From Saprospiraceae bacterium (lineage in GTDB: Bacteria; Bacteroidota; Bacteroidia; Chitinophagales; Saprospiraceae): 64,000 nucleotides of DNA. The stretch's first letter is position 1. Each line of letters starts with the position of its first letter. Under the pieces are notes generated by a model. It did no database searches. It saw only the letters and a program-made list of their open reading frames with translations, and was not told the DNA's origin. The stretch covers positions 1-64,000 of the forward strand of contig JAHDEC010000018.1 in the NCBI GenBank assembly GCA_020629035.1, in the 5' to 3' direction. Positions 1-64,000 of this stretch are shown here, one piece after another. The translations under genes and the position numbers were made by a program.

Positions 1-586
1 TAATTATCAAAATAATCTAATTTAATAATGGTCAACTCTATTCAGGGAAGTTCAGTTAGATCTAAAACTGAGTTTTTAAAACTTATATAGCTCATTAAAT
101 TCATTTTTTCAAGCCTTTCTTTTTATTCTTTTTCTTAAAGACTATCATTCTCTTTTGATAATCTATTTAGTCCTGTCAAATTACAAAAACAGCTTTAAAT
201 AGCTTTCGAAGTTTCCTACAATTTAGCCCGTTTTGGGTCGCTTTTTTTCATTGATTTTCTGATTTCAGAGGTACTAATAGTGAGGTGTAAACCTTAGGTT
301 AGATTATATATTAAAATATAAAAAATTCACTATATTTTATTGTGTTTTTTTAGCGAAAATACACATAAGCACACGGATATATTTGTCGTAAAATGCCTAA
401 TATCAGTTTAAAACAAATATGATATTATACATTGTGTAATTCTATTAAATAAACATATTTATACATTAAATAAATTTCATTTAAGACATAACTCACTGTA
501 TATCAACTATATATAAAATCTAAAATGATTACTACTTAAATTAGCTTAAATACCAATATTTATATATTTCCTTATCTAATATATAA
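1..586. other. AT-rich non-coding left edge
   Basis: No open reading frame of convincing length or composition lies here on either strand. The stretch is very AT-rich with many short stop-containing frames. One match to the Bacteroidota -7 promoter consensus (TATATTTG, 378-385, plus strand) is seen with no gene behind it, so it is probably chance. The only supported element is the terminator that begins just after this stretch and serves the minus-strand gene at 641-3775. Confidence 0.6.
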
Positions 587-618
587 AAAGGGCAGCTGAA
601 ACTAATCAGCTACCCTTT
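587..618 (-). terminator. Rho-independent terminator of the T9SS surface-protein gene
   Basis: On the minus strand the arms AAAGGG/CCCTTT and AGCTGA/TCAGCT form a hairpin of about 12 pairs with one mismatch and a loop of AT-rich sequence. It is followed by a T-tract (CTTTTTATAT). It lies about 20 bases past the stop codon at 641, the usual place for an intrinsic terminator. Confidence 0.85.
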
Positions 619-640
619 CTTTAAGTAAACCTTTACTTTT

Positions 641-3600
641 TTATTGCTTTACGATCTTTTTGACGAGTTGTTTGTCTCCCATTTTAACGCTCATGAAATA
701 GATTCCAGGAGTTAAATGTGCAATGTCTATTTGTTGCTTTTGATTAGCTTCAATAATGATATCTGAAATCACAATAGAACCTTTTTCGTCCAAAATAATT
801 CCTTTCCATTGTGCTGAATCATCAGCACTATTTAAAAGAATATTACAAGTAGATCTTGTTGGGTTTGGTGTTATTTCTAAATGATTATTGGTTATAGTCT
901 TTATCAGTTTTATTACTTGAATATTACTGTATGACATTTCCCCATTATTATCGATCTGTTTAATTCTGTAATAGATGTCCTCATTAAGAGTTACATCAGC
1001 GTCTGTAAATTGATAGTTGTCATCATTCGTTGCATTCATTGTACCAACGATCCCAAAATCAATTCCATTTGAAGATCTTTCAATTTCGAAAAGATTAACA
1101 GATGAAATATCTGCTACGGCCCAATTTAATCTAACGTTTTGTTCTACCTGCTCTAAAGAGAAGCCTAACCAACTTGCTGGTAAAACACCTGGAACTAGAC
1201 CTGCATTAATATTTGCTGTATGTTGGCCACATATGGTTCCGAACTGTTGGGTTGTATTTTGTCCATTGCTATTATCTACCATGCTTGAGGATCCTTCCTC
1301 TCCAGCGTATGGAAGCGTAAAGGCAAATCCGGCAGGCGGTGTAAATTCTACGTGATGTAATTGCATTCCTAAACCTGCAATTCTATATGATCCATCATTA
1401 TCTGTATACGTTTCTTGTACCAGATGATTCGATTCATCGTACACTCTAATTCTTACATCTGCTACACCTTGTTCTGTACTTTCCATATTTCCATTACCGT
1501 TTTGGTCAAACCAAACACGGTCACCAAGCGTTGCTTCGATTAAGAAACCAGCTCCAATATCACATTTATCTGTTCCGCTAGTAATGCTAAATACATCTGT
1601 AGTACCAGGACCGTTAGCTCCCGTAAAGTCACTATCCACATTGTCATTATCTCCCACATCAGCAAGTGTTAGTGCTAATCCGTTTAAATCTGAGACAATT
1701 TTTAAGTAATAATCACCTGGCGGTACACATGCATTCCAATATCCATAAGTTCCAAAATCAGGATGAGTAGAAGTTGTTTGCGTACCAAACAATTCGAATT
1801 CACCCGTTTGGTGATGAGCTCTCCATATTTCAATAACTACTCCATTAATTCCTGTTTCGTTGTTATCACAGATATTGTTTTCATTTTTATCGAAGAACAC
1901 TTTTTTCCCAATATTGGAACAAACAAAAAATCCAGCATCCAAATAATTCTTTACTTCACAGCCTGTGATAGTAAGGGTTGCTGATGTTCCAGGTCCATTA
2001 CTTCCATCTAAATCACTATCTGTTTCTTCATCTCCTTGGTTCGGAACTGTGCTTTCGAAGTCTGCTGAAGGTGGAGACCAATGTAAATAATAGGTTCCTT
2101 CTGGTACTTCCACAAATTCATAAAATCCATTTTCATCTGTTATTGTTTGATCACTGATCACATTAGATGCGGTAAATAAGGTTACTTCTACATTTGCTAA
2201 TCCAGTCTCATCAGGTCCCTGAACGCCATTTCCATTTGCATCTACCCAAACAAAGTCACCAATAACGCCACAATCGCCACAATCATCTAATTTCTTTGCT
2301 TCAGCAGTAGTTTCACATCCATTTATATCCGTTACTGTGACTGAATAGTCACCATTATCAACACCGACTAAATCTTCTGTATTGGCTGTAAAACCATCGG
2401 GACCTTCCCATGCATAACTATATGGAGGTGTACCCATTGAAATATTGATGTTGATGTTTAAAAATCTATTCATCACACAATCAACATTGACAGAAAAAAC
2501 ATTCGGATTACCTGCATCTTCTAATACTACCGTTTCCGCATCAGTACAATTATTACAATCCTTAACCATTACAGTATAGCTGCCAGCTGGGAGATTAGTA
2601 AAATCAGGTGATGCTTGATAGTTAGCTCCACCATCTACACTATATTCTATATTACATGATTCAGTATCTATCTCCTCACCAATAGCTATGCTGATTGATC
2701 CTCCATTGAGTCCATCACAAGTTGGTGCAGAAGCATCAACCGAAGAAATCATAACATTTGGTGTCTCGTTAACGGTATAATTACAAACATCCTCACATCC
2801 ACCAGCATCAATGACTGTTACCATGTAAATACCTGCACCTAAGTTAGTAGCGCTATTTGTAGTTAACGAATTATCATGTGACCATGCATATGAGTATGGA
2901 GGATTTCCGTTTGAAGGATTTACTGTAATCGAACCAGTGTTTGATCCAGTACAACCAGAATCTGTTACATCAGCATCACAGAAACTGCTTCCATCGCAAC
3001 AATTATCAAGGGTTACCGTCGCTGAGCCAGAGCAGCCTACCCTATCCGTAACAGTAACATTATAGGTTCCTTGAGGTACATCTACTAAATTCTCCGTTGT
3101 ATAGCTCGCACCACCTGGACCTTCCCAATTATATTCGGTATCACCCTCTGTACCAGAGGTTAACATCAAGGTTATGTCAATATTTCCACCTGTTCCACAT
3201 TCTGGAATAAGCATCATTTCGAGTACAGGCGTATTTACTAGTTGAGGAGCTTCAGATTTAAAGCAGCCATCACCATCCAATACAATAACTAAATAATCAG
3301 CTTCAGGGAGATTATCAAAAATACCTTCAGACTGAAACGTAAAACCACCATCAATACTGTAAGACAAATTTTGACTTTCTGGTGTATTGTTCTTTGGTTT
3401 TCCTGTTATTTCTAAACGTCCATTATCATTTTGACAAGACGGATTAAATTCTAATAATTCTTCGACTTCAACATCGGGTGGTGAAGTAATAGTAAAACTA
3501 CAAGTTGTTGTATCACCATTAGCATCTGTGATAGTAACCGTATAATCACCAGCAGCTAATCCCATTGCAGAATCTAGATTTAGCATATCGTTATGAGACC

Positions 3601-3775
3601 ACATAAAATTATATGGAGATGCCCCGCCTGTTGGTTGGGTTACAGCTATGCCTGCAGGAACATTGGAACAGGTGTTATTTACTTGAGTTTGATTACAATC
3701 TATTTGGGCTTGTAGATTAAAACCCAACATAAGCGCACAGATGATTGTGCATAAAAGCGACTTAGAACAATACAT
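641..3775 (-). CDS. T9SS-secreted modular surface protein with SprB-like and SdrD-type domains
   Basis: This 1044-residue protein is a modular cell-surface or secreted protein. It opens with a signal peptide (about residues 1-24, ending LQAQ). Several SprB-like modules follow (roughly 30-500), recognised by recurring motifs such as PPYSYAW and YTVTITD. Then come three SdrD_B-type modules (about 500-870) carrying GDFVWVDANGNG, GKKVFFDKNENN and GDRVWFDQNGNG. The last 75 or so residues, with ITPNPT and a final KKIVKQ, match a type A T9SS sorting domain. Proteins of this build are exported across the outer membrane and are often adhesins; the ligand is unknown. The gene is monocistronic, with a -7 box upstream and a terminator downstream. 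Repeats of this kind make orthology hard to assign. Confidence 0.88.
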   Translation of the reverse strand: MYCSKSLLCTIICALMLGFNLQAQIDCNQTQVNNTCSNVPAGIAVTQPTGGASPYNFMWSHNDMLNLDSAMGLAAGDYTVTITDANGDTTTCSFTITSPPDVEVEELLEFNPSCQNDNGRLEITGKPKNNTPESQNLSYSIDGGFTFQSEGIFDNLPEADYLVIVLDGDGCFKSEAPQLVNTPVLEMMLIPECGTGGNIDITLMLTSGTEGDTEYNWEGPGGASYTTENLVDVPQGTYNVTVTDRVGCSGSATVTLDNCCDGSSFCDADVTDSGCTGSNTGSITVNPSNGNPPYSYAWSHDNSLTTNSATNLGAGIYMVTVIDAGGCEDVCNYTVNETPNVMISSVDASAPTCDGLNGGSISIAIGEEIDTESCNIEYSVDGGANYQASPDFTNLPAGSYTVMVKDCNNCTDAETVVLEDAGNPNVFSVNVDCVMNRFLNININISMGTPPYSYAWEGPDGFTANTEDLVGVDNGDYSVTVTDINGCETTAEAKKLDDCGDCGVIGDFVWVDANGNGVQGPDETGLANVEVTLFTASNVISDQTITDENGFYEFVEVPEGTYYLHWSPPSADFESTVPNQGDEETDSDLDGSNGPGTSATLTITGCEVKNYLDAGFFVCSNIGKKVFFDKNENNICDNNETGINGVVIEIWRAHHQTGEFELFGTQTTSTHPDFGTYGYWNACVPPGDYYLKIVSDLNGLALTLADVGDNDNVDSDFTGANGPGTTDVFSITSGTDKCDIGAGFLIEATLGDRVWFDQNGNGNMESTEQGVADVRIRVYDESNHLVQETYTDNDGSYRIAGLGMQLHHVEFTPPAGFAFTLPYAGEEGSSSMVDNSNGQNTTQQFGTICGQHTANINAGLVPGVLPASWLGFSLEQVEQNVRLNWAVADISSVNLFEIERSSNGIDFGIVGTMNATNDDNYQFTDADVTLNEDIYYRIKQIDNNGEMSYSNIQVIKLIKTITNNHLEITPNPTRSTCNILLNSADDSAQWKGIILDEKGSIVISDIIIEANQKQQIDIAHLTPGIYFMSVKMGDKQLVKKIVKQ

Positions 3776-3816
3776 AAAAAATTAATTTTAGCGTTTGTTC
3801 AGGCTGGTTCTAGGTG

Positions 3817-3824
3817 CAAATATA
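3817..3824 (-). promoter_or_regulatory. -7 promoter box for the T9SS surface-protein gene
   Basis: The minus strand reads TATATTTG followed by C, an exact match to the Bacteroidota sigma-ABfr -7 consensus TAnnTTTG. It sits about 42 bases before the start codon at 3775. I see no clear TTG at the -33 position, so strength is uncertain. Confidence 0.6.
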
Positions 3825-4099
3825 TGTAAAATAATTATATATATAAATTATTTTAATATAAAATAAAAGTGGACGGTTTATTCCAGCCACCTTCTTACTA
3901 CTTTTAGCTGAAGGTTTCAATAAGTACCAGCTCGCTATAATAATTTGGCTTTCCTAAACCATCCAGCTTCGAATGATTGGATTCTATTTTGTCTATAGGA
4001 AAAATGCTCCTTAAATTAAGGTTACACATTTTTGCGAGTGGATAAATTGCTTTGGTACTAGTGAATGTCTTGTGGGTCTAAAAGGTAAACAGCTTTAAA
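3825..4099. other. Non-coding gap between the surface-protein gene and the sigma/anti-sigma pair
   Basis: No gene is visible between the promoter of the surface-protein gene and the stop codon of the TPR protein at 4100. The only structure seen is a short hairpin at 3869-3890, listed separately. The rest is AT-rich without recognisable motifs. Confidence 0.5.
3869..3890 (-). terminator. Possible terminator downstream of the sigma/TPR operon
   Basis: On the minus strand GTGGCTGG and CCGTCCAC pair (7 of 8 positions, one G-T wobble) around a six-base loop. A T-rich run (TTTTATTTTAT) follows. It is about 210 bases past the stop of the TPR gene, further than usual, so the assignment to that operon is an inference. 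Confidence 0.4.
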
Positions 4100-4861
4100 C
4101 TATTTTATGTACTCTTTTAGCATCAGAGCCCGATTTCTAAAGGGTTGTTTAGGGTTTTTTGTAATGGCGTCAAAGTAAATTTTTGCATTTTCCATTTTAC
4201 CTTGGGAAAGGAAAGTATAAAATAGATACCACTCAGCGTTATTACGAATATTAAGGGCCATGGACTCTGTTAAATTGAAAAGCGTTTTTTCTGCTGGTTT
4301 GTAGTCCTTAAGTTTCATTTGGCAATTAGCTGCATATAACTGTAGGGTATCATTAGTCGGTTCGATATCTTGAAATAGCTTTAAAGCCTCTTGGTAATCT
4401 TCATTTACATAGTGTTTTAAAGCAAGTTTTAGATTTTCTTGTGATTCAATATTGCTTCCTCTGGCAAAGTCTACTGGAGGATAAGGAACGAAGTGCCTCT
4501 CTAAGTCGTTTGGTTTTTCATCTCCAGGTAAAATAAAGGGTAAGGAGGCACAAAAGACAATGGCTCCGATAGCTGCTATTTTTAGCAATCTTGGCCACAT
4601 ACTTTTTTGCTTGCCAGTGGATTCTATAGATGGTTGTAGATCTTTTTCTTTGCTTGGGCTTAGCTCAGTGCTACTCGACTGCTTTAATGCTTGAAGAAAA
4701 TTCTTATCTGCTTGATCTTTTAGTATATCTAGACTTACACCGGTTGCCATTAGGGTTTTTCGAAAACCTGCGTCATCTAACCGTTGGTTAAATAAAAGTT
4801 GCTCCTCGGCAGACAGCTTGTCTGATAAATATTGCTCTATAAGGTGATGATCGTTAGACAT
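4100..4861 (-). CDS. Anti-sigma-like single-span membrane protein with periplasmic TPR region
   Basis: This 253-residue protein probably holds the co-encoded ECF sigma factor at the inner membrane. Residues 1-40 contain IEQYLSDKLSAEEQ, the kind of N-terminal motif common in Bacteroidota anti-sigma and related membrane proteins. A single hydrophobic segment spans about 91-111. The remainder, about 145-250, looks like tetratricopeptide helices in the periplasm (ALKHYVNEDYQEALKLFQ). No zinc-binding anti-sigma signature is visible. Its start overlaps the stop of the sigma gene by eight bases (ATGTCTAA), so the two are translationally coupled. The anti-sigma role is inferred from pairing and topology. 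The periplasmic TPR part could sense a partner, perhaps the CHAT protein encoded divergently. Confidence 0.7.
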   Translation of the reverse strand: MSNDHHLIEQYLSDKLSAEEQLLFNQRLDDAGFRKTLMATGVSLDILKDQADKNFLQALKQSSSTELSPSKEKDLQPSIESTGKQKSMWPRLLKIAAIGAIVFCASLPFILPGDEKPNDLERHFVPYPPVDFARGSNIESQENLKLALKHYVNEDYQEALKLFQDIEPTNDTLQLYAANCQMKLKDYKPAEKTLFNLTESMALNIRNNAEWYLFYTFLSQGKMENAKIYFDAITKNPKQPFRNRALMLKEYIK

Positions 4862-5411
4862 TTATGCTTGCAATTATGGCTTGTAATTTTTTAAAACAAC
4901 GGGATTTAGTTGTTTTTGCAACATCCTTTGATGCAAAGTTATATTTCTTGGCAATTTCTTCCATAGATAATTGATCAATGTAAAATGATACGATGACATT
5001 TTTACATTTATCGCCAAGTTGTTCCAATCCCTTTTGTAATGTAAGGTATAGCGTTTCCTTATATTCCAAGTCTTCAATAGGTGTATGTCCTTGAGTCTCA
5101 AAAAGTAAACCAATGGTTGCTTTTTTTGAGTTGTATCGTTGATTTTTTCTTAGAAGATTATTTGCAACATTTAGACAGATGCCAGTAATATAGGTTTTAA
5201 GGTTGCCATTATCTACCACCTTATTTGCAAGGAGATTATCTCTGAAAATTATGATGGCATCATCGTAAATTGCCTCACAATCATCATGGTCTAAATTTTT
5301 ATGTTTACTTTTTAAAGTCGCAAGACAATAAGGCTTGAAAGAACGATACAGCTCAGTAAATGGAGCTAGATGATTTGAAAGCAGAGCATCACGTAAAGTC
5401 TTGATATCCAA
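4854..5411 (-). CDS. ECF-type RNA polymerase sigma factor
   Basis: At 185 residues this has the length of an extracytoplasmic-function sigma factor. Region 2 is at about residues 20-90 (HDDCEAIYDDAIIIF, then TYITGICLNVANNLLRK). Region 4 is at about 120-180, with QLSMEEIAKKYNFAS as the helix-turn-helix and KSRCFKKLQ as the recognition end. It heads a two-gene minus-strand operon with the TPR membrane protein, overlapping it by eight bases. Eighty bases separate it from the divergent secreted-protein and CHAT genes, so all four may answer to this sigma factor. No consensus -7 box was found in that gap, which would fit an ECF-specific promoter. The target promoters are unknown. Confidence 0.85.
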   Translation of the reverse strand: MDIKTLRDALLSNHLAPFTELYRSFKPYCLATLKSKHKNLDHDDCEAIYDDAIIIFRDNLLANKVVDNGNLKTYITGICLNVANNLLRKNQRYNSKKATIGLLFETQGHTPIEDLEYKETLYLTLQKGLEQLGDKCKNVIVSFYIDQLSMEEIAKKYNFASKDVAKTTKSRCFKKLQAIIASINV

Positions 5412-5491
5412 TGTGTGAAAATATTTGTTTAAATTAGTCAGATAATTTACATTTTGGGATTTATTTTATTTTTTACAACTTAACTTACACT

Positions 5492-6283
5492 ATGAGATTA
5501 TTCAGTTTAATATTAATTTTTTGCCTAGCATCCAGCATTACTCTAGCCCAATCAGTCCAAACTCATATTTCTGTCACTAGTTTTGGAGACACGAACTCAG
5601 ATGAAAATTGTTTTCCCAGTCATCAAGGATACTTTGAACTTCCAATTCAATTTTATGCACCGAAAGATATAACTTTTATAAGTTCTTTATATTCAGATGT
5701 ACCAGAAATTGTTTTTAAAGTTACAATGAACAATAATGTTCAATTTATCTCAATAGTTAATTTTGAAACTAATTGCGAACTTGTACAATATCAAGACCAT
5801 ACTGATCCATGCGATGAAGATTACAATTGTATGACAAATTTGATAATTAATGCCAAAGATTTATGTCAAGGTAAAGATGAAGAATTTGATGTTGATGAAT
5901 TTGAAATTTGCTTAGGAACAATAATCTTTGATGAGGAGCAAGCAGAGTATATTTTCCAGGAAATTGGCATGAATGACTCTTGGATAAGTTATTTAAATAC
6001 GTGTATTTCTGAAAATGAAAACGTAAGTTGCCTTTCAGAATCGATTAGTATTTGTTGTAATCCTTTTAACCCTGAAACTGACAATGATCCTCATGTAAAC
6101 CCAAATGAAATACTATCTAGTGATAATTACGAAATAACTATTTATGATATCACTGGAAAAAAAATGTTTGAGGGTATTGAGAAATCAAACTATAAAAACT
6201 TAAATTTACCAAGAGGGATCTATATTGTTCATAAAAAGAATTTAAATAATTCGAAATTATCAATTCAAAAAATATATTTGTAA
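5492..6283 (+). CDS. Secreted Cys-rich protein with a T9SS-like C-terminus
   Basis: I do not recognise the central domain of this 263-residue protein. Residues 1-20 form a signal peptide (ending SITLAQ). The middle has about a dozen cysteines and an acidic stretch (DEDYNC, KDEEFDVDEFE). The last 50 or so residues (ITIYDITGKKMFEG, then LPRGIYIVHKK) resemble a type A T9SS sorting domain, ending QKIYL rather than the more usual basic tail. It begins 80 bases from the divergent sigma gene. Its stop codon overlaps the probable true start of the CHAT gene, so the two are one transcription unit. A plausible but untested role is an extracellular partner or substrate of the CHAT protein. Confidence 0.6.
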   Translation: MRLFSLILIFCLASSITLAQSVQTHISVTSFGDTNSDENCFPSHQGYFELPIQFYAPKDITFISSLYSDVPEIVFKVTMNNNVQFISIVNFETNCELVQYQDHTDPCDEDYNCMTNLIINAKDLCQGKDEEFDVDEFEICLGTIIFDEEQAEYIFQEIGMNDSWISYLNTCISENENVSCLSESISICCNPFNPETDNDPHVNPNEILSSDNYEITIYDITGKKMFEGIEKSNYKNLNLPRGIYIVHKKNLNNSKLSIQKIYL

Positions 6284-6363
6284 TAGTTTTTTTAGTTTGT
6301 TTCTTTAAACCACTATTTACCACTTGCCAACAAAATATTTCAAAAGGAGAATATTATTTTAAT

Positions 6364-8931
6364 TTGTCAGAAACACATTTTGAAGAAAACTTTGATTCGT
6401 GTTTATATTATACGGTTCTGGCTGAAAAGGAATTTCAAAAGGAAACAAATCACGATGGTTGTCTTAAAGCAAAAAACGGTATATTATCATTGGTGCTTTA
6501 CAATAAAAACTACAAGGCAATTGATTCAATGGTATTGGAATTGGATAGCTATGTAACAAAATACTCTGACATTTTAAGTCCATGGATAAAAAGTGTGACA
6601 ACTAATAATCTAGCTTCAATATATTTAAAAAAGGGAAACTATAATAAAGCAGTAAAATTATTTGATTTTGATATTGACAACTTAAATATCCATCAAATAA
6701 ATGCTGGTTTACAGCTTGCAAAAACTTATGCAAAACTTGGGGATAGAGAAAAATCGCTCATTATTGTTGAAAAAATACTCAGTAAAAGAATAAAAGAGGA
6801 AAAATCTTTTTGGTTGTCTCTTGATTTAAAAATCTTTGGAGAAATTGAACAATTTTTTGGGAATTTTGAAGAGAGTAATGAAATATTTGAAAAAGCACTA
6901 GTCAATTTAGAGAAAGTGCCTCAATCAAATTTTGTAAAAAAACTAAGATCAAAGCTTGAATTGGAAATTCTAAATAATTTAGTTTATTTAAAAGAAAAAA
7001 ACAAAATTGAGAATTGGTTGATAAAAAATAATCAATTTTCCGTGCCTGACCGTGCAGCTGAATTAAAACTTTTAATGTGTAAAGCAAAATATTTTAATTT
7101 CACAAAAATGCAGGACTCCTTAGAATTATACATTGAAAAAATCGAGAATTATAATATTGAGGTTTCAAATGAGGAAAACAATTTGAAAGAAGATTTAATG
7201 TTTTTTGAATTTTCAAATTATTTGGCAGCATCTAATTATGAAAAAATTTTGTCTAACCTAAAGTCCAAAAAATTTGATCAATTTTCTGTGAATTTCAAAT
7301 TCAAAATTGTTGCATTATTAGCAAAAGATCAAAATTTAAACAAATCAGTAATTTCTCAAAGTGAATTATTACTAATTCTTGGAAAACTTCGGAAACAAAT
7401 CAATAAATATTCTTATTTGAAATTTTGGGCTCATAAAAACAAAGAAACAATTAATGATATAATTGAAGGTTTAACTATTGGATATACAAATTCTGCTCTA
7501 ATCCTTGCAGACGAAAACAAATCAAACATCCTTTTCGACGCCCTTATAAATGGCCAACATACCATAGAATCAGACATTCCAGACTCCATATTTTATAAAC
7601 GTACATCCTTAATTTCACAAATAACCTTTCAGAAAAAAGCTAAAGCTGAAACAGATTCCACAAATATCGAAGCCATAGAATATCACGAAAGCAACATATT
7701 CAATCTAGAACACAAACTAAAACTGCTAGAAGATAAATACTTCAAAGCTGATGAGTACTTCGCTTTCGACACCATGCATATAGAAGAGCTACAAAATAAC
7801 ATGGCTAAAGACGAATTGATCATAGAGCACTTTTGGGCTGACTCCCTACTCTATCATTTCTACATTAACTCAGATACGATTGAAGTGGAAGTACAAAATA
7901 ATGCCTACCTCATCGATTCGCTATGCACAAACTACACAGAACAAATTCAGCAACAAAAACCTGCGTTTAATCAAACCAGTAAAAGGATGTGCTCAGCACT
8001 GTTTTCAGCTAAATCTCCTTTCTGGAATAAGGACTATAAAAACATTACCATAATACCCGATGGACCACTCACAAAAATTGCATTCGAATCATTAATAGAC
8101 TCAACAAACCAGTTTCTAATACAATCTAAAAACATATCCTACCAGTACTCCCTAAAATCAAAATACATCCTTGAAAAAGAAAAAAGCCATGCCGTTAGAG
8201 ATATTTCAGCTTATGGCTACAGCGTAAACAATAAAGGACTAAATTTTAGCCGATCATGCAACTCTTTCGAAGAAGCAAGTCTCATCTGTGCTGAAACCGA
8301 AAAAAACAACATACTCGAGCTCTTCAACCAATCTAATCAAGATAAAACCATAAACAGCAAAGAAGAGTTTATTACTGCACTCAGCACAGAGCAAATTGTA
8401 CACGTTGCCACCCATGCATGCTCAGATCTTGAAGACCCCGATATGAATCGTCTTTTCTTTGACGACGGACCACTAACCAGTCTAGAACTAAGAGATGCAG
8501 CAGCAAATGCTGAACTCGTTTCTATAAGTGCCTGTCACTCTGGTAGCGGTAAACTCTACTTGGGTGAAGGAAGTATGTCGCTCTCAAAAGATATCTTGTC
8601 AACAGGAGTCAAATCGACCATGGTAGGTTTGTGGACAATCGACGATTGTTCATCATTACAACTAACAAATTCCATTTACGAATACATTAAACAAGGTAAC
8701 ACCAAAGACTTTGCAATATCACAAGCCAAAAGAGACTATCTAAACACCGCTCATCCAGATAAAATCCATCCTTACTATTGGAGCAGTTTAGTCCTCATTG
8801 GAAACACAGACGCGCTAAATATTGCACCTCAAACTGCATGGCTTTATTACATTGCTGGTATTGTACTACTGATCGGCTTAGGCCTCTTTGCCTTTGGCAA
8901 ATACCAAAAGCCTAACAAACCTGCCATTTAG
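6364..8931 (+). CDS. TPR-CHAT domain protein (caspase-like, membrane-anchored)
   Basis: The protein has TPR-like helices in the N-terminal two thirds and a C-terminal CHAT domain, a clan CD cysteine-protease fold. Counting from 6364, the predicted catalytic dyad is His684 (HVATHA) and Cys724 (SACHSG). A final hydrophobic helix (about 826-844) is followed by a basic tail. The first start codon in frame is TTG at 6364. The frame stays open back to 6250, and translation from an ATA at 6283 would add VFLVCFFKPLFTTCQQ, a convincing signal peptide; that ATA overlaps the stop codon of the upstream gene. The true product is therefore probably about 27 residues longer, with the CHAT domain in the periplasm. 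Family knowledge supports a peptidase; the substrate is unknown. It lies divergent to an ECF sigma/TPR pair. Confidence 0.82.
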   Translation: MSETHFEENFDSCLYYTVLAEKEFQKETNHDGCLKAKNGILSLVLYNKNYKAIDSMVLELDSYVTKYSDILSPWIKSVTTNNLASIYLKKGNYNKAVKLFDFDIDNLNIHQINAGLQLAKTYAKLGDREKSLIIVEKILSKRIKEEKSFWLSLDLKIFGEIEQFFGNFEESNEIFEKALVNLEKVPQSNFVKKLRSKLELEILNNLVYLKEKNKIENWLIKNNQFSVPDRAAELKLLMCKAKYFNFTKMQDSLELYIEKIENYNIEVSNEENNLKEDLMFFEFSNYLAASNYEKILSNLKSKKFDQFSVNFKFKIVALLAKDQNLNKSVISQSELLLILGKLRKQINKYSYLKFWAHKNKETINDIIEGLTIGYTNSALILADENKSNILFDALINGQHTIESDIPDSIFYKRTSLISQITFQKKAKAETDSTNIEAIEYHESNIFNLEHKLKLLEDKYFKADEYFAFDTMHIEELQNNMAKDELIIEHFWADSLLYHFYINSDTIEVEVQNNAYLIDSLCTNYTEQIQQQKPAFNQTSKRMCSALFSAKSPFWNKDYKNITIIPDGPLTKIAFESLIDSTNQFLIQSKNISYQYSLKSKYILEKEKSHAVRDISAYGYSVNNKGLNFSRSCNSFEEASLICAETEKNNILELFNQSNQDKTINSKEEFITALSTEQIVHVATHACSDLEDPDMNRLFFDDGPLTSLELRDAAANAELVSISACHSGSGKLYLGEGSMSLSKDILSTGVKSTMVGLWTIDDCSSLQLTNSIYEYIKQGNTKDFAISQAKRDYLNTAHPDKIHPYYWSSLVLIGNTDALNIAPQTAWLYYIAGIVLLIGLGLFAFGKYQKPNKPAI

Positions 8932-8948
8932 CTTTAAACTTTGATAGT

Positions 8949-8977
8949 AAAAAAGAATGGCCTCCATCTCTTTTTTT
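8949..8977 (+). terminator. Probable terminator of the CHAT operon
   Basis: ATGG and CCAT pair around a three-base loop. AAAAGA and TCTTTT extend the stem across one bulged C, and a run of T follows. It lies about 20 bases past the CHAT stop codon. Confidence 0.5.
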
Positions 8978-9068
8978 AGTTAAAAAAAAACCTTAACTTA
9001 ACTGCGCATATTTCCTATAGGTATAGCTCAACACACTTGTAATTTTAAAACTCATTAAAACCACACTA

Positions 9069-10763
9069 ATGAACAAGTTTGTAATGCTCTTAGCCATTCT
9101 ATTGTCAACTGGCAAACTCATTTCTCAAGTTGAACAATATACCAACTCAGAAATAGATTCCATATTTAAAACCGTAAGTCAATTCCTTGAACCCAATGCC
9201 ATCGAATTGGATACCTTCCATTACACCAAGGATACCATTGGCCTTAAAAAAAAGGAAAAAGAACGCATCTTAAAAGAGGAAATATTAGAAGATGGTAAAC
9301 AAAATGCGCTATTTACCATCTATAAAAAAACCAATCTGAAGAATGGCTACATTGATAAAAATATATTAGCGGATAGTATAGAAAACTACCATAATTTTGA
9401 CACCTATCTGCTCGTAAATGATGACCTTGATAATTTCTTGGAACAAGGAAAATCAGATCCCCATTTGGTAGATAAATACAATCTAGCAGGCATAAAACAA
9501 AACTCTCTAATTCTAAAAAAACACATAAATGATATGATAGCAGAACGCTATTCCTTTTATGGTTTTACAAATACTTCTAAACAAGCTATCAAAAGTATTA
9601 ATGTATATCATGATAATGATTACTTCATGTTCTCTGAAAAAAATAAGGATCGAGACTACACTGGAGGGTTCCGTTTTGAGATTACTACTGACTACCTAAA
9701 AATGAGAGCCATAAAATTTGCTTTCAATTATGATAAAATACTGAGCTATCAAAGCTTTTTTGTCGGTGGAGAAGGATACACACCCTACATCCGATTTGAC
9801 ACAACAGCATTAAAAGCTGACGGTGTACCTTTTAGGTTTAATGAAGAACAATCTTACTTTGATGACTACAGTGTAGACACAATTTCTAATTATTTACAAG
9901 TAAAACAAGAAAAAACAGACCGCCCTTTTGCCTCATACCAATACATAGGCAGAGCTAAGTATCGACTGCATTATAGAGGTCATATTCGATCCAAAAGTTA
10001 TTTTAAATTGGGGTATATAGGCAAATCACTAGGCAGAGATATTCAAGCCATTCTGCATCGTGATTTTTTGTCTAAATCATTACGGGTATTAAACTGGGAT
10101 CGACAGATTGCAAATGGAGGGAGGTTAACCTTCAATATTGAACATAAATTTGATTTTATGTTGTTTTCAAAAGGCAATACAGTCTTTAATAGTAAAAAAG
10201 TAGATCCTACTTTTCAAGATTGCGGCTATGCCCATTTCTATATTCCAGTAGAGGCTGCTATCGGGTTTGCTAATACACATTATGGCTTTGGTCTTGGCTT
10301 TGCCACCCAATACTTTATTCGAACAAGCGGATTAAATGATATAAGCTATTCTTTTAAGCCCATTAGAGATTATGACACCAAATTTAAAAGGTATAAGTAC
10401 ATTGGTCAATATTTTTCAAGGTTAGCAAGACACACAAACTTCTTTCTAGAATTAAAATCAAGGCATGTAATTCACAATTCTATGTTACACGGTTTTGGCT
10501 GGAGAAAAAAGCTTGAAGTAGATAGACTTGATGATGAAGCGTTCACTCCTTATTGGCTTACTAAAGATCAAACCAACAACCTACTCCATATGCTAAATAT
10601 TGGCCTCAACTTTAGACTTAAGAAAATGTCTATTTATTATCATCAAACCAGATTCTTAAATAAAGAATTCGAAAAATTAGAAAACATCACAGGAGATCAA
10701 TCTAATTACACAACACCCAAATTTTATGGATGGGGTCGCCTCGGAGTAAATGTCATTTTATAA
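9069..10763 (+). CDS. LpxR-like outer-membrane protein (putative lipid A 3'-O-deacylase family)
   Basis: This 564-residue protein has a signal peptide (about 1-20, ending LISQ), a helical charged region to about 170, and then a long beta-rich part that looks like an outer-membrane barrel. The segment YHDNDYFMF followed by DRDYTGGFRFE resembles the N-terminal strand of LpxR, where an Asn-Asp pair is catalytic and a D/N-x-Y-T-G motif follows. LpxR removes the 3'-acyloxyacyl chain of lipid A. This protein is much longer than the roughly 320-residue enterobacterial enzyme, and the extra N-terminal 150 residues are unexplained. Residues equivalent to the catalytic Ser and His were not located with certainty, so enzymatic activity is an inference. 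Confidence 0.6.
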   Translation: MNKFVMLLAILLSTGKLISQVEQYTNSEIDSIFKTVSQFLEPNAIELDTFHYTKDTIGLKKKEKERILKEEILEDGKQNALFTIYKKTNLKNGYIDKNILADSIENYHNFDTYLLVNDDLDNFLEQGKSDPHLVDKYNLAGIKQNSLILKKHINDMIAERYSFYGFTNTSKQAIKSINVYHDNDYFMFSEKNKDRDYTGGFRFEITTDYLKMRAIKFAFNYDKILSYQSFFVGGEGYTPYIRFDTTALKADGVPFRFNEEQSYFDDYSVDTISNYLQVKQEKTDRPFASYQYIGRAKYRLHYRGHIRSKSYFKLGYIGKSLGRDIQAILHRDFLSKSLRVLNWDRQIANGGRLTFNIEHKFDFMLFSKGNTVFNSKKVDPTFQDCGYAHFYIPVEAAIGFANTHYGFGLGFATQYFIRTSGLNDISYSFKPIRDYDTKFKRYKYIGQYFSRLARHTNFFLELKSRHVIHNSMLHGFGWRKKLEVDRLDDEAFTPYWLTKDQTNNLLHMLNIGLNFRLKKMSIYYHQTRFLNKEFEKLENITGDQSNYTTPKFYGWGRLGVNVIL

Positions 10764-10832
10764 TCGAATAATATAAGATTATACTTAGCCTTAGATTGTT
10801 GCTATAATGCAAACCTATAAGCCCAAAAGAGC

Positions 10833-10840
10833 TATCTTTG
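10833..10840 (+). promoter_or_regulatory. -7 promoter box of smpB
   Basis: TATCTTTG matches TAnnTTTG exactly. It overlaps a TTG codon in frame with smpB, which argues against that codon as the start. With the usual spacing, transcription would begin about three bases before the ATG at 10847. Confidence 0.65.
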
Positions 10841-10846
10841 TGCTCC

Positions 10847-11305
10847 ATGCAAAAAGAAGTATCTATAGTAAACCGTAAGGCAAAATTCGAATACCAGTTT
10901 CTTCAAACATTTGAAGCTGGTATTTCTCTGCTTGGCACAGAAGTAAAGTCCATCAGGAATGGCAATGCCAACCTAACCGATGCTTATTGCTTGTTTAAAT
11001 CTCCAACTGAGCTCATCCTAAAATCACTTTATATAGGCGAGTACGAAGCCGGAAATCAATTTAATCACGAAACTCGGCGTGACAGAAAACTACTATTAAG
11101 GAAGTCCGAGTTAAAAAAACTTCATAGGCGTACCACCGAAAAAGGACTCACTATAGTTCCCTACAAAATTTATTCAGCTGATCGTCGCTTACTTAAAATA
11201 GAGATAGCCTTGGCACAAGGTAAAAAATCCTACGATAAACGAAATTCTATTAAAGAAAGGGAATCTAAACGTGATTTAGATCGATTAAATAAGATGTACA
11301 GCTAA
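10847..11305 (+). CDS. smpB: SsrA-binding protein SmpB
   Basis: SmpB binds the tRNA-like end of tmRNA and delivers it to stalled ribosomes during trans-translation. The 152-residue product has the expected length and motifs: NRKAKFEYQ at the start, GTEVKSIRNG, the EAGNQFNHE segment, and the basic C-terminal tail KKSYDKRNSIKERE that enters the ribosomal mRNA channel. I chose ATG 10847 because the upstream in-frame TTG at 10838 lies inside the -7 promoter box. The stop codon sits in the loop of a nine-base-pair hairpin. The tmRNA gene itself was not found in this window. Confidence 0.96.
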   Translation: MQKEVSIVNRKAKFEYQFLQTFEAGISLLGTEVKSIRNGNANLTDAYCLFKSPTELILKSLYIGEYEAGNQFNHETRRDRKLLLRKSELKKLHRRTTEKGLTIVPYKIYSADRRLLKIEIALAQGKKSYDKRNSIKERESKRDLDRLNKMYS

Positions 11306-11315
11306 GGCTGTACAT
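11294..11315. terminator. Hairpin spanning the smpB stop codon
   Basis: ATGTACAGC and GCTGTACAT pair perfectly over nine bases around the loop TAAG, which contains the stop codon TAA (11303-11305). No T-tract follows on either strand, so it is not a standard intrinsic terminator. It may stop transcription from either side of this convergent junction or stabilise the 3' end. Confidence 0.5.
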
Positions 11316-11340
11316 TCTGGAAAACTTCTTTGAACACTAA

Positions 11341-13155
11341 TTACTTAAGGAAAGTATACTTATAACCAAGTGAAACATTCCACTGGTTAAATTTATCTCG
11401 ATTAGGACCAATAGCAGTGCTGTTTAATGACTGCTCGTATGAAGGTCTTAGAAACAAACTTCCGTACTTTCCAAAACATCTTTCTAAGGAAATACCAGAC
11501 GTAAACCTCCAAAAGTTATTAGACCTAAGGCTTGCCAAATCTATTTGAACATCGACAGCAGATGCTTCCGACTTTTCACCTTTATTTTCTACTTCTTTAT
11601 GATCTATTCTCACCATGCTAGTAGGATAATCGGTTTGCCTAATCCACTGATAACTAAATCCACTACTTGCTGTTAATTTCCAACTATGATTTAGGTTCAT
11701 CGTATACCCAAGTTGCATTGGTACCGATAAATAATCATAACGGATTTGATCCAATGATTTGATAAAATAAATCTTGGTGTCTTCGTTTCCGAAAGTATCG
11801 ATTATTCCTGTTGGTTCATATTGCATGCTGCGTTGAGAAATCCCTGTGGACAAACCAAATTGTCCATAATTTACCTGCAATAAGACACCTTGTGATCGAG
11901 CACTACCCTGCTGCTCATAAGCATCAACATCAAAGGTAGGATCATAAGGTGTTAAAACGGTAAACTGATCAACCCCTGTTTCTAAAGCCAAACTTGCTGT
12001 CCATCCACTAGGATTACAATCGTCCAAGACCTTTTCTTTTAATGGAGAAAAATCGCTAGCTAATTTTATGGTTGCCCGCTCATCTTCTTCAGAAACTAAG
12101 GCCATTAGGGCTCCATTGTTCAATGTTGCTATACTAAGCCTAGATCTATCTTTAGATAAAACAGATTTAGAAGTATTTGTAAGATTCAAAGCAATATCAT
12201 CATTAGTCGAATAACTACTTGACTCTATGCTACTTAATGTTTCGCTAGCAAGCGTTTTTGCGTTATTCTTAGATACATTGGCTAGAGGCTTATTGTTTGC
12301 TTCGTTGTTGCTTATTTGGCTTAGCATCACTTCGGCCACTCTAGTTTGAGCAACTGCATTATCAGCAGTAGTTTTTCCCTCATTTTCTTTTATAAACTGA
12401 CTTGACTCTGGAGATTGACTCTGTAATTCACTTAGCTTATTTAGAGGTTTTACTTCACTGCTTAGAGCAGCAGTTTTATTAGTTTCTACACTCGCCATTA
12501 TTTGTTGTTCAGCAATGGTTACTGGTTGCTTTGACCATAAGTAGTTAAATACATTATAACTAGTTAATAACAGGGCAAACATGCAAGCTATTTCTAAACC
12601 TTTAATGCGTAAAATTGAGCCTTTCAGATAAGCAATTTGCTTAAGTCGCTCTTGTAAAAGAATCCAGTGTTCAGAAACATAACTTCTTCGATGATTATCA
12701 AGTGTTTCTGCCACTTCCTCATCGAAATTTGAATCTAATTCTTTGTTTAGTTTTTGTGAGAAGGCATTCCAGTCTGCCTTTCCTTTTTCGGTATTGGCTA
12801 CCTTTTCCTTTATTAATTCATCAAAAGATAGATCTGGGCTTTGTGCTGCGGCTAATTTATCTGCAAATACGGCCCAGTCTGGCGTTCCAGCAGTATGATT
12901 TTGTAATGCATCATTAATCGCATGATCAAATGTTCCATCGGGCGATAGAGCTTCTGTAAGTTTGTCAGAAAATACTGGCCAATCTGGGCTCCCGGTAGTA
13001 TAATCTTGCAACTCAGATTTGATATCATTATCAAAACTTGCGTCTAGATTCGCAGCTGCCATCTTCTGAGAAAACACATCCCAGTCAGCTGGCTTATCAA
13101 CGCGATGCTGATCTAGCTTGTTTTTTAATATGTCGTCAAATCTTTTATCTGCCAT
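11341..13155 (-). CDS. Putative dual-membrane-spanning anti-sigma protein: cytoplasmic repeats, one TM helix, outer-membrane barrel
   Basis: The 604-residue protein has no N-terminal signal peptide. Residues 6-179 hold five tandem units of about 35 residues, each starting FD and carrying a DW-x-x-F-S/A-x-K-L core (the fifth is degenerate). A single membrane helix follows at about 184-207, then a Ser/Asn/Lys-rich linker to about 380. The last 215 or so residues look like an outer-membrane beta-barrel of the PorT/OmpA-like type, with alternating strands and a terminal YKYTFLK. This order places the repeats in the cytoplasm and the barrel in the outer membrane. It lies seven bases after an ECF sigma gene in the same operon. 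The layout matches the Dma anti-sigma family described in Bacteroides. Function here is inferred from architecture and context. Confidence 0.7.
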   Translation of the reverse strand: MADKRFDDILKNKLDQHRVDKPADWDVFSQKMAAANLDASFDNDIKSELQDYTTGSPDWPVFSDKLTEALSPDGTFDHAINDALQNHTAGTPDWAVFADKLAAAQSPDLSFDELIKEKVANTEKGKADWNAFSQKLNKELDSNFDEEVAETLDNHRRSYVSEHWILLQERLKQIAYLKGSILRIKGLEIACMFALLLTSYNVFNYLWSKQPVTIAEQQIMASVETNKTAALSSEVKPLNKLSELQSQSPESSQFIKENEGKTTADNAVAQTRVAEVMLSQISNNEANNKPLANVSKNNAKTLASETLSSIESSSYSTNDDIALNLTNTSKSVLSKDRSRLSIATLNNGALMALVSEEDERATIKLASDFSPLKEKVLDDCNPSGWTASLALETGVDQFTVLTPYDPTFDVDAYEQQGSARSQGVLLQVNYGQFGLSTGISQRSMQYEPTGIIDTFGNEDTKIYFIKSLDQIRYDYLSVPMQLGYTMNLNHSWKLTASSGFSYQWIRQTDYPTSMVRIDHKEVENKGEKSEASAVDVQIDLASLRSNNFWRFTSGISLERCFGKYGSLFLRPSYEQSLNSTAIGPNRDKFNQWNVSLGYKYTFLK

Positions 13156-13162
13156 TTGGCTT

Positions 13163-13708
13163 TTATCTTCTGTTAAACATCGCCTTTAGTTTTCCTCGGG
13201 CTTTAACTAAATTAGATCTCGATGTACTTTCTGTTATCCCTAAATGTACACCTATTTCTTTATGGGAATATCCTTCGATGACATACATGTTAAACACGGT
13301 TCTATATACTGGTGATAATTTTTGTAGACCAGCAATAATTTCATCTGCTGACATATGACTTACCACATCATGTTCATTATTATGTATATCGTAAACATTA
13401 TCTATATCTTCTGTTCTTCGACGTACTTTCTTTCGGTATAAATCTATAGCAGTATTTACGATGACGCGTTTTATCCAGGCCTTGAGGGAAGTACCGACTT
13501 TATATTTAGATATGTTTCTAAATACTTTTATAAAACCATCGTGTAGTATATCTAAGGCTTCATCCTCATCGTCTGCATATCGCAAACATACTGGCAACAT
13601 CATAGAATAATGTTCCTCATATATCTTTTGCTGTGCCCACGATTCTTGTCGTACACATGCTTGGATAAAATCCTCCTCAGAAATTCCATGTTGTAATGAG
13701 TAATCCAT
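13163..13708 (-). CDS. ECF-type RNA polymerase sigma factor
   Basis: This is a 181-residue sigma-70 family protein. Region 2 lies at about residues 25-95 (YADDEDEALDILHDGFIKVF, SLKAWIKRVIVNTAID). Region 4 lies at about 120-178 (LQKLSPVYRTVFNMY, EGYSHKEIGVHLGI, and the recognition helix STSRSNLVKARGKLK). It is the first gene of a two-gene operon, with the dual-membrane barrel protein only seven bases downstream, the normal arrangement for a sigma factor and its regulator. A pair of CTTAATTAA direct repeats lies about 50-75 bases upstream. The protein is distinct from the sigma factor at 4854-5411. Confidence 0.92.
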   Translation of the reverse strand: MDYSLQHGISEEDFIQACVRQESWAQQKIYEEHYSMMLPVCLRYADDEDEALDILHDGFIKVFRNISKYKVGTSLKAWIKRVIVNTAIDLYRKKVRRRTEDIDNVYDIHNNEHDVVSHMSADEIIAGLQKLSPVYRTVFNMYVIEGYSHKEIGVHLGITESTSRSNLVKARGKLKAMFNRR

Positions 13709-13759
13709 TGGATTTAATTTTGGTATATCCTTTAGACTTTCCTTTGCTAAAGAAGTACA

Positions 13760-13783
13760 CTTAATTAACGCCCTCTTAATTAA
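13760..13783. repeat. Two direct CTTAATTAA repeats between the sigma gene and parC
   Basis: CTTAATTAA occurs at 13760-13768 and 13775-13783, a 15-base period. Each copy contains the palindrome TTAATTAA. They lie upstream of the minus-strand sigma gene and about 120-140 bases before the parC promoter. They could be an operator, but AT-rich chance repeats are common in this genome. Confidence 0.35.
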
Positions 13784-13898
13784 AATCGCTGCTTCTTAAG
13801 ATAAATTTAATAGACATTATAGATTCAGTCATATTTATCTCCTTTTTTGTTTTGTCCAATGTCGTGATCAGTTATATTATCTTTTTATCTGATATGTT

Positions 13899-13906
13899 TA
13901 TATTTG
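13899..13906 (+). promoter_or_regulatory. -7 promoter box of parC
   Basis: TATATTTG matches TAnnTTTG exactly and is followed by C. It overlaps the TTG at 13904 that would otherwise be the first in-frame start, supporting ATG 13937 instead. The implied 5' leader is about 27 bases. No clear -33 TTG was found at the right distance. Confidence 0.65.
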
Positions 13907-13936
13907 CATCTAAATCAGGTATTTATAAATCTAATT

Positions 13937-16540
13937 ATGAGTAACATTATCAATATCCCCTTAGATAGCAACGAAGAAGGCAATTTAGTTACCCTAGAAG
14001 GCATGTATAAGGAATATTTCCTTGATTATGCTTCTTATGTAATTTTAGAGCGTGCCGTTCCTTCGATCTTTGATGGACTTAAGCCCGTACAAAGGAGAAT
14101 TTTACATTCCTTGAGGGAGAAGGATGATGGTCGCTATCATAAAGTTGCCAACATCATTGGACATACTATGCAATATCATCCACATGGTGATGCAGCAATT
14201 GGTGATGCTATGGTCAATATCGGGCAAAAGGACTTACTCATAGATCCACAAGGTAACTGGGGAGATTACCGAACAGGTGACTCTGCTGCTGCTCCAAGAT
14301 ATATAGAAGCTCGATTAACCAAGTTTGCTTTAGAAGTGGCCTTTAATCCGCAAACGACCGAATGGCAAATGTCCTACGATGGAAGAAACAAAGAGCCTAT
14401 TAATCTTCCGATGAAGTTTCCCCTGGTTTTAGCCCAAGGTGTTGAAGGTATTGCAGTAGGATTATCTACAAAAATTCTCCCGCATAATTTCATAGAACTC
14501 CTTAAAGCTTCTATCGCAACATTGAAAGGAAAAAAAGTAAAAATCTACCCTGACTTTATGACGGGTGGAATGGTAGATGTTTCTGAATATAATGGTGGAA
14601 AACGAGGAGGCAAAGTCAAAGTGCGTGCAAAAATCGAAATCATAGACAAAAATACTGTAGCTGTAAAAGAGCTTCCATATGGAGTAACAACTACATCGAT
14701 GATAGATTCGATATTGAAAGCTAATGAAAAAGGGAAAATTAAAATCAAAAAAGTATTTGATAACACAGCTAAAGAGGTAGAAATACTGCTTGAGTTACAA
14801 TCTGGCGTTTCACCTGACTTAACGGTAGATGCCCTATATGCCTTTACAAATTGCGAAGTATCTATTTCTCCTAACTGCTGTGTAATTATCGATAATAAAC
14901 CGCACTTTTTAAGTGTGCAAGATATACTCGAAATTTCGACGGACCATACTAGAACTTTACTTGGTATGGAGCTAGAAATAAAGAAAAACGCCCTTGAAGA
15001 AAAATGGCACTCCGCGAGTCTCGAAAAGATCTTCATAGAGAATAGAATCTATCGCGACATTGAAGAAGCAGAATCATGGGAAGAAGTACTTACAACCATA
15101 GAAACAGGTCTTAAGAAATACGTTTCGACTCCATCAGAAAAAACCAAAGCTGGAGACAAAAGACTTAAACTTCATCGAGAAATAACGGAGGATGACATTG
15201 TGAGACTTACCGAAATAAAGATTAAACGTATATCAAAATACAACACCTTTAAGCATGATGAAATGATTAAGCAGGTGGAGGAAGATCTGAAACAAGTCAT
15301 TTATGATTTAAATCACCTAACTGATTTCTCTATAAACTACTTTGAAAAGCTATTGGCTAAATATGGAAAAGGAAGGGAAAGGAGAACAGAAATAACCACC
15401 TTCGAAAGCATTAAGCGTACTGCAGTAGTTGCGAAAAATGCAAAACTCTATGTTAACCGTGCGGAAGGATTTATAGGTTCAGGAAATAAAAAAGACGAAT
15501 TCGTTTGTGACTGTGCAGATATTGATGATGTAATAGCCTTCACTAAGGATGGTAAATTTCAAGTCGTAAGATTGGATGAGAAAGTCTTTATTGGAAAAAA
15601 TATCACTCATGTAGCTGTATGGAAAGCAGGTGATGATCGTACAACCTATAACCTGGTATATGTAGATGGAGCTACTGGCATAACCCGTGCAAAACGATTT
15701 AATGTCTCAGCCATAACCCGTAATAAACCCTATGATTTAACCAAAGGAACTAAAGGGTCTAAAGTCTTATACTTCACCGCTAATCCAAATGGAGAGTCAG
15801 AAGTACTCAATGTCCAATTATCGCCTGGGTGCAAAGCCAAGAAAAAAGTATTCGAATTTGACTTTGGGGATATGGACATTAAAGGCAGAGGTTCACAAGG
15901 AAATATTGTAACTAAATATCCAGTAAAAAAAGTAAGCTTCTTAAGCAAAGGAAAATCGTCATTAGGCGCTATTAAAGTTTGGATGGACGAAGTATCCGGC
16001 AGATTAAACAAGGAAGAAAGAGGTATCTTTTTAGGGGAATTTGATACAGGAGATGACTTAATTGTACTTCTGAAATCTGGAAGTTATATGATAACACCTC
16101 TGGATTTTACCAAAAAGTTTGAGGCTAACAACGTTCTCGAAATCAACAAGTTTAATGAGCAGGTGGTAGTTAGCGCTTTCCACTATATCCCATCCAAGGA
16201 TTGGACAATGATTAAGCGGTTTAACATCGAGACCAACAAAAAAGGCCAAGAGTATAGCTTTATCAGTGAAGAAAAAGGTGCTAAATTATATGGAGCAACA
16301 CTACAAGCAAACGCTAAAGCTATCTACACCTTTAAAGATGGACGCAAAAACGAAAAGGCTGATCTAATGATCGATGAATTTATCGATGTAAAAGGATGGA
16401 AAGCTCTTGGCAATAAATTTAGAGATGGGAAGCTAGTCAAAGTGGAGTTTGAAAAAACAACCCAGCAAGCAACTGCTGGCGCAGACGACAAGGGAGATGA
16501 CTCCTTTAAAGCTGGAGATACCATAGAATTAGATTTCTAA
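13937..16540 (+). CDS. parC: DNA topoisomerase IV subunit A
   Basis: The 867-residue protein is a type IIA topoisomerase A subunit that cuts and rejoins duplex DNA. The catalytic Tyr122 is in AAAPRYIEARL, preceded by HPHGDAAIGDAM of the winged-helix region. The C-terminal beta-pinwheel (about 510-840) lacks a canonical GyrA box and has only a degenerate KGRGSQGN, which favours ParC over GyrA. The C-terminus is acidic (DDKGDDSF). Start ATG 13937 was preferred to TTG 13904 because the latter is inside the promoter box. The ParE partner is not in the window. It ends at a strong terminator shared with the convergent FadL-type gene. Confidence 0.92.
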   Translation: MSNIINIPLDSNEEGNLVTLEGMYKEYFLDYASYVILERAVPSIFDGLKPVQRRILHSLREKDDGRYHKVANIIGHTMQYHPHGDAAIGDAMVNIGQKDLLIDPQGNWGDYRTGDSAAAPRYIEARLTKFALEVAFNPQTTEWQMSYDGRNKEPINLPMKFPLVLAQGVEGIAVGLSTKILPHNFIELLKASIATLKGKKVKIYPDFMTGGMVDVSEYNGGKRGGKVKVRAKIEIIDKNTVAVKELPYGVTTTSMIDSILKANEKGKIKIKKVFDNTAKEVEILLELQSGVSPDLTVDALYAFTNCEVSISPNCCVIIDNKPHFLSVQDILEISTDHTRTLLGMELEIKKNALEEKWHSASLEKIFIENRIYRDIEEAESWEEVLTTIETGLKKYVSTPSEKTKAGDKRLKLHREITEDDIVRLTEIKIKRISKYNTFKHDEMIKQVEEDLKQVIYDLNHLTDFSINYFEKLLAKYGKGRERRTEITTFESIKRTAVVAKNAKLYVNRAEGFIGSGNKKDEFVCDCADIDDVIAFTKDGKFQVVRLDEKVFIGKNITHVAVWKAGDDRTTYNLVYVDGATGITRAKRFNVSAITRNKPYDLTKGTKGSKVLYFTANPNGESEVLNVQLSPGCKAKKKVFEFDFGDMDIKGRGSQGNIVTKYPVKKVSFLSKGKSSLGAIKVWMDEVSGRLNKEERGIFLGEFDTGDDLIVLLKSGSYMITPLDFTKKFEANNVLEINKFNEQVVVSAFHYIPSKDWTMIKRFNIETNKKGQEYSFISEEKGAKLYGATLQANAKAIYTFKDGRKNEKADLMIDEFIDVKGWKALGNKFRDGKLVKVEFEKTTQQATAGADDKGDDSFKAGDTIELDF

Positions 16541-16548
16541 ACAAAAAA

Positions 16549-16571
16549 GGGCAACACGTTTAATGTTGCCC
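16549..16571. terminator. Bidirectional terminator between parC and the FadL-type gene
   Basis: GGGCAACA and TGTTGCCC form a perfect eight-base-pair stem around a seven-base loop. It is flanked by A6 on the left and T6 on the right, so it can act as an intrinsic terminator in both directions. It lies between two convergent genes. Confidence 0.92.
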
Positions 16572-16595
16572 TTTTTTATTTTGCTGAGTTTAAGC

Positions 16596-18059
16596 TTAAA
16601 ACTTAAAACCAGCTGTAAATATCAAATTAGAAATTCGCTGCTCAGTCGTTACGACCTGATTTCGCTCTATGTCTAATACTCGATATGGCAAATATCCAGC
16701 CTCTGTATTTCTAATTCTATAGGCTACATCTAAAAAGAATTTATCACCTCGCAATCCGCCACCTAAACTATAGGCAGAACTAAATCCTTCGTCTAAATCA
16801 TACGCAGAAGCATTGAATGCAGTTCCAGCTCTTACACGTACTTTCTTATAAGCTAACTCTCCACCCAGTCTTATATTTGCTCCATTGGTAAGTTGCAAAG
16901 CGATATCATTGTTTACTTCATTTTCGAGTTCAGTATCATTACCTCTGTAATCAAGTTTTCCGACACTATAATCTTGATATTCTAAATCAGCATTTACAAA
17001 AGCATTTAGCTCATCTCCTAATCTAAAAAGACCTCCTACACTGATATTCGTTTTCCAAGGAGTTGTCACTCGGTAATCAAATGATCCTAAAGGAGAAATA
17101 TATGGTTCTGGGCTTGAGACTAAAGTAAAATCATACACCATTTCTGTTTCATACTCATCTTCTAACGAAATCAAACTTGGTGACTGAAGTGAAGCTCCTA
17201 GTCTTAAAAACTTGAAAGTATATTGGGCTCCAACTTTTAAGTTAATACCAGTTCCCGAAGTATTTAATTGCTCTACATATTCTAAGCTATTAAATAATTC
17301 TATTTGATCAGTTGGATCCCATTCGGTATAGACTTTAGTTTCCGTAAACGAGACAATAGGAATACCTAATCCTACACCAACATTTAGGTTTTCATTATAT
17401 TTTCCGCCCCAAGCTATATTCAGCTCACTCATGCGTCCTTCTCGATTAACGGTTTGCATTTTATCTACAAAAGCCAAATCCGAAATATCACTATCGTATT
17501 GCAAATCTTCGTCATCATCAAAAATCGCTGATGTAAAATAGGCTGGATAAGCTTCAAAATCATCAAGACTTTCAGGAGTTCGCCCATTAGCTAGTTCTTT
17601 AAAACGTTCAGTAATACTACCCTGAGTAAATCCTTCATATTCAAAAAACTCTGTGTAGGAAGCTAATCGATTAAGACTTATAGCAAAATTGGATGTATTA
17701 AAATCAGACTGTCTAGGACTTCCTGTAAACACAATACCAAGATTATTGATACTGAGTAGTGAATTTTCATCTCTGGTTAATGCATTTTCAGGTAGTTCAT
17801 TAAGATATGCATTTGTGCTAACTGAGGAAAAACCAGGACTAAAAGTTATTTCTGCTTTTCGGTAGTCTCCTAAACCGGCCGGATTGATACTAAGTACTCC
17901 GAGATCTCCTCCCATGGCTCCAAAAGAACCACCAACTCCAGCAACTCTTGCGGTTGAGATAGGTTCGCCAGTACTCATTCTAACTACTTCACTAATTCCT
18001 TGCCCATACGCCAAAGCCGCTGTAAGGCAAAATAGGATACTAAATGTGAATTTTTTCAT
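16596..18059 (-). CDS. OmpP1/FadL-type outer-membrane transport protein
   Basis: This 487-residue protein has a signal peptide (about 1-19, ending AYGQ). The start of the mature protein (STARVAGVGGSFGAMGGDLG, then SINPAGLGDY) is typical of the FadL/TodX hatch region with its NPAG motif. Most of the rest is beta-strand-like and ends TAGFKF with a terminal Phe, as expected for an outer-membrane barrel. FadL proteins let hydrophobic compounds cross the outer membrane; the substrate here cannot be told. It is monocistronic between two terminators. Confidence 0.75.
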   Translation of the reverse strand: MKKFTFSILFCLTAALAYGQGISEVVRMSTGEPISTARVAGVGGSFGAMGGDLGVLSINPAGLGDYRKAEITFSPGFSSVSTNAYLNELPENALTRDENSLLSINNLGIVFTGSPRQSDFNTSNFAISLNRLASYTEFFEYEGFTQGSITERFKELANGRTPESLDDFEAYPAYFTSAIFDDDEDLQYDSDISDLAFVDKMQTVNREGRMSELNIAWGGKYNENLNVGVGLGIPIVSFTETKVYTEWDPTDQIELFNSLEYVEQLNTSGTGINLKVGAQYTFKFLRLGASLQSPSLISLEDEYETEMVYDFTLVSSPEPYISPLGSFDYRVTTPWKTNISVGGLFRLGDELNAFVNADLEYQDYSVGKLDYRGNDTELENEVNNDIALQLTNGANIRLGGELAYKKVRVRAGTAFNASAYDLDEGFSSAYSLGGGLRGDKFFLDVAYRIRNTEAGYLPYRVLDIERNQVVTTEQRISNLIFTAGFKF

Positions 18060-18089
18060 GTGTTAAAAGTTTGTTCGTTTTCCAAAAAG

Positions 18090-18120
18090 AAAGGGGTTAA
18101 AAATAACATTTAACCCCTTT
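18090..18120 (-). terminator. Terminator downstream of the Ser/Arg-rich protein gene
   Basis: AAAGGGGTTAAA and TTTAACCCCTTT form a perfect twelve-base-pair stem with a seven-base loop. On the minus strand it is followed by CTTTTT, as needed to end the gene at 18153-19433 about 30 bases after its stop codon. Confidence 0.88.
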
Positions 18121-18152
18121 ATATTTCTTAACTACAGCTGTAATTTCTAGTA

Positions 18153-19433
18153 TTACTCTCCTCCTCGCTTGCTTGAACTTCTACTTGAACTTCTGCTTGA
18201 GCTTGATCTGCTAGAAGATCTTGAAGGAGTGCTACTCTTAAAAGAAGAGCTGCTTCTTGATGAAGACCCGCTTCTTGTGGAAGAACTTCTTCTTGAAGAA
18301 GATGAACTTCTTGTTGAAGATGAGCTTCTACTTGGAGTACTACTCTTATAAGATTTAGATGATCTTGAAGAAGAAGACGGCTTAGTACTACTTCTTCTTG
18401 ATGACTCATTTCTATAAGAGCTCTTTGGGCTTGTATTACTTCTACTTGAATTACTTCTTTCGTAACTATTGTTTCTGTAAGACTTACTTGAAGATCCTTT
18501 GTATGCATCTGACTTAGATGTAGCTCTATAAGAATCTTTACTTTCTGTCTCAGGTCTTGTCGATCTATAAGACTCAGTTTCCGGCTTAGTAGTTCTTTCA
18601 CTTCCGTAGGTTCTAGCTTTGCTAGTGTTTTCTACAGGTCCGTTTTCACCCATCATTACTCGACCTTGAGCTGATGCAGCCTTATCTGTATCTCTACTCG
18701 GAACACCCGTTGTTGTAGAAGGATTACCTTCATACCTTGGTGATTTCTTTACTCCTTTAGTAGAACTTGACGTTGAGCTATTCCCTCTTGCGCCATAGTA
18801 AGTGCCGTTTCCATTTCCATTGGAATATCCATAGTTGTTAGAATTTCCAGCCTGGTAACCACTGTAATACCCATTATTAAATCCTGAGTTAAATCCATTG
18901 TTGAATCCACCATAATATCCACCGTAGTAGCCACCATAATTTCCACAATATCCATTGTTCCAAGAATTACCCCAAGGACTTCCCCATGGATTACCCCAAG
19001 TGTTGTATGGATTGTAATAACCGTAGTAATTAGGTCTGAAACGTCTGTTGTTAAAGTATGGATTTCCTACATGGATTACTATGTTAGGTCCAAAGAATGG
19101 ATCATAGTAAGGATCGTAATAATTATATCCATTAGAATAAAAGAATGGGTCGTTATATACTGAAGAATAATAACCTATACCACAATTACTTCTTCTATTA
19201 AATCTTCTTATTCTACTTGAGTAGTAATAATCATCGTAATCTTCATACTCGTAGCTATCACTGTAACCGTCATAACTTTCGTAATCATCATACTCATCAT
19301 AGCTATCATTTGATGCCGTTGTGTTGTAATTGTTGTAATCTTCATCAGGATTATAATAAAGATCATCAAATTGTGCAACAAGGTTGAAGCTAACTAATAA
19401 GCTTAGGATGGAGAAAAAATATTTAGTTTTCAT
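18153..19433 (-). CDS. Secreted low-complexity Tyr/Gly/Asn- and Ser/Arg-rich protein
   Basis: I do not recognise a folded domain in this 426-residue protein. A signal peptide (about 1-20, ending NLVAQ) is followed by an acidic Tyr-Asp stretch (about 25-70). A Tyr/Asn/Gly/Pro/Trp-rich segment comes next (about 85-210; WGNPWGSPWGNSW, YGGYYGGYYGG). The C-terminal part, from about 270, is dominated by Ser and Arg. The first part is acidic and the last strongly basic, so the protein could condense with itself or bind polyanions outside the cytoplasm. No T9SS domain or lipobox is seen. The reading frame is supported by the signal peptide, the terminator and codon use; long frames on the other strand are artefacts of the repeats. 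Confidence 0.7.
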   Translation of the reverse strand: MKTKYFFSILSLLVSFNLVAQFDDLYYNPDEDYNNYNTTASNDSYDEYDDYESYDGYSDSYEYEDYDDYYYSSRIRRFNRRSNCGIGYYSSVYNDPFFYSNGYNYYDPYYDPFFGPNIVIHVGNPYFNNRRFRPNYYGYYNPYNTWGNPWGSPWGNSWNNGYCGNYGGYYGGYYGGFNNGFNSGFNNGYYSGYQAGNSNNYGYSNGNGNGTYYGARGNSSTSSSTKGVKKSPRYEGNPSTTTGVPSRDTDKAASAQGRVMMGENGPVENTSKARTYGSERTTKPETESYRSTRPETESKDSYRATSKSDAYKGSSSKSYRNNSYERSNSSRSNTSPKSSYRNESSRRSSTKPSSSSRSSKSYKSSTPSRSSSSTRSSSSSRRSSSTRSGSSSRSSSSFKSSTPSRSSSRSSSSRSSSRSSSKRGGE

Positions 19434-19475
19434 AGTATTAAGTTTTATCTATTAATTCTTACAACACCAAATTAT

Positions 19476-19483
19476 TACTTTTG
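19476..19483 (+). promoter_or_regulatory. Possible -7 promoter box of proS
   Basis: TACTTTTG matches TAnnTTTG exactly on the plus strand, about 105 bases before the proS ATG at 19588. No good -33 TTG was seen, so this is tentative. Confidence 0.4.
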
Positions 19484-19587
19484 TGCCATATAAACCGTTA
19501 AAACATTTTTAATAAGTGAAATTTATAGTTAAAGAATATTAACAATAAGCATTTTAACACCTATTACTACATAAACAAGACCAAATA

Positions 19588-21051
<1,464 letters not shown>

Positions 21052-21106
21052 TGGACAAAAAACATGTAGTAAAAACAGAAAAATAGTAGCTTAAAAAAAT
21101 AAAAAA

Positions 21107-21127
21107 GGGCTCCTCAAAAAGGAGCCC
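21107..21127 (+). terminator. Terminator of proS
   Basis: GGGCTCCT and AGGAGCCC form a perfect eight-base-pair stem with a five-base loop. An A-run precedes it and AAATTTTTT follows, about 55 bases past the proS stop. Confidence 0.9.
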
Positions 21128-21261
21128 AAATTTTTTCCTGCTATTATCTCCTCTCATGGTTGGTAAGGATCACAGATAAAAAACTTGAAAAAATTTAAAA
21201 GGATCTTATACTACAAACGTATAAAAAATTTCTTTCATATGGAAATAATGCTAAACTTTCA

Positions 21262-21292
21262 TTTGTTTATAAATAACGAGTGATTATATTTG
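21262..21292 (+). promoter_or_regulatory. Promoter of the tRNA-Ser/tRNA-Pro unit
   Basis: TTG at 21263-21265 and TATATTTG at 21285-21292 are separated by 19 bases. This is the full Bacteroidota -33/-7 arrangement. The predicted start site lies about 40 bases before tRNA-Ser. Confidence 0.8.
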
Positions 21293-21335
21293 CGACCGCT
21301 TAACAGCCATGAGCATAAAGAATGCTCAAAAAAAA

Positions 21336-21427
21336 GGTGAGGTGGGTGAGTGGCTGAAACCACCAGTTTGCTAAACTGGCGTACTGGGAAACTGGTACCG
21401 GGGGTTCGAATCCCCCTCTCACCGCCA
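21336..21427 (+). tRNA. tRNA-Ser(GCU)
   Basis: The sequence folds as a class II tRNA with a long variable arm. The acceptor stem GGTGAGG pairs with TCTCACC (one G-U). The anticodon loop TTGCTAA within CAGTTTGCTAAACTG gives anticodon GCT, which reads AGC and AGU serine codons. The T arm carries GGGTTCGAATCCC. The 3' CCA (21425-21427) appears to be encoded. Confidence 0.93.
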
Positions 21428-21441
21428 GAGAAAAAATAAAC

Positions 21442-21516
21442 AGGGGTGTAGCGCAGTCCGGTTAGCGCACTTGGTTTGGGACCAAGGGGTCGTAGGTTCG
21501 AATCCTATCACCCCTA
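21442..21516 (+). tRNA. tRNA-Pro(UGG)
   Basis: The acceptor stem AGGGGTG pairs with CACCCCT, the D arm is GCGC/GCGC, and the anticodon stem CTTGG/CCAAG encloses TTTGGGA, giving anticodon TGG. The T arm is TAGGTTCGAATCCTA. CCA is not encoded after the discriminator A. It is co-transcribed with tRNA-Ser 14 bases upstream and lies near proS, the enzyme that charges it. Confidence 0.93.
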
Positions 21517-21523
21517 CTGTTTG

Positions 21524-21565
21524 AAGACCGTCAAAATGGAAACATTTTCGACGGTCTTTTTTTTA
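21524..21565 (+). terminator. Terminator of the tRNA unit
   Basis: AAGACCGTC and GACGGTCTT form a perfect nine-base-pair stem with an inner loop, followed by eight T residues. It lies eight bases after tRNA-Pro. Confidence 0.92.
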
Positions 21566-21639
21566 GCGATTTTCTAAAGGGTCGTTTAATGTTGTTTACA
21601 CTTAACTATAAAAGAATTAAATAATCTCTCCTTTTGCAA

Positions 21640-22203
21640 CTATCTATGATTTCGGAATTCTTTCTTTTTGTTACGACTGTAGTGAATTAGGTGCATCAAT
21701 AAAATAAATTTACTGTCTTCATTATTTAGGTCTAGTCCTTTAAATGTGTCAATCAAAGAATTATGTGCAGAGAAAGTTATTTCATGAAAAATCTTATATT
21801 TTTCAACATACGTACCTAACCAGTCATAATCAGATTGCTTAGTCAAATTAGTTAGATAATCTAAGTAGGACTCTGTAAAATACAACCTATCATGATCTAA
21901 CATTTCGCCTTTTACCATTTGGCAAACCGTATTTTCTACAAAAAAAAGAGCCAAAAGATTTTCTAGATTTTGATTTTCAAAAAATGGTTTATCGAAATCA
22001 ATTAGATATGCTCCTTTTTCAGTTAAAAACATTTCTACTATTTCCCTGTAGCATTGCTCTATACTTTCTTTTTCAGTACAATTATTCTTTTCCCAAAAAA
22101 CAAGCAGTGCATTATCTTCACTCTCCTCAAGTTTATTATCACAATTAGATAAAAACAAAATGGCTATTAAGAGTAAAAAAATTGTTTGTATTAGCTTTTT
22201 CAC
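21640..22203 (-). CDS. Hypothetical lipoprotein
   Basis: I do not recognise the domain in this 187-residue protein. The N-terminus has lysines, a hydrophobic run and a lipobox (LSNC, Cys about residue 21). The residues after the Cys are acidic (DNKLEESED), which resembles the surface-export signals known for some Bacteroidota lipoproteins. The body is helical and acidic with aromatic patches. It stands alone, with about 75 bases to the tRNA terminator on one side and a 356-base gap on the other. Confidence 0.65.
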   Translation of the reverse strand: MKKLIQTIFLLLIAILFLSNCDNKLEESEDNALLVFWEKNNCTEKESIEQCYREIVEMFLTEKGAYLIDFDKPFFENQNLENLLALFFVENTVCQMVKGEMLDHDRLYFTESYLDYLTNLTKQSDYDWLGTYVEKYKIFHEITFSAHNSLIDTFKGLDLNNEDSKFILLMHLIHYSRNKKKEFRNHR

Positions 22204-22559
22204 AACTTGCTCATAAGTTTCAATTTTACAATATCACTTAAAGATATTTTACATAATAATACGTCTTTTAAATCATCCCTCAATATAGGACATGGTTTAT
22301 TGAAGATCTTGTGACATCATCGTATTAGTGTTCCTTAAACCTTTTGCTGCTTGCTGACTAGAAATGAAATTGCCTAATCACGTAATTTTCACATTAATAG
22401 TTAAAACTTTTTCGATTTTTCTATACCGAAATGGTTGAAGTTAACTCACGATTTATTTTCACGAAATAAATTAAACAATCAAATAAAAATAAACTCATCT
22501 GCAATACTAAAGCCACAAGCCTAAAAGTTATATATTATATTCAATCAAAACATCTTCCC
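22204..22559. other. Non-coding gap upstream of the GT2 gene
   Basis: No gene is seen on either strand. The stretch should hold the divergent promoters of the lipoprotein and the glycosyltransferase, but no exact TAnnTTTG box was found. An AT-only hairpin (ATTTATTT/AAATAAAT, 22451-22471, five-base loop) lies about 90 bases before the glycosyltransferase start and has no T-tract. Confidence 0.5.
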
Positions 22560-23498
22560 TTGAACCCACAACCAGAGATTTCTGTCATTGTTCCAATATT
22601 TAATGAGGAAAGCAACATTGAAACACTTTACCATCGATTAAGCACAGTCTTAGCATCTTCTATAAAGTCTTACGAATTAGTGCTGGTTGATGATGGAAGT
22701 ATAGATCGTTCTTTACATCTAATTAAACAATTAGCTTCTGTAAAACCTAGCATAAAATACATTTCCTTTTCTAGAAATTTTGGTCACCAAAAAGCTGTCT
22801 TAGCTGGGCTCAATAAATGCAGCGGCAACTATGCTGTAATCATTGATGCTGACTTGCAAGACCCACCTGAATTAATTCCAGCACTCTACGAAAAAATAAA
22901 AACTGGATACCGAGTCGTCGTAGCTAAACGAAACAAAAGGGAAGGCGAAACATGGCTTAAGAAAATAACAGCTAAAATGTTTTATCGATTTTTTGATAAA
23001 ATGATTGATTTTAATATCCCGCTAGATACTGGAGATTTTAGAATTATGGATCGGAAAATCGTAGACGAAATTAACAACATGCACAATCGTAACATCTTCA
23101 TTAGAGGCCAAATAGCTTGGCTAGGATATGATACTGGTTTTATAAGTTACGATCGTGACAAACGATATGAAGGAGAGACAAAATACTCTTTGAGTAAAAT
23201 GATAAAATTTGCCTTGGATGGAATCATTAGTTTCTCTTCAAAGCCATTAGTATTTATAACTAGAATGGGCTTTTTTATGTTTTTTGTTTCTATCTGCATT
23301 GTTCTTTATGCACTTATATCCCATTTTATTCTACAAAAAACCATTACCGGTTGGACATCCCTTATTATTGTGATTTCTATTTTTAGCAGTATACAACTTT
23401 TATCGCTTGGCATCATTGGAGAATACCTAGCCAGAATAAAAAACCAAGTTCAACAGCAAGCACATTATGTAGTACAAGAATCTAACATTACTGATTAA
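22560..23498 (+). CDS. GT2 family glycosyltransferase with two C-terminal membrane helices
   Basis: The 312-residue protein has a GT-A domain with SVIVPIFNEE at the start, VDDGSIDRS for nucleotide-sugar binding, DADLQDPPE as the metal-binding motif and DTGDFRIMDR as the acceptor-side motif. Two hydrophobic helices at about 235-255 and 270-295 anchor it to the inner membrane. This is the GtrB/ArnC/polyprenyl-phosphate glycosyltransferase pattern, which loads a sugar on undecaprenyl phosphate for periplasmic transfer. The start is a TTG, since no ATG lies between the upstream stop and the conserved first strand. It overlaps the convergent membrane-protein gene by 11 bases. Confidence 0.85.
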   Translation: MNPQPEISVIVPIFNEESNIETLYHRLSTVLASSIKSYELVLVDDGSIDRSLHLIKQLASVKPSIKYISFSRNFGHQKAVLAGLNKCSGNYAVIIDADLQDPPELIPALYEKIKTGYRVVVAKRNKREGETWLKKITAKMFYRFFDKMIDFNIPLDTGDFRIMDRKIVDEINNMHNRNIFIRGQIAWLGYDTGFISYDRDKRYEGETKYSLSKMIKFALDGIISFSSKPLVFITRMGFFMFFVSICIVLYALISHFILQKTITGWTSLIIVISIFSSIQLLSLGIIGEYLARIKNQVQQQAHYVVQESNITD

Positions 23499-24897
23499 GT
23501 AGCAAAAAATCGTGGTCTAGTATTTTCATGGACCATAAAAAATCAGTATTTATTTTTGCTAAATGCCTATTAGTCATTGGCCCCCATGACAAAACATCAC
23601 ACTGATGTGCTAAGATGAGATCTTCTGAGCCTTTATAATTATACACTTGATGCAAAGTCCGTTTTTCACAATTGTTCTTGCCGAAACCATCTAAATCAAC
23701 AGCATAAAAAAAGCCAAGCATAAACAAGCCAAAAATACAACTCTTTAGACCTATTTTATCGAAATTAATCCAGCGGACTATGCTGCTCACAAAAAATAAA
23801 AGCAATAAAGCACTGGTCAATATATAGGTATCTCCACGTATTAATAAGGGTCGGTAATCTCTCACACCACCAAGCGGTAATAAAAGCGTGTACGTTAGTA
23901 CTAAAACCAGTATAAATAAAAAAAGCTTAAATAAAGGATAAGCAGTACTAGAGCGATTATTAACCAGCGAAACAATCAACGTGAAGACCATTAACGGCAA
24001 AACAATAACTCCTTTAAAAAAATACTTAACTAAGCCAGCTCCTAATGCTGCATATCGCTCCATGAGTGTCAGCGTAGCACCACTGTTTTCATTATTAAAC
24101 AAACCTAGGTAATAAGCATATAAAGAACTTACTATCATAAAAATCAGCCCTTTAAAATAGCTTGACTTTAAGATGGTTATAACCGTCCGAAAATCCTTTT
24201 TTCTCCATGACAGTATAGACTCAACAAATACAAAAGATCCGATGGACAAAATGATTAAAGGTGGCTGTATTGGACTGGATTGTGGCAAAAGAACAGCAAG
24301 CATAATCAATCCAATTAGTTGGATTATTCCTATATCTCTAAATACACCACTTATTAGGAAACGCAACATTGGGCCAAAAAAAACAAAATACCCTAAGAGT
24401 GGTAAGGTGTAATACATGGTGTAAACTGGAGAGTTCATAATCATGATAAAATCAGGAGAAAATCGACCATTTATAAACAAGGCCGAACAAAAGGTAAACG
24501 CAATAAGCATCTGAAACTTATGACCCAATGAAGCACAGGCAATTCGGCTAATAAGGAAAGCTAAACCTAGGTGGGTAAAAAATTTCAGCATGGTAATACC
24601 CATGTATAAGCTTTCTACTGGGTGAAGAAACCATCGAAAAAACGCACTGGAAAGTCGTATGTAATGATAACTAAAAAAATGAGCAACAAATCGACCCGAC
24701 CCACTATAACCTTCTCCAGTGCTAAACATCTTAAAGCCAAATGGATCAGCCAAAACACGGGAATAATGACTACCAGGTAATACTATGCTTGCTAAATCTC
24801 CATCTAGTGTTTGATTCCAATATTGACAAAAAGACACGATAAGATCTCCTACAAGGAGAATAGCTAGAATAGATATTAAATACTTACCAAATTTCAC
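23488..24897 (-). CDS. Polytopic membrane protein of unknown function
   Basis: I do not recognise the family of this 469-residue protein. It has about 10-12 hydrophobic segments spread from residue 8 to about 410. Between the first and second lies a soluble stretch of about 80 residues, and it ends in a short hydrophilic C-terminal domain of about 60 residues. The large first loop is reminiscent of GT-C glycosyltransferases, but no DE or DD catalytic motif was found at the expected place. It converges on the GT2 gene with an 11-base overlap of the coding ends, a possible hint of shared regulation and nothing more. Confidence 0.6.
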   Translation of the reverse strand: MKFGKYLISILAILLVGDLIVSFCQYWNQTLDGDLASIVLPGSHYSRVLADPFGFKMFSTGEGYSGSGRFVAHFFSYHYIRLSSAFFRWFLHPVESLYMGITMLKFFTHLGLAFLISRIACASLGHKFQMLIAFTFCSALFINGRFSPDFIMIMNSPVYTMYYTLPLLGYFVFFGPMLRFLISGVFRDIGIIQLIGLIMLAVLLPQSSPIQPPLIILSIGSFVFVESILSWRKKDFRTVITILKSSYFKGLIFMIVSSLYAYYLGLFNNENSGATLTLMERYAALGAGLVKYFFKGVIVLPLMVFTLIVSLVNNRSSTAYPLFKLFLFILVLVLTYTLLLPLGGVRDYRPLLIRGDTYILTSALLLLFFVSSIVRWINFDKIGLKSCIFGLFMLGFFYAVDLDGFGKNNCEKRTLHQVYNYKGSEDLILAHQCDVLSWGPMTNRHLAKINTDFLWSMKILDHDFLLLNQ

Positions 24898-25087
24898 AGA
24901 ATAGGCTATTTGAACACCTTGATAGAATATTAGTTGTTTAGGATAAATTTAGTCATTGTGAGCTGTAAAATTATCCAAATAATAATTAAACATCAAGATA
25001 GTGTCTAGTGCGACTACTTAAAAGAATTTTACGCGACCAATAAGAAAATAATTAATAATTATCTTCACCTATCTAAACGCAATTACT

Positions 25088-26323
25088 ATGAGAAAACTTT
25101 TACCACTTATTTTACTAAGCTTTTTTACTAGCCTTAACGCCCAAACCTTGCACCCTACCTGCGACGGAAGCCGTTATTTAGAAGAGGTTTTTGATGAAGT
25201 AGATGTTACTACCGATGTGCTTTTTGGTGTAAATACAACCATAGGCGGAAACGAAAAAGAATTATTGATGGATGTTTATTATCCAGTAGGTGACGAGGCT
25301 GAAGCTCGGCCAGTTGTTTTAGTTGCTTTTGGAGGAAGTTTTATTGGCGGTGATAAAGAGCAGCTTGGCTGGATGTGCAGAGATTATGCAAGAAGAGGTT
25401 TTGTGGCCGTTACCATTGAATATAGATTGTATGATTTACCACTTTTTCCCTTACCAGAAACTGAGGATATGCAAAATGTGGTTACCAAATCAGTCGGTGA
25501 TATGAAAGCGGCTATTCGATATCTAAGACAGGATGCAGCAACTGATAACTTGTTCAAAATAGATCCTAACTGGATTTTTGTAGGTGGAGTCTCTGCCGGA
25601 GCCATTTGTGCACTCCATACGGCCTCGATGGACGAAACAGACCCTTATGATGAGGTCTTAGATAGTTTATTAATTTTAAATGGCGGTATTGAAGGTAACT
25701 CTAGTGACAATTTTGAATATTCTTCAGAAGTACAAGGCGTTATCAATTTTTCAGGAGCTTTAGCGGATGCTTCTTTTTTAGATGCAGGAGATCCTCCTAT
25801 AGTTAGTGTCCACGATGATATGGATGGTACCGTACCGTATAATGAAGGCTTTGCCAGTGTTTTCGGGATTGACATTGCCTATATGGAAGGTAGTGGCATC
25901 ATCCATCCCACTGCAGATGATTTAGGTATAAAAAACGAACTATGGACCATTGAAAATAGTCCAGCCCATATAAGTTATTTAGGGACTTCTGGTGAAACAC
26001 TGGAAGGAATAATGGATTATACAGCTGCATTTTTATTTGATATTCTATGCGAAGGATTTGTAATAAACACAGATAACTTGGTGGAGAGTATTGAAGGTGT
26101 CCAGCTCTATCCAAATCCTACTTCAGGTATAATTAGCCTTGAAAACCTAAATAATAAATCTCTCTCGTATACATTAAGCAATAGTGTAGGAGCAAATATA
26201 AATCTTAATCATTCGGCCAGCACTATGGATCTTTCTAGTCTCGCCAATGGATTATACTACCTAACTATCCAAGACACAGAAAGTGGCCTATTTAGCGTAG
26301 AAAAGATTATTCTTTCCAAATAA
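25088..26323 (+). CDS. T9SS-secreted alpha/beta hydrolase (carboxylesterase-like)
   Basis: The 411-residue protein starts with a signal peptide (about 1-18, ending SLNAQ). The hydrolase domain (about 30-325) shows an oxyanion region AFGGSFIGGDK, the nucleophile elbow GVSAG, a likely acid in SVHDDMDGTVPY and a likely catalytic His in SPAHISYL. The last 75 residues (LYPNPTSG, then SLANGLYYL and EKIILSK) are a type A T9SS sorting domain, so the enzyme is predicted to be secreted or surface-attached. The substrate is unknown; an ester of a polysaccharide or lipid would fit this group. It is monocistronic with a terminator just downstream. Confidence 0.85.
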   Translation: MRKLLPLILLSFFTSLNAQTLHPTCDGSRYLEEVFDEVDVTTDVLFGVNTTIGGNEKELLMDVYYPVGDEAEARPVVLVAFGGSFIGGDKEQLGWMCRDYARRGFVAVTIEYRLYDLPLFPLPETEDMQNVVTKSVGDMKAAIRYLRQDAATDNLFKIDPNWIFVGGVSAGAICALHTASMDETDPYDEVLDSLLILNGGIEGNSSDNFEYSSEVQGVINFSGALADASFLDAGDPPIVSVHDDMDGTVPYNEGFASVFGIDIAYMEGSGIIHPTADDLGIKNELWTIENSPAHISYLGTSGETLEGIMDYTAAFLFDILCEGFVINTDNLVESIEGVQLYPNPTSGIISLENLNNKSLSYTLSNSVGANINLNHSASTMDLSSLANGLYYLTIQDTESGLFSVEKIILSK

Positions 26324-26363
26324 TAAAATACCACTTGTTTACCTTTTAGGTATACAGAACATT

Positions 26364-26395
26364 AAGAAGCGAATACTGTAAAGTGTTCGCTTCTT
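26364..26395 (+). terminator. Terminator of the secreted hydrolase gene
   Basis: AAGAAGCGAA and TTCGCTTCTT form a perfect ten-base-pair stem around a short loop, followed by TTTATTT. It is 40 bases past the stop codon. Confidence 0.9.
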
Positions 26396-26404
26396 TTTAT
26401 TTGA

Positions 26405-26535
26405 GGTACCGGACTCTGACGTAGGAGAAACTAGTCAATCATGGGAACCGGTTATCACAATCGGAACAATTTCCATTTAGTATCACTCAGCAACTCAACA
26501 CTTTTGTGTCGAACCTATTGAGGTAGTCCGGTTCC
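26405..26535 (+). ncRNA. Possible structured RNA or leader element upstream of the symporter gene
   Basis: In the 370-base gap before the symporter, GGTACCGGACT (26405-26415) can pair with AGTCCGGTTCC (26525-26535) at 10 of 11 positions. Inside this, GTAGG (26421-26425) can pair with CCTAT (26514-26518), and small hairpins such as ACAC-TTTT-GTGT fit near the 3' side. The stretch is also richer in G and C than the surrounding gap. A U-rich run follows. It could be a free small RNA, a leader of the symporter mRNA, or chance. I cannot match it to tmRNA, SRP RNA or a named riboswitch, and the strand is assumed. Confidence 0.3.
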
Positions 26536-26693
26536 ATTTGATTTTTAAGTTTTTTTAGTTTAGCTAAAACAGCATTGTAGAATATGCTAAATCCTCGATA
26601 TTTATCGGGTCTTAGACCTTAGCTTGTGCTATTCAATTTTTGTTACTTACAAAAAAATCATACCTTAATAGCTTAATTAATCAAAACTTGAAG

Positions 26694-28301
26694 ATGAAAT
26701 TGTTTCAAAGAATTAGTGCTGTACTTTTATTATTTATGGTTCCAATGCTTGCAAAAGCTCAGGAAGCTATTGGCTTAGATCAAAAAATTGATCAGGCTTT
26801 TGCTCCTTTTGCTAATTTTTGCTTGGACGTGGTATTATGGCAAGTTCCAGGCACTGGCATACCACTCATCATCTTCGTTTTGGTTTTAGGTGCCTTATTT
26901 TTTACGATTTTCTTCAAGTTTCCAAACTTACTCAAGTTTGGTTTGGCCATTAATGTGGTTCGCGGAAAATATGACGATATAGAAAAACACAGTGGTCCTG
27001 ACAAAGCATTAGTTAATCAGTTGGATGGTGATTTAGTAGACACTATAAGGGATGAAAGTGCTGATGGTGAGGTAAGTCATTTCCAAGCATTAGCTACAGC
27101 CGTTTCAGGTACAGTAGGCTTAGGAAATATTGCTGGAGTTGCAATCGCGATTTCGATTGGTGGCCCTGGAGCTACCTTTTGGATGATTGTTTGCGGACTT
27201 CTTGGTATGTCTACCAAATTTGTAGAATGTACTTTAGGAGTAAAATATAGAGATGTAGACGCGGATGGTACTGTACATGGTGGACCTATGTATTATCTTT
27301 CTAAAGGCCTTAAAGAAAGAGGTTATACCGGTTTAGGTAAAGTGTTAGCCGTACTATTTGCCATCTTATGCATAGGTGGATCATTTGGTGGAGGAAATGC
27401 TGCTCAATCAAATCAAGCAGCCGCACAATTATCCAGTTTATTAGGCTTAGAAGGTGGTAGTTCAGGGTTTTGGATTGGTATAGTATTAGCCATCATTGTT
27501 GCTATTGTAATTATTGGTGGAATTAAAAGAATTGCTTCTGTTACAGAGAAGCTTGTTCCATTAATGGCGGTGATATATATACTAGCTTGTGTGGTCGTTA
27601 TTGCCTTAAACTTCTCATACATCGATGATGCCATCGGATTAATTATTTCTCAAGCATTTGCTCCGACAGCCGCAGTTGGTGGATTCTTCGGTGTCTTAAT
27701 ACAAGGGTTCAGGCGAGCCGCCTTTTCGAATGAAGCGGGTGCAGGATCAGCATCGATTGCCCATGCAGCTGTTAAAACTAATTATGCAGCATCGGAAGGA
27801 TTGGTTGCACTTCTAGAGCCATTTATCGATACGGTTGTCATTTGTACTATGACTGCCTTGGTTATTATCTTTTACAATAGTGGCGGATACTTCGAATACG
27901 GTTCAGTAGTGAATGACTCAGTGACCATTGGTGGACAGGCTATGGGTGGAGCTGAACTTACTTCAGCAGCTTTCGGTAGTGTAATCCCATGGTTCCCTTA
28001 CGTATTAACTATTGCGATTGTTTTATTTGCTATCTCTACCATGATTTCTTGGTCTTATTATGGCTTACAATCTTGGATGTACCTATTTGGGAAAAGCAAA
28101 GCTGCCGATTTATCATACAAAGTGTTATTCTGCATTTTTGTAGTTATCGGTGCAGCAGCTAATATGTCTTCAGTTTGGGGATTTTCAGATGCAATGATCT
28201 TAGGTATGGTGTTTCCAAATATGGTAGGACTCTTCATTTTATTCCCAGTAGTAAAAGAAGAATTAGCAAAATACTTGAAGGCGATCGGTAAAAAAGCTTA
28301 G
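26694..28301 (+). CDS. Alanine/glycine:cation symporter family protein
   Basis: This 535-residue polytopic protein belongs to the AGCS family, which couples uptake of alanine or glycine to Na+. It has about ten membrane helices. Family motifs are visible: VSGTVGLGNIAGVAIAI, GGPGATFWM, and AAFSNEAGAGSASIAHAA. A signal-peptide-like segment precedes the first helix (AKAQEAIGLD), and an extra 40 residues at the N-terminus are typical of Bacteroidota members. ATG 26694 is preferred to a TTG 54 bases upstream because the product then begins MKLFQRISA. Upstream lies the possible structured RNA at 26405-26535. Confidence 0.9.
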   Translation: MKLFQRISAVLLLFMVPMLAKAQEAIGLDQKIDQAFAPFANFCLDVVLWQVPGTGIPLIIFVLVLGALFFTIFFKFPNLLKFGLAINVVRGKYDDIEKHSGPDKALVNQLDGDLVDTIRDESADGEVSHFQALATAVSGTVGLGNIAGVAIAISIGGPGATFWMIVCGLLGMSTKFVECTLGVKYRDVDADGTVHGGPMYYLSKGLKERGYTGLGKVLAVLFAILCIGGSFGGGNAAQSNQAAAQLSSLLGLEGGSSGFWIGIVLAIIVAIVIIGGIKRIASVTEKLVPLMAVIYILACVVVIALNFSYIDDAIGLIISQAFAPTAAVGGFFGVLIQGFRRAAFSNEAGAGSASIAHAAVKTNYAASEGLVALLEPFIDTVVICTMTALVIIFYNSGGYFEYGSVVNDSVTIGGQAMGGAELTSAAFGSVIPWFPYVLTIAIVLFAISTMISWSYYGLQSWMYLFGKSKAADLSYKVLFCIFVVIGAAANMSSVWGFSDAMILGMVFPNMVGLFILFPVVKEELAKYLKAIGKKA

Positions 28302-28364
28302 TATTACTTTTTGGTTCAATGCTAAGTTAATTTGTATTGAAGCTCATTTAAATTAGACGTTTTA

Positions 28365-28853
28365 ATGCAAACCGTTTTTGTAGGTCTAGGGTCCAATGTT
28401 GGGGATCGTTTAAAACATATTAAAGAAGCCACAGCGGCAATAAAAGAGAATATTGGAGCAGTCCAGCTAGCTTCGACTATCATCGAGACAGCTGCATGGG
28501 GCAATACAAACCAGCATGCATTTCTAAACCAAGTTTTACAAATCCAGACAAATAAATCTGCTTTTGAAATCATAGATTTTATAAATGCTTACCAGTCTAA
28601 GCATAGAAATAAGGATTATACGAAATGGGGACCAAGAACTATTGACATAGATGTACTTTATTATGATAGCTATTGTATTTTCGCAGAAGAAATTGAGCTT
28701 CCTCATCCGTTTATAGCTCAACGAAAATTTGTCTTACACTCTTTAGCTGAAATTGCTCCTAATTGGAGCCACCCTATTCTTAGGCAGAGTCAAGCAAATT
28801 TATTTAGTAATTGTGCGGATAAAACTGAAATGGTAGAATATCTGAATGTCTGA
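28365..28853 (+). CDS. folK: 2-amino-4-hydroxy-6-hydroxymethyldihydropteridine diphosphokinase
   Basis: FolK transfers pyrophosphate from ATP to hydroxymethyl-dihydropterin in folate synthesis. The 162-residue length is normal. Visible motifs are VGLGSNVGDR at the start, AFLNQVLQI in the core, and WGPRTIDIDVLYYD, which carries the two Mg-binding aspartates, then LPHPFIAQRKFVL. Its end overlaps the deoxynucleoside kinase start by eight bases, so the two are translationally coupled. Confidence 0.95.
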   Translation: MQTVFVGLGSNVGDRLKHIKEATAAIKENIGAVQLASTIIETAAWGNTNQHAFLNQVLQIQTNKSAFEIIDFINAYQSKHRNKDYTKWGPRTIDIDVLYYDSYCIFAEEIELPHPFIAQRKFVLHSLAEIAPNWSHPILRQSQANLFSNCADKTEMVEYLNV

Positions 28854-29496
28854 ATTTGATTTTCCATATAAATACATCTCTATAGAAGGAAATATAGGTG
28901 CTGGGAAGACTAGTTTTTGTAGAATGCTGGCTGATGAGTACCCCTGCAAACTTATTCTAGAACAATTTAACGACAATCCCTTTCTGCCCTTATTTTATAA
29001 AGAACCTGAGCGTTATGCATTTACGCTGGAGTTGTTTTTTATGACTGAGCGTTTTAAACAAATGCAGAGCACTCAGTCGCACGATCTTTTCCAGCAAATT
29101 ATTATTTCTGACTATTTCTTTACAAAGACTTTGCTCTTTGCTAAAAAGAACTTGATAGAAGAAGAGTACAAACTATTCCAACAGCTCTACAACGTACTAA
29201 CAAAGTCTCTCCCCCAACCTGAATTGCTTGTTTATTTTCATAGAAACACAGATATTCTCAAGCAAAACATCATTAAACGAAATCGATCGTACGAGCAAGA
29301 TATTACCGAAGAGTACTTACTAAATATCCAACATTCATACTTTGAATATTTTCGAGGCATCTTATCTTTCCCAATATTGATCATTGATTTAAACACGATT
29401 GATTTTGTAGAAAATAGGACTCAATACGAAGAACTTAAAAAGCTCCTTAGAAAGGAATACCAACCAGGTGTACATCGATTTAGTTTGTTTATGTAA
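28846..29496 (+). CDS. Deoxynucleoside kinase family protein
   Basis: This 216-residue kinase should phosphorylate deoxynucleosides for salvage. The P-loop GNIGAGKTS is at about residues 15-23. The LEQFNDNPFLPLFY segment carries the substrate-binding glutamate, DYFFTKTLLFA is the DRS-like region, and RNRSYEQDI forms the lid. Base specificity (dA/dG or dC) cannot be told. It follows folK with an eight-base overlap; the pairing is common in Bacteroidota and probably reflects co-expression rather than a shared pathway. Confidence 0.9.
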   Translation: MSEFDFPYKYISIEGNIGAGKTSFCRMLADEYPCKLILEQFNDNPFLPLFYKEPERYAFTLELFFMTERFKQMQSTQSHDLFQQIIISDYFFTKTLLFAKKNLIEEEYKLFQQLYNVLTKSLPQPELLVYFHRNTDILKQNIIKRNRSYEQDITEEYLLNIQHSYFEYFRGILSFPILIIDLNTIDFVENRTQYEELKKLLRKEYQPGVHRFSLFM

Positions 29497-29625
29497 ATGA
29501 GCTCATCCCTTTCAGGGTCACTCGTCCTTTGTCCTTGCTCTTTCATCGAAATATTTTACTCTTCAGCATTTTTAGGTATAATTTTATAAAACACTTCCAA
29601 GTTTTCATTCTGTACTAGATAATAT

Positions 29626-31392
29626 ATGAAGCAATTTTTTAAATTTTTTACAGCTTCCTGTTTAGGGACCTTGGCTGCATTAGGCTTAATAGCCGGTGTA
29701 TTTGCACTGATAGGGATGTCTAATGTTGCTTCAAAAAATAAAGTGGCTAAAGGAAGTTTACTCACACTAGATCTTAATCGAGTGATTCCTGAAAAAAGTA
29801 AAAACGTTGATTCTAACATTAGTTTTACTGATGCCGAAAAAACAGCAGTAGGTATCCACGATATAAAAGCCCTAATAAAGCACGCAATCAATGATGAAAA
29901 CATACAAGGTCTAGTAATTTACTCATCAGGAATGACCGCCGAACTTTCTGATTGCTATAACTTACTAACGTCCCTTAAAGAATTCAAAGCATCTGATAAA
30001 CCCATATACATGTACGGAGACTTTTTGTCTCAAGCTGACTATATGTTAGGTTCTATAGCCGACACAGTTGCGGTAAATATTAATGGTTATCTAGACATAC
30101 GAGGATTTAAAGCTATGTATCCATTTTACAAGGATATGTTAGATAAACTAGGGATAGAGATGAATGTCTTTTATGCTGGTGAATTTAAAGGTGGCTCTGA
30201 ACCTTATCGACTTAATAAAATGAGTGATGAAAATCGATTTCAGACGCGAGAATTTTTAGATGATTTATACCTGGAATTTATCAATAAAATAGCAGAAAAT
30301 CGTTCGCTAGATCCAGTAGCTTTTAGAGAAGGTGTTACTAATTTGAGTTTTATGTATCCAGAAGATGCGCTGGAAAATAAGCTAATAGATATTATAAGCT
30401 ATAAAGACGATTTTAAGCAGATGCTGAAAGATCGCTTTAATATAGATGAAAAGAAAAAACTTGCAACAATAGATATTGCAAGCTATTACGATAAAACATA
30501 CCTAAAAAAATCTGGAAGTGGAAAAGATAAAATAGCTGTAGTCTACGCTGAAGGTGAAATCCAATTTAACAATGAAGGTAATGGTGTAATCAGCGAAGTA
30601 AAATACGTGCCACTCCTCAATAAAATAAGAAAAGACAAAAATGTAAAAGCAGTCGTATTGCGTGTAAATTCTCCAGGTGGCAACAGCTACAGCTCTGAAC
30701 AGATTTGGGAATGTATAGAAGATTTCAAAGAAGACAATATTCCAGTTATCGCTTCTTATGGAAATTATGCAGCATCTGGCGGTTATTACATTTCTTGCAA
30801 TGCGCAAACCATCGTATCTGAACCTAACACACTGACTGGGTCTATTGGAGTATTCTCTTTATTTCCTAATGTTACTGAGTTATTTGAGGAGAAGTTGGGT
30901 ATTCATTTCGACACAGTTAAGACTTCTAAATATGCCGTTTCCTTTTCTCCCTACTTTGAACTTAGAGATGATGAAGAGGCTATAATGATAGAAAGCACTA
31001 AGCGACTGTACAAACAATTCTTACAACGAGTCGCAAAAGGAAGAAATATGGATGTGGACCAGGTAGATAAAATTGCCAGAGGTCGAGTTTGGACAGGAAA
31101 ACAAGCACTAGAAAATGGCTTAGTCGATAAAATAGGAACACTAGAAGATGCAATAGAAATAGCTGCAAGTTTAGCTGGTTTAGAAAACTACAGACTGGTC
31201 GAATACCCCAAAATAAAAGAAAACCAATTTGTGAAATTTGTGCAGCAAGTGATGAGCTCACAAGATGTTTCGATGCCGATGTCTAATCTTGGAACCATCG
31301 AAAAAGAATGGCTGAGCAAATATTTGAAACTCCGTACTATGATGGAAAATAAACAACCACAAATGAGTTTACCATTTGAGTTAAAAATATAA
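29626..31392 (+). CDS. sppA: Signal peptide peptidase SppA, long form
   Basis: SppA is an inner-membrane serine protease that degrades cleaved signal peptides and other membrane-bound peptides. The 588-residue protein has an N-terminal membrane anchor (about 12-32) and two tandem Clp-like domains. The predicted Ser-Lys dyad is Ser384 (YAASGGYYIS) and Lys188 (GEFKGGSEPY), one residue in each half, as in the E. coli 67K enzyme. LRVNSPGGNSYSSEQIW and TGSIGVF mark the second domain. It is followed after 13 bases by an exported hydrolase-like gene, so they may be co-transcribed. Confidence 0.93.
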   Translation: MKQFFKFFTASCLGTLAALGLIAGVFALIGMSNVASKNKVAKGSLLTLDLNRVIPEKSKNVDSNISFTDAEKTAVGIHDIKALIKHAINDENIQGLVIYSSGMTAELSDCYNLLTSLKEFKASDKPIYMYGDFLSQADYMLGSIADTVAVNINGYLDIRGFKAMYPFYKDMLDKLGIEMNVFYAGEFKGGSEPYRLNKMSDENRFQTREFLDDLYLEFINKIAENRSLDPVAFREGVTNLSFMYPEDALENKLIDIISYKDDFKQMLKDRFNIDEKKKLATIDIASYYDKTYLKKSGSGKDKIAVVYAEGEIQFNNEGNGVISEVKYVPLLNKIRKDKNVKAVVLRVNSPGGNSYSSEQIWECIEDFKEDNIPVIASYGNYAASGGYYISCNAQTIVSEPNTLTGSIGVFSLFPNVTELFEEKLGIHFDTVKTSKYAVSFSPYFELRDDEEAIMIESTKRLYKQFLQRVAKGRNMDVDQVDKIARGRVWTGKQALENGLVDKIGTLEDAIEIAASLAGLENYRLVEYPKIKENQFVKFVQQVMSSQDVSMPMSNLGTIEKEWLSKYLKLRTMMENKQPQMSLPFELKI

Positions 31393-31405
31393 CCATAAAG
31401 TGCTT

Positions 31406-32350
31406 ATGAAGACTCAAGCATTCATCACACTTATACTCATCTGTTCCATTTTTTTCCAATGTAGGTCTCAGGAAAAGCCCAGCAACATTGAACCAAAAAA
31501 TATAGAGGTTTTAGCAAACGAAGAACCTTATCATTATTACTTAGCCTTCGAGCCTTCAAGTAAACAAATCGACAAAGTTCTATTATTACTTCCCGGTGCG
31601 GGACAAATAGCTCAAAGTGTTTCTCCCGAAACTGAACTGCCTCAAATAGCTGCAAAAAACAACATCCTTTGCATTGTGGCTTCCACTTATCGCACTTTGT
31701 TTGCAGACGAAGCTATGCAAGAAAATCTTACGAATATCATCCTTGATGTGATGGATAGATTTAAAGTTAAACCCGACCAATTTGTCCTTGGTGGATTCTC
31801 AGCTGGTGGAGCCATACTTACCAGATACACGGAGCTTTGCTATCAATATCCAGAGCGCTACCCTATCCAGCCTAAAGGTGTTTTTACAGTGGATTCACCT
31901 CTAGACTTATTTACGATTTACGAAAACTTCGAGGAAAGCAAACGCAAGGCCTTGACAAAAATCGCCGTGAATGAGGCTAATTGGTGTATGAAAATGATGG
32001 ACGATGTACATGGTGTGCCGAGAGAAAATAAAGAAACCTATGCCTATTTATCCCCTTTTTGTATGGACAAATCTTTGTCAGAAAACGAACAATATCTAAT
32101 GAATACTTCTATTAGGTGCTATCACGATGTAGATATAAACTGGCGCTTAAAAGAACGAAATCAACCCGTCCGCATGCAAAATTATCTAGTCAGCGCCGAA
32201 CTCATTAACCGCCTACTTTTGAAAGGTCATACAAAGGCTGAATTTATCCAAACTTTTCAGACTGGCTACCGATCGGATGGAAGAAGACATCCGCATTCCT
32301 GGTCAATTGTAGATGCTGCTGAGTGCATTGAATGGATACAACAACTCTAA
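31406..32350 (+). CDS. Exported alpha/beta-hydrolase-like protein
   Basis: The 314-residue protein has an N-terminal export signal (about 1-19). A Cys after FFQ could be a lipid site, though Gln before the Cys is unusual for a lipobox. The body fits an alpha/beta hydrolase: a LLLPGAGQ oxyanion region, a nucleophile elbow GGFSAGG (about residue 130), VDSPLDLF, and a late His in RHPHSWSIVD. The catalytic acid was not fixed. ATG 31406 is preferred to a GTG two codons upstream. It lies 13 bases after sppA and starts a run of three exported proteins. Confidence 0.72.
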   Translation: MKTQAFITLILICSIFFQCRSQEKPSNIEPKNIEVLANEEPYHYYLAFEPSSKQIDKVLLLLPGAGQIAQSVSPETELPQIAAKNNILCIVASTYRTLFADEAMQENLTNIILDVMDRFKVKPDQFVLGGFSAGGAILTRYTELCYQYPERYPIQPKGVFTVDSPLDLFTIYENFEESKRKALTKIAVNEANWCMKMMDDVHGVPRENKETYAYLSPFCMDKSLSENEQYLMNTSIRCYHDVDINWRLKERNQPVRMQNYLVSAELINRLLLKGHTKAEFIQTFQTGYRSDGRRHPHSWSIVDAAECIEWIQQL

Positions 32351-32439
32351 TGCCACGCTGGCTAAATGGAAACCATTCTTTTGCTTAATTTACAAAGGAA
32401 ACAGAAAAACAAGTTTCATTCATCAAGAAAACTCAAGCT

Positions 32440-32844
32440 ATGCAAAACCTAAGATTGTTTACTTGTATGCTTTGCTTAACTTTCATGCTGTTTAGTTGTA
32501 CTAAAAATGCCTACAAGCATGTTTCCCTTGGCTCAGAAAATCAAACCTATCCACTAGTCCATACGGTGTATTTTACCCTCGAACCAGCAAATAGTGCTCA
32601 GCTTATTAAGACCTTGGAATCGGTTAAAAATATTGAAGAGGTACATCATTTAAAGATTGGAGCATTTACAGATTTAGGAGACAAGCGTGCCTTAAAAGAC
32701 TACAATGTGGTTATGCAGATGCAGTTTGAAAATATTCAAGCTTATGAAGCCTATCAATCACATCCCATACATATGCAACTAAAAAAAGATGTAAAACCAT
32801 TGCTTAAAGCACCACCAGCAACGCATGATTTTATGATAGAATAA
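32440..32844 (+). CDS. Dabb-domain (stress-responsive alpha/beta barrel) lipoprotein
   Basis: This 134-residue protein has a lipoprotein signal (lipobox LFSC at about residue 20) followed by a single Dabb ferredoxin-like domain: LVHTVYFTLEPA at the first strand, IGAFTDLGDKRALKDYNVV in the middle, and AYQSHPIHMQL for the last helix. Dabb domains dimerise and occur in cytoplasmic enzymes and stress proteins; here the signal sequence suggests an envelope location. A ligand cannot be predicted. It lies 89 bases after the hydrolase-like gene. Confidence 0.8.
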   Translation: MQNLRLFTCMLCLTFMLFSCTKNAYKHVSLGSENQTYPLVHTVYFTLEPANSAQLIKTLESVKNIEEVHHLKIGAFTDLGDKRALKDYNVVMQMQFENIQAYEAYQSHPIHMQLKKDVKPLLKAPPATHDFMIE

Positions 32845-32934
32845 AACTAGATAAATGTGTTTAATTAAATCTATGCTCCTTAAATCACTACCCTGAGACC
32901 TTTAATAAAGCTAACTTTCATTAATAGAATAAAA

Positions 32935-33531
32935 ATGAATCATTACTTAATAGCCTCAATATTCATACTTTTCCTACTTCATGCATGTCAGACAGCTCCA
33001 ACTTTAGATGAACAAATGCTAGCTGAAGTGTTACAACTTAAAACCTTAGAGGAAAAAGAAGCTTACCTGACCACAATATTTGAAGATGACCAGAGAGTTA
33101 GAGAAACATCTTTTGTGCAACAAAAAGACGCGAATGGCCATTACACAAAAGAGTACTTAAAAGAAGTTCAAACCATAATGACAAGCGACTCGATAAATCT
33201 GAGAAAGGTCGAACATTATCTACATCATTATGGTCATCCTTCGAAGGATGATAAATTAAATTATAAAGCAATGACCGCCATATGGGCTGTAGTCCATCAT
33301 TCTCCTACTTGGGAGGCAAAAGCACGGAATTTTGAACCAATTTATGAAGCTCACCTTAAAGAAGACTTAGATCTTGAGTGGTTGCTAAAAAGAATGTATC
33401 TATACAAATTAGGAACAGATTTTAAGTTAGAAAGCGATGATAAATACGATAATGAAATCGACCAATTAATCTACGAACTTGATCTTGAAGAAAAGAAAAA
33501 TCAGGTAATTGAAAAATTGGGTCGATTATAA
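32935..33531 (+). CDS. Hypothetical lipoprotein, possibly DUF6624-like
   Basis: The 198-residue protein has a lipoprotein signal ending LLHAC (Cys about residue 18). The body is helical; a segment with VEHYLHHYGHPSKDD followed by TAIWAVVHHS weakly resembles DUF6624 proteins, where a similar G-x-P motif and a run of His occur. I cannot assign a function. It is the third exported protein in a row after sppA and may be part of that transcript, although the 90-base spacing leaves room for a promoter. Confidence 0.6.
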   Translation: MNHYLIASIFILFLLHACQTAPTLDEQMLAEVLQLKTLEEKEAYLTTIFEDDQRVRETSFVQQKDANGHYTKEYLKEVQTIMTSDSINLRKVEHYLHHYGHPSKDDKLNYKAMTAIWAVVHHSPTWEAKARNFEPIYEAHLKEDLDLEWLLKRMYLYKLGTDFKLESDDKYDNEIDQLIYELDLEEKKNQVIEKLGRL

Positions 33532-33594
33532 TCGAAAACTCTCAGGTGGGTGAGATTATAGAATTCGTGATTTGCATGATGGACCTGGGATAAA

Positions 33595-35799
33595 CTACAA
33601 GCCCAACCAGTAAGAAGCTTTTACCACCAAACTTCGATTCCTTAAATCACCTAAAAATCGATTAGCAGGATCTGTTGGGTCGGTAAAATAATTATCTGTA
33701 TAGACAATAAACAAATCTGAAACTGGAGCGAATCTCCACTGTAAACGTGTATTAATATTTGTATTCTGACTTTGTGTATTATACTGAATAAAGGTGGTAA
33801 AAAACAAAGATTTTGAAAAGGTTAGATCTATCCTAGGACCAATAAGCAGTGTATGAATGGTTGTGGCTGTGTGGGGCAAATCAAAAAAGTTATAATTATA
33901 ATCAAGTCTGATATCTAGGTAGGGCTGTCTAAAAAATCGAAAATTTCCATCCACCCCGAGTCTAGCACCATTATAATATCGACCAAAAGTAGGTCTAATA
34001 TTATAGGAAAAAGCTTTGCTATTATCGGAGCGAAATTGGAAAGTAAAATAACTGAAAATGTGCAGACTATTTGCCGCCAAAGGAAAGGCATCTGTACCAG
34101 TTGGATCGAAACTGTCAGTAAGAAATACACTTTCACGGTGAAGGCCTGCATTAAATCTATAATTGTAAATAGTTTGTACCTGATAGTTTAATGAAAATTT
34201 CTGATCTGTTTCTCGCACAAATGGCAGCCAAATACTATTAAATGATACGCCAGGCCCATGCTGATTAACATAACTTGTAGCACTTTTAAATAGATAATCA
34301 AACGAAGGATTTAGCTGCATATAATTGTTTCTTCTGACAAAGCCAGTTTGCGCTTCATAACCCTCTCCTACATAGGCATGCATCCAACGAAATCGTGCAT
34401 TCTCCATAATCCGTTCCATAAATAGACCAGTCGAAAACGGTTGCTTTAGATTGTTTTCATTTAAAGAGTAATGAGCAAACAATTTCCCAGACCAAGCATT
34501 TGACTCGGTGGCAAAATTTAAATCCGAACCTATTATCCTATTGTAGCTTACATTAGCAGGATCTTCTTCCGTCCAAAAATTTTGCTTATTAACCGCTATA
34601 AAACTTAAATTGGATTTCTTAAAAATATTTCGTTGTAAGCTGGCAACTGTAAAATTGCTGGAAGGAACATTTATATCATCGTCCCCGGCTGTTTGCATAG
34701 TCATAAGACCTAGCCGCCAATGCTCATTTAATGAGCCGCTTAAACGGGCACCACCATAGATCGTGTTCTGTACGTTATATTCTGTATCAGGATCTTCGAC
34801 TATACCTATTCTCCTGGAGAAAAAAGGATTTACATCTCTGAACCCATGATTAGAAAACAAATCATTATTCTCTATAAAAAACTGGCGGCGCTCAGGAAAA
34901 AACAACTCGAACCGATCTAAATTAGTAATCTGCCGATCGACTTCTACCTGTGAAAAATCAGGGTTTACGGTGAGATCTAATTTTAACCCGGTTCCCACAT
35001 TCATTTTTACATCTCCACCAGCATTTCCTTGCCACATATAATCTGTATCTAGCGCCTCATTATCTTTTACAAGAGAAGTGGTAACATAAGGTATAATTAC
35101 TGTATTAGCTGTGCTAGATTTTAAAGGTCGATTAAAGGTCATATCACCCATAAACGACAAATTGAAAATAAATTGACTACTGGGAATTCTTACCCAGGTT
35201 GTTCGTTCGTTTTCTTGTAAATCAAAACGATAGACATTAAACTTCCAAGTATCATTACCATCATCATATTGTAAAATTTTCAGCGGTATTTTCAATTCGG
35301 CTACCCATTTATTTTCTTGGATACTTGCCGCTGCAAACCATTTCTGATCCCACGAAGTCGAAAATCCACGGAGTGTTGTACCTCCTTGTGAAATGAGTCC
35401 TTCCCGCTTAATACCTATTGGGTTAGTTCCAAACATATAGGCATTATTTCCATTTCCAATAGGGTCGATCAGAAAGGTGATATTATCATTGCCACCAGCT
35501 CTGAAATCCCTTTTTAAAGTAGGTGTGACGTAATCACTTCCTGCTGAATAACAGACTACAGCAATGTACAAATGTTCTGCGTCAAAAACCATTCGAACTT
35601 CAGTCGGATAAATAGCTTGGATGGAATCAACTGGGAAATATTGATAAAAACTGTCAGCTGGTTCAAATTTATCCCAGATAGATTCATGCATGTATCCATC
35701 TACTATTATTTCTTCATCAGAATGAGCAACTGTTATAGCTTTTTGTCCAATGCTTTGGAAAGTTGTAAAGAGAAAAAGTAGAATTATAAATGGTCTCAT
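33595..35799 (-). CDS. DUF5916 outer-membrane protein with CBM9-like N-terminal domain
   Basis: The 734-residue protein has a signal peptide (about 1-18). A CBM9-like domain follows at about 25-215 (IIVDGYMHESIWDK, VRMVFDAEHLYIAV, FLIDPIGNGNNAYMF), and then a long beta-rich region ending LVVKASYWLGL. This is the typical DUF5916 build: a carbohydrate-binding-like domain in front of a probable outer-membrane barrel. The segment RFELFFPERRQFFIEN is a family hallmark. No biochemical role is established for the family as far as I know. It is likely monocistronic; the TonB-C-like gene ends 30 bases upstream on the same strand. Confidence 0.85.
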   Translation of the reverse strand: MRPFIILLFLFTTFQSIGQKAITVAHSDEEIIVDGYMHESIWDKFEPADSFYQYFPVDSIQAIYPTEVRMVFDAEHLYIAVVCYSAGSDYVTPTLKRDFRAGGNDNITFLIDPIGNGNNAYMFGTNPIGIKREGLISQGGTTLRGFSTSWDQKWFAAASIQENKWVAELKIPLKILQYDDGNDTWKFNVYRFDLQENERTTWVRIPSSQFIFNLSFMGDMTFNRPLKSSTANTVIIPYVTTSLVKDNEALDTDYMWQGNAGGDVKMNVGTGLKLDLTVNPDFSQVEVDRQITNLDRFELFFPERRQFFIENNDLFSNHGFRDVNPFFSRRIGIVEDPDTEYNVQNTIYGGARLSGSLNEHWRLGLMTMQTAGDDDINVPSSNFTVASLQRNIFKKSNLSFIAVNKQNFWTEEDPANVSYNRIIGSDLNFATESNAWSGKLFAHYSLNENNLKQPFSTGLFMERIMENARFRWMHAYVGEGYEAQTGFVRRNNYMQLNPSFDYLFKSATSYVNQHGPGVSFNSIWLPFVRETDQKFSLNYQVQTIYNYRFNAGLHRESVFLTDSFDPTGTDAFPLAANSLHIFSYFTFQFRSDNSKAFSYNIRPTFGRYYNGARLGVDGNFRFFRQPYLDIRLDYNYNFFDLPHTATTIHTLLIGPRIDLTFSKSLFFTTFIQYNTQSQNTNINTRLQWRFAPVSDLFIVYTDNYFTDPTDPANRFLGDLRNRSLVVKASYWLGL

Positions 35800-35829
35800 A
35801 ATTTTGCTGCAGTTAAAATAATCATTTTA

Positions 35830-36279
35830 CTAGGACCATTTAATGGTGTAAGAATAGGTATTTGGCTTGGGTTTAGTCACTGCTTGTTGCTCCGTTTTCT
35901 TAGTGTAGTTATACTGGATATTCGTGTTTTTCTTATTGCTTGTTGTTTTCGTTTTAGGTAGTCTAAAATGAATTTGTAGCTTCTTGTTGAACTTAATTTT
36001 TAGCTTTCTTGGGTTTTTGGGGACTTTATATTTTAAAAGTTTTACAAGTCGTACAGCTTCCTCATCACAGCCACCTCCTAGATGAGAAATGGATTTAGCC
36101 ATGATAACTTTCCCTTGAGTATTGATTTCAAATTTTACATGTACTGATCCTTCTATTTTCTTTTCCAATGCTTCTGCTGGATAAGACAAGTGCTTTTTTA
36201 TAAAATCATCTAAGGCTTTCTTACCTCCTTCGTAAAAAGGCTTCTTAATCAGATGTTTCTCGTTTGAATCTCTATGCAT
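35830..36279 (-). CDS. TonB C-terminal-like domain protein lacking a membrane anchor
   Basis: Residues about 15-115 of this 149-residue protein match a TonB C-terminal domain (HLSYPAEALEKKIEGSVHVK, then INTQGKVIMAKSI, GGGCDEEAVRLVKLLK). TonB C-domains contact the TonB box of outer-membrane receptors. The protein lacks the N-terminal membrane helix or signal peptide that would place it in the periplasm, so its location is puzzling. Its ATG overlaps the stop of the DUF4105 gene by eight bases (ATGCATAG), and an A6 run lies just upstream of the overlap. A one-base shift there would join it to the membrane-spanning end of the Lnb-like protein. The C-terminal tail is Lys/Thr/Asn-rich. Confidence 0.75.
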   Translation of the reverse strand: MHRDSNEKHLIKKPFYEGGKKALDDFIKKHLSYPAEALEKKIEGSVHVKFEINTQGKVIMAKSISHLGGGCDEEAVRLVKLLKYKVPKNPRKLKIKFNKKLQIHFRLPKTKTTSNKKNTNIQYNYTKKTEQQAVTKPKPNTYSYTIKWS

Positions 36280-37444
36280 CCTTACTTTTTTGTAGCTTCA
36301 ATGTCTTTCTTACCAATAGCAAGATCATAGCAACGATAAGCAATATTGAACCAAAATGTACAAATTGCATTCCCAGCATAAAGACGATTAAAGCGAATAT
36401 TAACAAAGCTAAAAGTATGGCATGCTTAAGCAATCTACTCTTTAAGCGATTTGGTTTTGCGGCACCCATAACCAAAAGAAACAAAGGGTTTAACCACAGA
36501 AGATTATAATTGTGTTTTGTGCTTTGGTGATCGGTACCAAACCACATAAATAAAACTATGCAGCCTGCTATTCCGAATAAACCGAGCATAAAACCATCGA
36601 TCCATTTTGCCCAGCTTATAGGTTTATCCATAAAAAATAAGACGAGCAGCATAAGTTGTATGATCACAAAAAACAAAGCAATAATGACCGGACCTGACCA
36701 AGGATTAATAAAGGATCTTTCCTTCCTAGGATTATCTTTTATAAAAAAATGAATAGGATTTACTTTAGAAACTAGTGGTTTAGCCTCATTAAATGCACCA
36801 TCAGCTTGGCTGTACAAATAATCAGGAAGGTACATTTCCTCAGTATTTGTCATTAATCGATCAGCATTTGCTCCCACTATTAAATCTACCCCGAAATCAT
36901 ACCATTCCCAGCCACCATGATATTGCTTGAGTAGGTCTCTAAAAGTAAACCTTGGGGTGATGGCTTTCCATTGCAAATCTCTGGTATTATTTGCCAGCAT
37001 ATCTCTTATCCTTGTCGAACAATTGTCGTAAAAGAAATCATACAAATATTTGCGATTTGCCGGTTTATAATTTTCATATAAAGCTGAGCTTATGGCCGCT
37101 TTTTCTTGAGTTGAGAGATCTAAATACTGTTCCGTAATGCTACGATTTTGGCTCTGATAGTATTTTATAGTTTGAGTAAACTTGCTTTTCGATATTCGAT
37201 ACATTAGTTTGCCTCTAATAAATTTCAAATAGAAATTACCTTCATCAAAATCAAAAGTTCCATAATTGTAAACTACATCAGAAGCTTTGGTGATATTATT
37301 AATTCGTAGGCCAGTGTGTCCATAAATGGAATATAAATCGCTTCCCGGTCCGATCGTTATTAAACTGACTTCTAAACTATCAGCACTTTTTAAGGGACTT
37401 ATAAGTAGTATAAAAAAGAAGCATGTAATCCATCTCCAAAACAT
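36272..37444 (-). CDS. DUF4105 / Lnb-like lipoprotein N-acyltransferase
   Basis: The 390-residue protein has a signal peptide (about 1-20). A periplasmic DUF4105 domain follows at about 22-250 and then about four to six membrane helices to residue 385. Key residues are the His in SIYGHTGLRI and the Cys in YDFFYDNCSTRIRD, the likely catalytic pair of the papain-like fold. This domain defines Lnb, reported in Bacteroides to complete N-acylation of lipoproteins, which fits the many lipoproteins in this window and the absence of an E. coli-type Lnt. The assignment rests on the family and motif, not on tests. It overlaps the TonB-C-like gene by eight bases. Confidence 0.82.
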   Translation of the reverse strand: MFWRWITCFFFILLISPLKSADSLEVSLITIGPGSDLYSIYGHTGLRINNITKASDVVYNYGTFDFDEGNFYLKFIRGKLMYRISKSKFTQTIKYYQSQNRSITEQYLDLSTQEKAAISSALYENYKPANRKYLYDFFYDNCSTRIRDMLANNTRDLQWKAITPRFTFRDLLKQYHGGWEWYDFGVDLIVGANADRLMTNTEEMYLPDYLYSQADGAFNEAKPLVSKVNPIHFFIKDNPRKERSFINPWSGPVIIALFFVIIQLMLLVLFFMDKPISWAKWIDGFMLGLFGIAGCIVLFMWFGTDHQSTKHNYNLLWLNPLFLLVMGAAKPNRLKSRLLKHAILLALLIFALIVFMLGMQFVHFGSILLIVAMILLLVRKTLKLQKSKDA

Positions 37445-37551
37445 CTCATAAAGATAATCGAAATAGCGTCTTGCACCTTTCTAAAAATGTCCATTCTTGG
37501 TCAATAAATTCACAAAGCTTAGAATTGTACAAGCTGCTAAGAATGAAAGTT

Positions 37552-37559
37552 TATTTTTG
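37552..37559 (+). promoter_or_regulatory. -7 promoter box immediately before the PAP2 start codon
   Basis: TATTTTTG matches TAnnTTTG exactly. It ends four bases before the GTG at 37564, so transcription should start at or next to the start codon. The upstream ATG at 37543 would lie before the transcript start. Confidence 0.55.
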
Positions 37560-37563
37560 CACT

Positions 37564-38205
37564 GTGAAAAAGTGGCTTACTATCAATAATTGGGGTCTTT
37601 TGCTTGTGCTTATCCTATTTTCTATCGGATTATTATTTGTACAAAAAGGAGAAGCTGTTTTATGGTTAAACACCTATCACAATCCGCTGCTAAATAAACT
37701 CAATCATTTTATAACTCGAATTGTCGAATTTCCCATTATTGTGTTCATTCTATTTGGTGCCGCACTTCATCGATATTCATTAACTGCAGTCGTGCTAATT
37801 AGTTACACACTAACAGGTGTTTTTGTACAATTTTTAAAGAAATTTATTTTTAGCGGAGAACGACGCCCATTCCATTTTTACAATGATGAATCCATAAATT
37901 TAGTGGAAGGTATCGAGATGATAACGCACAATAGTTTCCCTTCTGGACACACAGCTGTGGGCTTTGCCATTGCGGTTAGTTTTGCTGCTTATTTAGATAC
38001 TAAATTGAGTTATCTACTTTGTTTAATGCTGGCCATTTTAGTAGGTTGTTCGCGTATTTATCTAGTCTTACATTTTTATCAAGATGTGGTAGTCGGAGCA
38101 TGGATTGGCAGTCTAATAGCGATAATTGTGCAGCATTTTTTCAGAGCAAACCAACGAAATAAGCCTTGGTATCACAAAGGAATCTTGAATAAATCTAAGG
38201 CATAA
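37564..38205 (+). CDS. PAP2-family phosphatase
   Basis: The 213-residue membrane protein shows the full three-part PAP2 signature: KKFIFSGERRP, SFPSGHTA and SRIYLVLHFYQD. It has about five or six membrane helices, the first at about 9-29. Such enzymes dephosphorylate lipid phosphates; in this setting undecaprenyl pyrophosphate recycling or lipid A phosphate removal are both reasonable. GTG 37564 is preferred to ATG 37543 or TTG 37471, since the -7 box lies between them and the product then begins KKWLTINNWG before the first helix. The ArnT-like gene starts one base after its stop codon. Confidence 0.87.
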   Translation: MKKWLTINNWGLLLVLILFSIGLLFVQKGEAVLWLNTYHNPLLNKLNHFITRIVEFPIIVFILFGAALHRYSLTAVVLISYTLTGVFVQFLKKFIFSGERRPFHFYNDESINLVEGIEMITHNSFPSGHTAVGFAIAVSFAAYLDTKLSYLLCLMLAILVGCSRIYLVLHFYQDVVVGAWIGSLIAIIVQHFFRANQRNKPWYHKGILNKSKA

Positions 38206-38206
38206 T

Positions 38207-39814
38207 ATGGTCTTTTTAGAACACAAACGAACCTTACCAGCTTTGTTGCTTTTAGCTGCTCTTTTGTTTTTGCCTGGCCTTGGACTTGTCCATTTATTTG
38301 ATTGGGATGAAATTAATTTCACAGAAATGGCCCGTGAAATGATTGTATCCAATGATTGGATGAATCTACAAATGAATTTTCAATCATTTTACGAAAAACC
38401 TCCACTCTTTATTTGGTTGCAAGCGATTAGCATGAAGCTAGTCGGTATTGGAGAGTATGGTGCAAGATTACCCAATGCATTAATGGGTGTTTTGACGGTA
38501 TATTTCCTCTGGGTCCAAGGAAATAAATATGAAAATCAGTCCTTTGCTGTATGGTGGATCTTGTGTTACATCTGTAGTTTACTACCCCATTTTTATTTTA
38601 AGTCCGCCTTAATTGATCCTACCTTCAATCTCCTCATTTTTGCAGGAATTTGCTTTGCTTATTTTTCATTGAATGCGGATGAGAATAAGCTTAAAAATAT
38701 TGTTTACGCTGCTATTTGCATTGGACTAGCAACCATGACTAAAGGACCAGTAGCTTTGCTGATTTATGGTTTAACAGCCTTAGCTTATCTGTTGTCTCAA
38801 GGCAAATTTAGGGAGCTAAAACTGAATCAGCTAGTTGTTTTTTTGCTGGGCTATCTAGTGGTGGTTAGTAGTTGGTACTTGGTTCATTATGCTATGTATG
38901 GGCCTTCATTTATTGGTGGTTTTATTGAGCGGCAGCTGGCCTTGCTCAGTTCACACGACGCAGGTCATAAAGGTTTTTTTGGTTTTCATCCCTTAGTGCT
39001 CTTACTTGGATGCGCTCCGGCCTCTTTGTATCTGTGCTATTACCCCTTTAAGCAAAAAATAAAGCTCATCGACCGCTTGATGTTGATTTTACTAATGATC
39101 ATTATTGTTTTATTTGAATTGGTGCAAACCAAGATTATTCATTATTCCTCATTGGCCTATTTTCCAATCAGTTTCTTAGCCGCGAGAAGCATCCAATATC
39201 ATATTCAAGCATCCAAAAAGAAAAAGTTTTTTCTTGTACTTATCGTAGGACTTATTTGGATCTTCGCGGCTTTGTTATTAGGCTTTATAGGCGCTAATCC
39301 AAGCATCCTTGTTTCGAACATTGAGATAAAAGATCCTTTTGCTGTGGCTAATCTTAAGGCTGAAGTTAGTTGGTCTTTTATTAGTAAATATTTTAGTCTA
39401 GTGCCGCTGGGCCTATTGCTATTGGCTAGTTTTCATAAATCGATTAAAACTAAGCTAAGAGTTCTATTGCAGTTACTGGCATTTATCATATTTATCCAAG
39501 GGTTTATGTATTTAAGTTTAGCCAACATTGAACAACATACGCAAGGAGCAGCTATACAATTTGTCGAGGAATTAGATCGTGGAGATGCGCCTCTTTTTGT
39601 GTATGGACAAAAGAGCTATATCCATCATTTTTATGGAAAGCAAAGACCTTCTGAAGATTTTAAGAATGGACTAGAACAAATTAAAAGTGGACTAATAAGC
39701 AAAGCCTATTTCATTGTTAAATCTGACAAGTCTAGTCAATTAGAAAAGGAGTTAAGCAATCTTCAAAAACTTAGTGATAATAATGGATTTAGCTTCTATT
39801 TATATGAAGGCTAA
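38207..39814 (+). CDS. ArnT-like GT-C glycosyltransferase (PMT family)
   Basis: This 535-residue protein has about 11-13 membrane helices and a periplasmic C-terminal part from about 440. The first large loop carries FDWDEINFTEMAREMI with the catalytic Asp-Glu and then YEKPPLFIWLQ, the ArnT/GT83 signature. ArnT enzymes transfer a sugar from undecaprenyl phosphate to lipid A or a protein on the periplasmic side. The gene follows the PAP2 gene by one base, so they are co-translated, and a lipid A modification unit is plausible. The donor sugar is unknown; no arnA/arnB-type genes are here. Confidence 0.85.
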   Translation: MVFLEHKRTLPALLLLAALLFLPGLGLVHLFDWDEINFTEMAREMIVSNDWMNLQMNFQSFYEKPPLFIWLQAISMKLVGIGEYGARLPNALMGVLTVYFLWVQGNKYENQSFAVWWILCYICSLLPHFYFKSALIDPTFNLLIFAGICFAYFSLNADENKLKNIVYAAICIGLATMTKGPVALLIYGLTALAYLLSQGKFRELKLNQLVVFLLGYLVVVSSWYLVHYAMYGPSFIGGFIERQLALLSSHDAGHKGFFGFHPLVLLLGCAPASLYLCYYPFKQKIKLIDRLMLILLMIIIVLFELVQTKIIHYSSLAYFPISFLAARSIQYHIQASKKKKFFLVLIVGLIWIFAALLLGFIGANPSILVSNIEIKDPFAVANLKAEVSWSFISKYFSLVPLGLLLLASFHKSIKTKLRVLLQLLAFIIFIQGFMYLSLANIEQHTQGAAIQFVEELDRGDAPLFVYGQKSYIHHFYGKQRPSEDFKNGLEQIKSGLISKAYFIVKSDKSSQLEKELSNLQKLSDNNGFSFYLYEG

Positions 39815-39869
39815 AGAACCAAAAATTTCATGATAGAGCTTTTTAATCAATATTGTGTTAATCTATCGC

Positions 39870-39896
39870 TTGAATCAATCAAAACAGATACCTTTG
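39870..39896 (+). promoter_or_regulatory. Promoter of ugd
   Basis: TTG at 39870-39872 and TACCTTTG at 39889-39896 are spaced 16 bases apart, slightly short of the usual -33/-7 distance. It lies about 25 bases before the ugd ATG. Confidence 0.6.
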
Positions 39897-39920
39897 CAGC
39901 CTTAAATTAATTCAAATAAT

Positions 39921-41240
39921 ATGAACATTGCTGTTGTTGGAACTGGATATGTTGGCTTAGTTTCTGGAACTTGTTTTGCAGAAACTGGGAATAATGTAAT
40001 TTGCGTAGATATAGACCAAGAGAAGGTGCGTAAAATGAAAGAAGGGATTATCCCGATTTACGAACCAGGTCTGGAGGTTCTTTTCGAACGGAATATAGTT
40101 CAAGGTCGATTGCATTTTACGACAGACTTAGCAGAAGGAATAAAGGACGCAGAAATCATTTTTCTAGCTTTGCCTACTCCTCCCGGAGAAGATGGTTCTG
40201 CCGACTTAAGTTATATTTTAAAAGTAGCCAAAGATCTTGGTGATTTAATCAAAGACTATAAAGTAATAGTGGATAAAAGCACGGTTCCTGTTGGCACATC
40301 AGATAAAGTGGCTGCTGCATTGCAAAATAAGCTAGATCCTAGCTTATTTGATGTTGTTTCTAATCCCGAATTCCTAAGAGAAGGTGTAGCAGTCCAAGAT
40401 TTTTTAAAGCCTGAAAGAGTGGTTATTGGAACCTCTTCAGATCGCGCATGGAATGTAATGGCAAGACTATATGAACCATTTGTTAGACAGGGAAATCCAG
40501 TTATAAGAATGGATGAGAGATCAGCAGAGATGACAAAATATGCTGCCAATTCGTTTTTGGCTACCAAGATTTCTTTTATGAACGAAGTGGCCAATCTTTG
40601 TGACCGCTTAGGTGCTGATGTCGATATGGTTAGAAAAGGAATCGGTACAGACTCAAGAATAGGTAAACGTTTCTTATTTCCTGGCGTAGGATATGGTGGT
40701 TCATGTTTCCCAAAGGATGTTCAGGCATTATACAAAACCTCTAAAGAACATAATTACGATTTTAAAATTCTCGATGCAGTAATGGATGTAAATTCAAGAC
40801 AAAAATTACGTGTAGCTGAGATGGCAAAAGCATACTTTGGAGCTGATTTGCAACATAAAACTATAGCCCTTTGGGGTTTAGCATTTAAGCCAAATACAGA
40901 TGACATCCGAGAGGCTCCGGCTATTTACACCATCGAAGCGTTATTAGCCGCTGGTGCTAAGGTTCAGGTTTTTGATCCAGAGGCTACGGAAAATATTAAA
41001 GCATTATTTGGTGATAAAATATCATACAGTAAAGATCAATATGAAGTATTAAAAGGAGCTGACGCACTTGCTATAATGACAGAATGGAATGTGTTTAGAA
41101 CCCCAAATTTTAATACTATAAAAACTTCATTATCCAGTCCTGTAATCTTTGATGGGAGAAACTTATTTGATGTTGACAACTTAAATGAGCTAGGTTTTCA
41201 CTATGAAAGCATTGGGCGTAAAAAAATAACACTTTCCTAA
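39921..41240 (+). CDS. ugd: UDP-glucose 6-dehydrogenase
   Basis: Ugd oxidises UDP-glucose to UDP-glucuronate with two NAD+, providing acidic sugars for surface polymers. The 439-residue protein has the Rossmann motif VVGTGYVGLVSG at its start, the STVPVGTS and NPEFLREG substrate-site segments, Lys in AANSFLATKISF, and the catalytic Cys262 in YGGSCFPKD. The C-terminal NAD-independent domain has WGLAFKPNTDDIREAP. It is 14 bases upstream of the acyl-CoA carboxylase gene, so they are probably co-transcribed although the pathways differ. Confidence 0.95.
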   Translation: MNIAVVGTGYVGLVSGTCFAETGNNVICVDIDQEKVRKMKEGIIPIYEPGLEVLFERNIVQGRLHFTTDLAEGIKDAEIIFLALPTPPGEDGSADLSYILKVAKDLGDLIKDYKVIVDKSTVPVGTSDKVAAALQNKLDPSLFDVVSNPEFLREGVAVQDFLKPERVVIGTSSDRAWNVMARLYEPFVRQGNPVIRMDERSAEMTKYAANSFLATKISFMNEVANLCDRLGADVDMVRKGIGTDSRIGKRFLFPGVGYGGSCFPKDVQALYKTSKEHNYDFKILDAVMDVNSRQKLRVAEMAKAYFGADLQHKTIALWGLAFKPNTDDIREAPAIYTIEALLAAGAKVQVFDPEATENIKALFGDKISYSKDQYEVLKGADALAIMTEWNVFRTPNFNTIKTSLSSPVIFDGRNLFDVDNLNELGFHYESIGRKKITLS

Positions 41241-41254
41241 TTTAAATAAAAATC

Positions 41255-42796
41255 ATGTCTGATTCTATCAAAACCTTACAAGAAAAATTAGCACTTTCCA
41301 AGCTCGGAGGTGGGCAAGCAAGGATTGATAAGCAACACGAAAAAGGGAAACTCACGGCTAGAGAGCGGATCCACTTTTTAATGGATGCCGGTACTTTCGA
41401 AGAAATTGATGCTTTGGTTACTCATCGAACCAAGGACTTTGGAATGGAAAAACAAATCATCAATGGTGATGGAGTTATTACAGGTTACGGGAAAATAAAT
41501 GGACGATTAGTTTATGTCTTTGCTCAAGATTTTACTGTTTTCGGAGGCTCCCTCTCAGAAACTCATGCAGAGAAGATTTGTAAGATTATGGATCTAGCCA
41601 TGAAAGTAAAAGCTCCATTAATCGGTTTAAACGATTCGGGGGGTGCAAGAATTCAGGAAGGTGTTCGATCCTTAGGTGGTTATGCAGATATTTTCTACCG
41701 TAATGTTATGGCTTCAGGTGTTATTCCTCAAATTTCTGCCATTATGGGACCTTGTGCAGGTGGTGCTGTATATTCTCCTGCTATGACTGATTTTACCATC
41801 ATGGTTCAGGATACCAGTTATATGTTTGTGACGGGTCCTAATGTAGTAAAGACAGTAACTAATGAGGAAGTAAGTTCAGAAGAGCTAGGTGGAGCAAGTA
41901 CGCACTCAACTAAATCTGGTGTTACTCATTTAACCGCCGCGAACGATATTATATGCTTAGAAAATATTAAACAATTACTTGGCTATTTACCTCAAAATAA
42001 CACAGCAAAACCACCTACAAAAGACTTTACCACAGAAGACGAATTCCGCCCTCAGCTAGATGACATCATCCCAGCGAGTTCAAATCAACCTTATGATATT
42101 CGTGAGGTGATTTTTGGTGTTTCTGATGAGGATAGTTTTATGGAAATCCATCCGGATTATGCAGATAACATTGTGGTTGGCTTTACGAGAATTGCTGGTA
42201 GAAGTGTTGGTGTGATTGCTAATCAGCCTATGAGTCTTGCCGGTGTATTGGATGTAGAAAGCTCGAAGAAAGCTGCCAGATTTGTAAGATGTTGTGATTG
42301 TTTTAATGTGCCAATGTTGGTTTTAGTAGATGTCCCAGGTTTTCTCCCAGGAACAGATCAAGAATGGAATGGAATTATCACTAATGGAGCCAAATTATTG
42401 TATGCCTTTAGTGAGGCTACGGTTCCAAGAATTTCGGTTATTACCCGAAAAGCCTATGGCGGAGCCTATGATGTAATGAATTCCAAACACATCGGTGCGG
42501 ATATGAATTTTGCATGGCCTAGTGCTGAAATTGCCGTTATGGGAGCTAAGGGAGCTAGTGAAATCATTTTTAGAAAAGAGATTAAATCAGCGGATGACCC
42601 AGCAGCCAAGTTAGCTGAAAAAGAAGCAGAATATGCCGCTAAATTTGCCAATCCTTATAGCGCTGCTGAAAGAGGCTTTGTGGATGAGGTTATCTTACCT
42701 CATGAAACAAGAAGAAAGCTAATAAAAGCATTTGCTATGTTAGAAAACAAAGATGTAAGCCTCCCCAATAAAAAGCATGGGAATATTCCTTTGTAG
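41255..42796 (+). CDS. Acyl-CoA carboxylase beta subunit (propionyl/methylmalonyl type)
   Basis: This 513-residue carboxyltransferase subunit moves CO2 from carboxybiotin to an acyl-CoA. It has two crotonase-like halves; [14 protein letters not shown] and [12 protein letters not shown] mark the first acyl-CoA site. [15 protein letters not shown] and [13 protein letters not shown] mark the second. Length and motifs agree with propionyl-CoA carboxylase or methylmalonyl-CoA decarboxylase beta chains, and the acyl-CoA cannot be fixed by sight. The biotin carboxylase and carrier subunits are not adjacent. Confidence 0.93.
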
Positions 42797-42803
42797 AATT
42801 TCT

Positions 42804-42830
42804 AAAAAGACCCACTTTAGGACTTTTTTT
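42804..42830 (+). terminator. Probable terminator of the ugd/carboxylase unit
   Basis: AAAAAG and CTTTTT flank an inner CC/GG pair and a short loop, followed by more T residues. It begins about eight bases after the stop codon. The stem is AT-rich, so strength is uncertain. Confidence 0.5.
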
Positions 42831-42948
42831 CTTCTCAAAACACAAGTCTTCGATAATTCCGACAACCGACAGTTCTAAGGAATTCATCTAGAGAAGTAGT
42901 GATTTAGATAAATAATAATTAGCTACATTTAAGTCAAATTCTACGTTT

Positions 42949-43341
42949 ATGAAAAATTTTGTACTTGCGCTTGGCCTAACCTGTTTTTGCTTCTCATGTA
43001 CCTATACCGAGGAACAAATTATTATAGAAGATGACATTATTTCGGATTTACTTGGAACCTATAGTGGGACATTTACGAGTGATATGGGTGATATGGATCC
43101 GTATACTTTAGAGCTAACAAAGATAGATGACGAAACGGTGCACTTGAAAACGACTGGAAGTGATAATTATGTAGATCTCGACCAACAATTAGTGCGGTTA
43201 AATGATAGCACAATTGTTACCCAAACTTCCCAAATTTTTGGATCTTCTTCTACATTTATCATTGGTATGGAGGAGACAAGTCTTGATTTGAGTATAGATC
43301 CCGGTGGAGCCGATGTTTTATTTTCAGGTATCAAAGAATAA
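42949..43341 (+). CDS. Small hypothetical lipoprotein
   Basis: I do not recognise this 130-residue protein. It has a lipoprotein signal (CFCFSC, Cys about residue 17) with acidic residues shortly after the Cys (TEEQIIIEDD). The rest is a run of beta strands with motifs LGTYSGTFTSD and TLELTKIDDETVHL. This resembles small lipocalin-like or META-like barrels found in many Bacteroidota lipoproteins. It stands alone between the carboxylase and a convergent barrel gene. Confidence 0.65.
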   Translation: MKNFVLALGLTCFCFSCTYTEEQIIIEDDIISDLLGTYSGTFTSDMGDMDPYTLELTKIDDETVHLKTTGSDNYVDLDQQLVRLNDSTIVTQTSQIFGSSSTFIIGMEETSLDLSIDPGGADVLFSGIKE

Positions 43342-43374
43342 TTCAATGCTTAACCGTATAAACTCCCTGCTATA

Positions 43375-44520
43375 TTAAAATGATTCCCCAATAAATAGGT
43401 AAAAGCCTGTACTTTCCTCTGTCAAAGCAAAATCCAGTCGTGTCCAAATATCCTTTTTTGGAAATAATAGAAACCGTAATCCAGCACCACCTGAGACTAC
43501 AAAATTTGAACTTCTTAGATTATCTAATTGATTAAAAACAGAGCCTGCCCCAACAAATAAAGCAAAACCTAATCGGTCTGTAAAATTTAATGGTACGGGT
43601 AAAAAGCGATATTCAACTTGTGCCGCCAATTGATGTTTGTCCCTGTATCGACCATAGTAGTAGCCTCTCATAATACTTTCACCACCCATCAACGCTAGTT
43701 GGTTAAACGGAACATCTCCGAAGTTGAACTGCCCTAATAACTGGACAGCTAGGACATTATTTTTGCTCACTGGCTTGTAAATACGCGTGTCGGTCAAAAG
43801 AGAAGTGAATTGGTAGCTACTTCCCCAGGCAGGATTGTAATGTAAAAAAGCCAACTCAGAAAATAATCCCTTTCTTACATTCAACACATTATGTCTATTA
43901 TCTTGAATCAAACCTAAACCTAGTCCAACATTATTGGATCCCTCGTGGCCTAGCGGTAATTCGAAAGTAGGAATTTCGGGATTTACCAAGATGAAATCAG
44001 TTTCTGCAAACCGCTGGTAATCAAATTCTAAACCTACATACATATCCTTAATCAGCTTTCTCAAAACACGTTCCTTTATTAAAATTTGATTAGCCTCTAC
44101 CCTAGCTACATAATCTTTTGGTGTATCAATTCCTATTCCCTGATAAAACAAAGGAAAGCTTTGTATACGTGCTCTACCAAGAAAAAACCAGCGATTCTTG
44201 TCAGAATAAATGGCATGATCAAACCAAAACCCATATTGTTCTTCCAATGTAAAAAAGGTAAATGCATTGATCTCACTCAAGCGATTGGTCGTATCACGAT
44301 TAGCAAAATATACATATAAAGAACTCAAGCCTATTTCCCAACTTGTTTCGGGAGCGAGTGCAAGCGTGGGATAGACTAGCAGTTGTGCTTGCGATAAATC
44401 ACTTTTATTATTTAGTACACTATCAAAATACCGCTTGATAAAATGCTGTGCATTGATGCTATCTGTTAAAAGCAACAGGCTTACCGTGAGCCCCATCAAA
44501 AAAAACCGTTTAAAGTTCAT
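43375..44520 (-). CDS. Omp85-family (BamA/TamA C-terminal-like) outer-membrane barrel protein
   Basis: The 381-residue protein has a signal peptide (about 1-24, ending INAQ) and then a 16-strand-like barrel without POTRA domains. The family marker RGYYYGRYRD corresponds to the conserved (V/I)RG(F/Y) of the L6 loop. It ends with the aromatic GESF of an outer-membrane barrel. POTRA-free Omp85 proteins are common in Bacteroidota; their role is unclear. ATG 44520 is preferred to a start 12 codons upstream because it gives a proper signal peptide (MNFKRFF). Confidence 0.82.
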   Translation of the reverse strand: MNFKRFFLMGLTVSLLLLTDSINAQHFIKRYFDSVLNNKSDLSQAQLLVYPTLALAPETSWEIGLSSLYVYFANRDTTNRLSEINAFTFFTLEEQYGFWFDHAIYSDKNRWFFLGRARIQSFPLFYQGIGIDTPKDYVARVEANQILIKERVLRKLIKDMYVGLEFDYQRFAETDFILVNPEIPTFELPLGHEGSNNVGLGLGLIQDNRHNVLNVRKGLFSELAFLHYNPAWGSSYQFTSLLTDTRIYKPVSKNNVLAVQLLGQFNFGDVPFNQLALMGGESIMRGYYYGRYRDKHQLAAQVEYRFLPVPLNFTDRLGFALFVGAGSVFNQLDNLRSSNFVVSGGAGLRFLLFPKKDIWTRLDFALTEESTGFYLFIGESF

Positions 44521-44574
44521 AGTACTATTTAGCCTTCCTTTCTTTAAGCTGTACATTGAAATAAATTATAATGG

Positions 44575-45714
44575 CTATTCTCCAAGCATATTTTTATAAA
44601 AACTAAAGATTTCATTTATTACAAAATCTTGTTGCGCTTGAGTCAAATAATAATGAAGTGGCAACCTCAATAGGCAATCGGCAAAGCGTCCTGCATTTGG
44701 CAATTTGCCACCCTCATGTTTATCCTCGAAATATTGGCTATTGTGTAAAGACTGATAGTGAAAATAACTTTCTATTCCAGCCTTTTGAAGATAATTTAGT
44801 AAGCTCACTCGCTGATCTTTATCTTTTACAACTAGATAGAAAATATGAGCGTTATGCTTGGCGTAAGATGGGATAATAGGTAACAAAACATCATGTTTTG
44901 TAGCTAATGTTTGAAGCTTAGCATCATAGTAATTCCAAGCATCCATTCTACGTTGTTGGATTTGCTGCAAGTGCTTTAATTGACTTAATAAGTAAGCAGC
45001 TAATATATCAGACATCAAAAACGAAGAGCCTACATCTACCCAACCATATTTATCTACTTCTCCTCTCCAAAAAGCTGCTCGATCTGTGCCTTTTTCCCAC
45101 AATATTTCTGCTCTTTTTTCCCATTCTTTGTGGTTAACAAGTAGTAAGCCTCCTTCGCCACAAGAGATGTTTTTTGATTCGTGAAAAGAGTAGGCTCCTG
45201 CTTGCCCGATGCTTCCTAAGGGCTGATTGTTGTACTTAGCGTTGATACATTGGGCTGCGTCTTCTATGACTAATAAATCATGCTTTGCTGCCAAAGCCAT
45301 GATAGTATCCATCTGACAAGAAACTCCTCCATAATGGACCACAACGATCGCTTTGGTTCGCTCATTTATTAGTTGGGCTAATAATGCTTCATCCATATTG
45401 GGGTGATCCGCCTTACTATCTACAAAACGAAGAGTAGCGCCACGGAGTAGAAAAGGATTGGCTGTTGACACAAAGGTGTAAGAAGGCATAATCACCTCAT
45501 CACCTATTTGTATGTCTGCCAATATCGCGGCCATTTCTAAAGCGTCCGTACATGAGGTGGTTAATAAAGGTTTTGACTGTATACTTTCCTTAAAAAAACG
45601 ATGACATGCTTTGCTAAAGCCATGATTACCAGACGTCTTACCTAGTTCGATAGAGGCTGCCATGTTTTTTAGGGCATCCTCGTGCTTAAAAGGTATATTA
45701 AATCGGACATTCAC
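44575..45714 (-). CDS. rffA: dTDP-4-amino-4,6-dideoxygalactose transaminase
   Basis: This 379-residue PLP enzyme (also called WecE) converts dTDP-4-keto-6-deoxyglucose to dTDP-4-amino-4,6-dideoxygalactose for surface glycans. Visible parts are the substrate site NIPFKHEDALKNM, TTSCTDALEMAA, VIEDAAQCINAKY for the cofactor ring, and SFHESKNISCGEGG with the Schiff-base Lys. The C-terminal half carries the HIFYLVV segment. No rfbA/rfbB (dTDP sugar) genes lie nearby, so the substrate must be supplied from elsewhere in the genome. Confidence 0.92.
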   Translation of the reverse strand: MNVRFNIPFKHEDALKNMAASIELGKTSGNHGFSKACHRFFKESIQSKPLLTTSCTDALEMAAILADIQIGDEVIMPSYTFVSTANPFLLRGATLRFVDSKADHPNMDEALLAQLINERTKAIVVVHYGGVSCQMDTIMALAAKHDLLVIEDAAQCINAKYNNQPLGSIGQAGAYSFHESKNISCGEGGLLLVNHKEWEKRAEILWEKGTDRAAFWRGEVDKYGWVDVGSSFLMSDILAAYLLSQLKHLQQIQQRRMDAWNYYDAKLQTLATKHDVLLPIIPSYAKHNAHIFYLVVKDKDQRVSLLNYLQKAGIESYFHYQSLHNSQYFEDKHEGGKLPNAGRFADCLLRLPLHYYLTQAQQDFVINEIFSFYKNMLGE

Positions 45715-45778
45715 ATGATAAAGGTAATTTTTATCAATGAAAAGTAAAATCTATAGCAAATTGGCTACATAATGGTCT

Positions 45779-45786
45779 TACCTTTG
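45779..45786 (+). promoter_or_regulatory. -7 promoter box of the large methyltransferase gene
   Basis: TACCTTTG matches TAnnTTTG and lies about 27 bases before the ATG at 45814. A TTG at 45761-45763 is 15 bases upstream, short of the ideal spacing. Confidence 0.5.
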
Positions 45787-45813
45787 TAAGCAAACCACAA
45801 GTATTTATAAGCT

Positions 45814-47427
45814 ATGACGTCATTGGAAAAAAAGAAATTTAGAGCTGATATCTTTAGGCATTTAGACGGTATTGTCATTTGCCCGCTTGCGGATTCTCTA
45901 TTAAAACAAGGAGTTTGTGCTCAGATTTTAGAACACAAAAAAACCAGTTTATCCGAACTTACGGCTGCTTTTAAAGCAAATAAAGGTTACCTAAATGTAG
46001 CGCTAAGAGCTCTGTCTTCCCAAGGATGGTTAGATTACAAGATTACTGAGGAGGATGTTCTTATATCAGCTAATGATTCGACAGCCTTAGCTTTCAAATA
46101 CTTCCATTTATATGACGATGTCGTTAATCTGATGAAACTTTCAGAGCAATATCACCCTAGAAAATTTCAAGAAGTCCCGTTTAAGAAAATGCAAGCTATC
46201 ATCCAGCAATTTAAGGATGGTTATGGGATAAAAAGCGACATTGAACCGCAAGAAAAAGCAATTGTCAGTCAAATATCAAAACACATTGAAGGTGTATTAG
46301 TAGGACCGACTACTGTTATCTTAGGTATGGGAGGGATGTTTCAGCAATATTTCATGTCGACCAAATTTAAAGCAGAAGAGTACCACTCAGATCCTGACAA
46401 TTTTAACAAACTACTCAGCTTCCTGGCCTTTCTTGGCTGGTTTACAAAAACAGATGACACATTTGAGTTTACAAATAAGGGAGTCTTTTTTGCAAAACGA
46501 GCAAGTGCTTATGGTGTGACTGTTTCTTATATTCCAATGTTGAGGCACGCTGATCACCTTATGTTTGGGAATTTAGAAAATCGAAATTTGCACGATAAGT
46601 TTTCTGCGGAAATGCATGTTGATCGAAAAATGAATGTCTGGGGAAGTGGCGGAGCTCATGGTGCTTATTTTTCGCATATTGATGAGCTAGTGATTAAACT
46701 ATTTAATCGTCCGATCGAAGAGCAACCGAAAGGTATTTTAGATATGGGCTGTGGCAATGGTGCTTTTTTAATCCATCTCTTTGACATCATTGAGAAAAAA
46801 ACATTGCGTGGGCAGATGTTGGAAGAACATCCACTTATGTTGATTGGTGCAGACTATAACAAAGAAGCATTACAAAAATCGAGAGAAAATTTAATTAAAG
46901 CGGATGTTTGGGCGAAGCTTATTTGGGGAGACATTGGTGATCCTGACTTGCTCGCCAATGATTTAAAAGCTACTTATGACGTCAACTTAGTGGACTTACT
47001 CAATGTAAGAACATTTCTTGATCATAATCGAATTTGGGAAGAGCGCAATGGTGCTGAAAAACAAATAGCATTTAGTAATAAATCAACGGGTGCTTTTGCA
47101 AGCAAAGGCAAATATTTGTCTGGGAATGAGGTAGCAAATAATCTTTTCCAGCATTTTAAAAAGTGGAAACCATACATAGAAAAGTTTGGTTTAATTTTTA
47201 TTGAACTCCATACCATAAATCCGAGCTTGACATCGAAAAATATCGGCCTCACAGCAGCAACTGCCTATGATGTCACTCATGGTTTTTCGGATCAATACAT
47301 TCTTGAAATCGATGTCCTTCATGAGGTATTGGAGCGCTTAGGCTTATATAATGATACAGCCTTTTTTAGGAAATTCCCAAATCGAGAAACCGCAACAGTT
47401 TCACTTAATTATATTAGTAAAAAATAA
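45814..47427 (+). CDS. Large class I methyltransferase with N-terminal winged-helix-like regions, AprA-MT-like
   Basis: This 537-residue protein is not an ordinary small methyltransferase. Two winged-helix-like segments are seen (about 10-75 and about 170-235, with KANKGYLNVALRAL and FNKLLSFLAFLGWF). The SAM fold follows from about residue 305 (GILDMGCGNGAFLIHL, then LIGADYNKEALQKS). Further on, NVRTFLDHNRIW resembles a motif I associate with the AprA/GphH-type methyltransferase domains of polyketide synthases, here free-standing. No polyketide or non-ribosomal synthase gene is nearby. The substrate is unknown. It has its own promoter and is followed by galE. Confidence 0.65.
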   Translation: MTSLEKKKFRADIFRHLDGIVICPLADSLLKQGVCAQILEHKKTSLSELTAAFKANKGYLNVALRALSSQGWLDYKITEEDVLISANDSTALAFKYFHLYDDVVNLMKLSEQYHPRKFQEVPFKKMQAIIQQFKDGYGIKSDIEPQEKAIVSQISKHIEGVLVGPTTVILGMGGMFQQYFMSTKFKAEEYHSDPDNFNKLLSFLAFLGWFTKTDDTFEFTNKGVFFAKRASAYGVTVSYIPMLRHADHLMFGNLENRNLHDKFSAEMHVDRKMNVWGSGGAHGAYFSHIDELVIKLFNRPIEEQPKGILDMGCGNGAFLIHLFDIIEKKTLRGQMLEEHPLMLIGADYNKEALQKSRENLIKADVWAKLIWGDIGDPDLLANDLKATYDVNLVDLLNVRTFLDHNRIWEERNGAEKQIAFSNKSTGAFASKGKYLSGNEVANNLFQHFKKWKPYIEKFGLIFIELHTINPSLTSKNIGLTAATAYDVTHGFSDQYILEIDVLHEVLERLGLYNDTAFFRKFPNRETATVSLNYISKK

Positions 47428-47461
47428 GCGATCCAAACTCCCAAAAAGAGTTTTAAAGCCA

Positions 47462-47469
47462 TAGTTTTG
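47462..47469 (+). promoter_or_regulatory. -7 promoter box immediately before galE
   Basis: TAGTTTTG matches TAnnTTTG and ends four bases before the galE ATG at 47474. At the usual spacing the transcript would begin at or next to the start codon. Confidence 0.5.
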
Positions 47470-47473
47470 TGAT

Positions 47474-48511
47474 ATGAAAATATTAGTTACTGGAGGTACT
47501 GGATATATTGGAAGTCACACATTAGTTGATTTGATGGATAATGGCTTTGAAGTTATTTCTGTTGATAACCAATCAAACTCAGATATCGGAGTATTAGAAA
47601 ACATTAGATTGATTGCAGGGAAAAGTGTAAAAAACTATAGTATTGATCTATGTGATAAAGAAAAAACAAGGATCATATTTGAGGAAAATAAGATTGATGG
47701 AATCATACATTTTGCAGCATTTAAAAGCGTAAATGATTCTGTTTCCATGCCATTAGAATACTACCATAACAACCTAAATAGTTTGCTTAATGTGCTAAGC
47801 TTGATGAATGAGTATAAAGTAAATAACTTTATTTTTTCTTCATCTTGTTCTGTGTATGGTAATACCCAAGAATTACCAGTAACTGAAATGACTCCTACCC
47901 AAGAGGCCGAATGTCCCTATGCTAGAACAAAACAAATTGGCGAAAAAATCGTGGAAGAGTTTATTCTTGCAAATCCTTGGTTTAAGTCCATCTTACTTAG
48001 GTATTTTAATCCAGCAGGAGCGCATGAATCCTGCTTGATGGGAGAATCTCCTATAAACAAAGCAGCAAACTTAGTTCCTGTCATTACAGAGACAGGTATA
48101 GGCAAGCGAGATGCTATGACGGTTTTTGGTACTGATTATGACACAAGAGACGGAAGTTGTATCAGAGATTACATCCATGTTATGGATTTAGCCAATGCAC
48201 ATACCAAAGCATTACAATACCTAATAAACAACATACTTGATAAAGCAGAGATTATAAACTTGGGTATTGGCGAGGGCGTTTCAGTACTTGAAGCAATCAA
48301 AGCTTTCGAAACAACAAGTGGTCAAAAACTAAATTATTCCATCGGACCAAGAAGAGAAGGTGATGTAGTTGCTGTCTATGCAAACAAGCAAAAAGCAGAA
48401 TCATTATTGGGATGGAAACCGACTAGAACCATTGATGATATTATGCGCACTGCATGGGCTTGGGAGAAAAAAAGAAGTTCGCAAAAACGAAATAAATATC
48501 ATATTAATTAA
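47474..48511 (+). CDS. galE: UDP-glucose 4-epimerase
   Basis: GalE interconverts UDP-glucose and UDP-galactose, feeding galactose into surface polysaccharide. The 345-residue SDR enzyme has the NAD motif TGGTGYIGSH, IIHFAAFKSV, the SSSCSVYG strand with the catalytic Ser, and the YARTK pair (Tyr-x-x-x-Lys). RYFNPAGAHES and RDYIHVMDLANAH are typical of the family. The predicted promoter sits directly on the start codon. It precedes the surface-glycan region. Confidence 0.94.
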   Translation: MKILVTGGTGYIGSHTLVDLMDNGFEVISVDNQSNSDIGVLENIRLIAGKSVKNYSIDLCDKEKTRIIFEENKIDGIIHFAAFKSVNDSVSMPLEYYHNNLNSLLNVLSLMNEYKVNNFIFSSSCSVYGNTQELPVTEMTPTQEAECPYARTKQIGEKIVEEFILANPWFKSILLRYFNPAGAHESCLMGESPINKAANLVPVITETGIGKRDAMTVFGTDYDTRDGSCIRDYIHVMDLANAHTKALQYLINNILDKAEIINLGIGEGVSVLEAIKAFETTSGQKLNYSIGPRREGDVVAVYANKQKAESLLGWKPTRTIDDIMRTAWAWEKKRSSQKRNKYHIN

Positions 48512-48608
48512 TTTTAATATGTATAATCTTCTATCTTACTTGGTTTTATCTTGTACTGGTTCTGTAAATTAAATATTTAAAACAAGCCTGATTTTAATAT
48601 AAATTTCT

Positions 48609-48616
48609 TATTTTTG
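48609..48616 (+). promoter_or_regulatory. -7 promoter box of the S74-domain protein gene
   Basis: TATTTTTG matches TAnnTTTG exactly. It lies about 57 bases before the ATG at 48673 in a 161-base gap after galE. Confidence 0.55.
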
Positions 48617-48672
48617 GAACTAGTGTTTATTTTTCGGCACTAAGCTTTTTTCAAAAAACAATTTTCGTAATT

Positions 48673-50052
48673 ATGAATTATTTTAAGAGTACAATACTAA
48701 GCCTGTCAATTCTGTTTTTAGCAAACCATTCATTTGCACAAATTAAGGTGGTTGCACCGGATGGCGATGTAGGAGTGGATGTTGCTACACCATCAGCCAA
48801 ATTAGATATTAATGGTGCAATAAAAGTATCAGATTTAGTTAATGATAATGTGGCATCAGATGGTGTGATTCGATATAATGGAACAGATTTCGAAGGCTAT
48901 ATGGGAGGTGCTTGGAATTCTTTAACTAGTGGTGGAAGTGCAGCTACTCCTTGGGCTACAAGTGGTAATGATGTGTATTATAGCGGAGGAGCCGTTGGGA
49001 TTGGCATTTCAGCACCAGAACGGGTATTACACATGCGTGCAAATAATGCAAGTTTGAGAATAGACAGGCAAAGTAATGCTCCTGGATTTATTTTGGTAAG
49101 ATGGAATGGAGCTTACACAAACGCATTAAATTCTTACTCAGTTACTGCTCCCTACACCAGTTCTTTAGGTGGTTACTTTTCAATATCTGATAATGATGGT
49201 GCTGTGGTAGGAAGTGGTGACAGAAGGTTAATTATAGCAGATAATGGAGATGTTAGTATTGGAAGCAATTTAAGTCCAACACAAAAATTACATGTTGAGG
49301 GTGATGCTTACAAAACATCAGGTGGTACACAATGGGCTGGAAGTTCAGATAAACGATTAAAGAAAAATATCAGCAGATCTAATTTTGGATTAGAAGACAT
49401 CTTAAAGCTAAATCCTGTTAGTTATGAGTATAATGGCTTGAGTGGTACTGTCGATGGAGAGTTTCATGTAGGTGTTATTGCACAAGAGCTAAAGGATGTA
49501 TTTCCTCACATGGTTAGTGAATATGATTATTATACTGATGATGGTAAAGAAATTGAGAATGAAGAGGCACAAAGAACTTTTGAGAACACTTATTATGCAG
49601 TAAATCCTTCTGATCTACAATGGATACTTGTTTCAGCTATTCAAGAGCAGCAAACGCTACTTGAAGAAAAAGATGCTCAAATTGACAATCTTAATGAAAG
49701 ATTGGCCCAACTTGAACAAGCCGTTAATACCATTCTTGAAAAGGGTACAGGTAGCGCGAACCAAACAAATGTGACCTTGACACAGTATGATTTAGCATCA
49801 TTGGAACAAAATAGACCTAATCCTTTTTCTGGAAATACGAAAATTGATTATGTGATTCCTTCAAAAGCCAAAAGTGCTATTATGAGAATATTATCTCCAG
49901 ATGGCAAATTGCTCAAAACAGTAAGCATTGATCATGTTGGAGAAGGCACTTTAACAGTAAATGTGGAAGATATTCCTTCGGGCAACTACAATTATCAGTT
50001 AGTTGTTGATGGCTTTGTCGTTGAAACTAAAAAAATGTTGCTTTCTAAGTAA
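48673..50052 (+). CDS. T9SS-exported fibre-like protein with an internal S74 chaperone domain
   Basis: The 459-residue protein has a signal peptide (about 1-22, ending SFAQ). Beta-rich repeats follow with phrases typical of tail-fibre-like proteins (AVGIGISAPERVLHMRA, GDVSIGSNLSPTQKLHVEG). An S74 intramolecular chaperone domain occupies about 225-320 (SSDKRLKKNI at its start, FHVGVIAQELKDVFP inside). A coiled coil follows at about 330-360 (EEKDAQIDNLNERLAQLEQ). The last 80 residues are a type A T9SS sorting domain (RPNPFSGNTKIDY). S74 domains trimerise fibres and often cut themselves off. Here one sits between the passenger and the secretion signal, so self-cleavage would free the fibre from the signal. 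Confidence 0.85.
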   Translation: MNYFKSTILSLSILFLANHSFAQIKVVAPDGDVGVDVATPSAKLDINGAIKVSDLVNDNVASDGVIRYNGTDFEGYMGGAWNSLTSGGSAATPWATSGNDVYYSGGAVGIGISAPERVLHMRANNASLRIDRQSNAPGFILVRWNGAYTNALNSYSVTAPYTSSLGGYFSISDNDGAVVGSGDRRLIIADNGDVSIGSNLSPTQKLHVEGDAYKTSGGTQWAGSSDKRLKKNISRSNFGLEDILKLNPVSYEYNGLSGTVDGEFHVGVIAQELKDVFPHMVSEYDYYTDDGKEIENEEAQRTFENTYYAVNPSDLQWILVSAIQEQQTLLEEKDAQIDNLNERLAQLEQAVNTILEKGTGSANQTNVTLTQYDLASLEQNRPNPFSGNTKIDYVIPSKAKSAIMRILSPDGKLLKTVSIDHVGEGTLTVNVEDIPSGNYNYQLVVDGFVVETKKMLLSK

Positions 50053-50076
50053 GTAAAACACTAATCAAAAATACAT

Positions 50077-50107
50077 AAGCCTGCTCAAACAAGAGCAGGC
50101 TTTTTTT
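50077..50107 (+). terminator. Terminator of the S74-domain protein gene
   Basis: AAGCCTGCTC and GAGCAGGCTT form a perfect ten-base-pair stem with a six-base loop, followed by a T run. It begins 25 bases after the stop codon. Confidence 0.93.
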
Positions 50108-50173
50108 ATACAATTTATTAATATTCAGCCAAGCTTTGCAAATTACTTAGACTAGCCTTACTTTTACGCACAT

Positions 50174-50656
50174 ATGAAACTCAACATTATAAGCATCCTC
50201 GTTCTGTGTATTTTATGCACCAGTTGTTTGGTAGATTCCTCTTCAACTCCTAAGAAGAAAGTTAAGACGGAGCAAAAGCGAAAAAAGTCAAAAAACTATG
50301 CTAAGGCTTCCATTTTGACGATAGAAAAAACATCTATTAAAAAAGTCAAAAAACCTCTCCAGATCAATGATGAAATGATAAATATTACTGGATGGGCTTT
50401 TGATGATAAGAATAATGTCCCTGCTTCGGCAGTCCATGTTTTACTAAATAAAAAAGCATTCAGTTGTAAATATGGAATACCAAGAAAAGCAATAGCAAAT
50501 AAATTTGGGAAGAAAGTTTTAAATTCTGGTTTCAGTTGTAATATACCTGTTTCAAAATTGAATAAAGGCGTATATAATGTAGAGGTGAGAGTAACAGGTG
50601 CCAATGGAACTACAAGAAAAGTATCTCAACCTTACCCCAATCTGATTAGAATTTAA
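50174..50656 (+). CDS. Small lipoprotein with an Ig-like GWAxD domain
   Basis: This 160-residue protein has a lipoprotein signal (LCTSC, Cys about residue 18) and a Lys-rich linker (KKKVKTEQKRKKSK). A single beta-sandwich-like domain follows at about 60-158. The motif ITGWAFDDKNNVPASAV recalls Ig-like modules found beside surface-polymer enzymes. It is encoded 24 bases before the MBOAT gene, so it is likely the first gene of an acylation operon. The exact role is unknown. Confidence 0.65.
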   Translation: MKLNIISILVLCILCTSCLVDSSSTPKKKVKTEQKRKKSKNYAKASILTIEKTSIKKVKKPLQINDEMINITGWAFDDKNNVPASAVHVLLNKKAFSCKYGIPRKAIANKFGKKVLNSGFSCNIPVSKLNKGVYNVEVRVTGANGTTRKVSQPYPNLIRI

Positions 50657-50680
50657 TACTCAAATTGAAATCAAACTTTT

Positions 50681-52132
50681 ATGTTATTCAACTCATTTGA
50701 GTACTTTATCTTTTTTCCTATTGTTTTTATTGTTTATTGGTTTGTCCTTAATAAGCATTTAAAGCTTCAAAATGCTTTTCTTTTATTAGCTAGTTACTTC
50801 TTCTATGGCTGGTGGGATTGGAGGTTTTTATCACTTATTATATTTAGCTCTATTGTTGATTACACAATAGGGCTACAAATGTTTAGATCCGACCATCAAA
50901 AAAAGCGAAAACTCCTATTATTTATCTCACTAATAGTAAATCTAGGGTTCCTTGGTGTTTTTAAATACTATAATTTTTTTATTGATGGCTTTAATGCCAT
51001 GCTAGATGTTGCTGGCATGCAGGTAAATATGATGAGTTTAAACATTATTTTACCTGTTGGTATCAGTTTTTATACATTTCAGACGCTTAGCTATACCATT
51101 GATATTTATCGAAAAAAACTAGAGCCTACGAAGGATATTCTTGAGTTCTTTACCTATGTTTCATTTTTTCCACAATTAGTGGCAGGTCCAATTGAAAGAG
51201 CAACAAATCTATTGCCCCAATTTAAAATCGCTCGCCAATTTAATTATGAAAAGGCTGTAGATGGGACTAAACAAATATTATGGGGCTTCTTTAAGAAAGT
51301 AGTTATTGCTGATAGTTGTGCACCTATAGTTAATGATATATTTACCAATTATCAAGAGCTATCACCTATCATGTTAATCCTGGGAGCTATACTTTTTGCT
51401 TTTCAAATTTATGGTGATTTTTCAGGGTACTCTGATATTGCAATTGGCACATCAAGACTACTCGGTTTTAACCTAATGCAAAACTTTGCTTTCCCTTATT
51501 TTTCAAGAAACATGGGTGAATTCTGGAGACGTTGGCATATATCCTTATCTACCTGGTTCAGGGATTATTTATATATACCATTAGGTGGATCGCGTGGAAC
51601 CAAAATGCAATCTGTCCGTAATATTTTTGCCATTTTTATAGTAAGTGGTTTTTGGCACGGAGCTAATTGGACATTTATTGTCTGGGGCTTTTTGAATGCC
51701 CTCTTCATTATCCCTTCATTCCTAGCAGGAAGTAATCGAAACTATTTAAATGTTGTTGCATTAGGGAAAGTGCTTCCATCAATAAAAGAAGCATTCCAAA
51801 TACTGGTAACATTTTTACTTAGTTGCTTAGCGTGGATATTCTTTCGGGCTGCAAATGTTTCGGAGGCTGGTTTATATATCAAACGTATTTTTAGTTTCGA
51901 GAGTTTTGAACTTTCCGAATTAAGTTTAGCTGGCTTTGATGATTTTACATGGTTCTTGGGGCCTTTAATCTTATTGTTATTACTAACAGAATGGAAAAAC
52001 AGATCGAGGCAATATGGACTTACATTCATTTCTAAACATATTGCCATTCGCTGGGGATACTATATTATACTAATTTTGTTTTTGATTCAATATTGGGGCT
52101 CAGAACAGGACTTTATATATTTCCAATTTTAA
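50681..52132 (+). CDS. MBOAT-family O-acyltransferase (AlgI-like)
   Basis: The 483-residue membrane protein has about 11-12 helices. MBOAT markers are SYFFYGWWDWRFL near the start, PVGISFYTFQTLSYTID, the PQLVAGPIERA segment, GDFSGYSDIAIG, and FWHGANWTFIVWG with the catalytic His. AlgI-type proteins move an acyl group, usually acetyl, across the inner membrane for O-acylation of a polysaccharide. The SGNH protein downstream starts on the A of its TAA stop (TAATG), so the two are made together and should work together. The glycan acceptor is likely one of those encoded nearby, by inference. Confidence 0.92.
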   Translation: MLFNSFEYFIFFPIVFIVYWFVLNKHLKLQNAFLLLASYFFYGWWDWRFLSLIIFSSIVDYTIGLQMFRSDHQKKRKLLLFISLIVNLGFLGVFKYYNFFIDGFNAMLDVAGMQVNMMSLNIILPVGISFYTFQTLSYTIDIYRKKLEPTKDILEFFTYVSFFPQLVAGPIERATNLLPQFKIARQFNYEKAVDGTKQILWGFFKKVVIADSCAPIVNDIFTNYQELSPIMLILGAILFAFQIYGDFSGYSDIAIGTSRLLGFNLMQNFAFPYFSRNMGEFWRRWHISLSTWFRDYLYIPLGGSRGTKMQSVRNIFAIFIVSGFWHGANWTFIVWGFLNALFIIPSFLAGSNRNYLNVVALGKVLPSIKEAFQILVTFLLSCLAWIFFRAANVSEAGLYIKRIFSFESFELSELSLAGFDDFTWFLGPLILLLLLTEWKNRSRQYGLTFISKHIAIRWGYYIILILFLIQYWGSEQDFIYFQF

Positions 52133-53136
52133 TGAAGACCTATCTAAAATCGCTTCTCATTTTTTTTATAGTAAGCATCATTGTCTTACTTAGCATCTCC
52201 TTGCTAAAAAGTGGTGCAAAAGGAAATAAAGAATACATTGTCAAATACAATGATTTAGTTGAGAATCATCCTAAAACTAATACAATCGCCTTTGGATCAA
52301 GCCATGTATTTAGGCAGTTCAAACCAGATGAATTCGATCGAGTAACTAAATTGACCAGCTATAATTTAGGCACACCAGCAGCAGACGGTCTTCAAAACAT
52401 ATTCCTATTAGAAGAGTTTTTATGTAATTATGAGAATATAGAAAACATTGATTATGTTTTATTTGAGTATTTAGGTATAAATAAAATTAAAGGCCAGAAT
52501 CACCAAACATTAAGAAATAGTTATTATTTAAGCACTTCAACTTTACCTCTGATTTTTGAAACTTATGGCCCTTGGTATAAAGAACCAGGTTTGGGTTTTA
52601 TTAAAGCATACCTATTAAGAAAGCTGAGTTTTAAAAATATTTTGTTCAATACAGAAAAAAAACGTCTTACCAAGAAAAACACAAAATACTGTTTAAAAGA
52701 AAGAGGATATTTAGCCTTAGAAACAGACTTACGCGTTACAAAGAATGAAAAGCTAATTAGCAGGAAAAACTATTTTGATTCGCATGAGGAAGAACTTCTT
52801 GAAAAATTCGCAGGAAGAGATCGTCAGATTTCAATTAAGCAAAAAAACAAACCGATCTTAAATCGACTTAATCAATTATCCCTATTAAAAGAATACGAGC
52901 ACATTAAGTTTTTGATAGTTATTCATCCAATGTATCCTATGCTCAAAACTGATAGTTATAAAAATTTAGGGATACTAAATCTCTCTCAAAAAGACCATAA
53001 GTCTATTTTAAGTGAACCAAAAAATTACTTTGATAAAGGTCACCTGGGTAAGAAGGGAGCTAAAGCATTTTCAAATTCCTTGGGGAAATCATTTAATAAA
53101 CTTATGAAGAACAAAAGCAAAAGAAAAAATAAATAG
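52132..53136 (+). CDS. SGNH-like acyltransferase partner of the MBOAT protein
   Basis: This 334-residue protein has one N-terminal membrane helix (about 5-24) and a periplasmic SGNH-like domain. FGSSHVFRQF supplies the Ser and DKGHLGKKGAKAF supplies the Asp-x-x-His, as in AlgJ/AlgX-type O-acetyltransferases. I chose ATG 52132, which overlaps the upstream stop by one base, over a TTG 13 codons earlier. It would take acyl groups delivered by the MBOAT protein and pass them to a glycan. It converges on the next gene with a 48-base overlap. Confidence 0.78.
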   Translation: MKTYLKSLLIFFIVSIIVLLSISLLKSGAKGNKEYIVKYNDLVENHPKTNTIAFGSSHVFRQFKPDEFDRVTKLTSYNLGTPAADGLQNIFLLEEFLCNYENIENIDYVLFEYLGINKIKGQNHQTLRNSYYLSTSTLPLIFETYGPWYKEPGLGFIKAYLLRKLSFKNILFNTEKKRLTKKNTKYCLKERGYLALETDLRVTKNEKLISRKNYFDSHEEELLEKFAGRDRQISIKQKNKPILNRLNQLSLLKEYEHIKFLIVIHPMYPMLKTDSYKNLGILNLSQKDHKSILSEPKNYFDKGHLGKKGAKAFSNSLGKSFNKLMKNKSKRKNK

Positions 53137-53991
53137 CTCTCCTATTAAAAACCATAGCCTACTTGCCACACTTATGGTTGTTGCTTCTACAACATCAATA
53201 CTTAATAAACCTAGAAAAACGACAATTAGCCCTTCTCTCACACCAACTCCACCCGGAGCGACAATTGCCATAGCACCACTTGTCCCAGCAAAAGGGAACG
53301 TCAAAACAGCAATTAAAGAAAAGTTGATATCAAAGGTCAGAGCCAAGCACAAATAGTAAAAAGAAAGTCCCCACAAAAACCAGTTAAGCATAAAAACCGG
53401 AATTGATTTGATAGCCTTTAAAGGAGATATCGTAGGTATATTAATATCTTTTTTCAGTATCCATTTTACAGACCTCTCAATAATTATTTTAATGATTGGC
53501 AGAAAAATTAAACTTGTCAAAAACAACCAAATAGGTATGGCAGTGTATAATATTTTAAGTTGACTAAAGCCACCAGCTAACAGCAAACCTATACAACCTA
53601 ATGAGAATCCAGCCCAAATAGTAATGATCTGAGTTTGTAATGATACGGTAGACGCTACTTCCCGCTTAATAGGATACCTGGTGGCTATAAATTCTGCTTT
53701 ACCAAGAATAAGCAAAACCTTCCCAGGAATATATTTTGTAAAAATAGAAAGTCCAACAGAAGATATCGCATCTTTAATTTTTACTTTAAACCCATTTAGT
53801 GAAAGTAAATTCCACCATGTTAAGGCATTAGAGATCATCCCACAAAATAGAATCAAGAAAGAAAGTAAAAGATATGGATAGCTGTGGATAGTTGGGATGT
53901 TCAAATAATCAGCTCTATAAAGTGCGATTACAAGAAATATGAATGAGAGAATAACTAAATAATTAAATATACTTTTAGTTTTCAATGCCAT
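53089..53991 (-). CDS. Lysylphosphatidylglycerol-synthase-TM / UPF0104 family membrane protein
   Basis: The 300-residue protein has about eight membrane helices and fits the LPG_synthase_TM (UPF0104) family: FTKYIPGKVLLILGKAEF in the first half and APGGVGVREGLIVVFLG near the end. Members are flippase-like or anchor parts of lipid-modifying enzymes; there is no catalytic domain here. It is the last gene of a four-gene minus-strand operon with GT2, sulfotransferase and methyltransferase genes, all touching or overlapping. A lipid-linked-sugar flippase role is inferred from context. Confidence 0.82.
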   Translation of the reverse strand: MALKTKSIFNYLVILSFIFLVIALYRADYLNIPTIHSYPYLLLSFLILFCGMISNALTWWNLLSLNGFKVKIKDAISSVGLSIFTKYIPGKVLLILGKAEFIATRYPIKREVASTVSLQTQIITIWAGFSLGCIGLLLAGGFSQLKILYTAIPIWLFLTSLIFLPIIKIIIERSVKWILKKDINIPTISPLKAIKSIPVFMLNWFLWGLSFYYLCLALTFDINFSLIAVLTFPFAGTSGAMAIVAPGGVGVREGLIVVFLGLLSIDVVEATTISVASRLWFLIGELFIFSFAFVLHKFIK

Positions 53992-53992
53992 A

Positions 53993-54631
53993 TCAACTTG
54001 GTTTCTGGCAAAGAATCATAGTCCATGGCAAGGGTCTATTCTCTTTTAAAACCACAAAATTATTTTTTTTAATTAATGTTCTAAAACCTCTTGAAGACCA
54101 ATGGTTAACGTGAGTAGGTGTATTCCCAAAAGCTTTTAAATATTTCAATCTCACCATGTTTAAAGCTCTCCATAACGGTTCTCTTGGTACACTTGTTAAG
54201 AAAAGTCCTCCAGGTTTCAAAACACGGTAAATTTCTTCAAGACCTTTTTGATATTTATCAATGTGTTCTAAAACTTCACAACAAATGATCAAATCAAAAT
54301 GATTATCGTTAAACTTAATATCTGTAATATCTTCGAATTGAAATTTGACATTTGGCTTTTCTGATAACAATTGCTTTGATAAATCTAATCTATCATCATA
54401 AACATCAGTTAGATAAAACTTTGCATCTGGAAATTTTTGTATTACTTTTTCTGACACATGGCCTTCCCCAGCTCCAATCTCAATAACCTCTTGTGGTGTT
54501 TGATTACTAAAAGCATCATGCTCTAATAATTGAAGAATAGAATTAAAAAATCCTCCAACCAATTTCTGAGCAATCGATCCTTGGTTTTGGTATTTGGGCG
54601 ACTTAGCCGGTCTGTCAAACGTTTTGGCCAT
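53993..54631 (-). CDS. Class I SAM-dependent methyltransferase
   Basis: This 212-residue Methyltransf_11-type enzyme has motif I VIEIGAGEGHVSEKV at about residues 50-64, the acidic strand YLTDVYDDR, and ICCEVLEHIDKY. GGLFLTSVPREPLW follows. It starts at the last base of the sulfotransferase stop codon and is one base from the flippase-like gene, so the operon is tightly coupled. The acceptor is probably a lipid-linked or glycan substrate; this is inferred. Confidence 0.87.
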   Translation of the reverse strand: MAKTFDRPAKSPKYQNQGSIAQKLVGGFFNSILQLLEHDAFSNQTPQEVIEIGAGEGHVSEKVIQKFPDAKFYLTDVYDDRLDLSKQLLSEKPNVKFQFEDITDIKFNDNHFDLIICCEVLEHIDKYQKGLEEIYRVLKPGGLFLTSVPREPLWRALNMVRLKYLKAFGNTPTHVNHWSSRGFRTLIKKNNFVVLKENRPLPWTMILCQKPS

Positions 54632-55398
54632 TATTTTAATTTGTAGTTATATAAATCCATTAACTCACCTAACTCGTCTGCGATATAGGATTTATAAGAA
54701 TCAATTTTATGTTTAGTATCTTTTTTCCTACTGGTGTTTTTAGGCTTCGATAAAAGAGCTTCTGTTTGAGCTAGAGAATATTCTTCTAAACCGAAGAAAT
54801 CTCTTATTTGGTTTAACTCTTTGGCACCTTCTTTAACACCCGACTTAAATATGTTTTCGAATTTTACTTGAAGATAAGGATTCGTCTCCTTGTACTTCAT
54901 TAATGTCTCATTAATGAGTTTCCACCTAGCTGCAAGAACCATAATTGGGTCTTTCTTTTGCTTAGCACTAATAGGTAAATCAGCAACAAAATATGGTATA
55001 TTTCTTCTAATCAGCCGCTTATAGCCATTCCAAAATCCGTAATCATAATGAGATTTTATATAGTCTTGTGGATGCCTAATTAAGTGAAGAATCCTCAAGT
55101 TTTTGACTGACTCATTTAATGCAAAAACACCTGACCACATAAAATTACTAGATTCGATATAGGTTTCTGGACAATTTGTAAACAAAGATTTTCTAGCCGA
55201 GAAATAAAATTTATTAAATCGTGCTGAGCTTATTTTGCCTTCAAAATGCATGTTAGACAGTGGAATAAATCGACGAGATGGTTTGGGTTCATGACGACAT
55301 AAAGCCTTTGTACTTGTCTCGTTAATATAGTCTTCAAAAAACATGGTACCTGTTCTTCCTGTGGAAAGAATAAAGTTTATTTGCTTATTCGTCTCCAT
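54631..55398 (-). CDS. Sulfotransferase-family protein
   Basis: The 255-residue protein begins with a PAPS 5'-phosphosulfate loop (ILSTGRTGTMFFED, about residues 10-23). It carries the 3'-phosphate segment HLIRHPQDYIKSHYDYG at about 100-116. Together these mark a PAPS-dependent sulfotransferase fold. It would add sulfate to a sugar or lipid, and cytoplasmic PAPS supply from elsewhere is needed. It overlaps the GT2 gene by 14 bases and the methyltransferase gene by one. Sulfation of a glycolipid is an inference from the neighbours. Confidence 0.75.
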   Translation of the reverse strand: METNKQINFILSTGRTGTMFFEDYINETSTKALCRHEPKPSRRFIPLSNMHFEGKISSARFNKFYFSARKSLFTNCPETYIESSNFMWSGVFALNESVKNLRILHLIRHPQDYIKSHYDYGFWNGYKRLIRRNIPYFVADLPISAKQKKDPIMVLAARWKLINETLMKYKETNPYLQVKFENIFKSGVKEGAKELNQIRDFFGLEEYSLAQTEALLSKPKNTSRKKDTKHKIDSYKSYIADELGELMDLYNYKLK

Positions 55399-56332
55399 AC
55401 ATCTGGTCCTTCTGTCTCTTTGATAGCTGTTCGATTAGCTTCCTATTTTTAGATAATAAATCCCCGATGATTCCTAGTGCAAAAAAATTGACACTGATGA
55501 TGATAAACATTACTCCTAAAATAAGTGACTGTACTTTTCCTGAGGCATCATTATTTAAGAAAAAGATCACAAATCGCACAATTGGAATGAGGCCTACCAA
55601 AAAACTTACCCCCCCCATCCATAGAAATATTCTAAGTGGTTGATACATTGAGTAAACTCGAATGATATCTGTTCCTGACTTCCTAATGTGCTGCCAAATG
55701 TTTTTGAACAAGCGAGAAGGTCTGGTAGGCGCATTGGTAGTGATAGGTACAGAAACCATTTTGATACGCTTCTTTGCTGCTTGTACAGTAGTATCTAAAA
55801 CATATGAAAAATCCGAAGTAATATTAAGCTCTTTCATCGCCTGCTTGGAATAAGCTCTAAATCCAGAAACAGCGTCTTCCATTTTTCTTTCTCCAGATAA
55901 GATTTGCGTTACTTTCGTTCCTAACCATTGGAAAAATTTCTTTATTAGGGAAAAGTGCTTGATTTTTGAAGTTTGTCTATTTCCTACGGTTATGTCCGCA
56001 TCTCCAGAAATAATAGGTTGAACCAAATCACTGATGTAATTTGATGGATATTGATTATCTCCATCAGTGTTTACTAGAATATCAGCGCCAAGTTTTAGTG
56101 CATAGTCTAAACCAGTACGAAAACTAATACCTAGTCCCTTATTCCCCACATTTCTAAGTATGTAATCCACATTATTTTCTCTCGCCACCTCTATGGTTTT
56201 GTCAGAACTACCATCATCAATGATCATCGTTTCGATAAGCACAATACCGTCTATCTTTGTTGGTATATCTTTGAGAACAAGCGGCAACGTCTTCTCCTCG
56301 TTATAGCATGGGATTTGGATGATTAACTTCAA
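55385..56332 (-). CDS. GT2-family polyprenyl-phosphate glycosyltransferase, first gene of the minus-strand operon
   Basis: This 315-residue protein starts with IIQIPCYNEEKTLPLVL, then IDDGSSDKT, a metal-binding NTDGDNQYP and VGNRQTSK. It ends with two membrane helices at about 230-255 and 265-290. It is the DPM1/ArnC-like class that loads a sugar on a polyprenyl carrier. It starts the four-gene minus-strand operon, and a 219-base gap separates it from the divergent plus-strand membrane-protein gene. It differs from the similar GT2 at 22560-23498. Confidence 0.88.
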   Translation of the reverse strand: MKLIIQIPCYNEEKTLPLVLKDIPTKIDGIVLIETMIIDDGSSDKTIEVARENNVDYILRNVGNKGLGISFRTGLDYALKLGADILVNTDGDNQYPSNYISDLVQPIISGDADITVGNRQTSKIKHFSLIKKFFQWLGTKVTQILSGERKMEDAVSGFRAYSKQAMKELNITSDFSYVLDTTVQAAKKRIKMVSVPITTNAPTRPSRLFKNIWQHIRKSGTDIIRVYSMYQPLRIFLWMGGVSFLVGLIPIVRFVIFFLNNDASGKVQSLILGVMFIIISVNFFALGIIGDLLSKNRKLIEQLSKRQKDQMYGDE

Positions 56333-56551
56333 GATCCTTAATTAAGAGCACAAAGTTAAATATATTGTCCTTAACTCATCAAATTGGGTAAAAAATTAAC
56401 TACCAGTGATCAAAATAGTAGTTTGATGCTTCGCAGATATTTATTCAGTTTACTCATAAATCCTCTTTAATGTCAAAAAACCCATTTTTTTAGCCATTTT
56501 TGTATTGCTTTTGAAATACCAGATTAAATCGGAGGAAACGAAGCAAACTTT

Positions 56552-57901
56552 ATGTTAAAGAAACCAACCATTATTTTATCAATCATCGGTGTAATCATGA
56601 TGATAAATTTGCTACATAACCCACTTGGGCTGTACAGTGCAAAAGGTGTTATAAATCAGTTAGGATGGCAAAGTTGGGTGGCTGGAAGTATCATTAAGGC
56701 GCATAAAGATGGAATCTTTTCTACGGGGACATTTACCAATATTTGGATTCCTAAAAAAATGAAAGCCCCTAAAGCAAGAGCTTATAACGCCAATAAATAT
56801 CGCAAAGGACAATTCAACATAAAAACCAAGAAGGGTAAGGGAGTATGGTCAACCTACAAATCAGCAATCAGATGGCCAAATACTTTGTATGAAATCATTG
56901 ATGTTAGCATTTATAGAATTACTGGCAAGGCCCATAATCTTTTTTGGTTACACAAATCTATTGCAGGTTTATTTTTAGTGCTCTCATTACTAATTTTGTT
57001 AAAATGGTGTTGGCAGGAATTTGGTTTATTGACGACGCTTATTAGCAGCTTTGCTATTTTGACCTGTCATTGGTTAATGGTATTGGCATCATATGCAGGA
57101 TTTGATATTTGGTTAAATATCTTACCCGTTGCCGCAGGTTTATACTTATTCCAGAAGAAAAGGAAATACTTTAATCCTGAAAATAATTGGCATGTTTTAA
57201 TGTATGGAATATGTTCTATTTTCTTAAATGCTACAAGACACTATGCACATGTTCCCGTTGTTAGCTTTTCACTTTTGATCCCTGTTTTATATTATCACAG
57301 CTTTAATAAAACAGCCTATAAGAAGCTTTTGACAAAAATAATGGTAGTCGGTATTGGTGCCATTTTAGGCTTCTTAATTAGTTTTGGTATTCACTTTCTT
57401 ATGATCTATTCGATCAGGGGTAATATGGAGCGTACTTTAGACTTCTTTAAATTCAAATTTTTACATAGGACTTCGGGCGATTTAGATGAAGCGGCTCATA
57501 ACTTTTCAAGACTTGTTGATAAAGCTCATGATGCAGGATTTGTTGATGTTTTAAAGAGATATTGGAATGAAAAGCCGTTATTTTCCTTTTTAACATTGAA
57601 ACACATAACATGGATGTTTATTCTTTCAGTACCAAGTTTATTCATTCCTTCTTTATTCTCGGGTAGAAGCACACAACTCTTAAAGTATAGAAAATTATTT
57701 CTAGCAACCTTGGTAAGTCTTGTGGGTGCTTTTAGCTTTTTCTACATCTTTAAATCACATGCTTACCTACATATTCATCTTGATTACATTGTATTATGTA
57801 CTCCTTTTATACTTTTCTTCGTCATGTATTATGTAGAATTTATAAAAGTCTTAGTTGAGAAACTAAAAACAACATTGAACAAAAAGACAATCGAAGCTTA
57901 A
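56552..57901 (+). CDS. Polytopic membrane protein, possible GT-C type transferase
   Basis: I do not recognise the family of this 449-residue protein. It has about ten membrane helices. A first helix at about 8-25 is followed by a soluble region of about 85 residues rich in basic and aromatic residues (WIPKKMKAPKARAY). The layout is like GT-C transferases or polymerases, but no catalytic Asp-Glu motif is clear. It is five bases upstream of rfbF and co-directional, so it likely belongs to the CDP-sugar operon. A role in assembling the deoxysugar polymer is inferred only from position. Confidence 0.62.
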   Translation: MLKKPTIILSIIGVIMMINLLHNPLGLYSAKGVINQLGWQSWVAGSIIKAHKDGIFSTGTFTNIWIPKKMKAPKARAYNANKYRKGQFNIKTKKGKGVWSTYKSAIRWPNTLYEIIDVSIYRITGKAHNLFWLHKSIAGLFLVLSLLILLKWCWQEFGLLTTLISSFAILTCHWLMVLASYAGFDIWLNILPVAAGLYLFQKKRKYFNPENNWHVLMYGICSIFLNATRHYAHVPVVSFSLLIPVLYYHSFNKTAYKKLLTKIMVVGIGAILGFLISFGIHFLMIYSIRGNMERTLDFFKFKFLHRTSGDLDEAAHNFSRLVDKAHDAGFVDVLKRYWNEKPLFSFLTLKHITWMFILSVPSLFIPSLFSGRSTQLLKYRKLFLATLVSLVGAFSFFYIFKSHAYLHIHLDYIVLCTPFILFFVMYYVEFIKVLVEKLKTTLNKKTIEA

Positions 57902-57906
57902 AACAT

Positions 57907-58671
57907 ATGAAAACTATCTTACTAGCCGGTGGCTTTGGAACCAGATTATCTGAAGAAACACACTTGAAGCCAAAACCAATGGTAGAAATTGGAGACTACC
58001 CTATTCTATGGCACATTATGAAATCTTATTCCCACTATGGCTTTAATGATTTTATTGTGGCTTGTGGATACAAAGGCTACTATATTAAGGAATACTTTGC
58101 TAATTATTTTCTGCACCAATCCAATGTCACTTTTGATTTAGCCAATAATGACATGAAAATTCATGATTCGGCAACTGAGCCATGGAAAGTTACCTTAATG
58201 GATACTGGTTTGCATACTATGACGGGAGGTCGTATTCGAAGAGTAAGAGATCATTTGGATGACACTTTCATGGTGACTTATGGTGATGGTGTTAGCAATG
58301 TAGATGTTAGAGCATTGGTAGAGTTTCATCGATCACATGGTAAGCTTTTAACGGTAACAGCTGTCCAGCCATCAGGAAGATTTGGAGCCCTAGAAATAGA
58401 CGAATATCAAGTAAAATCCTTTATGGAAAAACCAAAAGGAGATGGTGCCTGGATAAATGGAGGATTCTTTGTTTGCAATAAAAAAGTAATCGATTATATC
58501 ACAGATGACTCGACCATTTGGGAGCGAGAGCCACTGGAAAACATTGCAAAAGACGGGGAACTTATGGCTTATCATCACCGCGGGTTTTGGAAACCTATGG
58601 ATACATTAAGAGATAAAAATGATCTCGAAAAAATGTGGGCAACCAATAAGGCAGATTGGAAAAGTTGGTAA
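57907..58671 (+). CDS. rfbF: Glucose-1-phosphate cytidylyltransferase
   Basis: RfbF makes CDP-glucose from CTP and glucose-1-phosphate, the first step to CDP-linked deoxysugars. The 254-residue protein begins with the nucleotidyltransferase signature ILLAGGFGTRLSEETHLKPK and shows YGDGVSNVDV (metal site) and INGGFFVCNKKV. Its end abuts rfbG with no gap, giving coupled translation. Confidence 0.95.
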   Translation: MKTILLAGGFGTRLSEETHLKPKPMVEIGDYPILWHIMKSYSHYGFNDFIVACGYKGYYIKEYFANYFLHQSNVTFDLANNDMKIHDSATEPWKVTLMDTGLHTMTGGRIRRVRDHLDDTFMVTYGDGVSNVDVRALVEFHRSHGKLLTVTAVQPSGRFGALEIDEYQVKSFMEKPKGDGAWINGGFFVCNKKVIDYITDDSTIWEREPLENIAKDGELMAYHHRGFWKPMDTLRDKNDLEKMWATNKADWKSW

Positions 58672-59751
58672 ATGAAAGGACTATTAGAAAATGCTTATAA
58701 GGGCAAAAAAGTTTTTGTCACTGGACATACAGGATTTAAAGGATCTTGGTTAATAAAATGGCTTGATATTTTAGGCGCAGAAGTCAAGGGTTTTGCATTG
58801 GAAGAAGATCACCCTGATGGTCATTATCATGTGATTCAAGGTGATGCACTTTGCCAATCAGAAATTGGAAATATTAATCATTTAGAAAAATTAACTGAAA
58901 GCATTCAAGCATTTAAACCAGACTTTGTCTTTCACCTGGCAGCACAAGCGCTAGTTAGGGATTCGTATGAAGATCCTATAGGTACTTACCAAACGAATGT
59001 TATCGGTACCGGAAATGTAATACTTGCTTGCAAGACATTGGACAAACCATGCCACTTAATCCTTATAACAACAGATAAAGTTTATCATAATAATGAGTGG
59101 GAATATCCTTATAGGGAAACTGATCGTCTTGGTGGATATGATCCTTATAGCAGTAGTAAAGCATGTTCCGAACTTATTGCTTCTTCTTTTACCCAGTCCT
59201 TTTTAAATACTGCTAATTACCACGAGCATAATAAACAAGTGGCTACAACTAGAGCTGGAAATGTAATCGGTGGTGGAGATTGGGCTAAGGGACGAATTAT
59301 TCCCGATATCATCAAAGGCATTGATCAGAATCAGGACGTAGAACTTAGAAATCCAGGTGCGGTAAGGCCATGGCAGCATGTTTTAGAGCCATTGTCAGGA
59401 TATTTAGTCTTAGGTGCAAAGATGGCTGAACAACCCTTAAAATATGCTGGTGCATGGAATTTTGGACCAGAAAATAAACAATTTCTCACTGTAGAGGATT
59501 TGACCAAGATTTGTATTAGAATTTGGGGTAAGGGAAATTATACGACACCTGATTCTAGTCATGAACCACATGAAGCGAAGATGCTACAATTAGATATAAG
59601 CAAAGCCAAATTGTATCTTTCTTGGAGGCCAAAGTTAAATGATGTCCAAACCTTTGAATACACCATCGAATGGTATAAACGTTTTTATGAATCAAGAGAA
59701 GCTGCCGCTGCTTTAAGCGAAGAGCAGATTCTAACTTATATGAATCTTTAG
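58672..59751 (+). CDS. rfbG: CDP-glucose 4,6-dehydratase
   Basis: RfbG converts CDP-glucose to CDP-4-keto-6-deoxyglucose using bound NAD+. The 359-residue SDR protein has TGHTGFKGSWL at the start, HLAAQALVRDSY, the TTDKVYHNNEW strand, and YSSSKACSE with Tyr and Lys spaced as in the SDR catalytic pair. Length and the characteristic RPWQHVLEPLSGYL segment confirm the dehydratase. The next gene starts with GTG directly after its TAG. Confidence 0.95.
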   Translation: MKGLLENAYKGKKVFVTGHTGFKGSWLIKWLDILGAEVKGFALEEDHPDGHYHVIQGDALCQSEIGNINHLEKLTESIQAFKPDFVFHLAAQALVRDSYEDPIGTYQTNVIGTGNVILACKTLDKPCHLILITTDKVYHNNEWEYPYRETDRLGGYDPYSSSKACSELIASSFTQSFLNTANYHEHNKQVATTRAGNVIGGGDWAKGRIIPDIIKGIDQNQDVELRNPGAVRPWQHVLEPLSGYLVLGAKMAEQPLKYAGAWNFGPENKQFLTVEDLTKICIRIWGKGNYTTPDSSHEPHEAKMLQLDISKAKLYLSWRPKLNDVQTFEYTIEWYKRFYESREAAAALSEEQILTYMNL

Positions 59752-60642
59752 GTGAAACATTTATTAATTACTGGCGGTACTGGTTTTCTTGGTGGTCACT
59801 TATGCCGACATTTAGTTTCTTTAGATTATCATTTACATGTATTAGTTAGACCTAGCTCTGACAAATCAGAGCTGAAGAAACTAGCTAAATCCATACGTTT
59901 TTTCGAAGAACATGAGATTACTACTTTCCTAGAAGAAAGCTCAATCAAGCTTGATGGCATCATCCATACGGCCACTGATTATGGTAGACATGGTGATAAG
60001 GAGCTCGTTTTTAATGTCAATCATAGATTACCAAAAACTTTATTGGAATTAGCCATTGCCAAAAAAATACCTTCTTTTATAAATATAGATTCGTTTAGTA
60101 GCCTTATCGAGGACTATCCATACTTGCCGCATTATCACGCTTCTAAAAGAGCATTTCTCAAGGATGCTAAGCAACGTATTCAAACTAATTATGAAGGTTC
60201 TTTTAGTACATTGAGGCTTCACCACCTTTATGGAACTGAAGATGATGATCGAAAATTTATACCCTTTATCATCCGGAGCTTGATAGCTAAAGAAGAGGAG
60301 ATAGATTTAACAGCAGGTATTCAAAAAAGGGATTTTGTTTTCGTGTCTGATGTTGTAGATGCTATAGAAAAAGTATTAACTATAAGGCCTTCAGGAGAAC
60401 AAGAATTTGAAGTAGGCACTGGTCAATGTCATTCCATTCGGGAGTTTGTAGTATCCGCTAAAAAACTAGCGGAGAATAAGAACACCCAACTTAATTTTGG
60501 AGCTTTGGAAACCAGAGCCAATGAATTAATGGAAGCTGTTGCCGACAATGCCAAGCTAATTGATTTAGGCTGGAAACCGAAGTTTCCATTAGAAAAAGGG
60601 ATTAAAGAAACTATTAAATATTACAGAGACAAAATGTCTTAA
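59752..60642 (+). CDS. SDR-family NDP-sugar reductase or epimerase, likely acting on CDP-4-keto-6-deoxyglucose
   Basis: The 296-residue SDR protein has TGGTGFLGGHL at its N-terminus, an INIDSFSS strand and YHASKRAFL with the Tyr-x-x-x-Lys pair, then RLHHLYGTED. It follows rfbG with no gap and uses a GTG start. In such clusters this gene reduces the 4-keto group of a CDP-deoxysugar. No RfbH-type 3-dehydrase gene is present, so the product is more likely a 6-deoxyhexose than a 3,6-dideoxyhexose. The stereochemistry is unknown, and an epimerase role remains possible. Confidence 0.78.
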   Translation: MKHLLITGGTGFLGGHLCRHLVSLDYHLHVLVRPSSDKSELKKLAKSIRFFEEHEITTFLEESSIKLDGIIHTATDYGRHGDKELVFNVNHRLPKTLLELAIAKKIPSFINIDSFSSLIEDYPYLPHYHASKRAFLKDAKQRIQTNYEGSFSTLRLHHLYGTEDDDRKFIPFIIRSLIAKEEEIDLTAGIQKRDFVFVSDVVDAIEKVLTIRPSGEQEFEVGTGQCHSIREFVVSAKKLAENKNTQLNFGALETRANELMEAVADNAKLIDLGWKPKFPLEKGIKETIKYYRDKMS

Positions 60643-60669
60643 TTTCGTCCGAGTTTAGAAAATTATCAT

Positions 60670-61734
60670 ATGCTTTACAAACCATCATTTAGTTATTTAA
60701 TAGAAGCTCAGCATCTTAATAAGTATTGCGAAATTCATACGGACATAAGTGAGAATCCAGTAAAACTACATTTAAATGCGCCAGGAGAATTACAGCCCAA
60801 AGTTAAATACAAATTTGATTGGTTGGCATCAGGATCGCAAATGGTGAGTATTTTCTATTCAGTTAAAAATCCCAGATTTCCAAAAATGGAACTCAAAGTT
60901 GAGGTATTTGATCAAGATGATAATAGTCTTGGCATATTTACAAAAAAGAATCTTTCTTTTGGTGACCATCATCAGACAATAAATTTGAAAGAACCTGTAG
61001 AAGTGGGTTACATAACCTGGGAAATGGTTTGTGGTAAATCACATTTTGGTTCTGGTGTCTTTATAGGCAACATCATTTTTTATAAGCAAAACCCATTAAC
61101 AAATCTCGCTAATAAATATGGGTCTGATAAAGGCAGCGAGGTTTTCTACGGAGCTAGTCCCCATATGTATACTGATATTTACCACCAGTATCTCAGTAAG
61201 TTTAGAAAAGATAGCTTTAATTTATTAGAAATAGGTCTTGATTCAAAAACTTATCATACGGGACAGAGCGAAGATGCTCCTTCTTTGTATATGTGGAGAG
61301 ATTATTTTCCAAAAGCTACCATTTACGGAATTGATATCAATGAATATTCCATTCTTGATAATGAAGAGCGTATAAAATTTTACCGAGCTAATCAATCATC
61401 TAGGAGAGAATTAGACGCATTTAAAGATTCGACCAAAGAAAAATTTAGAATCATTATTGATGACGCTTCTCATGCTTCATCGCACCAACAAATAGGTCTT
61501 GTTAAGTTACTGCCCATGGTAGAAAAAGGTGGATATTACATTATCGAAGATCTATTTTGGCAGCCCTTTAAAGAAGAGGCAACAACACTAGATTTATTTA
61601 CAAGACTTAAGCACTCCGGAAAATTCACTTCACCATTCCTAACGGACGAAGAGAATGAGTACATTGAAAAAAACGTGAAAAATTTTAGAATACTTAAAGC
61701 TGCTGTTAGTGAAATGCTAATTATTGAAATGTAG
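60670..61734 (+). CDS. Two-domain sugar O-methyltransferase, MycE-like
   Basis: The 354-residue protein has a beta-sandwich-like N-terminal domain (about 15-140) and a C-terminal methyltransferase domain. The latter carries NLANKYGSDKGS, YTDIYHQYLSKFR, LLEIGLDSKTYHT, SLYMWRDYFPKATIYGIDIN and IIDDASHASSHQQ. These match the MycE/MycF class of metal-dependent deoxysugar O-methyltransferases, and the His/Asp pairs would bind Mg. It lies 27 bases after the CDP-sugar reductase and probably methylates the deoxysugar made by the operon. That pairing is an inference. Confidence 0.8.
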   Translation: MLYKPSFSYLIEAQHLNKYCEIHTDISENPVKLHLNAPGELQPKVKYKFDWLASGSQMVSIFYSVKNPRFPKMELKVEVFDQDDNSLGIFTKKNLSFGDHHQTINLKEPVEVGYITWEMVCGKSHFGSGVFIGNIIFYKQNPLTNLANKYGSDKGSEVFYGASPHMYTDIYHQYLSKFRKDSFNLLEIGLDSKTYHTGQSEDAPSLYMWRDYFPKATIYGIDINEYSILDNEERIKFYRANQSSRRELDAFKDSTKEKFRIIIDDASHASSHQQIGLVKLLPMVEKGGYYIIEDLFWQPFKEEATTLDLFTRLKHSGKFTSPFLTDEENEYIEKNVKNFRILKAAVSEMLIIEM

Positions 61735-62722
61735 CCAAGGGCAAGTTCATTGCTTCAGCAATCATTTCAGTGGCTCTTACTGCGCCTAATGCGTTTATGT
61801 GATCATGGTTTCTGTAAAGATGATCGATATTAATCCTAGTGGATAAATCTATATAATGAACATGTTTATTTTTAGATATTCTATTTACGGTGTTATGATA
61901 TTTTTTCTTAACAATTGATGGTACTCGTTCAAGATAATCCTCGTGCATAGGCATACTCACCAGGTATAATTCGATATTTTTTTCCTTTGTATAACTAACT
62001 AGCTTTCTCATAAACTCAAGAGATGATAGCGACAATCCTTTAGAGTCTTGATAATTAAAATGTACATTAGTTATTTTGTCCAATTTCTTCCTTGCTTTAT
62101 TAAGTGCTAAATTAGGAAGGTCATTCACTTCATGAGAAGTTCTAATAAGCGAATCAATTTTATAATCTTCTATTTCAAATGAAAGTTTTTTCTCAATAAA
62201 TGGATATTGCTTTTGCTTTTTGAATAGGTTGCTGATATACTGGATGTTTGGCACCACCATATTCTTACTATAATTAATAACTAACGATTGCCAATCGGGT
62301 TTAATCGCTTCTAATTCATCATAAGCAATAATTGGATATGATCGTTTAAACATTTCCCCTCTCCATCTCGGATCATTAAAAAAAAAGTTATTTATGGTAG
62401 ACAAGTTGTTGTATGAAAAACCAACTGCTAAGGTATTTACTTGTGGGTTGTTCTCAATGATATGTCTAGCTTTTAGAAAACTTAAAGCTAATGGTTCAAA
62501 AGCCTGTCCCACATTTATTGAGTTAGGTATCATTTTGTAAATAACACCTCCTTTTATGTGAGAATCACCTATAAAAACTGTAGTTATTTCTTCTGATAAT
62601 TTGTATGGTTGTGCATCAATTACTAACCTATTAATAAATGATGATAGGGAAAGAACTATTAAAAGAACTAAACCAAAAAAGAGCAATTTTTTAAAATAAT
62701 ATTTGAGACCTGCCTTATTCAT
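61721..62722 (-). CDS. Membrane-anchored SGNH-like protein
   Basis: The 333-residue protein has one N-terminal membrane helix (about 12-30). The periplasmic domain carries VFIGDSHIKGG (nucleophile Ser with GDS-H) and, near the C-terminus, YRNHDHINALGAVRAT, which could supply the catalytic Asp and His. The layout is like the SGNH partner of the MBOAT protein at 52132-53136, but no MBOAT gene is adjacent. It could be a second acyltransferase or a hydrolase for the same glycan. The last 14 bases overlap the convergent methyltransferase gene. Confidence 0.65.
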   Translation of the reverse strand: MNKAGLKYYFKKLLFFGLVLLIVLSLSSFINRLVIDAQPYKLSEEITTVFIGDSHIKGGVIYKMIPNSINVGQAFEPLALSFLKARHIIENNPQVNTLAVGFSYNNLSTINNFFFNDPRWRGEMFKRSYPIIAYDELEAIKPDWQSLVINYSKNMVVPNIQYISNLFKKQKQYPFIEKKLSFEIEDYKIDSLIRTSHEVNDLPNLALNKARKKLDKITNVHFNYQDSKGLSLSSLEFMRKLVSYTKEKNIELYLVSMPMHEDYLERVPSIVKKKYHNTVNRISKNKHVHYIDLSTRINIDHLYRNHDHINALGAVRATEMIAEAMNLPLATFQ

Positions 62723-62734
62723 TCAAAAGTTTAC

Positions 62735-63370
62735 TTAAGCATGCTCAAATTCAAAAACCGCCGAGTGTTTGAACAATTCCTCGTCTTCTCTTAAAATTTT
62801 AAAGCCATTTTGGACAACCAGGCATCGCATTAAATCAGGGTTGTTTCTAGCAAAACCCACGTTTTTTTGAGCCCCTACCTTATTTTGATCTGCGAAATGT
62901 AATACTGCCTTTCCTGTCGGTTTAAGTGCTTTTTTTATAGACTTCAAATAATAAAAAACATCTAAAGGATCTATGTGCACAAAGACATCATGGGAGAAAA
63001 CTAAATCTAAAGAATTTTCTTCTACAGCTGGAAAATCCGTTCCATTGGTTTGAACAAAGGTTATATTTTCTTCATCCTTGAATCGTTTTTTACATAACTT
63101 TAGCATGATTTCATTTACATCTAAAGCATATAATTTTTTAGAAGCTTTTAAATATTGGGTCCACCGTCCACCGCCACAACCAATTTCTAGTGCAACAATA
63201 CTGTCGTTAACATTAGGAATTAAAAAAGTATCTCTAAACTTCATGAGATGTGCTTTCTCTTCTGGGTTGCCCCAGTGATTCCCATAATGACCAAATTCTT
63301 CTTGTTTTTTATCTAAAAACCATTCAGCGTTCTCTGTCCACTTCTTTTTATTCCATTTTACATCAGGCAT
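62735..63370 (-). CDS. Class I SAM-dependent methyltransferase (paralogue 1)
   Basis: This 211-residue enzyme has ALEIGCGGGRWTQYL as motif I (about residues 58-72), LYALDVNEIM and VFSHDVFVHIDP. FARNNPDLMRCLV comes near the end. It is closely similar over its length to the next gene upstream, for example GGGRWT, FVHIDPL and NNPDLMR are shared. The two are tandem duplicates. It is 12 bases upstream of the SGNH-like gene and three bases after its paralogue, so all three form one minus-strand operon. Confidence 0.87.
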   Translation of the reverse strand: MPDVKWNKKKWTENAEWFLDKKQEEFGHYGNHWGNPEEKAHLMKFRDTFLIPNVNDSIVALEIGCGGGRWTQYLKASKKLYALDVNEIMLKLCKKRFKDEENITFVQTNGTDFPAVEENSLDLVFSHDVFVHIDPLDVFYYLKSIKKALKPTGKAVLHFADQNKVGAQKNVGFARNNPDLMRCLVVQNGFKILREDEELFKHSAVFEFEHA

Positions 63371-63373
63371 TTC

Positions 63374-64000
63374 TTAACTTTTTTTAGGTAGAAAAACAAA
63401 TAATGAAGAGTGTGCAAAATTATGTTCTCTTATGATTTTAAAGCCATTATATTCTACCATTGCTCTCATTAGGTCGGGATTATTTCTGGAAAATCCTTCA
63501 TTCTTTTGAGCAGCTTCGGTATTCTGATCTGAAAACTGAATGGCAAGTTTTGCTCCTGGTTTTAATAGAGGCTTTATATTTTTAAGTATATAAAATATTT
63601 CCAAGGGATCTATATGTACAAACACACCATAACTAAATACAAAATCAACAGACTTAGGAGCTACTCCTGGATAGTCTGTGCCATTGGATAAGACATATTC
63701 CATATTGTTGTTATCCTTAAAACGGTTTTTTAATAAAGAAATCATTTTAGGGTTTATATCTGATGCGATACATTTTCCAAACTCACTTAAATAATGGGTC
63801 CATCTTCCACCTCCAGAACCTATCTCTAGTGCAGTCTGATTTTTATCCACGTAAGGGAGCAGATATTTTTCTATTAAAACACGCAAATGGCCTTTATTTT
63901 CTGGTAATCCCCAGTGATCACCATAGAATTCTCCTTTTTTTCCTTTTAGTTTCCTATCAAATAAACCAATATTATCTGACCAGACTTCTATATTCTTTTC
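63374..64000 (-). CDS. Class I SAM-dependent methyltransferase (paralogue 2), 5' end outside the window
   Basis: The frame is open to the last base of the window. Residues encoded at 63884-64000 (such as WSDNIGLFDRKLKGKKG and GDHWGLP) align with the start of the adjacent paralogue (NHWGNPEE). The TTG at 63886 is therefore not the start, and at least 38 further residues belong to the protein. The domain has ALEIGSGGGRWTHYL, CIASDINPKM, VFSYGVFVHIDP and NNPDLMRAM. The true start lies beyond 64000. It is the tandem duplicate of the gene at 62735-63370; the methyl acceptor is unknown but a surface glycan would fit the locus. Confidence 0.85.
   Translation of the reverse strand, partial: EKNIEVWSDNIGLFDRKLKGKKGEFYGDHWGLPENKGHLRVLIEKYLLPYVDKNQTALEIGSGGGRWTHYLSEFGKCIASDINPKMISLLKNRFKDNNNMEYVLSNGTDYPGVAPKSVDFVFSYGVFVHIDPLEIFYILKNIKPLLKPGAKLAIQFSDQNTEAAQKNEGFSRNNPDLMRAMVEYNGFKIIREHNFAHSSLFVFLPKKS

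Follow-up and report, generated by a model that had tools for sequence, protein, structure and literature searches.

A putative dual-membrane-spanning anti-sigma factor with tandem two-helix units that vary in number across Saprospiraceae

A two-helix unit that is present as a single copy across the class Bacteroidia is tandemly multiplied and variable in number in Saprospiraceae, and from comparison of the sequences we recognise this as a new feature of membrane proteins encoded beside ECF sigma factors. The pair that led to it lies in a 64,000-nucleotide stretch of a Saprospiraceae genome (the window) and is very probably a sigma/anti-sigma system of the dual-membrane-spanning anti-sigma (Dma) type, with an anti-sigma protein anchored in both membranes. 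The system is real, its assignment to the Dma type is well supported, and it is novel in its tandem, variable, putatively sigma-handling units.

The two genes occupy 11341-13708 on the minus strand, sigma first, with a gap of 7 nt between them. A preliminary description of this DNA had placed a sigma factor and a 604-residue protein seven bases apart, and its coordinates, lengths and gap were all exact. The features of the locus are as follows.

11341..13155, minus strand: putative dual-membrane-spanning anti-sigma factor, 604 aa (ORF and AlphaFold2 model)
11347..12003, minus strand: outer-membrane beta-barrel, aa 385-603 (pLDDT mostly >90; 11 strands of three or more residues)
12016..12531, minus strand: periplasmic tether, predicted to be disordered, aa 209-380 (pLDDT mostly about 40-55)
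12538..12615, minus strand: membrane helix, about aa 181-206 (sole hydrophobic maximum; within model helix 161-208)
12643..12726, minus strand: repeat R5, the membrane-proximal HW variant, aa 144-171 (repeat HMM 27.3 bits)
12748..12825, minus strand: repeat R4, aa 111-136 (repeat HMM 24.6 bits; helices 109-120 and 126-138)
12853..12930, minus strand: repeat R3, aa 76-101 (repeat HMM 24.4 bits; helices 75-85 and 94-104)
12958..13035, minus strand: repeat R2, aa 41-66 (repeat HMM 22.8 bits; helices 42-50 and 59-69)
13060..13140, minus strand: repeat R1, aa 6-32 (repeat HMM 32.4 bits; helices 5-16 and 25-35)
13163..13708, minus strand: ECF sigma factor, 181 aa (TIGR02937, E=1e-25)
13187..13342, minus strand: sigma region 4, aa 123-174 (Pfam PF08281, Sigma70_r4_2, 3.3e-14)
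13421..13624, minus strand: sigma region 2, aa 29-96 (Pfam PF04542, Sigma70_r2, 7.6e-15)
13766..13792, minus strand: putative autoregulatory ECF promoter, GCAGC (-35-like)-N17-CGTTA (-10-like), a motif common to the family

The Sigma70_r2 and Sigma70_r4_2 scores of the sigma factor were far above the Pfam cut-off, and its class is assigned at the level of the ECF superfamily; the partner of a Dma protein would be expected to fall in group ECF21. For the 604-aa protein, NCBIfam returned no meaningful match and Pfam returned weak matches only, which fell in the C-terminal barrel or arose by chance. The gene for topoisomerase IV subunit A is the divergent neighbour of the pair, both in the window and at 38 loci. 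At 9069-10763, an LpxR-like outer-membrane protein (Pfam 2.4e-13), followed by smpB, is encoded convergently to the anti-sigma gene, and this order is kept at the orthologous locus L001.

The N-terminal part of the 604-aa protein is built of five units that start at residues 6, 41, 76, 111 and 144, with spacings of 35, 35, 35 and 33 residues. Five tandem FD...DW repeats had been proposed here; the number and the ~35-residue spacing hold, but the fifth unit departs from the pattern, since R1-R4 read FD...DW-x-x-F-[SA]-x-K-[LM] and R5 reads FD...HW-I-L-L-Q-E-R-L. When R5 was aligned with the membrane-proximal units of 26 relatives, the W was invariant, as was a Glu where the membrane helix begins. 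An AlphaFold2 model of the protein, built from an alignment of 110 sequences, contained five hairpins of two helices each (R1-R4 at a pLDDT of about 50-75), and each unit has a core of 28 aa with two helices and a length of about 28-35 aa. First, middle and last units and those from outside the family share the pattern F-D-x-x-I-[KR]-x-x-L ... W-x-x-[FLM]-x-x-[KR]-L, in which the invariance of the W is partly built in because W was demanded at seed selection. Neither Pfam nor NCBIfam holds a curated model for the unit, and neither gave a class I anti-sigma domain (ASDI/ZAS, about 100 aa) above cut-off. Comparison of the unit by sequence with solved structures yielded spurious matches only, for example to designed proteins, and no solved anti-sigma factor.

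The units of the window protein share 23-58% identity with one another, and they are less alike than the orthologous units of the window protein and its sister-species counterpart (R1 96%, R4 73%, R5 75%). The units are diverged and specific to their positions, which rules out that a tandem duplication has homogenised them recently. In the same comparison with the sister species, identity was 69% for R2, 50% for R3, 29% for the tether, 68% for the barrel and 97% for the sigma factor. Over 18 close pairs of relatives, the repeats were generally better conserved than the tether, and no fixed ranking by unit position emerged.

The arrangement of the protein relative to the two membranes agrees with what the preliminary description had suggested in each respect that we followed up. 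There is no N-terminal signal, no hydrophobic segment precedes residue ~179, and a single membrane segment spans about residues 179-206, as expected from the earlier reading of a protein that lacks a signal peptide and has one membrane helix. In the AlphaFold2 model, a helix covering residues 161-208 links the second helix of R5 with the membrane helix. Of 135 relatives, 116 have more lysine and arginine in the flank preceding the membrane helix than in the one following it, and 5 have fewer; by this charge bias the repeats are expected to face the cytoplasm, the side to which they had been assigned. The long linker and the C-terminal barrel were likewise borne out, by predicted disorder over residues 209-380 and a predicted barrel over residues 385-603 for which Foldseek found OmpA, Ail and OprG (best E 8e-9). 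By sequence, the barrel had a weak match to OMP_b-brl that lay under the Pfam cut-off (2.3e-4).

A whole-protein search gave matches in 139 of 199 Saprospiraceae genomes, and nearly the whole family has the system (140/149 genomes, 82/86 genera). Among 111 family loci the protein carries one unit in 4 cases, two in 49, three in 39, four in 11, five in 7 and ten in 1, a distribution that may lean towards the window protein because loci were chosen largely by similarity to it. The largest count, ten tandem units, was found in an 823-aa relative (L022:955-3426). The variation in repeat number that had been anticipated beside sigma genes of other Saprospiraceae thus exists and extends from 1 to 10 units. 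In these 111 loci the position of the membrane helix shifts by 36.5 residues for each added unit (r = 0.97). Mapped in four classes onto a sigma-factor phylogeny, many of whose branches have weak support, copy number changed at least 33 times and is clustered but labile. The 38 loci flanked by topoisomerase IV subunit A hold 2, 3, 4 or 5 units, and copy number therefore varies at one orthologous locus.

The source genome encodes eight further sigma/anti-sigma pairs on other contigs (L237-L243 and L245), each with one unit, which rules out that all such pairs of this genome are multi-unit. Among these single-unit proteins are short ones as well as several of 340-510 aa, which may have a C-terminal barrel.

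Outside the family the unit is widespread and solitary. A broader profile of the unit had matches in 334 of 396 Bacteroidia genomes (168/199 genera), and a repeat private to the source species is thereby ruled out. Outside loci were first found with a profile that covered the membrane-proximal unit and the membrane helix, and more came from a class-wide search. All of the about 39 distinct non-Saprospiraceae loci examined (overlapping sets of 24 and 27) had one unit each. In these proteins the membrane helix begins at aa 35-55, which leaves space for a single unit, and that unit is the entire cytoplasmic part of a sigma-adjacent membrane protein. The five-fold repeat, which the preliminary description had singled out as the unusual part, is thus unusual against the single copy of Bacteroidia, but within Saprospiraceae repetition is normal. 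A profile built from 24 non-Saprospiraceae proteins alone recognised the unit in 111 of 111 Saprospiraceae proteins, with 287 domains at ≥3 bits compared with 9 in 555 shuffled sequences. On the window protein, this outside-built profile gave clear matches to R1, R4 and R5 and weak ones to R2 and R3.

The association with a sigma factor is nearly constant. An ECF sigma gene lies immediately upstream at 134 of 137 loci, and the remaining three comprise one sigma gene with a longer overlap, one sigma fragment and one contig end; sigma adjacency was also found at all 30 loci of the class-wide search. Among 108 Saprospiraceae sigma/anti-sigma pairs, 80 have overlapping genes and a further 23 are no more than 15 nt apart. 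Five proteins from outside the family (L039 and L047-L050) are about 250 aa long and have no barrel, yet they keep the unit, the membrane helix and the sigma neighbour. Because sigma adjacency is constant even in these barrel-less relatives, the unit is the leading candidate for handling the sigma factor. A sigma-handling role of the repeat gains support from the outside loci, where one unit makes up the whole cytoplasmic domain. Another single-unit, sigma-adjacent protein (L043:1471-2778) has no barrel and ends in a PKD domain and a type IX secretion-like tail (CHU_C match under cut-off), so the unit can be joined to differing outer ends.

We also looked for the promoter from which the sigma factor might act. 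In the window, the promoter motif ends 57 nt ahead of the sigma start codon. The pattern GCAGC-N16/17-CGTT was found upstream of the sigma gene at 82 of 106 Saprospiraceae loci and at none of 24 outside loci, and almost no loci had GCAGC and CGTT at spacings other than 16/17. In the sister species the two elements are conserved, unlike the spacer. These observations suggest autoregulation, with the sigma factor recognising the GCAGC-N17-CGTT promoter upstream of its gene. Genome-wide, the motif was in slight excess over a reversed-pattern control in the source genome (13 vs 7) and in the sister species (14 vs 6), and there was no excess over the control across 60 family genomes. In the source genome, only three sites lie between genes and have a suitably positioned gene downstream of them. 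We therefore claim no large regulon, given the slight excess and these three sites. In the source genome and the sister species alike, the motif lies 95 nt ahead of the start of a secreted protein of at least 477 aa that has no Pfam match (L144:262-1794 and L166); besides the operon, this is the sole candidate target conserved in both members of the genus. In the genome of the window, the motif also occurs 160 nt upstream of a DUF4197 lipoprotein gene (L151:1660-2379).

Comparison with known regulators places the pair closest to the Dma family, which in Bacteroides thetaiotaomicron includes Dma1/Das1 and Dma2/Das2 (2026 J Bacteriol, PMC13088901). As had been suggested from the sequence of the window, the match consists of the four-part layout and the sigma neighbour described for those proteins (PMC13088901). 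Both Dma1 and Dma2 have an N-terminal anti-sigma region, one membrane helix, a long disordered tether, a C-terminal barrel and an adjacent ECF sigma factor. The difference is that they have one N-terminal domain, whereas the window protein has five tandem units and its relatives across Saprospiraceae have 1-10. The paper on Dma2 does not mention a tandem repeat (PMC13088901). Dma3 shares the membrane-spanning anti-sigma architecture but contains an N-terminal sigma domain of its own (PMC13088901), whereas here the sigma factor is encoded by a separate gene. FecR-type systems also relay the state of the outer membrane to an ECF sigma factor; they do so through a separate TonB-dependent receptor, whereas here the barrel and the anti-sigma region belong to one chain, and a Pfam search of the proteins of the locus found no FecR domain. 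No report of tandem anti-sigma units was found in the open-access papers searched. The first paper on the Dma family is that of Pardue et al. (PNAS, 2024).

The unit itself is most reminiscent of CnrY, whose two-helix anti-sigma domain contacts sigma4 and sigma2 (PMC7406223). Like class II domains of the CnrY type, it is a short (<50 aa) two-helix cytoplasmic domain that precedes one membrane helix; it differs in that it occurs here in tandem copies, and no sequence match between the unit and a class II domain was found. To our knowledge, CnrY has no outer-membrane barrel. By analogy, we infer that the unit binds the sigma factor, probably in a CnrY-like two-helix manner, and that this binding would inhibit it.

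A Dma-like layout is supported by the sigma neighbour, the charge of the N-terminal side, the membrane helix, the disordered tether and the C-terminal barrel, and suggests how such a system could work. At rest, the cytoplasmic tandem two-helix units would hold the ECF sigma factor, while the single helix would cross the inner membrane, the disordered tether the periplasm, and the small barrel would sit in the outer membrane, where it may sense the signal. Disturbance of the barrel or the tether (misassembly, lost tension or cleavage) would release the sigma factor, which would then switch on the operon that encodes it, through the GCAGC-N17-CGTT promoter, and perhaps a small number of surface genes.

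Within the Dma-type explanation, the role of the multiple units can be read in two ways, which are versions of it rather than alternatives to it and which we give similar weight. Each unit may bind one sigma factor, so that copy number would set the holding capacity and give a sharper threshold or a tighter off state. We hold this tentatively, as a real possibility: the shared hydrophobic positions are kept in all five window units, the repeats are generally better conserved than the tether between close relatives, and copy number ranges from 1 to 10 while the sigma factor and the promoter type stay constant. Against it, R3 and R2 are weak with the outside profile, and the sigma and anti-sigma proteins are encoded 1:1 in a single operon, so the additional sites might stay empty. 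Nor did modelling yield a confident docking, an outcome that speaks neither for contact between the sigma factor and the repeats nor against it: AlphaFold2 gave a pTM of 0.43 for the sigma factor and five repeats of L001 as one chain, from 15 paired rows and with no inter-domain error map. That chain was a read-through product of the sigma factor, its in-frame stop read as Gly, 6 in-frame nt and then the five repeats; Foldseek on the model matched sigma chains. It is also quite conceivable, if still short of probable, that one or two units (likeliest R1 and/or R5) hold the sigma factor and that the rest serve as spacers, avidity elements or swapped halves, with one sigma factor shared between neighbouring units. 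The position-specific divergence of the units, which are closer to their orthologues than to their neighbours in the same protein, points in this direction, as does R5 with its own HW variant that runs on into the membrane helix. Against it stand the presence of the core residues in all units and the 18 close pairs, among which positional conservation followed no consistent ranking.

Two other readings depart from the Dma-type explanation. The 604-aa protein might be a positive regulator that acts as a FecR-like chaperone of its sigma factor; FecR-type regulators are present in Bacteroidota, and the same gene order and membrane anchoring would be expected of one. We consider this unlikely, as Dma1 and Dma2, with the same layout, inhibit their sigma factors: the phenotypes tied to them depend on the sigma gene, and expression of das2 rises in a dma2 mutant (PMC13088901). 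A barrel and a membrane helix in one chain would link the inner and outer membranes whatever else the protein does, so the pairing with a sigma factor could be incidental to a purely structural tether. This seems very improbable, given that throughout the class virtually all loci with complete flanks have an adjoining sigma gene, that the two genes often overlap in the family, and that the barrel-less relatives outside the family still have the unit and the sigma factor.

A Dma-type pair, then, remains our reading of the locus, and its unit bears on a wider question in this group. Class I anti-sigma domains are found beside 6% of ECFs in Bacteroidetes, compared with 32% on average (PMC7406223), and an uncatalogued two-helix unit present in most Bacteroidia genomes could fill part of that gap. 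With its series of 1-10 units and its conserved promoter, the Saprospiraceae system offers a natural dose series for the question of whether copy number sets the capacity or threshold for holding sigma. If each unit does bind one sigma factor, evolution would tune the threshold of the outer-membrane response in this family by gain and loss of units, from 1 to 10.
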